Part shown: positions 1-46,290 of the stretch, in pieces | Layout: each line of letters starts with the position of its first letter | How positions within the stretch are numbered: the first letter of the stretch is position 1 | Source of the DNA: Deltaproteobacteria bacterium | GTDB lineage: Bacteria; Desulfobacterota; Desulfobulbia; Desulfobulbales; Desulfurivibrionaceae | Reading direction: 5' to 3' | Assembly: GCA_021802645.1 (NCBI GenBank) | Contig: JAJZRO010000019.1 | Span: 1-46,290 of the forward strand | DNA: 46,290 nt | The notes under the pieces: model-generated | Database searches by the model: none | The model's input: the letters and a program-made list of their open reading frames with translations, nothing else | Told to the model about the DNA's origin: nothing | Program-made: the position numbers and the translations under genes

Positions 1-78
1 TGGGGTGAGCGATGGGATTCGAACCCACGACCGCCGAGGCCACAACCCGGTGCTACCACCAGCTGAGCTACGCTCACC
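1..78 (-). tRNA. tRNA-His (GTG anticodon)
   Basis: The reverse strand folds as a full cloverleaf. The acceptor GTGAGCG (77-71) pairs with CGCTCAC (11-5), and the 3' CCA is encoded at 3-1. The anticodon loop TTGTGGC gives GTG (His). The extra G(-1) at 78 opposite C73 at position 4 is the hallmark of tRNA-His. The T loop reads TTCGAAT. The D stem has a C13-T22 mismatch and the anticodon stem one G-U pair, both tolerable. A sigma70-type promoter lies directly upstream. Confidence 0.97.
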
Positions 79-92
79 GTTCGGAAGGCCCT

Positions 93-121
93 TTTATAAT
101 AGATAGCCCCTGCTTTGGCAA
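93..121 (-). promoter_or_regulatory. sigma70-type promoter of tRNA-His
   Basis: On the minus strand TTGCCA (121-116) and TATAAA (98-93) are separated by exactly 17 bp. Each hexamer matches consensus at 5 of 6 positions. The predicted start lies around 86, a few bases before the mature tRNA at 78. It stands between the stop of the zinc-ribbon gene and the tRNA, so the tRNA need not depend on the upstream gene. Confidence 0.75.
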
Positions 122-141
122 GGGCAAAGTCGGCCTTCGGC

Positions 142-807
142 TCACACCTCCTTGCCGCAGTGCTTGCAGACCTTCGCTTGCGCCTTGACGAGTTCGGCGC
201 AGTAGGGGCACTCCCGCAGGTGGAGTTGTTTGAGCATCTCGGCGATGGTGAGGTTGACCATCTGCTCCAAGTCCGTATTACGGAAGGTATGGTTGCGCAA
301 GGGGTCGACGCAGGCGGCGTCTTGAAGTTCCAGCAGCAGCCCGCAGGCGCGTTTGCGGACGGCGAGGTCTGCGTGCTCGTCGAGAAGAAGATAGAGCACG
401 GGTTCCAGATTCTTTTCTGCCACGCAGGTATCGAGCTGAGCGCTGGCGGCCTTTTCCTCGGCAAAGCGCGTGTTCTGGCGCTGGAGATCCTCGATGTTGA
501 TGACGGAGTTCTTGAAGGCGTCTTTCCCTCCCACCATCATGGATTCGCCCGTGGTGTTGCCGGGACAGAGGACATAACGGCAGGAGGCGGAATGGCCGTA
601 TTGCTCCTCGAATTGCTGCCAGCTGCCGGCAAAGAGGGGGCATTCGTCGTTGAGGCAGATGAAGAGCACGTCGGTTCCCCAGCCGAGGCCGTCGCCGATG
701 TGAAAGGGCGGCGCCTCGCAGCACGAGAGCTTCTGCTTGCAATGGGGGCAGAAGTGTTCTTCCTTGGCCAGGCGCAGGCAGCGCTCGGTCCTGTCTTCGA
801 ATTGCAT
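142..807 (-). CDS. zinc-ribbon protein with a HEAT-like middle, function unknown
   Basis: A 221-residue soluble protein. I chose the ATG at 807 because GGAGG stands 7 bases before it; the frame is open further upstream, but those codons look non-coding. The N-terminus has CxxC (Cys20, Cys23), a Cys29-Cys30 pair and a second Cys pair (51 and 56), like a metal-binding ribbon. The C-terminus ends in a classic double-zinc-ribbon tail, CPYC (200-203) and CKHC (214-217). Residues about 137-188 look helical and HEAT-like. The Cys pattern suggests zinc binding and possibly protein or nucleic-acid contacts, but I do not recognise the function. It follows glk on the same strand with a gap of about 190 bases, so co-transcription is possible but unproven. 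Confidence 0.8.
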   Translation of the reverse strand: MQFEDRTERCLRLAKEEHFCPHCKQKLSCCEAPPFHIGDGLGWGTDVLFICLNDECPLFAGSWQQFEEQYGHSASCRYVLCPGNTTGESMMVGGKDAFKNSVINIEDLQRQNTRFAEEKAASAQLDTCVAEKNLEPVLYLLLDEHADLAVRKRACGLLLELQDAACVDPLRNHTFRNTDLEQMVNLTIAEMLKQLHLRECPYCAELVKAQAKVCKHCGKEV

Positions 808-1000
808 GGTGAAACCTCCGGAATCCATGAGGAGCAAGGGGCGGGCGAACCGGGTCGGGAGGTTCGGGTCGGCTTGCTTCTGATTGCCGCTCTCCGTGGG
901 GGTGGCGGGGTTTAATTTTTTTCTAAAATAATGCACCTCGGCCGGTTGTCAATGACGGTGCAAGAAATTCATGGAAATCGGCGGGATATAGAGAGAGCGC

Positions 1001-1981
1001 TCAGTCGGGTTTCGAGGCCTGGAGGAAGTGGGCCGCCGCGCCCCAGAGGGCGGCCTGGCTGTCCATGATGATGCGGACCGGGATTCGGGCGAGCAGCGTC
1101 GAAAGCCGGCCCTTGGCGAGAAAAGCGTCCATGAAGGCGCCTCCGCTGAGTATTGGCGCGATCTTGGGGGCGATGCCGCCGCCCAGGCAGATGCCGCCGG
1201 TGGTCAGCCCCACCAGCGCCAGATTGCCGGCGGCGGCGCCATAAAGTGTGGCAAAGAGGGTGAGTGCCTCCACGGCGAGCGGATCGGTGCCCCCCATTCC
1301 GGCGGCAGCGATGTGTGCGCCGGGGTCTTCTCCGCCCAGGGGCGATTCCGGCTGACCTGCTTCCGTGTGCAGGAAATGATAGATGGCGGCAAGGCCGGGA
1401 CCGGATACCAGGCGTTCCAGGCTGACGTGGTCGTGTTGTCGTGCCAGATGGCGGTGGAGGCGGCATTGCTGGTCGGTCTGGGGGGCGAAATCCTGATGGC
1501 CGCCCTCGGAGGCACAGGGGAGATATCTGGCCCGGTGGGGGATGAGCAGCGCCTCGCCCAAGCCGGTGCCGGCGGCGATGAGGCCGATGGGGCCCTGGCC
1601 GGGAAAGGCGACATTGTTCAGGGGCAGGAACTTGTCGACGGGAAGCAGCGGCACGGCGCAGGCCGTGGCCAGCAGGTCGTTGATGAGGATGACCCGGGGG
1701 AGCGCGCAGTGGCTTGCGATCTTTGCCTCGCTGACCGTCCATGGCAGGTTGGTGGCGGTGGCGGTGCCGCCGACCACCGGCCCGGCAATACCGAGGCAGG
1801 CCCCGGCCAGGGCGGGTCGCCCGTTCTCGTCGAGAAAGCGGTCGATCAGTTCCAGCGGGGAGGCAGCCGCGTGCGAAGCGTAGGTTGCGAGGCCCGCCAT
1901 GGTCAGTCGTTCCGCGGGGCCGCGGAAGAGAGCGAGACTGGTCTTAGTGCCGCCGATATCGCCCGTTAGAATGAGGTTCAT
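1001..1981 (-). CDS. glk: glucokinase
   Basis: This 326-residue protein matches the bacterial glucokinase (Glk) family, which phosphorylates glucose to glucose 6-phosphate with ATP in the cytoplasm. The N-terminal phosphate-binding motif GDIGGTKTSLALF starts at residue 7, the central LIAAGTGLGEALLI segment carries the sugar/ATP signature, and an ASEGGHQDF segment follows, as in E. coli Glk. The length is normal for the family (E. coli 321). No strong ribosome binding site precedes the ATG. It is monocistronic or leads weakly into the zinc-ribbon gene. ROK kinases are the alternative family, but the CxCGxxGC zinc motif of ROK proteins is absent. Confidence 0.93.
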   Translation of the reverse strand: MNLILTGDIGGTKTSLALFRGPAERLTMAGLATYASHAAASPLELIDRFLDENGRPALAGACLGIAGPVVGGTATATNLPWTVSEAKIASHCALPRVILINDLLATACAVPLLPVDKFLPLNNVAFPGQGPIGLIAAGTGLGEALLIPHRARYLPCASEGGHQDFAPQTDQQCRLHRHLARQHDHVSLERLVSGPGLAAIYHFLHTEAGQPESPLGGEDPGAHIAAAGMGGTDPLAVEALTLFATLYGAAAGNLALVGLTTGGICLGGGIAPKIAPILSGGAFMDAFLAKGRLSTLLARIPVRIIMDSQAALWGAAAHFLQASKPD

Positions 1982-2096
1982 GGAGGTCGCCGCGCAAGGG
2001 TTGGTGTTATGGAGGCAGGGCCCTTTTTTTCATTCAATACCAAGTCGGCAAAAGAATCAAGGGAGGAGCTATGGGCCGTGGGGGGCCGAAAAATCG

Positions 2097-2125
2097 TTGA
2101 CTTTTGGGGGTGGGGCAATTAAACA
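2097..2125 (+). promoter_or_regulatory. possible promoter of purM
   Basis: TTGACT (2097-2102) is followed after 17 bp by TAAACA (2120-2125). The -35 is good and the -10 poor (3 of 6). It is the best sigma70-like pair in the 232-base gap between glk and purM. No purine riboswitch-like fold was seen there. Confidence 0.3.
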
Positions 2126-2213
2126 TGAGCTCAGGTTGTGAGTCGTTGAGCGTATCGGAGTACCCCCCTCCGTCGATAATTTTGTAACCTTCACTTCACC
2201 TTCATGGCACACT

Positions 2214-3275
2214 ATGAGCAATGGCGAAAAATGCAGGTACACCGAGGCCGGCGTTGATATCGACAAAGGCAATGCCTTTGTCGAGCGGATTAAGCCGGTG
2301 GTGGCCGCCACCTTCCGCCCCGGGGTCTTGACCGGCATTGGCGGCTTCGGCGGTCTCTTTGCCTTGGGCGGCGGCAAGTTCAAGGACCCGGTGCTCGTTT
2401 CCTCCACCGACGGCGTGGGCACCAAGCTGATGATCGCCAACCTGTGCCAGAAACACGACACTATCGGCATCGATCTGGTGGCCATGTGCGTCAACGACGT
2501 GGTGGTGTGCGGTGCCCACCCCCTCTTCTTCCTTGATTACTTCGCCACCGGCGGGTTGGACCTGGACGTGGCGACCGACGTGGTCAAGGGGATTGCCGCT
2601 GGCTGTGAGATCAGCAAATGCGCCCTGATCGGCGGCGAGACCGCCGAAATGCCCGGGATGTACAAGCCGGGCGACTATGACCTCGCCGGTTTCGTGGTCG
2701 GCATCTGCGAGCGCGACAAGCTCATCGACGGCTCTGAAATCAAGGTGGGCGACAAGCTCATTGGCTTGGCCTCCAGCGGCCTGCACAGCAACGGTTATTC
2801 TCTGGTGCGCAAGATCTGCTTTGACGAAATGAAGCTTACGGTCAAGACCAGGATCGACGAGTTCGGCTGCACGCTGGGCGAGGAACTGCTGCGGCCGACC
2901 CGCATCTACAGCGAACCCCTGCTCAATCTGATCAAGAATTACAAGGTCAAGGGGCTGGTTCATATTACCGGCGGTGGTTTGATCGACAATATTCCCCGGG
3001 TGCTGCCCAACGGTTGCCGGGCGGTGATTCACAAAAAGAGTTGGGAGGTGTTGCCGATCTTCGAGTTTTTGCGGGAGCACGGCAAGGTCACCCCTCTCGA
3101 GATGTGCCGCACCTTCAACAACGGCATCGGCATGGTGGTGATCGTCGATGCCAAGGAGGCGGGCGACGCTGTGCAGCAGCTGGAAGCCTTGGGCGAAAAA
3201 CCGTATCTTATCGGTGAGATTGCGCCGGTTTCTCCCAAGAAGGAGGAACCGCTGGTCGAGGTGGACTGCGGCTGA
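2214..3275 (+). CDS. purM: phosphoribosylformylglycinamidine cyclo-ligase
   Basis: A 353-residue AIR synthetase. It closes the imidazole ring by the ATP-dependent conversion of FGAM to AIR, the fifth step of purine synthesis. The N-terminal YTEAGVDIDKGN segment and the VSSTDGVGTK phosphate-binding stretch are typical, followed by GIDLVAMCVNDV, GGETAEMPGMY and GLASSGLHSNGYSLVR, the usual PurS/PurM-type ATP-grasp-unrelated fold signatures. The ATG at 2214 gives the same start as E. coli PurM, although no clear Shine-Dalgarno sequence precedes it. It stands alone; neither purN nor other pur genes are adjacent. A strong hairpin terminator follows 33 bases after the stop. Confidence 0.96.
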   Translation: MSNGEKCRYTEAGVDIDKGNAFVERIKPVVAATFRPGVLTGIGGFGGLFALGGGKFKDPVLVSSTDGVGTKLMIANLCQKHDTIGIDLVAMCVNDVVVCGAHPLFFLDYFATGGLDLDVATDVVKGIAAGCEISKCALIGGETAEMPGMYKPGDYDLAGFVVGICERDKLIDGSEIKVGDKLIGLASSGLHSNGYSLVRKICFDEMKLTVKTRIDEFGCTLGEELLRPTRIYSEPLLNLIKNYKVKGLVHITGGGLIDNIPRVLPNGCRAVIHKKSWEVLPIFEFLREHGKVTPLEMCRTFNNGIGMVVIVDAKEAGDAVQQLEALGEKPYLIGEIAPVSPKKEEPLVEVDCG

Positions 3276-3308
3276 GACGCGGCAAGTCGATAGCACACGA
3301 GACAAATT

Positions 3309-3344
3309 AAAAAAGCGGTGTGCCTCTGGCACACCGCTTTTTTT
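3309..3344. terminator. bidirectional intrinsic terminator after purM
   Basis: A perfect 10-bp stem, GCGGTGTGCC (3315-3324) and GGCACACCGC (3328-3337), with a TCT loop, is flanked by an A-run before and a T-run after. It can stop purM from the left and the minus-strand Pro/Gln-rich gene from the right. Confidence 0.92.
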
Positions 3345-3363
3345 GTGGCAGCGGGCGTTGCCC

Positions 3364-3684
3364 TTAGACCATTTTGTTCACCGGGTTGGGGGGCGGCTGG
3401 TTGGGGCTCTGGGCGGCAGTGGGCGGCGGGGGCGCCTGTTTACGGCTTTCCAGCCGTTGCGTAGCTTGGGCCTGCCCCTGGGTGGTCGCGGTCTGGGTCT
3501 GCGGAGCGGCTGCCTTTGTCGGCCTCTGTGCCGCGTTGTTCTTCGCCTGTGGCGACAGCGTGACCCGATCGGTCGGCTGAGTCGGGGCGGGGGTTGGTTG
3601 GGGTACGGGCGCGGTGGCCGGTGGTTTGGTCAGGGTGGTGATCGCGCTGGTTGCGAGGGGATTCTGGGTTTTGGTGATTGCCAT
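3364..3684 (-). CDS. small Pro/Gln/Thr-rich low-complexity protein
   Basis: A 106-residue protein with no recognisable globular domain. It is dominated by Pro, Gln, Thr and Ala. The only ordered-looking segment is DRVTLSPQAKNNAAQ (about residues 39-53); similar short V-x-L-S-P-x-A boxes occur in small deltaproteobacterial proteins, but I cannot assign a role. It has no signal peptide and no membrane segment. GGGAGG stands 8 bases before the ATG, which supports real translation, and it ends at the shared terminator with purM. It lies 117 bases downstream of the DUF89 gene. It could be intrinsically disordered; a spurious ORF is possible but less likely given the ribosome binding site. Confidence 0.6.
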   Translation of the reverse strand: MAITKTQNPLATSAITTLTKPPATAPVPQPTPAPTQPTDRVTLSPQAKNNAAQRPTKAAAPQTQTATTQGQAQATQRLESRKQAPPPPTAAQSPNQPPPNPVNKMV

Positions 3685-3801
3685 AGGAGACCTCCCTTGG
3701 GCTGGGTGGGATCGGCTGCTGTGATCCTGTAAGCATACATACTATACCACGAAGCAGGGCAAAAGTCGGCGAGATTTTATCGCCCCTGCCGGCAGCCCCC
3801 G

Positions 3802-4674
3802 TCACCGGCCATCGGGGGAGTGGCGCAGCAGCAGGGTGGCACCGATGGCAACCGGATGGCCGCACCGTGACGCCATATGGTCCGCCACCACCTGGCATTT
3901 CACGGTGAGCAGGAAATAGACGGGGCGATGGCACTCGGAGAGGGTCTCGAAGTTGCCCTGGCCCTTGCTGATGACCAGATCGGCCTGCTGGAAGAGACGG
4001 CCAAACTCCTCTCGCACCATGGTCAGGGGAGTGCCGGGGCAGCCGGTGCCGTTGCTGACCACCCGGGCGAGGCGGTCGATCCCGCAGGCGCGGGCATCAT
4101 CGACCAGGGCATCGTTGATGATCGGGCGTCCCTTTACCGCCACCGTCACCTCCCGCTTGAGTTGCTTGATGAGCAGGCCATCGAAGAGCAGCTCGCCGCA
4201 GTTGTCGGCCAGGTAGAGCACGGTGTGGCAGGCAGCCAAGTCGCGGCGGAATGGTTGATAGTCGCAGATGGCCGGCACCTGCTCCAGGCAGGAGGCCATG
4301 GTTTTCTCCACGTCGAGTTCGTGGTGCGCGCCGTAGTCGATGACATTGCCGGCCATGGCATACTGGATCGCGGCGAATAGCGGGTCGGCGGCGGTTTGTA
4401 TCCGCTCCTGCACCGCCGGCAGCAGGGTGCGGGCCAGCTCGTTGCTCTGCCGCTTGATCGCGGCATAGGGATCGGCCACCCCGGAGCATTCGGCAATGAG
4501 CCGGTACATGGCGGTGGCGTTTTCCGGCGGCGAGAGAGCGAGGTCGAAACGGGGAAGAAGGGCCGCTACCTCGGCCATGATCGCCTGCTGCCGCGCCGGT
4601 TCGCTGGTGACAAGCCTGGCGGTTCTTTCGGCCTGATGCCTCAGGCAGGAGAGGCACTCAGGGGCGGTCTGCAT
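3802..4674 (-). CDS. DUF89/ARMT1-like metal-dependent phosphatase
   Basis: A 290-residue protein of the DUF89 family, which in characterised members is a metal-dependent damage-control phosphatase acting on sugar phosphates or phosphometabolites. The start at 4674 gives the family's usual N-terminal ECLSCLRHQA (Cys7, Cys10). The core has YLADNCGELLFDGLLIKQL followed by KGRPIINDAL, whose Asp and Asn residues form the metal site, and further on VVSNGTGCPGTPL and ISKGQGNFETL. The length fits the prokaryotic branch. The start overlaps the end of the ttcA-like gene by 17 bases, which implies coupled translation. The actual substrate cannot be read from the sequence. Confidence 0.88.
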   Translation of the reverse strand: MQTAPECLSCLRHQAERTARLVTSEPARQQAIMAEVAALLPRFDLALSPPENATAMYRLIAECSGVADPYAAIKRQSNELARTLLPAVQERIQTAADPLFAAIQYAMAGNVIDYGAHHELDVEKTMASCLEQVPAICDYQPFRRDLAACHTVLYLADNCGELLFDGLLIKQLKREVTVAVKGRPIINDALVDDARACGIDRLARVVSNGTGCPGTPLTMVREEFGRLFQQADLVISKGQGNFETLSECHRPVYFLLTVKCQVVADHMASRCGHPVAIGATLLLRHSPDGR

Positions 4675-5410
4675 CGCGGTCGGCCAGCGGCTTGAGCAGG
4701 TAATCGGTACGGACGTGGCCGAGGGCCGCGAAGATGTTGCCCCTGAAGCGCGGGTTCTCCGCATAGAGGGCATCCAGCAGGCGACGGATCGCCTCGCGTT
4801 TTGAGTCCGCCGCCAGCGGGCAGGGATTGCCCACCGGGGTGATGCCGAACAGTTCGCCCAGTTCACGCACTTGGTTCTTCGCGAGATAGGCCAAGGGGCG
4901 GACCAGGGTGAGGTCGCCGCCGAAGAGTTCCTGGCGTGGCACCATGGTGCTCAGGTTGCCGCCATAAAGGAGGTTCAGGAAGAAGGTCTCGATCAGATCC
5001 TCCTGATGGTGGCCGAAGGCGAGTTTGCGGCATTGGTGTTCCCGGGCCAGGGCGAAAAGCCGGTTGCGCCGTTGCCGGGCGCAGTGGTAACAGCCACTGC
5101 GGCCGTCCTCTGCCTTCAGAGCCTCCTGGCCAAAGGTGGTTCGTTCCACGAGGAAGGGCAGGTCGCTCGCCTTGAGCTGCGCGGTAACCCGCTCGGCCTC
5201 GTCGGAACCGAAGCCCATGTCGAGGTGGACGGCCAGCAGTTCGTAGTGGATCGGCGCCTTGCGGCGCCAGTGGGCCAGCGTATGGCAGAGAACCAGGCTG
5301 TCGATGCCGCCGGAGACCGCGACCATCACCCGGTCACCGTCGACGAGCATCTGGTAGTCGTGCAGGGCCTTGCCGATCAGGTGGTTGCTGTGCGGGGGAA
5401 ACGTCGCCAC
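4658..5410 (-). CDS. TtcA-like tRNA thiolation ATPase
   Basis: A PP-loop ATPase of about 250 residues, related to TtcA (2-thiocytidine-32 in tRNA). The PP-loop SGGIDS is at 33-38. A CYHC pair (Cys107, Cys110) is followed by RQRR, as in TtcA, and a third cysteine stands in NPCPLA (Cys197); three cysteines bind the catalytic Fe-S cluster in this family. The GHHQEDLIETFFLNLLYGG segment is also typical. The likely start is GTG at 5410, just after the lipoprotein stop, with no ribosome binding site of its own; frames further upstream overlap the lipoprotein gene. TilS is an alternative annotation, but the cysteine pattern argues against it. The tRNA target is inferred. Confidence 0.85.
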   Translation of the reverse strand: MATFPPHSNHLIGKALHDYQMLVDGDRVMVAVSGGIDSLVLCHTLAHWRRKAPIHYELLAVHLDMGFGSDEAERVTAQLKASDLPFLVERTTFGQEALKAEDGRSGCYHCARQRRNRLFALAREHQCRKLAFGHHQEDLIETFFLNLLYGGNLSTMVPRQELFGGDLTLVRPLAYLAKNQVRELGELFGITPVGNPCPLAADSKREAIRRLLDALYAENPRFRGNIFAALGHVRTDYLLKPLADRDADRP

Positions 5411-5420
5411 CGCCGCGGGA

Positions 5421-6059
5421 TCACTTTTTCTTGAGATAGGGACAGTTCGAGAATCGCTCTTCAACGCCCTCGCGGGCCAAGGCCTCGCCGGTAATCCATT
5501 TGGAACCACGTTTCGAGAAGCGGGCGAAATCGAGGATGTTCTCGAACAGCGATTGCTGGGTCTCGTCGAAAAGGCCGCTGCACAGGGTCCGGCCGCTGCC
5601 AGCCTCCAGAAGCTTATAGTCGAAGGAGATTGAGGCCGGATGGGCCACGGAATAGTCGTTGCCGTGCCGGTCGCGGTAGCGGTTGATGGTAACCAGCAGC
5701 ACCGCCTCGCCGCCCACCTGTTTGCAGATGGTAACCGCGGCGCTGGTCCGGCAGCGGGCAAAGGAGCCACCACTCAGGGAATCGCGCTCGGTCGCCGACA
5801 TGAAGCGGACATTTTCCTTGTCGGCCAGGTATTCGGCCAGCAGGTTGTCGAGCAGCAGCCGCCCCTTGTCCAGCGCCTCCTGTTCGGCGGCTGGCCGTTT
5901 TTCACCATGTTCCGTTGGGGCGATATCCACCGGCATCACGACGATGGATTTGAGGGCCGGCACGTCGTCGGCTGCCTGTTGGCCGGCGGGTTGTTTGGCG
6001 GCGCAACCCATCAGGGGAAACAGGGCCAGAATAGCGAGGCAAGAGAGGAAACGTTTCAC
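5421..6059 (-). CDS. outer-envelope lipoprotein, function unknown
   Basis: A 212-residue protein with a type II signal peptide: positive MKR, a hydrophobic stretch and the lipobox LMGC with the acylated Cys19. I chose the GTG at 6059 because AAGGAG lies 7 bases before it and this start places the lipobox correctly. After the lipobox, ALKSIVVMPVDIAP resembles the first strand of CsgG/GNA1162-type envelope lipoproteins, and the middle has GGEAVLLVTINRYRDR. Cys residues in the mature part may form disulfides. It sits 19 bases after hisB and just before the ttcA-like gene, which looks like a chance operon. Its function is not known to me. Confidence 0.82.
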   Translation of the reverse strand: MKRFLSCLAILALFPLMGCAAKQPAGQQAADDVPALKSIVVMPVDIAPTEHGEKRPAAEQEALDKGRLLLDNLLAEYLADKENVRFMSATERDSLSGGSFARCRTSAAVTICKQVGGEAVLLVTINRYRDRHGNDYSVAHPASISFDYKLLEAGSGRTLCSGLFDETQQSLFENILDFARFSKRGSKWITGEALAREGVEERFSNCPYLKKK

Positions 6060-6078
6060 AACGGACTCCTTCCCCTGG

Positions 6079-6675
6079 TTACAGGGAGCCTTTGGAGGAA
6101 AGCGGCCCAGTGGCGCGCGGATTGAGAGAGGTGGCCTGGTCGAGTGCCCGGCCCAGGGCCTTGAAGATTGCCTCGAGGATATGGTGCGTATTTTCACCGT
6201 GCAGCAGCTCGACATGGAGGGTGATGCCGCCGTGCAGCGCGAAGGCGCGGAGGAATTCCTTGGCCAGGGCGGTATCGAATTCGCCGACCTTTTGGTCCGG
6301 CACCGTCACTCCGTAGTGGAGATGCGGCCGGTTGGAGCAGTCGAGCGTTACCCGCGCCAGGGCCTCGTCCATGGGAACGGCGGCACAACCATAACGGACA
6401 ATGCCGGAAAAATCGCCCAGCGCCTTTTTGAAGGCCTGGCCGAGGCAGATACCGACATCCTCCACGGTGTGGTGGGCGTCGATCTCGGTATCACCGGAGG
6501 CGGTGATGGTGAGGTCAAGATAGCCGTGGACGGCGAGCAGCGTCAGCATGTGGTCGAGAAAGGGTACGCCGGTTCTGATCGTGGCCGCTCCCTTGCCGTC
6601 GAGGGCGAGGGTCAGGGTGATGTCGGTTTCCCGCGTTTTGCGGTGGATGTCGCCGGTGCGTGGGGTGGAGGCCAT
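6079..6675 (-). CDS. hisB: imidazoleglycerol-phosphate dehydratase
   Basis: A 198-residue monofunctional HisB, which dehydrates imidazole glycerol phosphate to imidazole acetol phosphate in histidine synthesis. Both metal-binding duplicated motifs are seen: DAHHTVEDVGI near residue 67 and HGENTHHILEAI near 158. The GVPFLDHML segment (about residues 37-45) carries another His ligand. Length is as expected for the stand-alone enzyme; the phosphatase half found in enteric HisB is absent. AAGGAA stands 5 bases before the ATG. It is the first gene of an operon continuing with the lipoprotein, ttcA-like and DUF89 genes; no other his gene is nearby. Confidence 0.96.
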   Translation of the reverse strand: MASTPRTGDIHRKTRETDITLTLALDGKGAATIRTGVPFLDHMLTLLAVHGYLDLTITASGDTEIDAHHTVEDVGICLGQAFKKALGDFSGIVRYGCAAVPMDEALARVTLDCSNRPHLHYGVTVPDQKVGEFDTALAKEFLRAFALHGGITLHVELLHGENTHHILEAIFKALGRALDQATSLNPRATGPLSSKGSL

Positions 6676-6740
6676 GGCGTTCCTTGCGTGGATGCGTGAT
6701 TTTTCTGCGATGATGCAGAGTTGATACCATTATGTCACTA

Positions 6741-6770
6741 TCTATACCAAGGAGCAGGCGACCGTGGCAA
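6741..6770 (-). promoter_or_regulatory. probable promoter of the hisB operon
   Basis: On the minus strand TTGCCA (6770-6765) and TATAGA (6746-6741) are separated by 18 bp. The match is 5 and 4 of 6. A CATAAT hexamer a few bases further downstream is an alternative -10. The start would be about 60 bases before the hisB ATG. Confidence 0.5.
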
Positions 6771-6895
6771 GAGTTGCCTCGGGAATTTTTGTAAAAACTG
6801 GCGTGCGCAAGGGCTTTAGCGGCAAGCACTGTCGGCGCGGTCCGACGGGACGGGGCGTGCGGGAAACCTGCCCCTCGCAGATGGAGGATTTTTTG

Positions 6896-6924
6896 TTGAC
6901 ATCAGGGGAGGCCGCTGTTATATA
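6896..6924 (+). promoter_or_regulatory. sigma70 promoter of tRNA-Gly
   Basis: A perfect -35 TTGACA (6896-6901) and a -10 TATATA (6919-6924) are spaced by 17 bp. Transcription would start near 6931, about 24 bases before the tRNA. Confidence 0.85.
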
Positions 6925-6954
6925 GAGGGCGTTTTTGCGTAGGCGACTGTATAA

Positions 6955-7029
<75 letters not shown>

Positions 7030-7043
7030 GCGAATTATGTTAA

Positions 7044-7070
7044 GGTTCGAACCCGGTTTCGAGCCTTTTT
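7044..7070 (+). terminator. intrinsic terminator after tRNA-Gly
   Basis: GGTTCGAA (7044-7051) pairs with TTCGAGCC (7058-7065), one G-U pair, with a six-base loop, and five T residues follow directly. It would end the tRNA-Gly transcript before rplM; rplM then needs read-through or its own start site in the next 100 bases. Confidence 0.7.
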
Positions 7071-7092
7071 CAGTTTAGACCGGTACCCGGTT

Positions 7093-7120
7093 GCGAGAAG
7101 GACTCGCAGCAGCGGTCCTT
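7093..7120 (+). promoter_or_regulatory. alternative hairpins in the rplM leader
   Basis: GCGAG (7093-7097) and CTCGC (7103-7107) can form a stem with loop AAGGA. The loop plus its next base, AAGGAC (7098-7103), can pair instead with GTCCTT (7115-7120). The two pairings exclude each other, as in attenuator or autoregulatory leaders. L13 genes often have such leaders; whether this one binds L13 is unknown. Confidence 0.35.
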
Positions 7121-7166
7121 TTGAAGCGGATGCCGGTAGCACGCGAACGGTTTTGAGGACGAAACA

Positions 7167-7595
7167 ATGAAGACACCAGTGACTCCCACCAAGGAGATTG
7201 AGCGCAAGTGGTATGTGGTGGACGCCGAGGATCTGATCCTGGGCCGACTCGCATCCGAGGTGGCATTTCGCCTGCGCGGCAAGCACAAGCCGAATTTCTG
7301 CACCTTTCTTGACGCCGGCGACTTCGTCGTCGTGGTCAATGCCGAGAAGGTGCGGTTGACCGGCCGGAAGTGGGACAACAAGATGTACTATCGTCATACC
7401 GGCTACATGGGCGGCCTCAAGCAGCAGACCGCCAAAGAGTTGCTGGCCAAGAAGCCGGAAGATTTGGTGTATCATGCCGTGCGCGGCATGTTGCCGAAGA
7501 ATCCGCTGGGCCGCAAGCAGCTCATGAAGCTCAAGGTCTATGCCGGCCCGGAGCACCCCCACATGGCGCAGCAACCAGAGAAGCTTGCTCTGTAA
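7167..7595 (+). CDS. rplM: 50S ribosomal protein L13
   Basis: A 142-residue L13, an early-assembly protein of the large subunit. [16 protein letters not shown] near the N-terminus, then RLRGKHKP, the [12 protein letters not shown] segment and [12 protein letters not shown] are the family signatures. Length is normal. GAGGA lies 7 bases before the ATG. The gene is followed after 25 bases by rpsI, the conserved L13-S9 pair of bacteria, so both are one operon. The leader upstream can form mutually exclusive hairpins. Confidence 0.98.
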
Positions 7596-7620
7596 CCGCT
7601 AGAAAGACTTGGAGTAAGGC

Positions 7621-8016
7621 ATGGCAAAAGGCAATTTTTACGCGACCGGCAAGAGGAAGACCGCCGTGGCTCGGGTGTGGCTCACCCCTGGCAGCGGCAA
7701 GATCGTTGTAAACGAAGTGTCGGTTGACGAGTACTTCGATGGCATTGAGCAGTCCCGCTCGGCGGTGGAGAAGCCTCTCAAGGTGACCGACACCGCGGCC
7801 AAATACGATATCATGGCCACCCTGCGTGGCGGCGGCAAGTCCGCCCAGGCTGAGGCTCTGCGGCACGGCATTTCCCGCGCCTTGACCATAGCCGACCCGG
7901 AATATCGCCAGGCGCTGAAGCGCGCCGGATTGCTGACCCGCGATCCGCGCGCCAAGGAGCGGAAGAAATACGGCCAGCGGTCCGCCCGCGCCAGATTCCA
8001 GTTCTCCAAGCGTTAA
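7621..8016 (+). CDS. rpsI: 30S ribosomal protein S9
   Basis: A 131-residue S9, whose C-terminal tail reaches the P-site tRNA anticodon loop. The start [15 protein letters not shown], the [19 protein letters not shown] segment and the basic end RARFQFSKR are diagnostic; the invariant terminal Arg is present. It is the second gene of the rplM operon, and a strong terminator follows 52 bases after the stop. Confidence 0.98.
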
Positions 8017-8068
8017 GCCGTCTTGGAGCAGGTCGCTTCGAGGCGACCGGCCTGGTTTCAGGAATCGC

Positions 8069-8102
8069 AAGGGAAGGTGCTTCGGGCGCCTTCCCTTTTT
8101 TT
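8069..8102 (+). terminator. intrinsic terminator of rplM-rpsI
   Basis: AAGGGAAGGTGC and GCGCCTTCCCTT form a 12-bp stem, with a C(TTCG)G tetraloop at its tip, followed by a run of T. A smaller hairpin, GGTCGC (8031-8036) with GCGACC (8043-8048), precedes it. Confidence 0.93.
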
Positions 8103-8168
8103 GTTTTTGGCGTCCAATCGCGACCCGCAGGGGCCGGCACCATCAGTGAGCAGCGCAAGGAGCAAGTT

Positions 8169-9206
8169 ATGATTCGGGTAGGTATTGTGGGCGCCTCCGG
8201 CTACACCGGGGCGGAATTGGTCCGTATCCTGGTGAACCATCCGGCAGTCGAGATCACCCTGGCCACCTCCCGGCAGTATGCCGGCAAGCCGCTGGCCCAG
8301 GTCTTTCCCCATCTGGCCGGTCGCTGTACCGCCGTCTGTCAGGACCTGCCGGTGGAGGAGTATGCTGCCATGGCGGACCTCTTTTTCACCGCGGTGCCGC
8401 ACCAGACCGCCATGGGCCTGGTGCCCAAGCTGTTGGCCGCCGGCAAGAAGGTGGTCGATCTCTCTGCCGACTTCCGCATCCACGACGCCGCGGTCTATGA
8501 GGCGTGGTACCAGCCCCATACCGCGACGGACCTGCTGGCCACCGCGGTCTACGGCCTGCCGGAGCTGCATCGGGAGACGATCAAGGGCGCTCAGTTGGTG
8601 GCCAACCCCGGCTGCTACCCGACCAGCGTGATCCTCGGCCTGGCCCCGCTCTTGAAAGCCGGTCTCCTCGACCCCGACACCCTGGTGGTGGATTCCAAGT
8701 CCGGTACCTCCGGCGCGGGTCGGGGAGCGGCGGTCGGCACCCTCTACTGCGAGGTGACCGACGGCTTCCGGGCTTACAAGGTGGCCGAACACCGCCATAC
8801 GCCGGAGATCGAGCAGGAGCTGACCAAGCTGGCGGGCAAGCCGGTGGTCATTTCCTTTACCCCGCACCTGGTGCCGATGTCCCGTGGCATTCTGAGCACC
8901 ATCTACGCCAAGGCCATCAAGGCCCTGACGCAGGCCGAGCTGGATACCCTGTACCAGGAGTTCTACCGCAACGAACCCTTTGTCCGCCTCCTGCCGCCGG
9001 GCAGCCTGCCCGCCACCCAGTATGTGCGGGGCAGCAACTACTGCGACCTGGCCGCGCGGTTCGACAAGCGCACCGGCCGGGTGATCGTGCTGGCGGCCAT
9101 CGACAACCTGGTCAAGGGCGCGGCCGGCCAGGCGGTGCAGAACATGAACCTCATCTGCAACCTGCCCGAGGGGCAGGGGCTTGAGGTGGTGCCCCTCTTC
9201 CCGTGA
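8169..9206 (+). CDS. argC: N-acetyl-gamma-glutamyl-phosphate reductase
   Basis: A 345-residue ArgC of the longer type. It reduces N-acetylglutamyl phosphate to the semialdehyde with NADPH, the third step of arginine synthesis. The Rossmann motif [14 protein letters not shown] is at the N-terminus, and the catalytic cysteine is Cys149 in [17 protein letters not shown] and the His in [14 protein letters not shown] complete the active site. AAGGAG lies 7 bases before the ATG. The stop codon overlaps the truA start (TGATG), giving translational coupling of two functionally unrelated genes. No other arg gene is in the window. Confidence 0.97.
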
Positions 9207-9994
9207 TGGCGGACCGCAATCTCAAGCTGCTGCTCGCCTACGATGGCACCGCCTATGCCGGCTGGCAGCGGCAGAAGGGGGCGCCCACGGTGCAGGGGGT
9301 GCTGGAGGAAAAGCTCGCGGCCATGACCGGCCACGCCGTTACCCTGCACGGTGCCGGCCGCACCGATGCCGGGGTGCACGCCCTCGGCATGGTGGCCAAC
9401 TTCCACACCGAAGCCACCATCCCGGTGGATGGCCTGCGCCGGGGAATGAACAGCATGCTGGCCGACGATATCCGCGTGCTGGCGGTGGAGGAGGTGGGGC
9501 CGGATTTTCATGCCCGCTTCAGCGCCACCGGCAAGGCGTACTGCTACCGACTCACCTTTGAAGCGACGGTGCTGCCCACCGAGCGGCTCTACAGGGCCCG
9601 TTTCCCCGGCCCCGGGGATTTCGACCGCATGGCCGCCTGCCTGCCGTACCTCATTGGCGAGCACGATTTTTCGAGCTTCGAGGCCACCGGCTCGCGCGAT
9701 CCGGAACAGGCGGGCGGCCGCGGCGCAGTGCGGCGGATCGAGGTGGCCACCCTCCGGCAAGATCGGGAAAATGGGGCGCGCGGTCAGTTGCTCATTGCCG
9801 GCAACGGCTTTTTGCGGCATATGGTGCGCAACATCGTCGGCACCCTGGTGGAGGTGGGGCAGGGGCGCCGGACGCCCGAGGAGTTCGGGCAGTTGCTCGC
9901 GGCCCGCGACCGCACCCAGGCCGGCCCCACCGCCCCGCCCCACGGCCTCCTGCTGCAAGAGGTCTTCTATGGAGAACGGACTTTGTCGCGGTGA
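9206..9994 (+). CDS. truA: tRNA pseudouridine(38-40) synthase
   Basis: A 262-residue TruA, which makes pseudouridine at positions 38-40 of the anticodon arm. The catalytic aspartate is Asp54 in GRTDAGVHA. LAYDGTAYAGWQRQ near the start and GNGFLRHMVRNIVGTLVEVG near the end are the other family signatures. I chose the ATG at 9206, which shares its A with the argC TGA; a GTG at 9203 is in frame one codon earlier and is possible. Length is standard. Confidence 0.96.
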   Translation: MADRNLKLLLAYDGTAYAGWQRQKGAPTVQGVLEEKLAAMTGHAVTLHGAGRTDAGVHALGMVANFHTEATIPVDGLRRGMNSMLADDIRVLAVEEVGPDFHARFSATGKAYCYRLTFEATVLPTERLYRARFPGPGDFDRMAACLPYLIGEHDFSSFEATGSRDPEQAGGRGAVRRIEVATLRQDRENGARGQLLIAGNGFLRHMVRNIVGTLVEVGQGRRTPEEFGQLLAARDRTQAGPTAPPHGLLLQEVFYGERTLSR

Positions 9995-10006
9995 ATGAAA
10001 AAAATA

Positions 10007-10035
10007 TTGGCGTGTGGCCGGCCTCACGGTATAAC
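10007..10035 (+). promoter_or_regulatory. sigma70-type promoter of the aminotransferase gene
   Basis: TTGGCG (10007-10012) and TATAAC (10030-10035) are spaced by exactly 17 bp. Directly after the expected start, CTCCCG (10042-10047) and CGGGAG (10050-10055) form an inverted repeat in the first bases of the transcript, or an operator. Confidence 0.65.
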
Positions 10036-10098
10036 ACAGCACTCCCGCACGGGAGCATTCACGTACCACCCCAACCCTGAACCAGCGCAGGAACGACC

Positions 10099-11307
10099 AT
10101 GACCACTACGACCATCCCTCTGGCGGAACGTGTACGGCAGATCAAGGCCTCTCCCACCCTGGCGGTGGATGCCAAGGCCAAGGCGCTCAAGGCCTCGGGC
10201 GCCGATGTCTTGAACTTCAGCGTCGGCGAGCCGGATTTCGACACCCCGGAACATGTGCGCGCCGCCGGCAAGAAGGCCATCGACGACGGCTTCACCCGCT
10301 ACACCCCGGTGCCCGGCATCCTGGAGCTGCGCCAGGCGATCTGCCAGCGTTTTGCCGAGGATCATGGCTGGCGTTACGAACCGGAGCAGATCGAAGTCTG
10401 CTGCGGCGGCAAGCAGGGGCTCTACAACATGGCCCAGGCCCTCTTCGGTCCCGGCGACGAGGTGCTGGTGCCGGCGCCCTACTGGGTCTCCTACCCGCCC
10501 ATCGTGCAGTTGGCCGGCGCCACTCCGGTGGAGGTGCCCCTCGACGAGGCGCGCGACTTCGACCTCGACCCGGCGGTGCTGGCGCGCTACGTCACCCCCA
10601 AGACCCGCGGCATCATCCTCAACAGCCCCTCGAACCCCACCGGCTCGGTCTTCTCCGCCGCCACCCTCGAAGCCATCGGCAAAATGGCCCTGGAAAAGGG
10701 CTGGGTTGTCATCAGCGACGACATCTACGACACCATCGTTTACGGCGACGGCAAACTGCCGCACATCCTCGATGTGGACCCGCGCCTCATCGACCAGACC
10801 CTGATCCTGAACGGCGTTTCCAAGTCCTTTGCCATGACCGGCTGGCGCATCGGCTACGTGGCCGGGCCCAAGCACATCATCGGCGCCATGAACAAGATTC
10901 AGAGCCAGTCCACCTCCAATCCCTCCTCCGTGGCGCAGAAGGCGGCCCTGGCGGCGGTGACCGGCCCGCAGGATTTCCCCCGCACCATGCGCGATGCCTT
11001 TGTGCCGCGCCTGGAGTACATCATGAAGGAGCTGGCCAGTATCCCCGGCGTCACCTGTGTGCGGCCCAAGGGCGCCTTCTATGTCTTCCCCAATTTCTCC
11101 GCCTACTACGGCAGATCGGTGGACGGCAAGACCATCGCCAATTCAGTGGACATGGCCGACTACCTGCTCGACAAGGCGCTGCTCGCCACGGTGCCGGGCG
11201 CGGCCTTCGGCGCCGACCCCTTTGTCCGTTTCTCCTTTGCCACCTCGATGACCATCATCGAAAAGGGGATGCAGCGGCTCAAGGAGGCGCTGGCCCGCCT
11301 TTCCTGA
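10099..11307 (+). CDS. class I PLP-dependent aminotransferase (aspartate aminotransferase type)
   Basis: A 402-residue fold-type I aminotransferase of the aspartate aminotransferase Ib group, which moves the amino group of aspartate (and in some members prephenate or other amino acids) to 2-oxoglutarate. FSVGEPDFDTPEHV binds substrate, YTPVPGILELR is the family region, and NSPSNPTGSVFS holds the PLP-binding Asn. The PLP lysine is Lys242 in SKSFAMTGWRIGY, and the substrate-binding Arg is in the C-terminal VRFSFATS. AGGAA precedes the ATG. It is monocistronic between its own promoter and a terminator. The substrate range cannot be set from the sequence alone. Confidence 0.94.
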   Translation: MTTTTIPLAERVRQIKASPTLAVDAKAKALKASGADVLNFSVGEPDFDTPEHVRAAGKKAIDDGFTRYTPVPGILELRQAICQRFAEDHGWRYEPEQIEVCCGGKQGLYNMAQALFGPGDEVLVPAPYWVSYPPIVQLAGATPVEVPLDEARDFDLDPAVLARYVTPKTRGIILNSPSNPTGSVFSAATLEAIGKMALEKGWVVISDDIYDTIVYGDGKLPHILDVDPRLIDQTLILNGVSKSFAMTGWRIGYVAGPKHIIGAMNKIQSQSTSNPSSVAQKAALAAVTGPQDFPRTMRDAFVPRLEYIMKELASIPGVTCVRPKGAFYVFPNFSAYYGRSVDGKTIANSVDMADYLLDKALLATVPGAAFGADPFVRFSFATSMTIIEKGMQRLKEALARLS

Positions 11308-11334
11308 ATTTTCGGAGACAACAAAGAGTAAGGC

Positions 11335-11379
11335 AGCGGCCGCAGAGTGTCCGATTTTGGACTCGCTGCGGCCGTTTTT
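11335..11379 (+). terminator. intrinsic terminator after the aminotransferase
   Basis: CGGCCGCAG (11337-11345) pairs with CTGCGGCCG (11366-11374); the stem continues with one or two mismatches through GTCC and GGAC around a GATTTT loop. Five T residues follow. Confidence 0.9.
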
Positions 11380-11436
11380 GTTGGGGAATGAAAAGGAGCG
11401 GCCGGGATTCTGGCCGGCCAGGGTGCGAAGTCGGGA

Positions 11437-11634
11437 CTAGTCGATGGTCCCGCTCTCGGGGCGGGTGGTGTCGCTCAAGGCCCACGTCCAGCTATCCAGC
11501 GTCCGTTCCTTGGAGAGCGCCTTCATGCCGTTTTTGGTATAGCAGACGTAGACCCATTCCGGGCCGCTGATGAAGATGCGAATCAAGCCCAGGCTGGGGT
11601 GCGTGTACCAGCCTTCCTTAAACGTACCGTCCAT
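11437..11634 (-). CDS. small protein of unknown function
   Basis: A 65-residue protein, rich in Trp and Tyr (KEGWYTHPSLGLIRIF, SGPEWVYVCYTKNG), which looks like a small beta-rich domain. AGGAGAG stands 6 bases before the ATG, a good sign that it is translated. It has no signal peptide or membrane segment. It lies 54 bases downstream of the DtxR-type regulator on the same strand and may be co-transcribed with it. I do not recognise the family. Confidence 0.65.
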   Translation of the reverse strand: MDGTFKEGWYTHPSLGLIRIFISGPEWVYVCYTKNGMKALSKERTLDSWTWALSDTTRPESGTID

Positions 11635-11688
11635 GCTGAATCTCTCCTGAAACTGGCTGCGGGATGCCTCTATCCTACCCGGTAATTT

Positions 11689-12180
11689 TTATTTATCAAG
11701 GCAAAGTGCAATGCATTCCTGGCATTTGTCCGTGGCCTTGCCGTGCTTGCAGTATTTGGCGAAGCTGTTGATCAGATCGTTGCCGCCGCGCGGGCACTCT
11801 TCGATGAAGCGCACGAACTGGGTGAGCCGCTCGATGATCTGGCGCGGCGCGGCGTGTTCGATCTTGCAGGCACCTTCCTCGGCCAGCTTTTCATCCACCG
11901 CCAGCACTTTGATGAAGAAATCCTTGAGCGCATTGTGACGGTGGATCACATCCTTGGCCAACTTTTCGCCTTCCGGCGTCAGGGTGATCACCTCGTAGGG
12001 CGCGTAGTTGATCAGCCCCTTCTGGGAGAGCGAACGGAACGCCTCGGTGACGGATGAACGGCTCACTCTGAGGCGACTGGCGATTTCTTTGGCCCGGGCC
12101 ACCTGCTTTTCCGCCACGATATGGAAGATGGCCTCCAGATAGTCTTCGAGGCTGGCGCTCAGGTGCATGGTCTTCTTCAT
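11689..12180 (-). CDS. DtxR/MntR-family metal-dependent regulator
   Basis: A 163-residue regulator. Residues about 8-65 form the winged helix of the family (SASLEDYLEAIFHIV, then AKEIASRLRVSRSSVTEAFRSL with the recognition helix). The dimerisation part carries His residues (HRHNALKDFFIKVL) and Glu/His ligands (CKIEHA), consistent with binding of Mn or Fe. There is no SH3-like third domain. Unusual is a C-terminal cysteine cluster: EECPRGG, then YCKHGK, then DKCQECIALC, enough for an extra metal or redox site. No metal transporter is adjacent, so its targets lie elsewhere. It probably controls metal uptake. Confidence 0.88.
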   Translation of the reverse strand: MKKTMHLSASLEDYLEAIFHIVAEKQVARAKEIASRLRVSRSSVTEAFRSLSQKGLINYAPYEVITLTPEGEKLAKDVIHRHNALKDFFIKVLAVDEKLAEEGACKIEHAAPRQIIERLTQFVRFIEECPRGGNDLINSFAKYCKHGKATDKCQECIALCLDK

Positions 12181-12538
12181 GGAGGCCTCTGGGCTGAAGG
12201 ATGATGGCCTTTCCCACCGGATACCACAAGGTTCCCGAAAAGAATTAGGCCGTTCAAAAACTATTAAGGAGCGGTTGATTTGTCAAGAATTTCGTGGGGG
12301 GCACGGGACACGGCCGGACCCCTCGGTCCTTGGGCAATGATAGGCTGTTGCGGGGCCCAACCGCACGTGCACTCTAACTTTCTCTTTTATTTTGCTATTT
12401 TTTCGGGTAATTTAAAACTGTTATAAGGGATAGTCTTGGCAGAGCCATGGGGGCATGGGTTTGCCGGGGCATGATGTTTCCTTTGTAGCAAAACCAACGG
12501 AGAACAGGAGATAACGTTTGTACAGGAGGGTCCAAGTC
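12181..12538. other. divergent intergenic region between the DtxR-type gene and the pilin gene
   Basis: 358 bases without a gene. The left part holds the regulator's promoter. A short hairpin GGACC-CCTC-GGTCC lies near 12315-12330. The right part is AT-rich (12370-12430) and contains a weak GG-N10-GC pair ending in TTTGC near 12460, a possible sigma54 core for the pilin gene, but the -24 element is poor. AGGAGGG stands 8 bases before the pilin ATG. No clear operator was found. Confidence 0.5.
12258..12286 (-). promoter_or_regulatory. probable promoter of the DtxR-type regulator
   Basis: On the minus strand a perfect TTGACA (12286-12281) is followed by TAGTTT (12263-12258) after 17 bp. The -10 is weak (3 of 6), which would suit a regulated gene. 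Confidence 0.5.
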
Positions 12539-13000
12539 ATGAAGCAAGGTAGTAAGGATGTGGCATTAGGGCAGAAGGGTTTTACACTGATCGAGTTGGT
12601 TATCATCATCGTCATTTTGGGTATCTTGGCGGCGGTGGCGATTCCGAAGTACCTCGATATGCAAACCGAGGCGGCGGTGGCGCAGGCGAATGGAGTTTTT
12701 GGCGCGGCCCAGGCTGCGGTCGCCATCAATCATGCCGCAGTCATCGTGGGTAAGGTGGCAACGGACCGACCGGCATATGATGCGACTAACTGTACCGGCG
12801 GGCTCATTGTCAGCACCACAGCCGCAGGTAATGTTGCCGGCAATTGTTTGATGGATGCCTTGACAACCCCGCCCAATGGTTGGGCTGTTTCAACTGCCCA
12901 GACGGGTATTTCCTCGACCATAAACGGGACCACCTATACTATTACCGTGACGACTGGCGAAACAACGACCGTCCCTGCGGTGCTTTCGAAGAGTTGGTGA
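12539..13000 (+). CDS. mshA: MSHA-type type IV pilin (probable major pilin)
   Basis: A 153-residue prepilin. A 14-residue basic leader ends in Gly14, followed by FTLIELVIIIVILGILAAV; the cut by prepilin peptidase leaves N-terminal Phe and Glu5. The globular part has two cysteines (NCTGG and NCLMD) that can form the disulfide loop of pilins. Start at 12539 is set by AGGAGGG 8 bases upstream; an in-frame TTG at 12518 is rejected. The gene converges on mshG with a shared terminator between. Its isolated position, strong ribosome binding site and small size suggest the major pilin; a minor pilin is the alternative. Confidence 0.85.
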   Translation: MKQGSKDVALGQKGFTLIELVIIIVILGILAAVAIPKYLDMQTEAAVAQANGVFGAAQAAVAINHAAVIVGKVATDRPAYDATNCTGGLIVSTTAAGNVAGNCLMDALTTPPNGWAVSTAQTGISSTINGTTYTITVTTGETTTVPAVLSKSW

Positions 13001-13034
13001 TAGGCTAGCAGAGAAAACAATAAAGGGCGCGAAC

Positions 13035-13070
13035 AAAAGACCCGGTTCCCGTGAGGGGACCGGGTCTTTT
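13035..13070. terminator. bidirectional terminator between pilin gene and mshG
   Basis: A 12-bp perfect stem, AAAAGACCCGGT (13035-13046) with ACCGGGTCTTTT (13059-13070), is extended by TCCC/GGGG and capped by a GTGA (GNRA-type) tetraloop. A-runs and T-runs on either side allow it to work in both directions. Confidence 0.95.
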
Positions 13071-13103
13071 GTCTTGGAGAGTTTGTGGGCAAGAGCGTGA
13101 GCC

Positions 13104-14336
13104 TTATCCTCCTCGCACCACCTTCATCATGTTCCACATGGGGGTAAAGATGGCCAGGGCGATAAAGCCGACGATAATACCTAGCGCCAGGATCAGTACC
13201 GGCTCGATGATGGTGGAGAGGTGCTTGATGGTGTAGTTGCTCTCCGCGTCGTAGTAATCCGCCACCTTGGCCAGCATGGCGTCGAGTTGGCCGGACTGTT
13301 CCCCCACCGCCACCATCTCCCGCACCATGGGCGGCACCGCCGGGTGCCTGGCCATGGCCTCGTTGAGGTTCACGCCTTTTTCCACGTCATTCCGGACTTC
13401 CTCCATCATCAGAAAGAGTTCCCGGTTTTCCAGGGCCGTTGCTGCCAGGTCCAGGGTGCGGATGATGTCGATGCCGCTGGTGGTCAATACTGCAAAGACG
13501 CGGCAGAAGCGTGACATGTAAACCTTGGTGGCCAGCGGGCCAAAGACCGGCACCTTGAGCGCCAGGCGGTCGCGGGCCAGGATGAATTCCTCATAGTTGA
13601 GCGCCAGTCGGTAGGCCGTCACCAGGGCCGCGACAAAGAGCGCGATCAGAAAGAGGTTGTTGGCGAAGAAGCCGCTCACCGCCACCAGGATGCGGGTGGG
13701 CAAGGGGAGGGCCACCTTGGCGCTGGCAAAAAGTTTGACGAACTTGGGCACCACAAAGGCCATGAGAAAGAAGATGGCGCCGAAAAGGGCGGTGACCACG
13801 ATCTTGGGGTAACGGGTCGCGGCCTTGATCCGTTCGCTGATCTCTTTTTCGTTTTCGTAGAGCGCGGCGAGGTATTCGAAGGAGCGGTCCAGGGTGCCGG
13901 TCTCTTCGCCCACCCGGATGACGTTGTAGAAGAGGGTGTTGAAGATTTTGGGGTAGCGGGCAAAGGCATCGCTCAGGCTGGCGCCGCTCTCTACGCTGCC
14001 GATCATGTCGAGGATTGCCTGCCGAAGGATCGGGTTGGCCACCTGCTGGCTCATGACCTTGAGAGATTGCAGGATGGCGACGCCGGCGCCAAGCATGGTG
14101 GCGGTCTGACGGCAGAAGAGGATGAGGTCGTCGAGCCGCACGCCAAGGAGGCGGTCTTTGAGGGTGATGGTCTTGCCCCCGGCCTCTCTGGCGGTTTCGG
14201 CCGCGACTTGGATGGCAATGGGGCTCAGGCCGTTGTGCGCCAGCCAGGCCTCCACGTCGGGGATCGTCTCGGCGGTGAAGGTGCCGTTCACAATCTTGCC
14301 GCTGGCGTTGATGGCCTCGTAATGAAACGGCGGCAC
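13104..14336 (-). CDS. mshG: MSHA pilus inner-membrane platform protein (GspF/PilC family)
   Basis: A 410-residue polytopic platform protein on which the extension ATPase acts. After a soluble N-terminus (FHYEAINASGKIVNG) it has two homologous T2SSF domains; each has the FCRQTATMLGAGVAIL or FCRVFAVLTTSGIDII start and a G-E-Q/E-T-G/S-G turn (VGEETGTLDRS, VGEQSGQLDAM). Hydrophobic segments lie near residues 180-200, 225-250 and 380-400. The start is GTG at 14336, 3 bases after the mshE stop, with AGGGG at the end of mshE as ribosome binding site. It is the last gene of the msh run. Confidence 0.93.
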   Translation of the reverse strand: MPPFHYEAINASGKIVNGTFTAETIPDVEAWLAHNGLSPIAIQVAAETAREAGGKTITLKDRLLGVRLDDLILFCRQTATMLGAGVAILQSLKVMSQQVANPILRQAILDMIGSVESGASLSDAFARYPKIFNTLFYNVIRVGEETGTLDRSFEYLAALYENEKEISERIKAATRYPKIVVTALFGAIFFLMAFVVPKFVKLFASAKVALPLPTRILVAVSGFFANNLFLIALFVAALVTAYRLALNYEEFILARDRLALKVPVFGPLATKVYMSRFCRVFAVLTTSGIDIIRTLDLAATALENRELFLMMEEVRNDVEKGVNLNEAMARHPAVPPMVREMVAVGEQSGQLDAMLAKVADYYDAESNYTIKHLSTIIEPVLILALGIIVGFIALAIFTPMWNMMKVVRGG

Positions 14337-14339
14337 GGT

Positions 14340-15980
14340 TTATCCCCTGGTGTCCAGGGTGACGCGCATCACCTCGTCGAGCGAGGTGACGCCGGAGAGC
14401 ACCTTGGCGATGCCCGCCTGGCGGAGGGATTGCATGCCCTCGGCCTGGGCCTGCCGGAAGATTTCGTGGCTGGTGGCCTTGTTCATGATGAGTTCCTCCA
14501 CCGCGCCGGAAACCGGCAGCGCTTCGTAGATCGCCACTCGGCCTTTGAAGCCGCTGCCCTCGCACTTGGGACAGCCCTTGGCGCGGTAAATGGTGCGGCC
14601 CGAGTCGAAGGCCACGCCCATCTCCTGTTGCAACGATTCCGGCGGGCTGAAGGGTTCGCGGCAGAGCGGGCAGAGCATCCGCACCAGCCTCTGGGCCAGC
14701 ACCAAGCCCACCGACGAGGCGATGAGGAAGGGCGGGATCTCCATGTCGATCAGGCGGGTAATGGCGCCGGCCGCGTCGTTGGTGTGCAGGGTCGAGAGCA
14801 CCAGATGGCCGGTGAGCGCGGCCTGGATGGCGATTTCGGCGGTCTCCGCATCGCGGATTTCGCCGATCATGATCACGTCCGGGTCTTGGCGCAGGATGGA
14901 ACGCAGCGAGTTGGCGAAGGTGAGGTCGGCCTTGCGGTTCACCTGCACCTGGTTGATACCCGTGAGTTCGTATTCCACCGGGTCTTCGACGGTGACGATG
15001 TTTTTTTCGATGGCATTGATGTGGTTCAGGGCGCCGTAGAGCGTAGTGGTCTTGCCGCTGCCGGTGGGGCCGGTGACCAGGATGATTTCGTGCGGCCGGT
15101 GCAGGTGTTCGGCAAAGAGCTTGAGGTGGTCGGGTTCGAAGCCGAGGCTCGCCAGGTCGATCTTGACCTGGCTCTTGTCCAGCAGCCGCAGCACCACCTT
15201 CTCGCCGTTGTTAAGCGGCAGGATCGAGACGCGCACATCGAATTCGCGGCCGGAGACCGGGATCTCGAAGCGACCGTCCTGCGGTTTGCGGCGTTCGCCG
15301 ATATCGAGTTGCGACATGATCTTGAGCCGCGAAACCATGCTGGGGTGCATTTCCAACGGAAACTGGCCGGCGTTGCGGAGCAGGCCATCCACCCGGTAGC
15401 GAACCCGCAGGTTCTCGGCGGTGGGTTCGATGTGGATGTCGCTGGCGCCGTGGCGCACCGCCTGGAGGATGAGGTCGTTCACCACTGAGACCGCGGCGGA
15501 TTCCTCCTCCACCTCGCGTTCCACTTTGGCGGCAGGTTTCTGGCCGGCGTAGATACGGTCGATGGCCGCCATGATCTGCGACTCGATGCCTACGCAGGTA
15601 ACAATCTTGTCCTGCAGGTAGCGGGCGATGTCGTCGGCGGCGAAGATATTGAGCGGATCGGCGAAGGCAACCAGAACCTCGCCCGGTCGCTTGCCCAGCG
15701 CGATCACCTTGTATTTGCGCGCCACCATCTCCGGGATGAGCTTGGCCACCTCCGGATCGACCACGATCTTGTCGAAATCCACAAAGGGGATCTTGATCTG
15801 TTTGGCAATGGTGCGCGCCACCGCCACCTCGTTGACAAACCCCAAGGCCCGCAGCGCCTCGCCCAGCTTGATATCCCGCTCTTTGCCATGGGAGAGCGCC
15901 TGCTGGAGCTGGGTGGCGGTAATGAGCCCACCTTCCACCAGGATATCGCCGAATTTTTGGCGTTTGCCGGGAGCGGTCAT
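14340..15980 (-). CDS. mshE: MSHA pilus extension ATPase
   Basis: A 546-residue GspE/PilB-type hexameric ATPase that powers pilin assembly at the inner membrane. Walker A GPTGSGKT is at 304-311, the Asp box and Walker B DPDVIMIGEIRD at 366-377, the His box TGHLVLSTLHTNDA near 390-403. A zinc site is formed by CPLC (437-440) and CPKC (470-473). The N-terminus (about 9-61) has two MshEN-like repeats, KFGDILVEGGLI and IKLGEALRALGF; in Vibrio MshE this module binds c-di-GMP, with an Arg at the first position where Lys9 stands here. c-di-GMP binding is therefore plausible but not certain. It lies 18 bases after mshM. Confidence 0.94.
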   Translation of the reverse strand: MTAPGKRQKFGDILVEGGLITATQLQQALSHGKERDIKLGEALRALGFVNEVAVARTIAKQIKIPFVDFDKIVVDPEVAKLIPEMVARKYKVIALGKRPGEVLVAFADPLNIFAADDIARYLQDKIVTCVGIESQIMAAIDRIYAGQKPAAKVEREVEEESAAVSVVNDLILQAVRHGASDIHIEPTAENLRVRYRVDGLLRNAGQFPLEMHPSMVSRLKIMSQLDIGERRKPQDGRFEIPVSGREFDVRVSILPLNNGEKVVLRLLDKSQVKIDLASLGFEPDHLKLFAEHLHRPHEIILVTGPTGSGKTTTLYGALNHINAIEKNIVTVEDPVEYELTGINQVQVNRKADLTFANSLRSILRQDPDVIMIGEIRDAETAEIAIQAALTGHLVLSTLHTNDAAGAITRLIDMEIPPFLIASSVGLVLAQRLVRMLCPLCREPFSPPESLQQEMGVAFDSGRTIYRAKGCPKCEGSGFKGRVAIYEALPVSGAVEELIMNKATSHEIFRQAQAEGMQSLRQAGIAKVLSGVTSLDEVMRVTLDTRG

Positions 15981-15998
15981 AGGGCGGTACCGATGGGC

Positions 15999-16913
15999 TT
16001 AACCGGGGAAGAGGAAAAAGTATACCGCCGAACCGACGGTGGCGATGATGCAGGTGGCGACCGCAAGCCAGAGCCAGCGAGGCATGCGTTTCCGGTAGCC
16101 GCGCGATTCCTCCAGCGAGTCGATGGATTCCTGCAGGACGGCCCGGTCGACGTTTTTTTTCTGATGGGCATAGGCCACCAGCAGCGCCCGGTTGAGCGCC
16201 TTGTTGATCAGGCGCGGCACCCCGCCGGAGTATTGCCAGAGCAGGTCGAGGGTGGCGCGGCTGAGCCGGAAGTTGCGCCGGCCGGCGCGGCTCAAACGGA
16301 AATGAACATATTGGGAGAGTTCGTCCTTGGGCAACGGCCGCAGGCGTTCCATGATGGTGACCCGCTGCAACAGTTGACGCAGGTGAGGTTCTTCGACTCG
16401 GGCGTGGAGTTCGGGTTGGCCCACCAGCACGATCTGTAGGAGTTTCTGGGTATCGGATTCAAAGTTCGAGAGCAGCCGCAACTGTTCGAGACTTTCGTCC
16501 GGCAGGTTCTGTGCCTCGTCGATGACGATGATAAGCCGTTTCTGGTCTTTGGCGAGCCGGAAGAGGTGTTCGTTAAAGCGCCGCAACAGATCGTCCATGC
16601 TGGCTTCGCGGGGGGGCGGCTCCAAGCCGAGATCCTGGATGATGGCCAGTATCAGTTCCTTTGGCGCCAGATGGGGCGAGAGGATAAGCGCCGTATCGAA
16701 GTGCGTCGGCAGTTCGGCCATGAGCAGCCGGAGCAGCATGGTTTTGCCGGTGCCCACCTCGCCGGTGATGACGATGAACCCCTCGCCCTCGTCGAGCCCA
16801 AAACGCACCACCTCGCGGACCGCCGTGTGGGTCGACGACGGATAGTAGAAGTTGCGGTCCGGCGTGAGCCGGAAGGGTTCTTCCTGGAGGCCGAAGTGGG
16901 TCAGATGATTCAT
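15999..16913 (-). CDS. mshM: MSHA biogenesis AAA+ ATPase (ExeA-like)
   Basis: A 304-residue GspA/ExeA-like protein. An AAA ATPase domain has Walker A GEVGTGKT (51-58) and Walker B LIIVIDEAQN (128-137). The N-terminal HFGLQEEPFRLTPDRNFYY is the ExeA signature. A single transmembrane helix stands at the extreme C-terminus (about 281-301), so the ATPase is cytoplasmic and membrane-anchored; the periplasmic peptidoglycan-binding domain of full ExeA is absent. In ExeA it helps the secretin pass the cell wall. Its ATG overlaps the secretin stop by 4 bases. Confidence 0.9.
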   Translation of the reverse strand: MNHLTHFGLQEEPFRLTPDRNFYYPSSTHTAVREVVRFGLDEGEGFIVITGEVGTGKTMLLRLLMAELPTHFDTALILSPHLAPKELILAIIQDLGLEPPPREASMDDLLRRFNEHLFRLAKDQKRLIIVIDEAQNLPDESLEQLRLLSNFESDTQKLLQIVLVGQPELHARVEEPHLRQLLQRVTIMERLRPLPKDELSQYVHFRLSRAGRRNFRLSRATLDLLWQYSGGVPRLINKALNRALLVAYAHQKKNVDRAVLQESIDSLEESRGYRKRMPRWLWLAVATCIIATVGSAVYFFLFPG

Positions 16914-18331
16914 TGGGCCTGGCCGGTGGGGGCGGGGGTGGCAGGAGTAGCAGGGGCACCGGACGGCGTCGCGGGCGGTGGCGGGGTTTGGGCCGCAGGC
17001 TGGGCGGCGGGTCGAGCTGCCGGAGCGGAGCGCGCCTCTTCTTTCTGCCGGCTCAAAACCTTTTTCGCATAGCCTGGGGTCTTTTCCTTGTTCAGTACCG
17101 CAGATTTGAGATTGACGATGGTGGGGGTGATGAAAACCACCAGTTCGGTCTTGTCGTTGCTTTTCTGGTTGCTCTTGAAGAGATGGCCCAGGATCGGGAT
17201 GCTGCCCAGGCCGGGAACGCTGGAGTCCTTGTCGCTCTTGTTCTCCTGGAGGATGCCGCCGATCACCGCGGTGAAGCCGTTCTGGAGGAAGAGGTTGGTG
17301 GAGATTCCCTGCTTATTGATGAGTGGTTCGCCGGTGGTGCCGACGGTGGTTGAGTCAACGCTGTCGTTGGTGACCGTCAGCGCCAGGTCGATGAATTCAT
17401 CCTGGATGATGCGCGGGGTTACCTTGAGGGAGAGGTTGGCCTCCCGGAAGGAGGTGTTGATGGTGTTGGTGGTCTGGGAGACGTAGGGCACCTCTTTGCC
17501 TTGCTTGATTTCGGCTTCTTTGCCGCTCACCACCATGATGCGCGGGGCCGAGAGGATTTCCAGCTTGTTTTCCTGCTGGAGCGCCTGGAGGTTGAGGTCG
17601 AGTTTGAGGTTGTTGCGCAGGAAGCCGAAGGTGAGGTTGGTGGTAGGTGCGGCGAGAGAGAGATCGGCCGCCGCCTTGAGCGAGTTGTTGGTGCTCAGGT
17701 TGTCGTAGCCCCAGACGATGCCGAGTTGCTTCTTGGCCTCGCTGGAAATGGAGACGATGCGTGCCTCGATGTGCACCTGCGGCATCGGCGTGTCGAGTTC
17801 CGCAAGCATCTGCTCGACGCGGGCGACGTTCACGTCGCGGTCGCGGACGATGAGGCAGTTGCCGCGGTTGGCCACGGTGAGTGAACCGTTGGCACTCAAG
17901 AGCGGTTTGAGGGCGTCGAGATAGTCGCCGGCATTGCCGTATTGGGTGCAGAGTCGCACCGTCACCTCCTCCTGCGGGCGGCCGTCCGCGCCGCTGCCCT
18001 TGGCCACGAAGATGACGCCATCCTTTTCGTAGTAATGGAGATGCTTGGTGTCGATGATGATGTTGAAGACCTCGTAGAGGCTGACGTTGTCCACGTCGAG
18101 GGTGATGGTGTCGTCGATGGTGTCGGCCATGACGATGTTGATCCCTGCCTGTTTGCCGATGCTGCGGAGCAGCAGGTCGACCTTGAGGTTTTCGCTGCGG
18201 ATGGAGGTGGGTTGTCCTTTGAGCTTGTCGAGCAGAGAACTTCCGTTGCTGTTGGCCGCGGCGGGCTGGGCACTGCCGAGGGCCAGCAGAAGCAGGATGA
18301 GGCCTGTTGCCCAAAGGTGCAGCAATTTCAT
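16910..18331 (-). CDS. mshL: MSHA pilus outer-membrane secretin
   Basis: A 473-residue secretin. The ATG at 18331 gives a signal peptide (MKLLHLWATGLILLLLALGS) and overlaps mshK by 4 bases. An N-terminal secretin/TonB-type domain (about 45-110, LKVDLLLRSIGKQAGINIV) is followed by an N1-like domain and the C-terminal secretin core, with VHIEARIVSISSEAKKQLGI, FTAVIGGILQE, SVPGLGSIPILGHLF and ELVVFITPTIV. The last 45 residues are Pro/Ala-rich and probably disordered. AGGAGG lies 12 bases before the ATG. Secretins of the type II system look similar, but neighbours fix it to pilus assembly. Confidence 0.93.
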   Translation of the reverse strand: MKLLHLWATGLILLLLALGSAQPAAANSNGSSLLDKLKGQPTSIRSENLKVDLLLRSIGKQAGINIVMADTIDDTITLDVDNVSLYEVFNIIIDTKHLHYYEKDGVIFVAKGSGADGRPQEEVTVRLCTQYGNAGDYLDALKPLLSANGSLTVANRGNCLIVRDRDVNVARVEQMLAELDTPMPQVHIEARIVSISSEAKKQLGIVWGYDNLSTNNSLKAAADLSLAAPTTNLTFGFLRNNLKLDLNLQALQQENKLEILSAPRIMVVSGKEAEIKQGKEVPYVSQTTNTINTSFREANLSLKVTPRIIQDEFIDLALTVTNDSVDSTTVGTTGEPLINKQGISTNLFLQNGFTAVIGGILQENKSDKDSSVPGLGSIPILGHLFKSNQKSNDKTELVVFITPTIVNLKSAVLNKEKTPGYAKKVLSRQKEEARSAPAARPAAQPAAQTPPPPATPSGAPATPATPAPTGQAQ

Positions 18332-18771
18332 CGTGCTTTTTTCCCTCCTGCCGGGTGGATGGGCGCTGCCGAAGGCTGCAACCACAGGGTGTGGTAGACG
18401 CCATCCTGCTCGAATACTACCATATCTTTGAGGACTTCCAAAATGGTCGAACCTTTCACCGTGTCCCCCACCGATACAACACGGTCGTTGATGATAGCAA
18501 GCGGTTTCTTGCGATCCCAGATGATTCCCGACAGGGTAAGACCGGCGGCGGAGCTGCTCCGTATGCGCGGTTCCTGGTCCTTGAAGCGATTGATCTGTTC
18601 GCGCGACCAGTTGAAGGGGTCGCGTTCCGGTACCGGGGCGGCGATCTCCTGGCGCTGGAGTTTTTCCGGCCGGATGGTCACCACCTCCGGTTTCTCGGCC
18701 GGCGGCGCAAAGGGACTCCAGGCGATAGACGCCAAGGCACAGGCGAGCAGGATCATGGGCCGGCGCTTCAT
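18328..18771 (-). CDS. mshK: MSHA biogenesis protein, MshK/PilP-like
   Basis: A 147-residue protein with an N-terminal membrane anchor or signal (MILLACALASIAW) and a periplasmic part. The C-terminal half, LTLSGIIWDRKKPLAIIND followed by VSVGDTV and ILEVLKDMVVF, resembles the beta domain of PilP, GspC and MshK that docks to the secretin. It precedes mshL with a 4-base overlap, where mshK stands in Vibrio. Sequence similarity in this family is low, so the call rests largely on position and this domain. Confidence 0.75.
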   Translation of the reverse strand: MKRRPMILLACALASIAWSPFAPPAEKPEVVTIRPEKLQRQEIAAPVPERDPFNWSREQINRFKDQEPRIRSSSAAGLTLSGIIWDRKKPLAIINDRVVSVGDTVKGSTILEVLKDMVVFEQDGVYHTLWLQPSAAPIHPAGGKKAR

Positions 18772-19550
18772 GGCTTCTTGTCTCCGCTGGCAGGGTTGGT
18801 CGCAGCGGCAGCCTGGGAAACCTGAGAAGACTGGGGCGCAGGCGGCGGCGTTGGGGTCTGGGCCGCCGCCTCGGTGGCCGCCTCGGCGGACTTCCCTTCG
18901 TAGGCGAGGCGGCCCATCACCACGCTGAAGCGCACCTTGGCGGGTTTCTGGTAGCCTTCCATCGGCAGCCGTTCGATGGCCAGGTCCTCGATGACGCTCA
19001 CCTCGGGTTGGCCTTCGACATAGGCCAGGTAGCGGTACAGATCCTGAAAGGTGGCCTCGCCGGCCAGATTGACCGCGTAGACGGCAAAGCCGTCCTTGCT
19101 CTTCTTTTCGAGCTGGCTCATTTGTTTGAGACTATTTTCGAGGTTCACCGGCGCCTTGGGGAGCAGGGTGAAGATGATCTTGGTGAAGCGCTCGGCATTG
19201 CCCCACATCTGCCACTGCTCCTTGAGGAATCCCTCCTGGAGTCCTAGGATGGCGTTCTGCTCCTCCAGGCGCTGCTGCTCGTCCCTGAGCGTTCGTTGTT
19301 CCGTGGTCAGGGCCTGGCTGGCGAGGCCGGGATCCTTGGCCAGCAGTTCGGTGCGCTGGACGGTTTTCTGGGCCAGACTCTTTTCCAGCGGTTTGACGAA
19401 CAGGGTATTGCCGGCATAAAAAACCACCAGGCAGACCGCCAGCCCCAGCAGGAGATGGCGCAGCTCCTGGAGCATCTCTGGGTCGCCCTTGACGACGAAA
19501 TACCAGTTTCGCAGGAGGTCGGTCAGTTCTTTGGCTTGGCGCGGTGGCAT
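18768..19550 (-). CDS. mshJ: MSHA biogenesis protein, MshJ/PilO-like
   Basis: A 260-residue inner-membrane protein. A cytoplasmic N-terminus is followed by one transmembrane helix (about 30-51), a coiled coil with many Gln/Glu/Arg (54-115) and a ferredoxin-like periplasmic domain (VNLENSLKQMSQLEK, then VYAVNLAGEATFQDLYRYL), as in PilO/MshJ. The tail is Pro/Ala-rich. I set the start at the ATG at 19550; the open frame extends upstream, but there it overlaps the pilN-like gene. It overlaps mshK by 4 bases. It would form the alignment complex with the PilN- and PilM-like proteins. Confidence 0.8.
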   Translation of the reverse strand: MPPRQAKELTDLLRNWYFVVKGDPEMLQELRHLLLGLAVCLVVFYAGNTLFVKPLEKSLAQKTVQRTELLAKDPGLASQALTTEQRTLRDEQQRLEEQNAILGLQEGFLKEQWQMWGNAERFTKIIFTLLPKAPVNLENSLKQMSQLEKKSKDGFAVYAVNLAGEATFQDLYRYLAYVEGQPEVSVIEDLAIERLPMEGYQKPAKVRFSVVMGRLAYEGKSAEAATEAAAQTPTPPPAPQSSQVSQAAAATNPASGDKKP

Positions 19551-19554
19551 GGCC

Positions 19555-20118
19555 TTACTTGACCTCCACGGCGAGGGTGAAGAGGAAGCGGCCTTCGGCG
19601 GCCTGGCTGTTGCGGTCGATGTCCTGCAGGGTGACCCGCTTGAACTGCGGGTTGGCCTGCAGTCGGCTGACCAGTTCCGGCAGTTCGCGGTACTGGACTG
19701 CGCTGCCGCTGATGAGGCCGGCATCTCCCTTGAAGGTGATTTTGTCGCACTTGACCGACGAGGGTATTGCCTCGCTGATGGTGGCGAGCACCCTGGAGAA
19801 GCTGCGTTTTTCCGCGATCTGGCGGGAAAGCGACTCCACCTGCGTCTGGAGTTCGCCCTGCTGTTGCTTGCGCTGGCTGATGGCGTCGGCGAGTTGCTTG
19901 AGGTCACTGGCCAAGAGGGTGGAGTGGCGTACCCGCGTCTCGAGCTGCGCGATTTCCGCGTCGAGCTGATGGTTCTTGGCGACAAGCTGTAGATGGCGGG
20001 TGTAGAGGAAGGTCACGATCAGCAAGAGCAAAACAGCAAGGGCGAACGGCAGTGCCTTCCTGATCCGTTGGGGAATCGGAGTCTGCGGGACGAGGTTGAT
20101 CCGTTGCAGTTGCAGCAT
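19555..20118 (-). CDS. PilN-like alignment-complex protein of the MSHA locus
   Basis: A 187-residue protein. The N-terminal INLVPQTPIP resembles the INLLP motif with which PilN binds PilM in the cytoplasm. One transmembrane helix (about 21-42) is followed by a coiled coil (LQLVAKNHQLDAEIAQLE onward) and a small alpha/beta periplasmic domain (FKGDAGLISGSAVQYRELP). The start ATG is 2 bases after the mshI stop, and mshJ follows after 4 bases. The role, inner-membrane alignment complex, follows from the PilM-PilN-PilO order. Confidence 0.8.
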   Translation of the reverse strand: MLQLQRINLVPQTPIPQRIRKALPFALAVLLLLIVTFLYTRHLQLVAKNHQLDAEIAQLETRVRHSTLLASDLKQLADAISQRKQQQGELQTQVESLSRQIAEKRSFSRVLATISEAIPSSVKCDKITFKGDAGLISGSAVQYRELPELVSRLQANPQFKRVTLQDIDRNSQAAEGRFLFTLAVEVK

Positions 20119-20120
20119 GG

Positions 20121-21179
20121 TCAGCCCCGTGTCCCGGTGCCGATGGCAAGCGCCTGGAGCATGGGCGGGCAGTCGGCGGTTTCCGGCAAGGTGGTGAGTG
20201 GTTCCAACTCCAGTTCGAGGGAGGTGCGGCCCCAGCGTTGCAGTTCCTGCCAGAAGGCTTCGGCCCCGCCCACCACTGCCCGCTTGATGGCGCCGCCTTT
20301 CACTACCGAGGCGTAGTAGTCGCGGGTGCGCATGATTTCGAGGCCGATATGCTGGAGATAGTCGGCCCAGGAGGTATCCGCCGGGGTGTCGTCGGCGGTG
20401 GCGGCGGAAGTTCGCACTGCACCGCCGGGGGCGGAAAGGATGGCGAACCCGGCCAGCAGGGAGTCCTCTTCCCCGGCTTCCGGATGATGCGGCGCGTTCG
20501 TGACGGGGGGTTCTGCCGCCGATTCCGGTGACTGGCGAGACAAGGTGCGATGGGGCGGACTCTGCGGTTGGTTGGCCGACACGGTGCGCACCAGAGTCAA
20601 GAGCCCCTGTTCGTAGACCGCCAGCGAGATGCTGTTTTTCCAAATCAGCGCACAGAGGGTAGCGGTCTCCGGCCGGAGGCGGTTTTCCCGGCCAAGCAGG
20701 GCGAAGGCGGCAAAGACATCCGCCTCTAGGTGTTTGATTTCCAGATGCTTGCGTGCGAACTCGTTGCGCAGGGTGTGGAATCTGGCCGCTGGAAAGAGGT
20801 AGACCGTCACCTGGAGGCGGTCGCGGTGGCGCTCGACGATCTGCCAGTCGTAAATGAAATCGGAAAGCGGTCGGTTGACTGCCTTGGCCAAGTGATAGGG
20901 CAACGCCTTGCCTACAGCCGCGTCGGGCATGGCGGGCAGGGCGATGGCGACGATCTCCAGGAAATGGAGCGGCACGGCCAGGGAGACCTCGCCGCGCAGG
21001 TTGTTGAGGGTGGAGAGCAGACGCGGTGCCGCCACATCGCTCATAATGGGGGTGTCGGTGCGGGCGTGGATGGTTAGTGCCGCGGTACCCACGGTCGAGC
21101 GGATCACCTCGCCGAGGAAACAGGCGTTATCCGAGCTCGTGAGGGTGAAATGGCGTTTGGTCAGGCGTGGCAAGGCCAT
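20121..21179 (-). CDS. mshI: MSHA biogenesis protein, MshI/PilM-like
   Basis: A 352-residue soluble protein with the actin-like PilM/MshI pattern in a divergent form. VSLAVPLHFLEIVAIALPAM near residue 68 and the C-terminal segment around DTSWADYLQHIGLEIMRTRDYYAS fit the family, while the ATP-binding residues are hard to see. An insertion rich in Pro, Ser and Ala (about 205-265) is low complexity. It is followed by pilN-like and pilO-like genes, the conserved M-N-O order, which supports the call more than sequence motifs do. Confidence 0.75.
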   Translation of the reverse strand: MALPRLTKRHFTLTSSDNACFLGEVIRSTVGTAALTIHARTDTPIMSDVAAPRLLSTLNNLRGEVSLAVPLHFLEIVAIALPAMPDAAVGKALPYHLAKAVNRPLSDFIYDWQIVERHRDRLQVTVYLFPAARFHTLRNEFARKHLEIKHLEADVFAAFALLGRENRLRPETATLCALIWKNSISLAVYEQGLLTLVRTVSANQPQSPPHRTLSRQSPESAAEPPVTNAPHHPEAGEEDSLLAGFAILSAPGGAVRTSAATADDTPADTSWADYLQHIGLEIMRTRDYYASVVKGGAIKRAVVGGAEAFWQELQRWGRTSLELELEPLTTLPETADCPPMLQALAIGTGTRG

Positions 21180-21185
21180 GGTGGT

Positions 21186-21845
21186 TCAGCGTCCGTGCGG
21201 GGCATTCGGCCCGGTGCTGCGGGGCTGCTTCGCCTGCCAGGCATCGTCGAGCCGGCCGGCTTCGGCTAGGATGGCGAGGTTGCGGCGTAGCGCCGGGTCG
21301 TCGGGATTGAGAACGCTGGCCTCCCGCAAGAGGCGGTTGGCAGGGCCAAAGAGGCCGAGTTCGCTCAAGGCGGCGGCCATGTCGATGAGCGGCTCCGGTG
21401 CCTGTGGGTCGAGTTGCCGGGCGCGGTCAAAGAAATAGATACTGCGCCAATAGTCGCCGCTGCGGAAGAGTGCCGCTCCGGTTCGGCTCAACTGCACCGC
21501 CTGTTCCACAGCCGAGGTCGTTGCCGGACCGCGGTCTTGGGGAGGCACGTTGATGTTGGATGCCGCCGATCTGGCGGAACGAGCAGCATCAGGGTTGGGC
21601 AACAGCTGGAGGGTGATGAGCAGCTGGCGGAAGTTGGCGGTGAGCGGTGTCAGGTTGAGGCGGGTCGAGAGTAGGACGGTATAGAGTACCATCACCCCGA
21701 GCATCACCACCAGCAGCAGGGAAAGGAAGCGGGGTGGGCCGCTCTTGACCACGGCTGGGCTTTTGCGGCTGGGGGAGCGCCGTGCCGGCTCGTTGCTGCT
21801 TTCATGGTGCCGGATTTTCTCCAGGGTGTTGAAGAGTTTGCTCAC
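21186..21845 (-). CDS. mshN: MSHA biogenesis protein, MshN-like TPR protein
   Basis: A 219-residue membrane-anchored protein. A basic cytoplasmic N-terminus of about 38 residues is followed by one transmembrane helix (FLSLLLVVMLGVMVLYTVLL) and a C-terminal part with TPR repeats (RTGAALFRSGDYWRSIYFFD and the next two helical pairs). MshN of Vibrio has the same layout. The start is GTG at 21845. It follows the prepilin gene by 9 bases and precedes mshI by 6. Confidence 0.72.
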   Translation of the reverse strand: MSKLFNTLEKIRHHESSNEPARRSPSRKSPAVVKSGPPRFLSLLLVVMLGVMVLYTVLLSTRLNLTPLTANFRQLLITLQLLPNPDAARSARSAASNINVPPQDRGPATTSAVEQAVQLSRTGAALFRSGDYWRSIYFFDRARQLDPQAPEPLIDMAAALSELGLFGPANRLLREASVLNPDDPALRRNLAILAEAGRLDDAWQAKQPRSTGPNAPHGR

Positions 21846-21854
21846 TGGGGCACG

Positions 21855-22451
21855 TTACCAAGAAGAAGGGACGCGGTCGGCGCTGTCGATGTTGTCCGAA
21901 GAAGGCCGGTCGTCGTTGATATAGAAGACCGCATCCACCACCCGGCCGTTGGCGTCCCGCTCGTTGCCGGGATAATAGGCCCAGCCGGTTCCTTCATCGG
22001 CCCGGCGCGGAGTGACCAGAATATCGGCGAGCAGTCGGCCGGTGACGCCTGCAGGGCTCGCGGCCATGCCGGGGGCCAGGTCGGGCAGGTCGCAGGTGGG
22101 CAAGGCCTGGTTGGCTACGGTGGAATATTGATCGGTACGTACCAGCCGGTACCCCCTGAGGGCCGCCGGTCGGGTCGCCAGGGAGAGTTCGTTGCGTTGC
22201 ACCTCGTCGAGGGTCGGCCAGTCGGGGTTGTCGCCGTCCGGCCCTGTATTCACCCCGGAGACGAGGATCTTGGCGTGGGCCAGTTCGATGCCGCCGCGGA
22301 TGGCGGCGAGCTTACCCTTGACTGCGGCGATTTTCGCCTCTTTCTGCATGTTGAGATAATAGGGGATGGCGGTGGCGGAGATGATGCCGAGGATGATGAT
22401 GACGATGATCAGTTCGAGCAGGGTAAAGCCCCGGCTGTTGCGGATCGTCAT
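21855..22451 (-). CDS. minor type IV prepilin (MshB-like position)
   Basis: A 198-residue prepilin. A short leader, MTIRNSRG, is followed by FTLLELIIVIIILGIISATAI, with Glu5 present. The globular part is charged and has one visible Cys (PTCDLP), so no standard pilin disulfide. It carries a Pro- and Asp-rich segment with DGDNPDWPTL. A run of GGGAGG repeats precedes the ATG. It stands between mshP and mshN after the only larger gap of the cluster (168 bases), so it may begin a second transcript. It may be an initiating or tip pilin; MshB is the positional analogue. Confidence 0.82.
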   Translation of the reverse strand: MTIRNSRGFTLLELIIVIIILGIISATAIPYYLNMQKEAKIAAVKGKLAAIRGGIELAHAKILVSGVNTGPDGDNPDWPTLDEVQRNELSLATRPAALRGYRLVRTDQYSTVANQALPTCDLPDLAPGMAASPAGVTGRLLADILVTPRRADEGTGWAYYPGNERDANGRVVDAVFYINDDRPSSDNIDSADRVPSSW

Positions 22452-22522
22452 GGTTGGTCTCCCCTCCCTCCCGTCGGCGTGTGCCCAGTGAAACAGCGTA
22501 CTTCATTTTTTTGTTTGTTATC

Positions 22523-22551
22523 AACGTACTGATCTTGCAGAAAAATATCAA
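22523..22551 (-). promoter_or_regulatory. possible internal promoter of the msh cluster
   Basis: On the minus strand TTGATA (22551-22546) and TACGTT (22528-22523) are separated by 17 bp in an AT-rich gap, the only sizeable gap within the cluster. Hexamer quality is modest. It would drive the minor prepilin and mshN-I-(pilN)-J-K-L-M-E-G. Confidence 0.35.
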
Positions 22552-22619
22552 GTAGTTAAAGAGTGGGAAAACCGGCTGGCTGCGGGAAATTGCGGGATTG
22601 CATCTTTAACGCGTTGAAA

Positions 22620-23015
22620 TCATAGAATATATTTGACTTCAATGGTGCGGCTGATGTTCTCCGTGGGGCTCACCGCCCGCGTAGCGGTGACGCGGATGGT
22701 GGTCGGCGTGCCGCTGGCGCCCAAGGTTCCGCCGATGATGGTGCGAGAGGTGGTGAATCCCGCCACCGTCGGGTCGCCGGCGTAGGCGCCGCCCCCGCCG
22801 TGGTCGTGGAAGAGGATGGTTCGCTGGGCAGTGGTGTCCGCTGCGTAGATCGCCTCTGCCCAGAGGTAGTCCTCGGAAGAGGAGAGGCTGCTGATTACGG
22901 TATAGCGAGCGATGAGCAGGCCGAAGAGGGCGAGGACGACGATGACGAAGATGGCGGTCATCAGGCCGAAGCCCTGCTGATTAACGGTTGGTCGGCGGAG
23001 GCGGTCAGGGTGCAT
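22620..23015 (-). CDS. mshP: MshP-like pilus-associated protein
   Basis: A 131-residue protein. NQQGFGLMTAIFVIVVLALFGLLI near the N-terminus looks like a PilX/MshP-type prepilin helix in which the glutamate at position 5 is absent, as is usual for MshP. The remaining part is short and beta-rich. AAGGAGGTG lies about 10 bases before the ATG, inside the end of mshO; the genes overlap by 11 bases. It probably is a minor pilin-like subunit at the tip. Confidence 0.78.
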   Translation of the reverse strand: MHPDRLRRPTVNQQGFGLMTAIFVIVVLALFGLLIARYTVISSLSSSEDYLWAEAIYAADTTAQRTILFHDHGGGGAYAGDPTVAGFTTSRTIIGGTLGASGTPTTIRVTATRAVSPTENISRTIEVKYIL

Positions 23016-23808
23016 TTTGGATCTGCACCTCCTTGTGAAAGTCCACCGAGTCGCCGTTGCGGCTGATGGTGAAGCGGATACTGACCAATGCGCTGCTGGT
23101 CAGCGAGCCGGGGGTGAAGTCGAAGATGAGGTTGCTCACGTTTTCGGCCAGCGGGTTGCCGGCCGGAAAGGTGATGGGGCTCTGGTAGTTGGTGCTGTCG
23201 ATGGTCATGGCGGCGCGGGTCAGGGTGGTGCCGTTGAGATAATAGCGCACTGCCCGGTTGACCGCGTAGAAGCGGCTGTCGGGCGAGGCGGCGATGATGT
23301 CGGGGGAGAGGTTCATCCGGTTGGTCGATGCGATGGTGCCGGTCACCCGGTAGAGTCGGCGCTGGTTGGGATCGGTGCTGCTGAAGTCGCTCCAGTTGCG
23401 GTTATAGATGGAGATAATGCTGCCCACCGGCAAGGGGTTGGTCTGGTCGCGGATGAACTGCTTCGGGTTGTTGTCGATGTACTGGCCAAAGACGCAGTCC
23501 TGCGGGGCGGCGGTGGGAGGACAGGTCATGGCATTTTCGTCGATCATGCCGAAGGTAAGGCCGTGGCTGCCCGGTTCGACCAGGATGGCGTTGGGCAGGG
23601 TGATCCGCAGTTCCCGTTCCATGCGGGCGAGGACGAGCTGGCCCTCCTCGTAGATTTCGGTGCGGGCGTCGGTGTCGGCAAAGCCCTTGAATGCCTGGGT
23701 GATGAACTCGGCGCCCATGCTGCCCAGGATACCGAGCAGCACGATGACGATGATGAGTTCCACCAGGGTGAAACCATGCTGCGTGCTATGGCGATGGAGA
23801 GGGTTCAT
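23005..23808 (-). CDS. mshO: MshO-like minor prepilin
   Basis: A 267-residue prepilin of PilW/MshO type. The leader ends at Gly12 before FTLVELIIVIVLLGILGSMG. ARMERELRITLPNAI, a segment typical of MshO/PilW, follows the N-terminal helix. The Cys pair in TCPPTAAPQDC suggests a disulfide. It overlaps mshD by 4 bases and mshP by 11. Larger size than major pilins fits a tip or initiation subunit. Confidence 0.85.
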   Translation of the reverse strand: MNPLHRHSTQHGFTLVELIIVIVLLGILGSMGAEFITQAFKGFADTDARTEIYEEGQLVLARMERELRITLPNAILVEPGSHGLTFGMIDENAMTCPPTAAPQDCVFGQYIDNNPKQFIRDQTNPLPVGSIISIYNRNWSDFSSTDPNQRRLYRVTGTIASTNRMNLSPDIIAASPDSRFYAVNRAVRYYLNGTTLTRAAMTIDSTNYQSPITFPAGNPLAENVSNLIFDFTPGSLTSSALVSIRFTISRNGDSVDFHKEVQIQNAP

Positions 23809-24416
23809 ATGTTGGTCACCGCGGCGACGAAGTAGAAGATTTCGCCCGTTGGCGAGGTCACCGTGACGACGACGAGCTTGGTGTCGGTGGTGCCTGGGGC
23901 GGCCGGGGTATTCTGGTCGATGGGGTTGGCGCTGCTGGCAATGTAACGCACCGTGGCCTTGCGGCGGTAGCCCGGCAGCGAAAAGGCGGTGCCGCGCTGG
24001 TCGTGGAAGGTGTCCACCTCTTCGGCCATGGCGTTGTAGTCGTCCACGTCGTCGTAGAGGGTACGGTCGGTCTCACCGGCATCGGCGCCGATGGCCGAGG
24101 CGGTGCGGGCGCCAGGGGCGCCGCAGTTGTCCACCAGCGACGGCCGTGTCGCTTTGCTCGAACTCTCGCCCGAGCAGATGGGGCCGCCGCCCACCGGCGT
24201 GTTTTCGTCCCACCGCTTGGCCATAATTTCGTCCATCAGGGCCTGGCCCAAGGCCACGGCGCGCTGGCGGACCATGGGGTCCGGCCCATGGACGATAGAG
24301 TTGACAAAGGGAATGAGAATCAGCGACACCGCGCCGAGAATGACGATGGTCAGCACCAGTTCGATGAGGGTGAAACCGTGGCTGGCGGCCGAGAGGGGGC
24401 GACGGGTCAGGGACAT
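23805..24416 (-). CDS. mshD: MshD-like minor prepilin
   Basis: A 203-residue prepilin. The leader ends in Gly14 before FTLIELVLTIVILGAVSLIL. The segment ALMDEIMAKRWDENTPVGGG is very close to the MshD signature of gamma-proteobacteria, the clearest link of this locus to MSHA. Start at ATG 24416, inside mshC, with GAGGGG before it; the open frame continues upstream only because it overlaps mshC. One Cys pair (PICSG and NCGAP). Confidence 0.88.
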   Translation of the reverse strand: MSLTRRPLSAASHGFTLIELVLTIVILGAVSLILIPFVNSIVHGPDPMVRQRAVALGQALMDEIMAKRWDENTPVGGGPICSGESSSKATRPSLVDNCGAPGARTASAIGADAGETDRTLYDDVDDYNAMAEEVDTFHDQRGTAFSLPGYRRKATVRYIASSANPIDQNTPAAPGTTDTKLVVVTVTSPTGEIFYFVAAVTNI

Positions 24417-24898
24417 GTGTTCCCCTCGTTGATATAGCCGGTTTCCGGGCAGAGGGTGAACAGCTTGGTCCCGCCGATGATGTAGGTACGGGCACTGCTG
24501 CTGGTGAGCAGGGTGCCGGCGCCGTCGATGGGTTCGCCCAGGCCGTTGAACCATACCGCAGGGCCGGTGAGGGTCATGGTGCAGTCGTCGAGCAGGCAGC
24601 GGTTCTGGTATTCCGGGTCGGCGGGGCCGGTGGCGCCTTGCTGGATGGTATAACGGTTGTTGTTGATGACGATGCCCCACGCGGTGGCGGTACCGGTGAA
24701 CGGCCGGGTGATCGCCTTGTGCTGCGTGAGCCGGAAGAGCCGCTTGAATTCGCGGGCTGCCGCCTCTTCCTTCATGCCGCTCGGCCATTTTTCGATCACC
24801 ACCACCGCGAGGATACCGAGGATGACGATGATCAGCACCAGTTCGGTGAGGGTGAAGCCTTTTTCGGAAGCGGCGCGGGAGGAGGCGAAGGGGGTCAT
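24407..24898 (-). CDS. mshC: MshC-like minor prepilin
   Basis: A 163-residue prepilin of GspH/MshC type. A 14-residue leader ends in Gly before FTLTELVLIIVILGILAVV. The part after the helix, REFKRLFRLTQHKAI, matches MshC-like pilins, and four cysteines (NRCLLDDC and TLCPETG plus one near the end) can form two disulfides. AAGGAG is found 10 bases before the ATG. It overlaps mshQ by 4 and mshD by 10 bases. Confidence 0.83.
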   Translation of the reverse strand: MTPFASSRAASEKGFTLTELVLIIVILGILAVVVIEKWPSGMKEEAAAREFKRLFRLTQHKAITRPFTGTATAWGIVINNNRYTIQQGATGPADPEYQNRCLLDDCTMTLTGPAVWFNGLGEPIDGAGTLLTSSSARTYIIGGTKLFTLCPETGYINEGNTCP

Positions 24899-27489
24899 CG
24901 TTGGATCTCCTTCCAGTTGATGATGCGGTTGTTGCCGCGCCAGAGGCCGAAGATCGCCTCTCCTGCCGGGTCGGGTTCCAGCCAGACAGGAACATTGCCG
25001 TTGATGGTGACCGTGCCGCCGGGTGGGGACGGATCGCTCACCGGGGTGAGGATGATGCTCGCCGTGCCGTTGGCCAGAGTGAGCGGCGAGGCCGGCGTCA
25101 CACTGACCGAGATGGTGCCGTTTTCCACCTTGGCGTAGGCGAACTGCGTGCAGTTGTCCAGGGTGTTGGTCGCCCAGGTAGTGCCATTGTAATAGAAGGC
25201 GAACAAGGGCATGGTGAGCGCGATGTTCTCTGGGCCAAAGGTGTTTTGGATCACCCCTTCGCCGTACCGGATGGTGTTGCCGGCCGGGACGATGATCTTG
25301 GGCAGGTCGCCGGTGGCGGTGGTGACGCCGTCGCTGTCGGTAAGGTTGTTTACGGTGATGGCCAGCGTCGCGGTGAAGGAACCGACCCTGGCCTGGTCCG
25401 TGTCGGTGGGCGGGGTGCGGGTGTAGGTGAAGGAGTCATTGCCCAGCGTTACGACGAGCGGCGCCGGCGTATCGGTGATTACTGCCGAGGCCGGGTCCGG
25501 TACCGAGGCCACGGCCAGCTTGGTCGCGTTGTTCGCCCCGTTCTGGAGCGTGTCGTTGGTGGGATAGCCGAGGGAAAAGCTGGCAATGGTGAGTTTCCGG
25601 AAATCGCTCCGGTAGTTCTGCACCTGGCCAAGCAGTTTGTTCCAGGCCGCCACCGTGATCTGGGGCCGGGTACCATAAGAGAAAGGCTGGCCGGTATAGG
25701 TGAAGCCGTTGCAGGGGTTGGCGAGCGTGCCGTTGGTCACCGCGGTGGTGAACTGATCGGGATAGAAGCGACCGATGGCGGCACTGGTGGAGGGAGGGAT
25801 GATGACGCCGGGCACCAGGTATTCGGGCGGGGCGGCGGTGATGGTGAAGACCCCCACCTCGGAGATGGTCTGGTTGGAGATAGTCTTGCTGCCTGCGTCC
25901 GCGGCCAGCAGGTCGATACTGCTCTGGCCGAGACTGCCAAGGTTGCCGCCGGTCGGTGCCACCAGAGTGAGCGACAGGGGGATGGCGTTGAGTCGGAAGT
26001 TGGGGGTGACGGCGTTGTCGCAAAATTGGCTGTTTGTTTCCGTGTCATTCACCCACTGCACGCCCTTGACCCGCAGGTTGAAGGATTCGCCCGCCTTTTT
26101 GAATTTGGTGCAGGAACCGTTCAGGCTGGCGCAGTCGGCGTTCGGATCCGGACTTTCCACGCAAAGGCCAGCGGGCCGCACCACGAAGGTGTCGTTGCCG
26201 TCAAGAATGGTCGTGCCGTCGTTGTAGGCGAGGTCCAGGCGAATCTGGCCGGCGTCGCTGTATTTCACGGTAAAGGTGGCGTCGCCGCTCGCGTTGAAGG
26301 TGAGTGGGATGGTGGTGGGAACCCCGGCATTGACCTGGGTGCCGTTGATGTAAACCGGTTGGATGCCGGTGTTCGGGTTGACGTAACTCAGGAGGAAGGT
26401 GATGTTTTTGGTCACCGAGGTGAAAAGGTCCTGACAGCGACGGGGCGAGCCGCTGCGGCTGGCTGCGGAGAGTGTGATGGCGCTGGACGTTTTGTTGGCG
26501 ATCTGAGTGGGGATGCTGAAGACGAAACCGCTGTCGGCAAACGTGATGGTGCAGTCGCCAGCCACGCCGTTTTCCCGGCAGAGGTAAGGGGCAACCGGGT
26601 CGGCGCTGGCAATGCCGATGGTGACGACGCCTGGCGTGTTCTGCCGGAATTGCATGTCCAGGCTGCCGCCCGTGAAGGTGCGGGTCGCCCCGTTGATCCA
26701 GCCGGTCGCGGGCAACATGGTGATGGTCACCATGCCGTTGTACAAGGTCGAGCAGTCGGGGTTTTGGCAGACCTTGATCGTAATGGTCTCGGGCTGGCAG
26801 GTCAGTCCCTGGCCGTCGTGCCAGATCTCGTAGTGATCCACGTTGCTGGTGGCCGTGGTGTTGGTGGCGCCCTGGGTGGGGGTGGAACCGGTATCGCTCC
26901 AGGAGCCGGTGCCATTGGGTAGTCGGCCGATGTCCTTGCTGGCGGAGTTGTGGTTTGCCAGGCTGAGGCCGCAGCTGGACGGCACGTCCCATTGGTCGGT
27001 GGGGGAGGTTTTGTAATATTTCAGGTAGTCCACCACCACCGGGGCGTTGGGCCGGAGCGACTGGACGGTATCGGTCAGGAGCAATTCCCCGCTTTCGGGG
27101 CTGATATTGGCAATGCGGTACACGATGAAGGTCCCGGCCGGGAAGGTGGTCGGGGTCGTGCAGAGCGGACTGGGACAGTTATTGTCGGAGTATTGGGCGC
27201 CGCCGGGCAGGTAGGCGGTGGCCCGGTTGCTGCCGCTGCCGAGGGCGACGCCGGTGTCGGTATTGCTGTCGTGGTAGTAGAGCTTCCAGCCCGAGATATT
27301 GGTCTGTTGCAGGAAATAGAGCTCGACGAACTCGAGGTTGCCTTGGCCACCGCCGCCGGAGAAGAGTTCGTTGAGCACCACCTTGCCGCCGTTGGTGGTG
27401 GAACACTGGAGATCGAGGGCGGCCGCCGAGCCAGCCATGGCGAGGAGCAGCAGGGGGACAAGCAGCAGGGAGTGGAGTGGTCTGCCCAT
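24895..27489 (-). CDS. mshQ: MshQ-like large exported protein with lamin-tail and DUF6701 domains
   Basis: An 864-residue exported protein. The ATG at 27489 gives a signal peptide (PLHSLLLVPLLLLAMAGSAAA). Residues about 30-170 resemble a lamin-tail domain (VVLNELFSGGG, then FVELYFLQQTNISGWKLYY). Middle beta-sandwich repeats include several Cys pairs (NPDCSTLYNG, RENGVAGDC). The C-terminal 400 residues match DUF6701/MshQ, ending with the characteristic AIFGLWRGNNRIINWKE. In MSHA loci MshQ is thought to be a large tip-associated adhesin-like component, not proven here. The start is 1 base from the dus stop, and mshC overlaps by 4. Confidence 0.85.
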   Translation of the reverse strand: MGRPLHSLLLVPLLLLAMAGSAAALDLQCSTTNGGKVVLNELFSGGGGQGNLEFVELYFLQQTNISGWKLYYHDSNTDTGVALGSGSNRATAYLPGGAQYSDNNCPSPLCTTPTTFPAGTFIVYRIANISPESGELLLTDTVQSLRPNAPVVVDYLKYYKTSPTDQWDVPSSCGLSLANHNSASKDIGRLPNGTGSWSDTGSTPTQGATNTTATSNVDHYEIWHDGQGLTCQPETITIKVCQNPDCSTLYNGMVTITMLPATGWINGATRTFTGGSLDMQFRQNTPGVVTIGIASADPVAPYLCRENGVAGDCTITFADSGFVFSIPTQIANKTSSAITLSAASRSGSPRRCQDLFTSVTKNITFLLSYVNPNTGIQPVYINGTQVNAGVPTTIPLTFNASGDATFTVKYSDAGQIRLDLAYNDGTTILDGNDTFVVRPAGLCVESPDPNADCASLNGSCTKFKKAGESFNLRVKGVQWVNDTETNSQFCDNAVTPNFRLNAIPLSLTLVAPTGGNLGSLGQSSIDLLAADAGSKTISNQTISEVGVFTITAAPPEYLVPGVIIPPSTSAAIGRFYPDQFTTAVTNGTLANPCNGFTYTGQPFSYGTRPQITVAAWNKLLGQVQNYRSDFRKLTIASFSLGYPTNDTLQNGANNATKLAVASVPDPASAVITDTPAPLVVTLGNDSFTYTRTPPTDTDQARVGSFTATLAITVNNLTDSDGVTTATGDLPKIIVPAGNTIRYGEGVIQNTFGPENIALTMPLFAFYYNGTTWATNTLDNCTQFAYAKVENGTISVSVTPASPLTLANGTASIILTPVSDPSPPGGTVTINGNVPVWLEPDPAGEAIFGLWRGNNRIINWKEIQR

Positions 27490-27490
27490 G

Positions 27491-28441
<951 letters not shown>

Positions 28442-28455
28442 GGGGGCTGATGGAG

Positions 28456-28488
28456 AAAAAAGAAGGGCCGGGAGTTGTCCCGGCCCTA
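28456..28488 (-). terminator. intrinsic terminator after tkt
   Basis: On the minus strand GGGCCGGGA (28486-28478) pairs with TCCCGGCCC (28473-28465) with a 4-base loop, followed by TTCTTTTTT. It lies between tkt and dus and would cut or attenuate transcription into dus and the msh genes. Confidence 0.85.
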
Positions 28489-28510
28489 TGATTGATGCAG
28501 GGTCACCTTT

Positions 28511-30508
28511 TTAGCTCATAACCGCTTCCACGGCCTTGACCACGTTGTCCACGGTGAAGCCGAAGTAGCTGAAGAGCTGCTCGGCCGGGGCGGATTCGCC
28601 GAAGCGGTCGAGCCCCACCACCTTGCCGGCAAGGCCCACGTACTTGTACCAGCCGTCGCTCACCCCGGCCTCCACCGCCACCCGGGCGGTGACCGCCGCC
28701 GGCAGCACCGATTCGCGGTAGGCTGCATCCTGGGCGTCGAAGACATTGGTGCAGGGCATGGAGACCACCCGTACCTTCTTGCCCTTGTCCGCCAGGGCCT
28801 TGGCCGCGTTCATGGCCAATTCCACCTCGGAGCCGGTGGCGATGAGAATGGCGTCCGGCGTGTTGCAGCCGCAGTCGAGGAGGATATACCCACCCCGGGC
28901 GATGTTCTTGAGCTGCTCGTCGGTGCGGGTCATATGCGGCAGGTTCTGGCGGGAAAGCGCCAGGCAGCTCGGGCCGTCCTGCTTCTCCACCGCCGCCTTC
29001 CAGGCCATTGCCGTCTCCACCCCGTCGCAGGGGCGCCAGGTATGGCAGTTGGGGATCATCCTGAGGGTCGCCACCTGTTCCACCGGCTGGTGGGTGGGGC
29101 CGTCCTCGCCGAGGCCGATGGAGTCGTGGGTGAGCACCTCGATGGTGTGCGCCTTCATCAGGGCCGACATGCGGATGGCGTTCCGCGCATACTCCGAGAA
29201 GATGAGGAAGGTGGCGCCGTAGGGGATGAAGCCGCCGTGCAGGGCGATACCGTTCATGATGGCGGCCATGCCGAACTCGCGCACCCCGTAGAAGACGTAG
29301 TTGCCGCTCGCCTCGTTCTGGATGCCCTTGCTGCCCGACCAGAGGGTGAGGTTGGAGCCGGCGAGGTCCGCCGAGCCGCCGAGGAGTTCGGGCAGCAGCG
29401 GGCCGTAGCCGTTCAGGCAATTCTGCGAGGCCTTGCGGGTGGCGACCTTCTCTGCCTTGGCATTGACCGCGGCGATGTAGGCGCCCGCCTTCTCCCGCCA
29501 ATCGGCCGGGAGTTTGCCGGACAAACGGCGTTCCAGTTCCGCGGCCAGTTCCGGGTGGGCGGCCTGGTAGGCGGCAAAGCGGTCGTTCCAGGCAGCCTCG
29601 CGGTCGGCGCCTTTTTTCTTCGCATCCCAGCCGGCGTAGACTTCGGCCGGGATCTCGAAGGGCGGATACTGCCAGCCCAGCGCCTCGCGGGTGAGCTTGA
29701 TCTCGTCGTCGCCCAGCGGGGCGCCGTGGCACACCTCCTTGCCCTGCTTGTTGGGCGAGCCAAAGCCGATGATGGTCTTGCAGCAGATGAGCGAAGGTTT
29801 ATCCGTGACCTGTTTGGCCTCGGCCGTGGCCTTCTGCACCGCCGCGGCGTCGTGGCCGTCCACCCCTTCGATCACATGCCAGCCGTAGGCACGGAAGCGG
29901 GCTGGGGTGTTGTCGGTGAACCACCCTTTCACCTCGCCGTCGATGGAGATGCCGTTGTCGTCATAGAAGACGATGAGCTTGCCCAGTTTGAGCGTGCCGG
30001 CCAGCGAGCACGCCTCGTGGGAGATGCCTTCCATCATGCAGCCGTCACCCATGAAGACATAGGTGTGGTGGTCGATGATCGTATGGCCAGGCCGGTTGAA
30101 TTGGCCAGCCAGGGTTTTTTCGGCGATGGCCATGCCCACCGCGTTGGCGATACCCTGGCCTAAGGGGCCGGTGGTGGTCTCCACGCCTGGGGTGTAGCCG
30201 TATTCGGGATGGCCCGGGGTTTTCGAATGGAGCTGGCGGAAGTTTTTGATCTCCGCCATCGGCACCTCGTAGCCGGTGAGATGGAGCAGGGAATAAATGA
30301 GCATGGAGCCGTGGCCGTTCGAGAGCACGAAGCGGTCGCGGTTGGCCCACTTGGGGTTGGCCGGATTGTGGTTCAGGAAGTCGTTCCACACCACCTCGGC
30401 GATATCGGCCATGCCCATGGGCGCGCCGGGGTGGCCGGATTTGGCCTTCTGGATGGCGTCCATGCTGAGGGCGCGGATGGCGTTGGCAAGTTCTCTGCGG
30501 GTGGGCAT
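28511..30508 (-). CDS. tkt: transketolase
   Basis: A 665-residue thiamine-diphosphate enzyme of the pentose phosphate pathway, which moves two-carbon ketol groups between sugar phosphates. [31 protein letters not shown], the ThDP motif beginning at [13 protein letters not shown] and [14 protein letters not shown] are classic; the C-terminal half has [17 protein letters not shown]. Length matches E. coli TktA (663). GGAGGAGACT stands immediately before the ATG. It is 49 bases after lptE. A terminator follows. Confidence 0.97.
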
Positions 30509-30557
30509 AGTCTCCTCCGGGCGATGATGATGGGTATCGTCTGGTCGTGTGCGTTGG

Positions 30558-31181
30558 TTAGCGATTGAGGCGCGGCGCCGGAGTCATGGCCGGCCTGGGG
30601 GCGGTGGCGGGCGCTGTTCCTTCCATGCCGCCGTGGCGCCGGTTTTTTGAGAGTACCCGGAAGAGGCGGATGTAGATCTGCTCACCCAGTTTGTCGGTGA
30701 GCGTCTGCAGGGCCTGGCGCTTATTGACGTCGGTCTGCGCGGTGCTGCCACCAAGGTTGTAGGTCTCTTCCAGGCTATAGCCGTTCATCTGCCAGAGGAT
30801 GCGGTTGGTGGCCACTTCCTTGACGGTGTAGTTGACGGTCAGCACCGCCTTCAAACTCTTGGCGGTGTCGGTGATGTCGTAGGAGAGGCCCGGATAGCTT
30901 ACCGAGGTCACGGTGCCGTTAAGCACGTAATCGGCCTCGGCCTGGCTGCCCACCAGGGTGATGCGTTTCGACTGCATGAGCCAGTCGCTGATGGCGTTGC
31001 GGATGTTTGTTTCGAGGTTGAGCTCGTTGGTGGAGTTGGGCCACACCGGCACATAGAGGCGTACCTGGGGCCCCAGTTCCTCATCGGGCAGCATGTTGGG
31101 GTTGTAGTACCCGCAACCGGCCATGGTGAGGAGCAGGAGCAACAGCGGCAGCAGACGCAATGAAAGGGAGTTTCTTGCCAT
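30558..31181 (-). CDS. lptE: LPS-assembly lipoprotein LptE
   Basis: A 207-residue lipoprotein. The signal peptide ends in the lipobox MAGC with Cys23, followed by GYYN, the usual CGY start of mature LptE. The mid part ([15 protein letters not shown], then [13 protein letters not shown]) fits the LptE/RlpB family, the plug of the LptD barrel that inserts LPS into the outer membrane. It lies 3 bases after leuS, the same leuS-lptE order as in enterobacteria, which supports the assignment. The C-terminus has a Pro/Ala/Arg-rich tail. Confidence 0.88.
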
Positions 31182-31184
31182 GGG

Positions 31185-33677
31185 CTACACCACGATGTTG
31201 ATCAGTTTGTTGGGCACCACGATGACCTTCCTGGCCGGCTTGCCTTCCATGAATTTCTGCACCTTGTCGTCGGCCAGGGCCAGGGCCCTGAGTTGTTCTT
31301 CATCGGTGTCCGGCGCCACGGCGAGGCGGCTGCGCACCTTGCCGCAGATCTGGACCACGATGGTGAGTTCTTCTTCCTTGGCCGCCGCCGGGTCGAAGGC
31401 GGGCCAGGGCAGGCCGTCGAGGGACTCGCCATGACCGATCCGCTGCCAGAGTTCGGCCGTGAGATGGGGCACCATGGGGGAAAGGAGGATCAGGATCGTT
31501 TCCACCGCCGCCCGAGCCACGGCTGGCTCCACCGCCTCCTTCGTTTCTTCCGCGGTGAGGGTGAAAAGGGTATTGGTCAGCTCCATCACCGCGCTGATGG
31601 CGGTATTGAAGTGGAACTTGCCATCGAGGTCGCCGCTCACCTTGCGGATGGTCTGATGGGTCTTGCGGTGGAGGCTGCGGCTTGCCTCGTTCAGTTCGGT
31701 CGGGATGGCGGTCGGAGCCGCGTGCAGGGTGGCGAGGCGGTCGTTCACAAAGCGGTAGATGCGGTTCAGGAAGCGGTAGGCGCCTTCGACCCCCTGGTCG
31801 TTCCAGTCGAGGTCGCGCTCGGGCGGCGCGGCAAAGAGGCTGAAGAGGCGCACCGTATCGGCGCCGTAGCGGTCGATCAGTTCGTTGGGGTCCACCACGT
31901 TGCCCTTGGACTTGCTCATCTTGGAGCCGTCCTTGATCACCATGCCCTGGGTGAGCAGGTTGGTGAAGGGCTCGTCCACTGTGAGGTAGCCGAGGTCGCG
32001 CAGCACCTTGGTGAAAAAGCGGGAGTAGAGGAGGTGGAGGATGGCGTGCTCCACGCCGCCAATGTACTGGTCCACCGGCAGCCAGTAGTCCACCGCCTGC
32101 TTCTCCAGCGGGCCGTCGGTGAACTGCGGGCAGGCGTAGCGGGCGAAGTACCAGGAGGACTCGACAAAGGTATCCATGGTGTCGGTCTCCCGCCTGGCTT
32201 CCCCGCCGCACTTGGGGCAGGTGGTGCGGTAGAAGCTCTCGAGCGTATGAAGCGGCGATTTGCCCGATTTCTCGAACTGCACGTCGGTGGGCAGGGTCAC
32301 CGGCAGGTCTTTTTCCGGCACCGGCTGCACCCCGCACTGCTCGCAGTAGAGCATGGGGATGGGCGCACCCCAGTACCGCTGGCGGGAGATGCCCCAGTCG
32401 CGCAACCGGTAGGTGGTGCGACCCTGGCCAAAGCCTTCCTTGGCGGCGTGGTCGGTGATCGCCTTCTTCGCTGCCTGGGAGTCAAGGCTGGTGAAAGAGC
32501 CGGAGGCGACGAGGGTGCCGGAGCCTTCGTGGGCCGCGGCCATGGTCCCTGGATCAAGCGGCTCGCCGGCCGGCTGTACCACGACCGTGATCGGTAGCTG
32601 GTATTTCCGGGCGAACTCGAAATCGCGCTGGTCGTGGGCCGGCACCGCCATCACCGCGCCGGTGCCGTACTCCATGAGCACGAAGTTGGCGGCATAGACC
32701 GGCAGCTTGTCGCCGGTAAAGGGGTTCACGCAATAGCCGCCGGTGAAGACCCCCTCCTTCTCCACCTCCTCGTCCGGCTTGCGGCGCTGTTTTTCCTGGC
32801 GGGTGCGTTCGACGAACTCCCGCACCGCCGCTTCCTGGCCGGTGCCGCGGCTCAATTCCACCACCAGCGGGTGTTCCGGGGCCACCGACATGAAGGTGGC
32901 ACCGAAGACGGTGTCCGGCCGGGTGGTGAAGATGGTGAGGGCACCCGCGCCGGAAGCGAGCGGAAAGTTGATCTCGGCGCCCACACTCTTGCCGATCCAG
33001 TTGCGCTGCATGGTGAGCACCTTCTCCGGCCAGCCGGTGAGGCGGTCGCAGTCGGCGAGCAGTTCGTCGGCATAGGCGGTGATCTTGAAGAACCAGCCGT
33101 TCATCTCCCGAGGCATCACCGGCTGGTCGCAACGCCAGCAGGTGCCGTCGATCACCTGTTCGTTGGCGAGCACCGTCTGGCAGGTCTCGCACCAGTTGAC
33201 CGTGGTCACCTTCTGGTAGACGAGCCCCTTTTCGTACATCTTGGTGAAGAAGAGCTGCTCCCAGCGGTAGTACTCCGGGGTGCAGGTGGCGAGTTCGCGA
33301 TCCCAGTCGTAGCTGAGCCCCATGCGCTGGAGCTGACCCTTCATGTAGTCGATGTTCTCGAAGGTCCACTTCGCCGGGTGGGTATTGTGCTTGATGGCGG
33401 CGTTTTCCGCCGGCAGGCCGAAGGCGTCCCAGCCCATGGGGTGGATGACGTTCATGCCGCGCATCCGCTGGTAGCGGGCCACCACGTCGCCGATGGTGTA
33501 GTTGCGCACGTGGCCCATGTGGATGCGGCCCGAAGGGTAGGGGAACATCTCCAGCAGATAATATTTCTTGCGGCCGGGGTCGGTGCTTACCTTGAAGCTC
33601 TTGTTGGTGAGCCAATGGGTGCGCCATTTCTCTTCAATGGCCTGGAAATCGTAGCGCGTGGTATCGGGCGTGGTCAT
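31185..33677 (-). CDS. leuS: leucyl-tRNA synthetase
   Basis: An 830-residue class I synthetase. HMGH (53-56) and KMSKS (586-590) form the catalytic site; the editing domain CP1 has [17 protein letters not shown] zinc-like Cys set is present ([31 protein letters not shown]). The length is typical for bacterial LeuRS. It begins the run leuS-lptE-tkt. Confidence 0.97.
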
Positions 33678-33799
33678 GAGATCCGTATGGTATTTGCTTG
33701 AAATTTCAAAGGGTATCCCTCAGCGACGCTCTCGGCTCGTTGAGCGTTGGGTGCACCTTGGTTATTACTTGACCGGCGCTCAAAATACAACCGCCTTCC

Positions 33800-35173
33800 T
33801 CACTGTTGGGCGGGGAAATCGTGGTGCGCCAGGTTTTCGAAGGTGGTGAACTGATTGAGGAAGGCCAGTTCCACCGTGCCGGTGGGGCCGTTGCGCTGTT
33901 TGCCGATGATCAACTCGGCGATGCCGCGTTTGGGGTTGTCCTCGGCCTTGTTGTAGACTTCGTCCCGATAGATGAAGCAGATGAGGTCGGCGTCCTGCTC
34001 GATGGCGCCCGATTCGCGGAGGTCGGAGAGCTGCGGCCGCTTGTTGGGGCGGTTTTCCAGGCTGCGGTTGAGCTGGGAGAGCGCGATGACCGGGATATGG
34101 AGTTCTTTGGCCATGGCCTTCAAGGAGCGGGAGATCTCGCTGATCTCCTGCTCGCGGGAGGGCACGTTGCTGCGGCCGCGCATGAGCTGGAGGTAGTCCA
34201 CCACGATGAGGCCGATGTTGTGCTCGGTCTTGAGGCGCCGCGCCTTGGCCCGCATCTCGAGCACGGTGAGGGCCGGGGTGTCGTCGATGAACATCGGGGC
34301 GTCGAGCAGCATATTGTAGGCCCGGGTCAGCCTGGGCCAGTCCTGCTCCTTCAGAAAGCCGGTGCGCAACCGTTGGGCATCCACCCGGCTCACCGAGCAG
34401 AGCATCCGCAGCCCCAGTTGCTCCTTGGACATTTCCAGGCTGAAGATCCCCACTGGCACCTTGTGGATCATGGCGGCATGTTGCACCATGTTCATGGCCA
34501 GCGCGGTCTTGCCCATGCTGGGCCGACCGGCCAGGATGATCAGGTCCGAGCGCTGGAGGCCGGCGGTCATCTTGTCGAAGTCGTGGTAGTCGGTGGGTAC
34601 CCCGGTGATGTGCTCCTTGCGCTCGTAGAGCTGCTCCACGTGCTTGAAGGTGGCGTTGATCACCGTCTTCATCGGATGGACCGACTGGGCGCTCTTGGAG
34701 CGGGAGATGTCGAAAACGGTCTGCTCCACCTCGTCGAGCAGGCCATCGATGTCGTCCTGCTCCTCGTAACAACGGCTGGCGATCTCGGTACTGGTATGAA
34801 TCAGCCGGCGCAGAATCGCCTTTTCGCGCACGATCTTGGCGTAGTAGGCGATGTTGGCCGCCACCGGCACGGTATCGGAAAGGGCGGCGAGGTAGCCGGG
34901 ACCGCCGGCCAGATCGAGCTTGCGGGCGTCTTTGAGGGCGTTGCTGACGGTGATGAGATCGAGCGGCTCCCCTTTTTCAAAGAGGCCCGCCATGGTCGCG
35001 AAGATGACCTTGTGGCCGTCGCGGTAGAAATCGTCTTCGGTGAGGAGTTCGGCGGCCTTGGCCATGGCCCCCGCTTGCAGGAGTACGGAGCCGAGCACGC
35101 ACTGTTCCGCCTCGAGATTCTGGGGCGGCAGCCGGTGATGGGAGGAGGAGAGAGCGGTGTTCCCAGCTTCCAT
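33800..35173 (-). CDS. dnaB: replicative DNA helicase
   Basis: A DnaB of 457 residues from the ATG at 35173. PPQNLEAEQCVLGSVLL is the N-terminal domain start; the RecA-like C-terminal domain has Walker A GRPSMGKT (216-223), Walker B as LIVVDYLQLM and the arginine-finger region SLKAMAKEL. TTG at 35203 or GTG at 35194 are in-frame alternative starts; none has a clear Shine-Dalgarno sequence. No intein is present. It follows rplI by 84 bases, which contain a hairpin. Confidence 0.96.
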   Translation of the reverse strand: MEAGNTALSSSHHRLPPQNLEAEQCVLGSVLLQAGAMAKAAELLTEDDFYRDGHKVIFATMAGLFEKGEPLDLITVSNALKDARKLDLAGGPGYLAALSDTVPVAANIAYYAKIVREKAILRRLIHTSTEIASRCYEEQDDIDGLLDEVEQTVFDISRSKSAQSVHPMKTVINATFKHVEQLYERKEHITGVPTDYHDFDKMTAGLQRSDLIILAGRPSMGKTALAMNMVQHAAMIHKVPVGIFSLEMSKEQLGLRMLCSVSRVDAQRLRTGFLKEQDWPRLTRAYNMLLDAPMFIDDTPALTVLEMRAKARRLKTEHNIGLIVVDYLQLMRGRSNVPSREQEISEISRSLKAMAKELHIPVIALSQLNRSLENRPNKRPQLSDLRESGAIEQDADLICFIYRDEVYNKAEDNPKRGIAELIIGKQRNGPTGTVELAFLNQFTTFENLAHHDFPAQQ

Positions 35174-35211
35174 GGTGTCGGTTGCGCTGGGCACAAGAAA
35201 CAAGCGGGGCA

Positions 35212-35237
35212 GGCGGGAGGGTGCCCGTCCTCCCGCC
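35212..35237 (-). other. GC-rich hairpin between rplI and dnaB
   Basis: GGCGGGAGG and CCTCCCGCC form a perfect 9-bp stem with an 8-base loop. No T-run follows on either strand, so it is not a normal terminator. It may act as a processing site or attenuator lowering dnaB relative to the ribosomal genes. Confidence 0.6.
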
Positions 35238-35257
35238 CGTCGCTGTGAGTGCTTCGG

Positions 35258-35716
35258 TTATGCTTCTGCGGCGGTCAGAGCAACTACCTCGACCGTGACG
35301 TCGGCCTTGACCTGATAGCCGACCTTGACCGGGATGCTTTTGCTGCCCAGGGCCTTGATCGGCTCGTCGAGCAGGATCGTCTTCTTGTCGATCTCGATGC
35401 CCTGTTCGGCAAGTTTGGCCGCGATGTCGCTGGCAGTGACCGAACCGAAGAGCTTGCCGTCGTCGCCGGTGCGTTGGGCGATGGTGATGGTTACGGCGGC
35501 GAGCTTCTTGGCCATGGCCTCGGCGGTGGCGCGCTGTTCCTTTTTGCGGGCCTCAATGGCGGCCTTCTGCTTGGCCAGTACGGCAATGTTGCCTTCGGTG
35601 GCAACGGCGGCCAAGTTTTTCGGCAACAGGTAGTTGCGGGCGTAACCGTCCTTGACCTTGACGACATCCCCCTCTTCGCCGAGGGTATCAATGGTTTCCT
35701 TGAGAATGACTTGCAT
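35258..35716 (-). CDS. rplI: 50S ribosomal protein L9
   Basis: A 152-residue L9 that binds 23S rRNA with its N-terminal domain. MQVILKETIDTLGEEGDVV, then VKDGYARNYLLPKNLA (the family signature), a long connecting helix and the C-terminal GKLFGSVTASDIA domain. GGAGG lies 7 bases before the ATG. Confidence 0.98.
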   Translation of the reverse strand: MQVILKETIDTLGEEGDVVKVKDGYARNYLLPKNLAAVATEGNIAVLAKQKAAIEARKKEQRATAEAMAKKLAAVTITIAQRTGDDGKLFGSVTASDIAAKLAEQGIEIDKKTILLDEPIKALGSKSIPVKVGYQVKADVTVEVVALTAAEA

Positions 35717-35814
35717 GGGGTGCCTCCACCTAACCTGATGAATTGTGAATCCGGGTCGGAGTCGTTGTCCAGATGTTTTTATTGTCTTTCGGTTTCCCGA
35801 ATCGTTTCAAAATA

Positions 35815-36780
35815 TTATGCGCTATCCACCGGCTTTTGCCGCAGGTTGGACCAAGTGTCCACCAAGCCGAGTATCGCCAGCAGGAGCAGCCCGTAGAGCT
35901 GGATCAGCAGCAGGCCATAAACCATGACCCTGAAGAATCGCGGCATCCGCCAGCGGGCCAAGAGATAGGCGACGATCGCCAGTCCCTGCATGAAGTACAA
36001 AAGCCCCAGCACATAGCCGGCATTGAGGCCGACGGTCACTAGGGGTTCCCGGTTGCTGGCCAGCAGGCCCAGGGCCACGATCACCAGCCAGACGACTGTT
36101 TCCGGCAGCCGCCAGGTCTTGAACTCCGGCCAGCGGATCAAATCCGGCCGGGTTTTCTGAAGCAGCCAGCAGCCTGCCAGCAGGTTTAGCCAAACCGTGG
36201 TGATGAGTATGTTCAGGAGCACCGCTGGCAACGCCCTGGCGAAAAACTGCCGGGTGGTCTCCAGGGCGATGGTCAGCTCCTTCATGGCCTCGATCGGCAA
36301 CTCCGCCCCGCGGTAAAAGGCCAGCGTTTGCCGGAAGCCTTGGTCCAGTCCCTGCTGGATTTCCCGATAGGGATTGACGCCATACCGAAAGCCATACCAG
36401 GCTCCGGCCAGCAACCAGAGGATTCCCAAGCTGGCTGCCGCCTTAAATCCGGTGTAGCCTGGTGGTTCGTTTTTTTCTATCCCGCGTGCCAGCAACAGTC
36501 CGACCGGCACCAGGGTTATGGCAAAGAGCAGGGCAGGGAACGAGCCGAACCGCAGGGTGACGGCTCCTGCCAGGACTAACGCGGCGGCGATTAAGGCTCC
36601 CCCTTCTTTCCAGCCCAGGGTGATCACCTGATACATGACCACCAAAGGGATGATGCCGTGCAGCCCGGCGAGACCCGCACTGGATGCCGGCAACGCCAAG
36701 CTGGCGGCCGTCAATGCCAGGCCCAGCAGAGCGCTGCGCGGGGAAGCCCCCTCGCCGTGCGGTTCCACGGATTTGGTCAA
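35815..36780 (-). CDS. DUF2232 integral membrane protein
   Basis: A 321-residue protein with about eight hydrophobic helices, the DUF2232 family. It commonly stands between rpsR and rplI in deltaproteobacteria, as here. Function unknown; related proteins have been linked to spore or cell-envelope processes in other phyla but that cannot be read here. The predicted start is TTG at 36780, only 6 bases after the rpsR stop, with no ATG close by; the exact start is uncertain. A Pro/Glu-poor cytoplasmic loop includes GIEKNEPPGYTG. Confidence 0.85.
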   Translation of the reverse strand: MTKSVEPHGEGASPRSALLGLALTAASLALPASSAGLAGLHGIIPLVVMYQVITLGWKEGGALIAAALVLAGAVTLRFGSFPALLFAITLVPVGLLLARGIEKNEPPGYTGFKAAASLGILWLLAGAWYGFRYGVNPYREIQQGLDQGFRQTLAFYRGAELPIEAMKELTIALETTRQFFARALPAVLLNILITTVWLNLLAGCWLLQKTRPDLIRWPEFKTWRLPETVVWLVIVALGLLASNREPLVTVGLNAGYVLGLLYFMQGLAIVAYLLARWRMPRFFRVMVYGLLLIQLYGLLLLAILGLVDTWSNLRQKPVDSA

Positions 36781-36786
36781 CGCCCG

Positions 36787-37026
36787 TTAAGGGTGCGGGT
36801 TGCCAGTATAGGGCAGCAACGCGATCTGGCGAGCCCGCTTGATGGCCTCGGTCAGCTGGCGTTGGTGCCTGGCGCAATTGCCGTAGATGCGGCGGGGGAT
36901 GATTTTGCCGCGTTCCGTCAGGTAGTTGCGCAGGGTCCGGACATCCTTATAGTCGATGGTCATCCCCTTGTCGGTGCAGAAACGGCAGACCTTGCGGCGG
37001 CCGAAGGGTTTCTTTTTCTTGATCAT
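36787..37026 (-). CDS. rpsR: 30S ribosomal protein S18
   Basis: A 79-residue S18. [35 protein letters not shown] and [20 protein letters not shown] are the full family signature. It contains CxxC and one more Cys, the zinc-type variant of S18. It follows rpsF after 40 bases and pairs with S6 in the platform of the small subunit. Confidence 0.98.
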
Positions 37027-37066
37027 GGTCGTGGTCCTTGTCGTCGAAGTTGGGCAGCAGGTGGGA

Positions 37067-37408
37067 TTATGCCTCGGCCTCGGTGGATTCCGCCGTGGTT
37101 GCCTCGGCGACCTCCTCTTCGGCGTCGAGCTTGACGGTCAGGTACTTGAGGACCCGATCGTCGATGCGGAGCTGACGCTCCATCTCCGCGACGCCGGCAG
37201 GCGCGCACTCATACGCATAAAAGACGTAGGAGCCCTGTTGTTCCTTCTTGATGACGTAGGCGAGCTTCTTGAGCCCCCACTTGTCGATCGTGGCGACGGT
37301 GCCGCCATGTTCCTTGACGATCCCGGTGAACTTCTCGATGATGCCATTCAGCTCGTCTTCGCTGCCGGCACCGGGACGCACGATGATGATGGTTTCGTAC
37401 CTGCGCAT
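37067..37408 (-). CDS. rpsF: 30S ribosomal protein S6
   Basis: A 113-residue S6. [15 protein letters not shown] and [20 protein letters not shown] are characteristic; the C-terminus is acidic (Glu/Ala/Thr-rich), as in many S6 proteins. AAGGAGG lies 6 bases before the ATG at 37408; a frame extension upstream is excluded. The gene heads the rpsF-rpsR-DUF2232-rplI-dnaB run with its own promoter. Confidence 0.97.
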
Positions 37409-37423
37409 GGTTCCTCCTTGTGG

Positions 37424-37443
37424 GCGTAAGGCCTTCGGCACGC
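37424..37443 (-). promoter_or_regulatory. hairpin in the rpsF leader, possible S6:S18 autoregulatory site
   Basis: In the transcript GCGT (37443-37440) pairs with ACGC (37427-37424), and GCC with GGC around a GAA loop, leaving a CTT bulge. The CCGAAGG core recalls the CCG-containing motif bound by S6:S18 in other bacteria. A second small hairpin, GTCGCC with GGCGAC, lies near 37474-37488. Autoregulation is inferred only. Confidence 0.35.
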
Positions 37444-37499
37444 AGAGCCAAGGGCAAAGAGGGGTTGGTAACGTGTCGCCTTGGGCGACGAAACGACGA

Positions 37500-37528
37500 T
37501 AACTACCACAGCATGGTGGAGCTGTCAA
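37500..37528 (-). promoter_or_regulatory. probable promoter of the rpsF operon
   Basis: On the minus strand TTGACA (37528-37523) is a perfect -35; TAGTTA (37505-37500) follows after 17 bp, a weak -10. The -35 overlaps the mazG stop codon. A transcript from here has a leader of about 85 bases. Confidence 0.5.
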
Positions 37529-38331
37529 ACCTTTTTTCCGCCGCCGGACCGGGGTTTTGTCTCCTCCCAGCGGGCGAGCATGGCCTCGGGGGCGAGTTCG
37601 GGGATGGTCTCGCCGCGGGCAGCAATCTGCGCCTCGAAGTGGGTAAACCGGTCGATGAATTTTTCCGTGGCGGTCTGCAGGGAGGTTTCCGCGTCCAGCC
37701 CCCTTTTGCGGGCAAAGACCACCAAGGCGAAGAACAGATCGCCCAGTTCCTCAGCGATCCGCTGCTGATCGCCCTCAGACTGCGCATGCTGCAATTCTTC
37801 CAGTTCCTCCCGGGTCTTCGCGAGGGCTTGGTTGGCATCCGGCCAGTCGAAGCCGGTGCGGGCCGCGCGGTCTGCCACGCGCTGGGCGCGATGCAGGGCT
37901 GGCAGGCTCTTGGGCACGGCAGCCAGCGCACTCTTGGGCGGCGCGTTGGGGCCCTTTTCCGCGGCCTTGATGGCGTGCCACTGCTGGCGGAGTTCCTGCT
38001 CCGACTTGACGACCTGGTCGCCAAAAACGTGGGGATGACGACGGACCATCTTGGCGCTGATGGTGTCGAGCACCTCGGCCAAGGTGAAGCGGCCCTGTTC
38101 GGCATACAGGTTGTTCAGGAAGATGATCTGGAAGAAGAGATCGCCCAGTTCCTCGCGGACATGGTCGGCGTCATCGTGATTGATGGCCTCCAGCAGTTCA
38201 TGGGTTTCTTCGAGCAGATAGCCTTTGAAGGTCTGCGGCGTCTGCTTTTGGTCCCAGGGGCAGCCATCCGGTGCCCGCAGTCGGGTGATGATCTCGACAA
38301 GGCGAATGAAGTTGGCGGCGGTCTCCTGCAC
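37525..38331 (-). CDS. mazG: nucleoside triphosphate pyrophosphohydrolase
   Basis: A 268-residue MazG with two MazG domains, which cleaves abnormal NTPs to NMP and pyrophosphate. RAPDGCPWDQKQTPQTFKG is the family start, and the metal-binding motif LLEETHELLEAI with REELGDLFFQIIF appears in the first domain; the second has EELGDLFFALVVF. Length resembles E. coli MazG (263). The start is GTG at 38331 with AAGGAG 6 bases before. Its stop overlaps the rpsF promoter. Confidence 0.95.
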   Translation of the reverse strand: MQETAANFIRLVEIITRLRAPDGCPWDQKQTPQTFKGYLLEETHELLEAINHDDADHVREELGDLFFQIIFLNNLYAEQGRFTLAEVLDTISAKMVRRHPHVFGDQVVKSEQELRQQWHAIKAAEKGPNAPPKSALAAVPKSLPALHRAQRVADRAARTGFDWPDANQALAKTREELEELQHAQSEGDQQRIAEELGDLFFALVVFARKRGLDAETSLQTATEKFIDRFTHFEAQIAARGETIPELAPEAMLARWEETKPRSGGGKKV

Positions 38332-38435
38332 AGCGGCTCCTTGGCTGGGGGGTGAGGTGGATGGGACATGAGAGCCTTTTCCTTCTAACAGGTTGCCTCT
38401 GATTTGAGAAGGGGTTTGCGCCTAACATTTTGTGG

Positions 38436-38464
38436 TTGACCTGTGGCGGCATGATGCCTATAAT
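38436..38464 (+). promoter_or_regulatory. strong sigma70 promoter reading towards the AP2-like gene
   Basis: TTGACC (38436-38441) and a perfect TATAAT (38459-38464) are spaced by exactly 17 bp, the best promoter match of the window. Transcription would start near 38471, about 240 bases upstream of the next gene. Confidence 0.85.
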
Positions 38465-38708
38465 ATATTTGAAGCAAAAATGCCACGGTGTGGGACAAAA
38501 GTGGCACCATCCGTGGTGAAAGCGGAGTAGCAGGCCGGATTGCCACAAAAAAGTTTCAGAGGAGCCCAAAACGGTCGTTGCAAAAGCATATTTCTAGTGT
38601 ACATTGGCGCGACCAGCGTGGGAAATTTTCAAATGTCCGAGGGGGACAATCCGAGGGGGACAAACAGAGAGGCGGCCATGCCGCCGTATCGACCCAACCT
38701 CAGAGAGT
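38465..38708 (+). other. long untranslated leader or small RNA region
   Basis: About 240 bases between a strong promoter and the AP2-like gene. It contains inverted repeats CCACGG/CCGTGG (around 38483-38515), the tandem 14-bp repeat at 38636-38663, and a perfect hairpin GGCGGC-CAT-GCCGCC at 38671-38685 just upstream of the start codon. Short open frames cross it, none with convincing coding features. I could not match it to a riboswitch class by eye. It may be a regulatory leader, a small RNA gene, or the remains of an insertion-sequence end. Confidence 0.45.
38636..38663 (+). repeat. perfect tandem repeat of 14 bp, two copies
   Basis: TCCGAGGGGGACAA occurs twice without a gap (38636-38649 and 38650-38663). 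It stands in the leader of the AP2-like gene. A related AGGGGACATT-like string (reverse strand) is found near 40508. It could be a protein-binding site or replication slippage. Confidence 0.9.
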
Positions 38709-39161
38709 ATGGGTGCAACAATGGCAAAGAAAATTCTCGAAAAACACAAGGACGTCGCTCGAATCGACCAGGAAGACAAGCGCACGCACGGCTGGTACGT
38801 GCGGGTGCGTTTCATGGGCAAGACCCACTCGAAGTTCTTTTCCGACGGCAAATACGGCGGCCGGTATTCGAGCCTGCTGGCGGCATTGGCGTGGCGTGAT
38901 CAGACCGAGGCAAAGATCGGCAAGATCCGCACCGACAAGCATATCGTCACGGTGAGCAATACCAAGACCGGCGTGGTCGGCGTGCGCCTCAACGAGGAGT
39001 TGAACCGCTACGAGGTGAGCTGGGTGAACGACATCGGCCGGCAGGGCAAGACCTCGGTCTCGATCCGCAAACACGGCAAGGAGAAGGCCTTTGAGCTGGC
39101 TTGCCAGATTCGCAAGGAAAAAGAGGCTGCCCGCTTGGGGGTTTCGCCCTCGGCGATCTGA
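38709..39161 (+). CDS. AP2-like double-repeat DNA-binding protein
   Basis: A basic 150-residue protein. Two similar units can be seen: residues about 26-70 (HGWYVRVRFMGKTHSKFFSD, then SLLAALAWRDQ) and 86-140 (TGVVGVRLNEELNRYEVSW, then KTSVSIRKHGKEKAFELACQ). Each has three beta strands with Arg/Lys followed by an amphipathic helix, as in AP2/ERF domains, which bind DNA and occur in bacteria in homing endonucleases and small stand-alone proteins. No nuclease motif is seen. The ATG at 38709 is chosen; an in-frame ATG at 38721 is equally possible, since the ribosome binding site is weak (GAGAG). A strong promoter lies 240 bases upstream. Its targets are unknown; DNA binding is inferred. Confidence 0.7.
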   Translation: MGATMAKKILEKHKDVARIDQEDKRTHGWYVRVRFMGKTHSKFFSDGKYGGRYSSLLAALAWRDQTEAKIGKIRTDKHIVTVSNTKTGVVGVRLNEELNRYEVSWVNDIGRQGKTSVSIRKHGKEKAFELACQIRKEKEAARLGVSPSAI

Positions 39162-39812
39162 TTACGACAAAAAATGAAGCAGTTCCTGGGGCCGGGCGAT
39201 GAGCGCCTTGGCCCCATTTTTTTTGAGTTCCTCGGCGGTACGGAACCCCCACAAGGCTCCCACCGCATGCATGCCCGCCCGGTTGGCGGTGAGCATGTCG
39301 GTATTGGTGTCGCCCAGGTAGAGGAAATCAGCAGGGGTAAGACCCAGTTCGCTGGCGATGGCCAGAGCGCCGGCCGGGTCCGGTTTTTTGATGCCATCCG
39401 GCCGCACCCCGCGCACCACCCGGAAGCGCCACCTGCCGAGCAGGGTGGCCACCACTGTTTTCGTGAAATCGTCAGGCTTGTTGGAGAGGATCACCATGGA
39501 GACCCCGCGGCTGGTGAGGCCGTCGAGCAGTTCGGGGATGCCGGGGTAAGGCCTGGTTTCCTCTGCCCAGCGGCCGGCGTATTCCTGGCGCATGGCGGTC
39601 ACCGTTCGCTGCACCATGGCGTCGTCGGCTTGCCCGGGCGGCAGCACTCGACGGGCCAGGGTTTCCATGCCGTCGCCGACGAAATATCGATAGGCCGCCA
39701 CCGGGTGCTGCGGGAGGCCGAAGCGCCCCAGCACCGTGTTCATGGAGTGGGCCAAATCCGCCAGGCTGTCGAGCAGGGTGCCGTCGAGGTCAAAAAGGAC
39801 GCATCGGTACAT
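39162..39812 (-). CDS. HAD-family phosphatase, phosphoglycolate phosphatase type
   Basis: A 216-residue HAD hydrolase. Motif I VLFDLDGTLLDS gives nucleophile Asp8 and Asp10; motif II is VILSNK; motif III lies around KKPDP; motif IV is YLGDTNTDM. A helical cap domain sits between motifs I and II, as in Gph. The family removes 2-phosphoglycolate formed by DNA repair; substrate specificity remains a guess. Its stop codon abuts that of the AP2-like gene with no gap and no terminator. Confidence 0.88.
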   Translation of the reverse strand: MYRCVLFDLDGTLLDSLADLAHSMNTVLGRFGLPQHPVAAYRYFVGDGMETLARRVLPPGQADDAMVQRTVTAMRQEYAGRWAEETRPYPGIPELLDGLTSRGVSMVILSNKPDDFTKTVVATLLGRWRFRVVRGVRPDGIKKPDPAGALAIASELGLTPADFLYLGDTNTDMLTANRAGMHAVGALWGFRTAEELKKNGAKALIARPQELLHFLS

Positions 39813-39830
39813 CGTGGGTGCCGCGAAGGC

Positions 39831-40352
39831 TCAGGTGTTGTCGTTGAGCAGGTCGATGATCCGCCGGCCAACGCCAAGACGGGCGCGCAGGAGGGAAGGC
39901 TTGGCTGGCTTGGCGAGATAGTCGTCCGCCCCGCCTTCCAAGGCCAGAAGCTGTTCTTCATCGGATTTGCGCGCGCTGAAAATGAGCGCGTAGACATAGG
40001 GCTTGGGGCGTTTGGTGCGCAACCGCTGGCAGACCTGCATGCCGGTCAATCCCGGCAGGTTCCAGTCAAGGATGGCGAGGCGGATGGTCGGGTCGCTTTC
40101 GAGCAGTTGCCAGGCATCGTCGCCGTTCTCCGCTTCCACCGGCTCAAACCCCCATTTTTTGACGAAGTTGTTCAGTCCCTTACGGACCACGGGGTTATCC
40201 TCGGCAAGAAGTACCTTCATGGGCCGCTTGGATTGCCCCTGGGGCGGCGGTGCGGTTTTCGGCTTGGCGGCGGGAGGGGGCTTGGCCGCAGCATCCGGTT
40301 TGGCGGCAGCCTTGGCGGCCGGGGATTTCTGGGTGGGGGCGTCGTCGGCCAT
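39831..40352 (-). CDS. single-domain response regulator with a Pro/Ala/Lys-rich N-terminal tail
   Basis: A 173-residue protein. The first 43 residues are low complexity (Ala, Pro, Lys). A CheY-like receiver domain follows, with the acidic pair Glu51-Asp52, the phospho-acceptor Asp96 in LAILDWNLPG, Ser126 and Lys148 in the YLAKPAKPS turn. No output domain follows the receiver. The start at 40352 has AAGGAAGAGACC before it; an upstream in-frame codon (40379) is less likely. No histidine kinase is nearby. It may act in motility or in protein-protein signalling; the tail may bind nucleic acid or a partner. Confidence 0.88.
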   Translation of the reverse strand: MADDAPTQKSPAAKAAAKPDAAAKPPPAAKPKTAPPPQGQSKRPMKVLLAEDNPVVRKGLNNFVKKWGFEPVEAENGDDAWQLLESDPTIRLAILDWNLPGLTGMQVCQRLRTKRPKPYVYALIFSARKSDEEQLLALEGGADDYLAKPAKPSLLRARLGVGRRIIDLLNDNT

Positions 40353-40612
40353 GGTCTCTTCCTTTTTTCTGGTTGCCAACTGCGGTTACTATAGCGGGAA
40401 GCGACGGACGGAGGCAAGTCAAATTGGGCGGTGATGCGGTATGGATTTTTTCGTCTTTCTGCTTGACGGAACGGCCCAAGAGCACTATTCTTTGCCACAT
40501 TTTTAAAGGGATAATGTCCCCTTAATGACGCTACGGCACAGAGTTGTCCCAATTTGGTGACAGTTCAGTTAGTTCATTCAGGATTTCTAAAATTTTAAGG
40601 GAGGAACGTACT

Positions 40613-41542
40613 ATGTCTGTTTGTGTTATTGGCCATTCCAATCCGGATACCGATTCCATTGCCGCGGCGATTGCTTACGCCCACTATCTGAAGGCCACCG
40701 GCACCGACGCCAAGGCCTGCGCCCAGATCGAGGCCGCCAAGATCAACCCCGAGTCCAAGGTGGTTCTGGCCCGTTACGGCCTCACTGCCCCCGAGACCAT
40801 GATGGACGCCGAGGGCAAGGACGTGGCCCTGGTGGACTTCAGCGACATCGCCCAGGCCCCGGCCAACGTCATGAAGGCCAACCTGGTGGGCGTGGTTGAC
40901 CATCACAAGATCGGCGACATCACCACGGGCTCCCCGATCTTCTTCTACGCCAAGCCGGTAGGCTGCACCTGCACCGTGCTCTTCGAGATGTTCAAGAACA
41001 ACAAGGTGGACCTGCCGAAGAACATCGCCGGCGCCATGCTCTGCGCGATCCTGAGCGACACCGTCAACTTCAAGTCCCCGACCTGCACCGCCGAAGACAA
41101 GGCCGCTGTGAAGGAACTGCTGGCCATCGCCGGCGAGTCCAATCAGGACGCCCTTTTCATGGAGATGCTCAAGGCGAAGTCTTCCGTGGACGGCATCCCC
41201 ATGAAGGACCTGGTCTTCCGCGACTACAAGGACTTCGACATGGGCGGCAAGAAGGTCGGCATCGGCCAGCTGGAACTTGCCACCATCGATCAGGTTGCCG
41301 CCATCCGTGCCGATCTGGTGAAGGCCCTGGAAGACCTCAAGAAGGATGGCCGTCACTCGGTGCTCTTCATGCTCACCGACGTGGTCAAGGAGGGTACCGA
41401 CCTGATCGTGGTCTCCGACGACAACGCCCTCATCGAGAAGGCCTTTGGCGGCAAGATCGCGAATGGCTCCATGTGGGTGAATGGCATGATGAGCCGCAAG
41501 AAGCAGACCGTACCGCCGCTGCAGAAGGCCTTCGGCGCCTAA
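40613..41542 (+). CDS. ppaC: manganese-dependent inorganic pyrophosphatase
   Basis: A 309-residue family II pyrophosphatase of the DHH superfamily, which hydrolyses pyrophosphate with Mn or Co. The metal motif GHSNPDTDS (His8, Asp12, Asp14), the DHH motif in VVDHHKIGD, the SDTVNF segment and the C-terminal SRKKQ active-site motif are all present. No regulatory CBS or DRTGG domains are inserted, so it is the simple form. GGGAGG lies 8 bases before the ATG; a longer frame from TTG at 40544 is rejected. It ends at a strong bidirectional terminator. Confidence 0.97.
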   Translation: MSVCVIGHSNPDTDSIAAAIAYAHYLKATGTDAKACAQIEAAKINPESKVVLARYGLTAPETMMDAEGKDVALVDFSDIAQAPANVMKANLVGVVDHHKIGDITTGSPIFFYAKPVGCTCTVLFEMFKNNKVDLPKNIAGAMLCAILSDTVNFKSPTCTAEDKAAVKELLAIAGESNQDALFMEMLKAKSSVDGIPMKDLVFRDYKDFDMGGKKVGIGQLELATIDQVAAIRADLVKALEDLKKDGRHSVLFMLTDVVKEGTDLIVVSDDNALIEKAFGGKIANGSMWVNGMMSRKKQTVPPLQKAFGA

Positions 41543-41573
41543 GTCGCTTCCGTTTTTTTTCCGTTGTTTTTGC

Positions 41574-41606
41574 AAAAGCCCCGGGCAACTGCCTGGGGCT
41601 TTTTTG
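41574..41606. terminator. bidirectional terminator between ppaC and the selenoprotein gene
   Basis: AAAAGCCCCGGGC (41574-41586) pairs with GCCTGGGGCTTTT (41591-41603), a 13-bp stem with one G-U pair and an AACT loop, flanked by A- and T-runs. It serves both converging genes. Confidence 0.93.
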
Positions 41607-41609
41607 TTG

Positions 41610-43187
41610 CTAGCGGACGTGGATGCAGTTGAGGCGGTGCCGGTCGCGGGAAAAGTCGAAGTTGTCGTCGTGCTCCGGGGTGTGGCAGCCCAGGCAGGAT
41701 TGGGCGGGGGGCTGCTTGACCATGGGGCGTTTTGGGTCGTTGCTGTGCTCCCGGCCAGGGCCGTGGCAGGACTCGCAGCCCACCGCCTGCAGGGATTCCG
41801 GCATGGCGGTGCTCGCCGGGCCGGTCACGTGGCAGGGCAGGCAGGTCTGATTGAATTGTTGGTTTTTGGCCCGTAGGGTCGCATACGCCTTGGCATGACG
41901 GCTCTGACGCCAGAAATCCGCCTCGGCGCGGTGGCAGCCGGCGCAGCGTTGCCACCCCACGAGCGGTCCAGGCGCGCTTATCCCTTTTTTGTCCTGTTCC
42001 AGGTGACGTTTGGCCAGCTCCTGGCCCAGTTGGTTCATGGTCTTGGTGGTCCGTTCGACGACGGCCTGCACGGCCGGCTGATCCGGCAATTCGGCATAGA
42101 GGGCGAGAAAACGGTTCTTGGCCAGTGGCTCTGGGCGGCCGGTGCCCTTGGTAAGTTCGCCGTTCAGTCGTTTGATTTCCTCCTCTAGGCGCTGTTTTTC
42201 AGCCACCAGCTCGCGGTATGCCTTCAGTTTGGCCGGTTCGTTCTGGTAGAGCATCTCCGGGTCTCCCTTCCGTCCATGGCCGCGGAGGAACCACTCGACC
42301 TGATCGAGCTCGCTGCGTTTGGTGGTCAGCAGCGTGGCGCGATCCTCTCCCCATTGCCGCGAGGCGTTCCATTGGATGTCGAGTACGCCGAGACTTTTGC
42401 CCTGTTTTTCCGTTTGCAGGAGCAGGGTGTTGCGCACCTGCCGCGGTGGTTGATTGCTGGCCCCGTCATCTCCAGCCCGGACGATCAGGTCTACCTCCGG
42501 ATGGCGCTGGGCCAGGGCCTCGTTCTCGGCGGTCGGCAAGCCGGAGAGCAGGATGACGAGGTCGGCTTTCTTGAGCTGCCCAAGTACCCCTGGCACCACC
42601 TCCTGCCACGGCTGGACCATGGCTTGGTCTTCGGGCCGGAGCGCTGCCGTGGCCGCTGGACCAGACAGGGCGAAGACCCCTACCCTGAGGTTGCCGATTT
42701 TTTTGATCACGCTCGCCGGGAAAAACGGTTTGCCGGTGTTGCGCTGGACGAGATCGGCGCTCAGCCAGGGCAGGGCCGTGCGGTGGGCAAGCTGTTGGAG
42801 AAAGGGGAGGCCGGCGGCCAGATCCTGGCCCGTGATCCCTACCGCATCGTAGCGCATGAGGCGGTAGGCCTCGGCGACGCCGGTGGCGGCGGCCTGCTCC
42901 TGGGCGGTCAGCTCCGGGGTCAGGGCGTTGCTCTTGAAAAGCAGGCCGCCGGCGTCGACCGCCACCACTGGCCGGCCCGCCTGCCGCAACTGCTCGAGTT
43001 GATATGCCTTCTTGGACAGACCGCCCAGTTGGTGGCTTTTTCAGCCGCAGGGCGCGAGTTCCCCCCGGACATCGTTGCCGTAAACCAGGGTGAGCTGGGT
43101 GCCCCTGGCCACCGCCGCCACTGCCACGCTCGGCAGCAGCCAGGCGACCAGGGCGAGGGCGATCAGGCCGGCCATAGCGCGCTTCAT
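41610..43187 (-). CDS. UshA-like selenoprotein fused to a tetraheme cytochrome domain
   Basis: A 525-residue exported protein read through an in-frame TGA (43043-43041) as selenocysteine at residue 49. The ATG at 43187 overlaps the rarA stop by 4 bases and gives a signal peptide (about 1-27). NDVRGELAPCG precedes Sec49, and QLGGLSKKAYQ follows; the frame remains homologous to 5'-nucleotidase/UshA-like metallophosphatases (VDAGGLL, YDAVGITGQDL, VILLSGLPTAEN), but the usual NDxH ligands are changed. After a coiled-coil linker (about 315-350) a cytochrome c part has four CxxCH sites (415-419, 449-453, 471-475, 498-502). It is the last gene of its operon. Sec incorporation is inferred from the frame, the SECIS-like hairpin and the known UshA-like seleno family. 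The alternative is two broken genes. Confidence 0.88.
43013..43043 (-). promoter_or_regulatory. UGA codon with bacterial SECIS-like hairpin
   Basis: In the transcript TGA (43043-43041) is followed by a stem TGGGC/GTCCA (43027-43023 and 43017-43013) with the apical loop GGTCT. The loop starts 22 bases from the U of UGA, as in the SelB-binding hairpin of E. coli fdhF, whose loop also begins with GGUCU. SelB would bind here. A folding or SECIS-search program was not available. Confidence 0.8.
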
Positions 43188-44521
43188 GATTTTTTCCGTT
43201 CCTTTTCTTCCTGCTGGCGTTGCCGCAAGAGTTGTTGCCATTTGGTGAGGCGATCCTTGACCACCGCCTCGTAGCCCCGGTTGGTGGGATGATAGTAGGT
43301 GCGGCCTTTGAGTTCCGGCGGCAGGTGTTCCTGGGCGACCAAGGCGTGGCGGTCGTCGTGGGCATACTGGTAATTCTTGCCGTAGCCCAGTTCGCGCATC
43401 AGCCCGGTGGGGGCGTTGCGGATGTGCAGCGGCACCTCGAGGCTGCCGGTCTTCTTGATGTCGGCCATCACCGCGTTGTACGCAACGTAGGCCGCATTGC
43501 TCTTCGGGGCGGTGGCGAGATAGATCACGGCCTGGGCCAGGGCCAGCTCGCCCTCCGGGGTGCCGAGGGTGTGGTAGCTGTCGCGGGCGGCGATGGCCAG
43601 GGGCAGGGCCTGGGGGTCGGCGTTGCCGATATCCTCCGAGGCGAAGCGGATCAGCCGGCGGGCGATGTAGAGCGGTTCCTCGCCGGCCGCCAGCATCCGG
43701 CAAAGCCAGTAGAGGCTGCCGTCCGGATCGCTGTCGCGCAGGCTCTTGTGCAGGGCGGAGATGAGGTTGTAGTGCTCCTCGCCGTCCTTGTCGTAGCGCA
43801 AACTCTTGCGCTGGATCGCCTCCTCCACCAGGGCCAGGGTGATATGGCGTTCGCCGGTCGCGTCGGTCGCGGCGAGGTTGGCGGCGATCTCCAGACTATT
43901 GAGCAGGCGGCGGGCATCGCCGTCGGCCATGCGGACCAGATGGGTAGCGGCCTCCGCCTCGACGGTCAGCCGCAGATCGCCCAGGCCCCGCTCGTGGTCC
44001 GCCACCGCGTGGGCCAGGATGGTGGCAAGGTCTTCTTCGGTGAGCGGCTGGAGCACGATGACCCGGCAGCGGGAGAGCAGCGGGGCAATGACGTGGAAGG
44101 AGGGGTTTTCGGTGGTGGCGCCGATCAGGGTGAGGAGGCCGCTTTCCACATGGGGCAGGAAGCCGTCCTGCTGGCTCTTGTTGAAACGGTGGATCTCGTC
44201 GACAAAAAGGACGGTGGCGACCTGGTCCTTTTCCTTGCGCGCCTTCGCCTGATCGACGATCTGGCGAATCTCCTTCACCCCGGAGAGCACGGCGGAGAAG
44301 AAGACAAAGTCGGCGCCGGTGGTCTGGGCGAGGATGCGGGCCAGTGTGGTCTTGCCGCTGCCAGGCGGGCCCCAGAGCAGGAGCGAGGGCAGATACTGCT
44401 GGCGCACCAGCCGGTCGAGCAGTTTGTCCGGCCCCAGCAGGTGGTGTTGGCCCACGAACTCGATGAGGCTCTGCGGCCGCATCCGTTCGGCCAGCGGGAT
44501 ATGACGGTCGGGAGCAGCCAT
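43184..44521 (-). CDS. rarA: replication-associated recombination protein A
   Basis: A 445-residue RarA/MgsA AAA+ protein of the clamp-loader family, which acts at stalled forks. Walker A GPPGSGKT (51-58), Walker B VLFVDEIHRF (about 104-113), the GATTENPSF sensor segment and the C-terminal tetramerisation region with SLRDSDPDGSLYWLCRML and YYHPTNRGYEA are present. I set the start at ATG 44521, which overlaps the upstream stop (TGATG); the longer open frame is noise. Confidence 0.96.
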   Translation of the reverse strand: MAAPDRHIPLAERMRPQSLIEFVGQHHLLGPDKLLDRLVRQQYLPSLLLWGPPGSGKTTLARILAQTTGADFVFFSAVLSGVKEIRQIVDQAKARKEKDQVATVLFVDEIHRFNKSQQDGFLPHVESGLLTLIGATTENPSFHVIAPLLSRCRVIVLQPLTEEDLATILAHAVADHERGLGDLRLTVEAEAATHLVRMADGDARRLLNSLEIAANLAATDATGERHITLALVEEAIQRKSLRYDKDGEEHYNLISALHKSLRDSDPDGSLYWLCRMLAAGEEPLYIARRLIRFASEDIGNADPQALPLAIAARDSYHTLGTPEGELALAQAVIYLATAPKSNAAYVAYNAVMADIKKTGSLEVPLHIRNAPTGLMRELGYGKNYQYAHDDRHALVAQEHLPPELKGRTYYHPTNRGYEAVVKDRLTKWQQLLRQRQQEEKERKKS

Positions 44522-45324
44522 CAGCGCAGCACCGCCATCAGGGCATCGGCCAGTCGTTCTGCCGAAAAGACCAGGGATTCCAGGTCGAGGTAGGCGAGTA
44601 CCTGCCGGTCGAAAAGCACCTTGACCCGGGCGGGAAAGCCTTCTTCGGGCTCGGCCTGCCAGTAAAGGAGATAGTGCGGGACCCGGGGCAGGACCGGGAT
44701 GATGCAGCCGAGGCTGGCCGCCGTCTCGGGTTGGCGGACGCCGCCCAGCCCTGCGGTCGCCGCCGCGATGGCGGCGAGCGGGAAGGAAGCGCAATGGTCC
44801 GCCAGCCGGTTCTCGCAGTAGGTGGCCAGGGTGCGGACCTTGGAGATCGAGTTGGGCAGACTCTCCAGGCCGACCCAGTCACCACGTGGCGGCGTGCTGC
44901 CGCCGGAATGGACGTAGTTGTAAAGGAGGATCTGGTCGCGGGGGTCTTCCGGCGGGCTGCCGTTGATGCGAATGCCGGCCTTGGCCAGGGCGACCTCCTG
45001 GCCGAGGTAGCGGAAGGAGAGGCGATCCGGTTCGTCGGGCTGCCAGTTCGCCCCCAGGGCGGCGGCAATGGCGCCGAAATCCAGGGGGAGGATCTTGGCC
45101 TTGAGTTGTTCGATGAGTTGCAGGTCCTGGGCCTGGTGGAGTTGATCTGCCGCCACGGTCGCTGTCTGCGGCAGGTCGAGTCCGGTGGCGTCCAGGTAGG
45201 GGCAGCGCTGCGGGTCGGCAACACCTTTTACCACCAGGGCGGCAAAGGCGAGGCAGGTAGGGTAGCCGCATTCGCCGCAGTTGGACTTCGGCGTGCGTTT
45301 GACCAGTTCCAGCGGCGTAATCAT
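44521..45324 (-). CDS. Fe-S DUF3786-like protein
   Basis: A 267-residue cytoplasmic protein. The N-terminal Cys16, Cys19, Cys24 (NCGECGYPTC) and Cys41 (QRCPYL) form a 4Fe-4S motif like that of corrinoid/Fe-S (Fer4-type) proteins of anaerobes. The rest resembles DUF3786 (SFRYLGQEVALAKAGIRING and DQILLYNYVHSGGSTPP). The ATG overlaps the XXXCH gene's stop by 4 bases. Function unknown; corrinoid-linked or electron-transfer roles are possible from the Cys pattern only. Confidence 0.82.
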   Translation of the reverse strand: MITPLELVKRTPKSNCGECGYPTCLAFAALVVKGVADPQRCPYLDATGLDLPQTATVAADQLHQAQDLQLIEQLKAKILPLDFGAIAAALGANWQPDEPDRLSFRYLGQEVALAKAGIRINGSPPEDPRDQILLYNYVHSGGSTPPRGDWVGLESLPNSISKVRTLATYCENRLADHCASFPLAAIAAATAGLGGVRQPETAASLGCIIPVLPRVPHYLLYWQAEPEEGFPARVKVLFDRQVLAYLDLESLVFSAERLADALMAVLR

Positions 45325-45890
45325 TTGTGCAGTTTGTGGCAGGTTTTGATCTGGTGGTTGATCGCGGTCAGGAGCGTCCGGGCCAGGGCAAGGTCGCCGG
45401 CGGCTGCGGCGTCGAGGCAACGGTCCACGGTTGCTCGGCACGTCTGCCAGTCCGTCGCCCACGCTGCCGGGGTGTAAAGCCGATACTCTTCCGTGAGGCG
45501 CCGGAGCTTGGCCATGTCCGCCGCCGCGGGTTTGGTCTCGGCGTTGATCCGGCTGCCCACTTCCTTCCAGAGCCGGGCAATCTCCTTCTTCATGCTTTTG
45601 GCCGCGGCGGGCATGCCCTCTGGTGGCGGCTGGCGTTTGTGCGGTGGTGGCGTGGCCGCCGCGCGGGCCGGCGTGACGGTTGGCGCGGCGAGGGAGATTT
45701 TGCAGGCGAAGGTGAGGTAGGCGCGGTCTTCCTTGACCTTGTGTTTGGTCTTGAGAAAGAGCGGGTCGCCGATGGTCACCGGGCCGGCATCGGTGTGGAT
45801 GACGCCCTCCTCGATCTGGTCGGCGAGATGGCGCAGTTCTGCTGCCAAGCTGGTACGGTCGATGCTGGTCTGGCTGGATCTCTTGGTCAT
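45321..45890 (-). CDS. XXXCH-domain protein
   Basis: A 189-residue protein of the XXXCH family, found mainly in sulfate-reducing and related Desulfobacterota. The N-terminal AAELRHLADQIEEGVIHTDA and KTKHKVKEDRAYLTF match; the C-terminal half is helical and ends in INHQIKTCHKLHK, with the Cys184-His185 pair that names the family. The middle (about 78-105) is Pro/Ala-rich. The ATG at 45890 is chosen because upstream residues look non-coding. Function unknown; related copies occur in a so-called GAK system, whose other genes are absent here. Confidence 0.82.
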   Translation of the reverse strand: MTKRSSQTSIDRTSLAAELRHLADQIEEGVIHTDAGPVTIGDPLFLKTKHKVKEDRAYLTFACKISLAAPTVTPARAAATPPPHKRQPPPEGMPAAAKSMKKEIARLWKEVGSRINAETKPAAADMAKLRRLTEEYRLYTPAAWATDWQTCRATVDRCLDAAAAGDLALARTLLTAINHQIKTCHKLHK

Positions 45891-45933
45891 GCGGTATCGT
45901 TTGGCAGTTACCTGGCGCGAACAGGGCCGCTTT

Positions 45934-46290
45934 TTACACCATAGGACATGCCGGCCAAAAGTAAAGGGGAAAAGGCAGGGGATCAGGGGGGGCGACCACC
46001 ACGGCGGTGATGTTGTCGCGGCCCCCGGCGGCATTGGCGGCGGCGATCAGGGTCGAGCACGCCTCCTCGGGCGAAGGGGAGGCCAGCAGGATGTTTTGGA
46101 GTTCCGCGTCGCCCACCATGGACCACAGACCGTCGGAACAGAGCAATATCTGTTGGTTCGGCTTAAGCGAGAGGCGGTGGTATTCCGGGTCCTGCTGGAA
46201 AGGAAAACCGATGGCCATGGTCACTACCTGGCGGTGGAGTCTGGATTGGGTCCCTTCGCCTTGGAACTGGTAGGCGATGCCGGTATGGTC
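45934..46290 (-). CDS. PP2C-family Ser/Thr phosphatase, partial
   Basis: The C-terminal 118 residues of a PP2C phosphatase, cut by the window edge at its 5' side. LLCSDGLWSMVGDAE holds the metal-binding Asp of motif SDGLW, and GGRDNITAVVV the last metal ligand with the DNIT motif. It stands upstream of the XXXCH gene on the same strand with a 43-base gap. Regulatory domains, if any, lie outside the window. Confidence 0.9.
   Translation of the reverse strand, partial: DHTGIAYQFQGEGTQSRLHRQVVTMAIGFPFQQDPEYHRLSLKPNQQILLCSDGLWSMVGDAELQNILLASPSPEEACSTLIAAANAAGGRDNITAVVVAPPDPLPFPLYFWPACPMV

Follow-up and report, generated by a model that had tools for sequence, protein, structure and literature searches.

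In the window, by which we mean the whole stretch of 46,290 nucleotides analysed here, a gene at 38721-39161 (+ strand) encodes a protein of 146 amino acids composed of two AP2-like units, and the distribution of its homologues suggests that the gene of this tandem-AP2 protein has become a settled part of the chromosome in many Desulfobulbales, a group of sulfur bacteria. We are confident that the protein is domesticated and vertically kept. That it is a DNA-binding regulator rather than an RNA-binding protein is the reading we favour, while its autoregulation is a tentative proposal. The account as a whole, a domesticated tandem-AP2 DNA-binding regulator that probably controls itself, has in our judgement about an even chance of being right. 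The reading frame is real, and the combination of conservation, a constant neighbour, a strong promoter and a long leader suggests that its product has an important job.

The protein and its predicted fold

Pfam, the predicted structure and the homologues together delimit an N unit at approximately residues 12-66 and a C unit at approximately residues 83-139. Because L002, the sole congener, whose protein is 97% identical, has ACG as its codon at 38709 and both genomes continue with GGGTGCAACAATGGCAAAG after that position, agreeing just upstream of 38721, the true start is probably the ATG at 38721 and not 38709. The Pfam AP2 profile (PF00847) matches the C unit at E 2.5e-12 (47.3 bits against a cut-off of 33.3) and is matched by 17 of 17 aligned homologues, including that of the window (E <=1; best 8.3e-14). 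For the N unit the profile search returned no Pfam AP2 match, and BLASTP of the N half against the C half found no similarity.

From an alignment of 17 sequences AlphaFold2 produces a model (mean pLDDT 78.8, pTM 0.46) in which a linker of low confidence connects two strand-strand-strand-helix units. The first unit has strands at residues 12-17, 22-31 and 34-41 and a helix at 48-66, the second has strands at 87-91, 96-102 and 108-114 and a helix at 120-139, and the pLDDT of the blocks is 77-95 except at the termini and in the linker. The N half modelled alone takes the same fold (mean pLDDT 80.7). An AP2 fold, i.e. a three-stranded sheet on one helix, is thereby predicted for each unit, and the two AP2-like units that the earlier note had read in the sequence hold up, the C unit by Pfam and both by AlphaFold2. 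A sequence search for a solved structure of the tandem-AP2 protein found none. By codon usage the gene ranks 11th of 37 window frames, hand-picked from the list of open reading frames, and lies within the range of the ribosomal-protein genes of this genome; as these are also unremarkable, the measure is uninformative.

Distribution, constraint and gene neighbourhood

The source contig belongs to a 2.55 Mb genome in which PF00847 occurs once, and some relatives carry several tandem-AP2 copies. Where relatives of the window carry names, these are Desulfurivibrio, Desulfobulbaceae and further deltaproteobacterial assemblies, and we take the order to be Desulfobulbales accordingly. We detected a homologue in 40 of 58 near relatives and in 139 of the 257 genomes of the order Desulfobulbales (85/148 among the high-quality ones), and the matched sites among those listed for the order are 63-100% identical. 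Four genomes of the order, three from family f11 and one from f5, gave weak matches only (E 1e-13 to 1e-30); among the matches listed, f11 and a few other families have mostly no match or a weak one. No homologue was found in 118 of the 257 genomes, some of them incomplete, which means that not every member of the order needs the gene. In a phylum-wide sample, 10 of 395 genomes matched (9/395 by profile search), seven of them from this order with the source genome included; the other three (L050, L051 and L052) are distant, at 31-38% identity.

The sequence is under strong constraint. More than 98% invariance is found at 71 of the 146 positions (88 distinct sequences), and over 90 distinct loci the AP2 proteins have a median identity of 79.8% to that of the window, against 50.3% for the MazG proteins, both measured on the best aligned piece. 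This set of 90 loci was freed of duplicates, of loci with less than 380 bases upstream (L027) and of the distant L050-L052.

The divergent neighbour is mazG (37525-38331, - strand; Pfam MazG 2.6e-38), encoding a nucleotide pyrophosphohydrolase, with rpsF, the gene for ribosomal protein S6, next beyond it (37067-37429, - strand; Ribosomal_S6 3.1e-29 for 37070-37429). A divergent mazG stands upstream in 88 of the 90 distinct AP2 loci, the exceptions being L017 (66% identical) and L116, and 14 of 17 named relatives show the order rpsF-mazG-AP2; two of the three named loci without rpsF (L008 and L017) have less flanking sequence, and the flank of the third (L012) is not short. On the other side, a convergent HAD hydrolase gene (39162-39812, - strand; HAD_2 1.8e-30) holds the same place in many, not all, relatives, and a response-regulator receiver gene (39831-40379, - strand; Response_reg 5e-22 for 39834-40364) lies downstream in many. 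A sequence so frozen and a place so constant point to vertical descent under strong selection, which is not what a homing nuclease would show.

Two further observations concern the surroundings. The stretch 35815-38331, which holds mazG and rpsF, also encodes a DUF2232 membrane protein further beyond rpsF. The frames at 40595-41575 and 2202-3332 (both - strand) have a third-position GC of 0.58, against 0.68-0.89 in 35 others, and are possibly recent arrivals or non-genes; that at 40595-41575 has no Pfam match.

Promoter, leader and control regions in relatives

The near-consensus promoter described in the earlier note is present: a sigma-70-like site, P1, occupies 38436-38464 (+ strand), with TTGACC at 38436-38441, a 17-base spacer and TATAAT at 38459-38464. 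It has 11 of 12 consensus bases; no other site in the window (both strands, spacing 16-18) reaches 11/12, and 10 Markov shuffles yielded none. Four sites in the window have at least 10/12, where the shuffles average 1.0 each; of the three besides P1, all at 10/12, two stand just before the two tRNA genes of the window, at 6896-6924 (+ strand) before tRNA-Gly (6955) and at 121-93 (- strand) before tRNA-His (77-1). These provide an internal yardstick, and P1 fits the consensus better than both. In the congener the hexamers (12/12) and the spacing of P1 are identical, with 12 of 17 spacer bases kept, where 64% of aligned intergenic columns agree. Judged by its hexamers, its spacing and this conservation, P1 is a putative sigma-70 promoter. 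A promoter-matrix comparison over the 90 loci found P1 itself nowhere other than in the window and the congener. With an E. coli-like matrix, 14 of the 90 loci, these two included, reach p <=0.05, and we rejected a promoter of P1 strength as an order-wide feature. By this comparison of sequences the strong promoter is a trait of the genus, not a general one.

Given a start at P1, the leader would span 38465-38720 (+ strand). The earlier note had seen in it an unusual, structured leader of 240 bases. The distance is right, with 244 bases from the end of the -10 hexamer to 38709, and with the start probably at 38721 the leader would measure about 250 bases. What is unusual is the strength of the promoter; the leader sequence between P1 and a second candidate promoter, P2, is poorly conserved, the congener keeping 27 of the 100 bases of 38465-38564, with a gap of about 40. 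As for structure, the leader folds slightly better than its shuffles, a weak effect both for 38471-38720 (z -2.06, 5/200 shuffles as good) and for 38613-38740 (z -2.26, 4/200).

The candidate P2 (38568-38605, + strand; block AAAACGGTCGTTGCAAAAG) consists of TTGCAA at 38578-38583, a 16-base spacer and TACATT at 38600-38605, and at 8/12, counted by eye, it is weaker than P1. Its block AAAACGGTYGTTGCAAAAG (38568-38586) occurs exactly and singly in both congeneric genomes, the next best site having 3 mismatches, and the congener keeps 40 of the 55 bases of 38569-38623. As P2 lies nearer the gene, the 240-base leader may not be the sole one. Further downstream, the stretch 38634-38663 (+ strand) has an inverted repeat, TGTCC-GAGGG-GGACA (38634-38648), within a tandem duplication of the 14-base unit TCCGAGGGGGACAA (38636-38649 and 38650-38663). 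The congener has one copy, TATCC-GAGG-GGATA, with one compensated pair between the two sequences compared. As a regulon motif the 14-base repeat was rejected: a degenerate pattern with 1 mismatch hit 3 and 5 sites in the two congeners, where the backward control hit 2 and 3, and it missed the window's own copies, which leaves the search with little weight. Sequence and fold place a hairpin, GGCGGC-CAT-GCCGCC (38671-38685, + strand), before the gene; the congener reads GCGGC-GT-GCCGC at this site, yet its predicted fold pairs the stretch otherwise.

The control regions of relatives carry elements of their own. In family f12, 25 of 30 loci have TTGAC[AT] with CCTGAC or CCTAAC no more than 12 bases further on, and in 23 of the 25 this arrangement lies at a distance of 139-209 bases from the gene; it recurs in 3 of 60 other loci and in none of 50 shuffles of the 30, with the family labels taken from the genome family column and one f12 member, L049 (G037), counted among the others here and in the EM analysis. 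An EM motif for f12 reached a log-likelihood of 406.6, against 88-102 in three shuffles. Within this promoter the exact 17-mer CCTGACCAACTAAGTAG occurs in 6 of the 30 loci. Searched with up to 2 mismatches, eight f12 genomes yielded six sites at <=1 mismatch, every one of them before the tandem-AP2 gene, and two sites at 2 mismatches elsewhere; the backward control yielded four sites. There was no site in G542 and none at the tandem-AP2 gene in G563. The confinement of the motif to this gene at <=1 mismatch argues against a broad regulon that uses it, and is also the observation that makes autoregulation plausible, if indirectly. The f12 element is absent from the window. A single motif common to all families was tried and rejected, since EM, run on 66 mixed loci and on the 51 that are not f12, gave patterns that were rich in A or resembled start codons and that scored above shuffles but had no clear use.

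In g4, a sister genus of the same family, TTGCAA-17-TATA stands at -179 to -190 in 11 of the 12 loci looked at, sub-threshold and not distinct from shuffles by the promoter matrix. L010 has TTGCAA-17-TATACT at -237. For g4 and a neighbouring genus (L005) we predict a two-stem leader that closes just before the ribosome-binding site; the stem is missing in one g4 locus and has no counterpart in the window. Its sequence GGCGCAGGGGGGGCC occurs exactly once in each of 4 g4 genomes and is absent from one f10 genome. In g4 loci such as L038, the run GGCGCAGGGGGGG, also exact once per genome in 4 g4 genomes, pairs with CCTGTGC adjoining the ribosome-binding site. In an alignment leaving aside L026 (no stem), L043 (near twin of L040), L049 (unlike) and L027 (90 bases upstream), the stem pairs at 95.4%, against 26-52% when slid; shuffling the 3' letters gives a mean of 93.8%, and 4/500 reach the observed value. 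Three pairs are changed on both sides, with 14/500 shuffles as high, and the covariation score is reached in 23/500 shuffles. Covariation support for the g4 stem is modest, and its end just before the ribosome-binding site makes post-transcriptional control possible. Far-upstream promoter-like elements thus recur with sequences that differ by lineage, a sign that this gene has lastingly kept a long leader or an ample control region.

DNA or RNA binding, rival explanations and meaning

The AP2 fold is best known from plants and malaria parasites, and two AP2 units usually mean sequence-specific binding, as in the AP2/ERF and ApiAP2 proteins. With these, e.g. the SIP2 tandem (PDB 6sy0), our protein shares two predicted strand3-helix units in tandem, a structural match over both and, for the C unit, a sequence profile match; it differs in being bacterial and without a further domain, in having an N unit below Pfam detection and in its place beside mazG. 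With the whole model, Foldseek ranked Toxoplasma gondii mitoribosomal chains at the top (1.7e-5 and 4.0e-5), and the Plasmodium falciparum SIP2 AP2 tandem on DNA (6sy0) scored 7.8e-5. VIA-align against these chains gave Z 8.2 to 7.1, where a Z of 8 or less can mean merely a common arrangement, and rmsd of 8.0-15.3 over 111-115 residues, the large values being read as the units lying differently relative to each other. For the N half, VIA-align put the same proteins in the lead (Z 7.8-6.0, rmsd 2.8-5.0 over 54-68 residues), with Z not far above that of unrelated rows (<=5.3), and the best Foldseek E was 0.042, none being <=0.001. PMC11652630 describes Toxoplasma mtAP2 proteins that bind rRNA fragment ends within the mitoribosome and voices the idea that AP2 domains began as RNA binders; from this paper we infer that the matched chains 9i05, 9g6k and 9hqv are mtAP2 proteins. 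They are the best structural match to our model, and both sides are lineage-restricted and conserved. The identity is 15-24%, and by that paper's account the Toxoplasma proteins bind rRNA, whereas ours is compared with them by predicted fold.

This structural likeness bears on the question of whether the protein is chiefly RNA-binding, with the ribosome or its own leader as target, like autogenous ribosomal proteins or mtAP2. We consider this improbable. It would fit a conservation above that of the neighbouring MazG, the rpsF-mazG linkage in 14/17 named loci, the g4 stem just before the ribosome-binding site, the hairpins of the window, and best structural matches that are RNA-binding proteins; however, the DNA-binding SIP2 tandem scores nearly as high, leaders vary in sequence from family to family, the stem is absent from one g4 locus, neither neighbourhood nor fold says much about function, and a Z of at most 8 can reflect a common arrangement. 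A dedicated RNA- or ribosome-binding protein beside rpsF, controlled via its own structured leader, seems to us quite improbable; what chance a role on RNA or the ribosome has comes from the Toxoplasma structural relatives, which bind rRNA ends, from the closeness of rpsF and from the hyperconservation. A nucleoid-associated protein, with broad, low-specificity DNA binding and high expression from a stable-RNA-like promoter, is unlikely. The protein is small, lysine- and arginine-rich by eye and hyperconserved, and P1 is nearer the consensus than the two tRNA promoters of the window, but AP2 pairs are usually sequence-specific, the codon usage is neutral and 118/257 genomes of the order have no match.

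Bacterial AP2 domains are known chiefly within mobile HNH nucleases and integrases, and the gene could accordingly encode a selfish or mobile-element protein, part of a homing nuclease or integrase, caught in passing. Indeed, the alignment with the distant L050 spans both units (positions 10-131 of 136), after which L050 has an HNH_2 domain, its AP2 score being 17.4 bits against the Pfam cut-off of 33.3, and PHROG 99, 'HNH endonuclease', weakly matches residues 23-70 of our N unit (E 0.0023). Furthermore, some genomes hold several copies, and two plasmid records match, from Desulfocapsa sulfexigens (66.7% identity) and Methylobacter (35%); the Desulfocapsa copy, L137 2188-2631 (NC_020305.1), sits on a 36.7 kb plasmid with a recombinase gene in the same record. 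Against this, the 146-amino-acid protein has no HNH family at E <=1 (Pfam, NCBIfam) and no catalytic domain (Pfam, NCBIfam, PHROG), its chromosomal site is fixed with mazG as neighbour in 88/90 distinct loci, none of 50,697 phage records matched it, and of the 28 IMG/VR stretches that fit the pattern 0 were confirmed. The gene does not behave like a phage gene, and we give a mobile-element protein only a very slight chance. L051 and L052 are free-standing, L052 adjoining an HNH gene, and L051 is the only one of L050-L052 to pass the Pfam AP2 cut-off; together with the Methylobacter plasmid hypothetical protein they resemble ours in size, two-unit extent and free-standing form (28-35% identity) and differ in belonging to other genomes of the phylum or to another phylum, with other neighbours. 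That the strong promoter drives a small RNA of its own, as the earlier note had suggested, or is a chance match, is very unlikely. The poor conservation between P1 and P2 would suit it, as though the gene had no need of a leader, but we found no terminator-like site on the + strand between P1 and the gene (such sites occur within 260 bases before the gene in 4/90 loci), and Rfam 15 at the gathering score returned for the window two tRNAs only, with no structured leader or riboswitch; with 27/100 bases kept between P1 and P2 besides, a separate small RNA lacks support and was rejected. Chance is opposed by the retention of the P1 hexamers and spacing where aligned columns of the congener are 64% identical and by the failure of any of 10 shuffles to reach 11/12.

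We return to the domesticated DNA-binding regulator. The protein perhaps originated as the portion with which a mobile AP2-HNH nuclease binds DNA, a suggestion drawn from one distant homologue, L050, with its AP2 match below the cut-off (17.4/33.3 bits). In the L050 locus (coordinates 1471-2481) the two-unit region is joined to HNH_2, a possible ancestor type. In our account the tandem-AP2 gene has descended vertically, next to mazG and rpsF and under extreme constraint. Its two units would bind double-stranded DNA, as a regulator or as a small chromosome-binding protein; expression would proceed from P1 and perhaps P2, and the protein may limit its own synthesis by binding its own promoter or leader. 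Its control could extend to mazG, which shares the intergenic region.

The family itself is not new to public annotation, which names one such protein 'AP2 domain-containing protein'. In the open-licence literature, covered by titles and the starts of abstracts, we found no account of this protein's conservation, place or control, which is weak evidence of absence. A free tandem-AP2 protein in about half of the genomes of the order, nearly always with the same neighbour and with half of its residues essentially frozen, points to a core bacterial function of AP2. If it were an RNA-binding bacterial counterpart of mitoribosomal AP2, it would support AP2 domains as original RNA binders, the idea voiced in PMC11652630. 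The protein is small and suited to asking whether the bacterial AP2 fold reads DNA or RNA, a question that bears on the ancestry of the parasite AP2 proteins.
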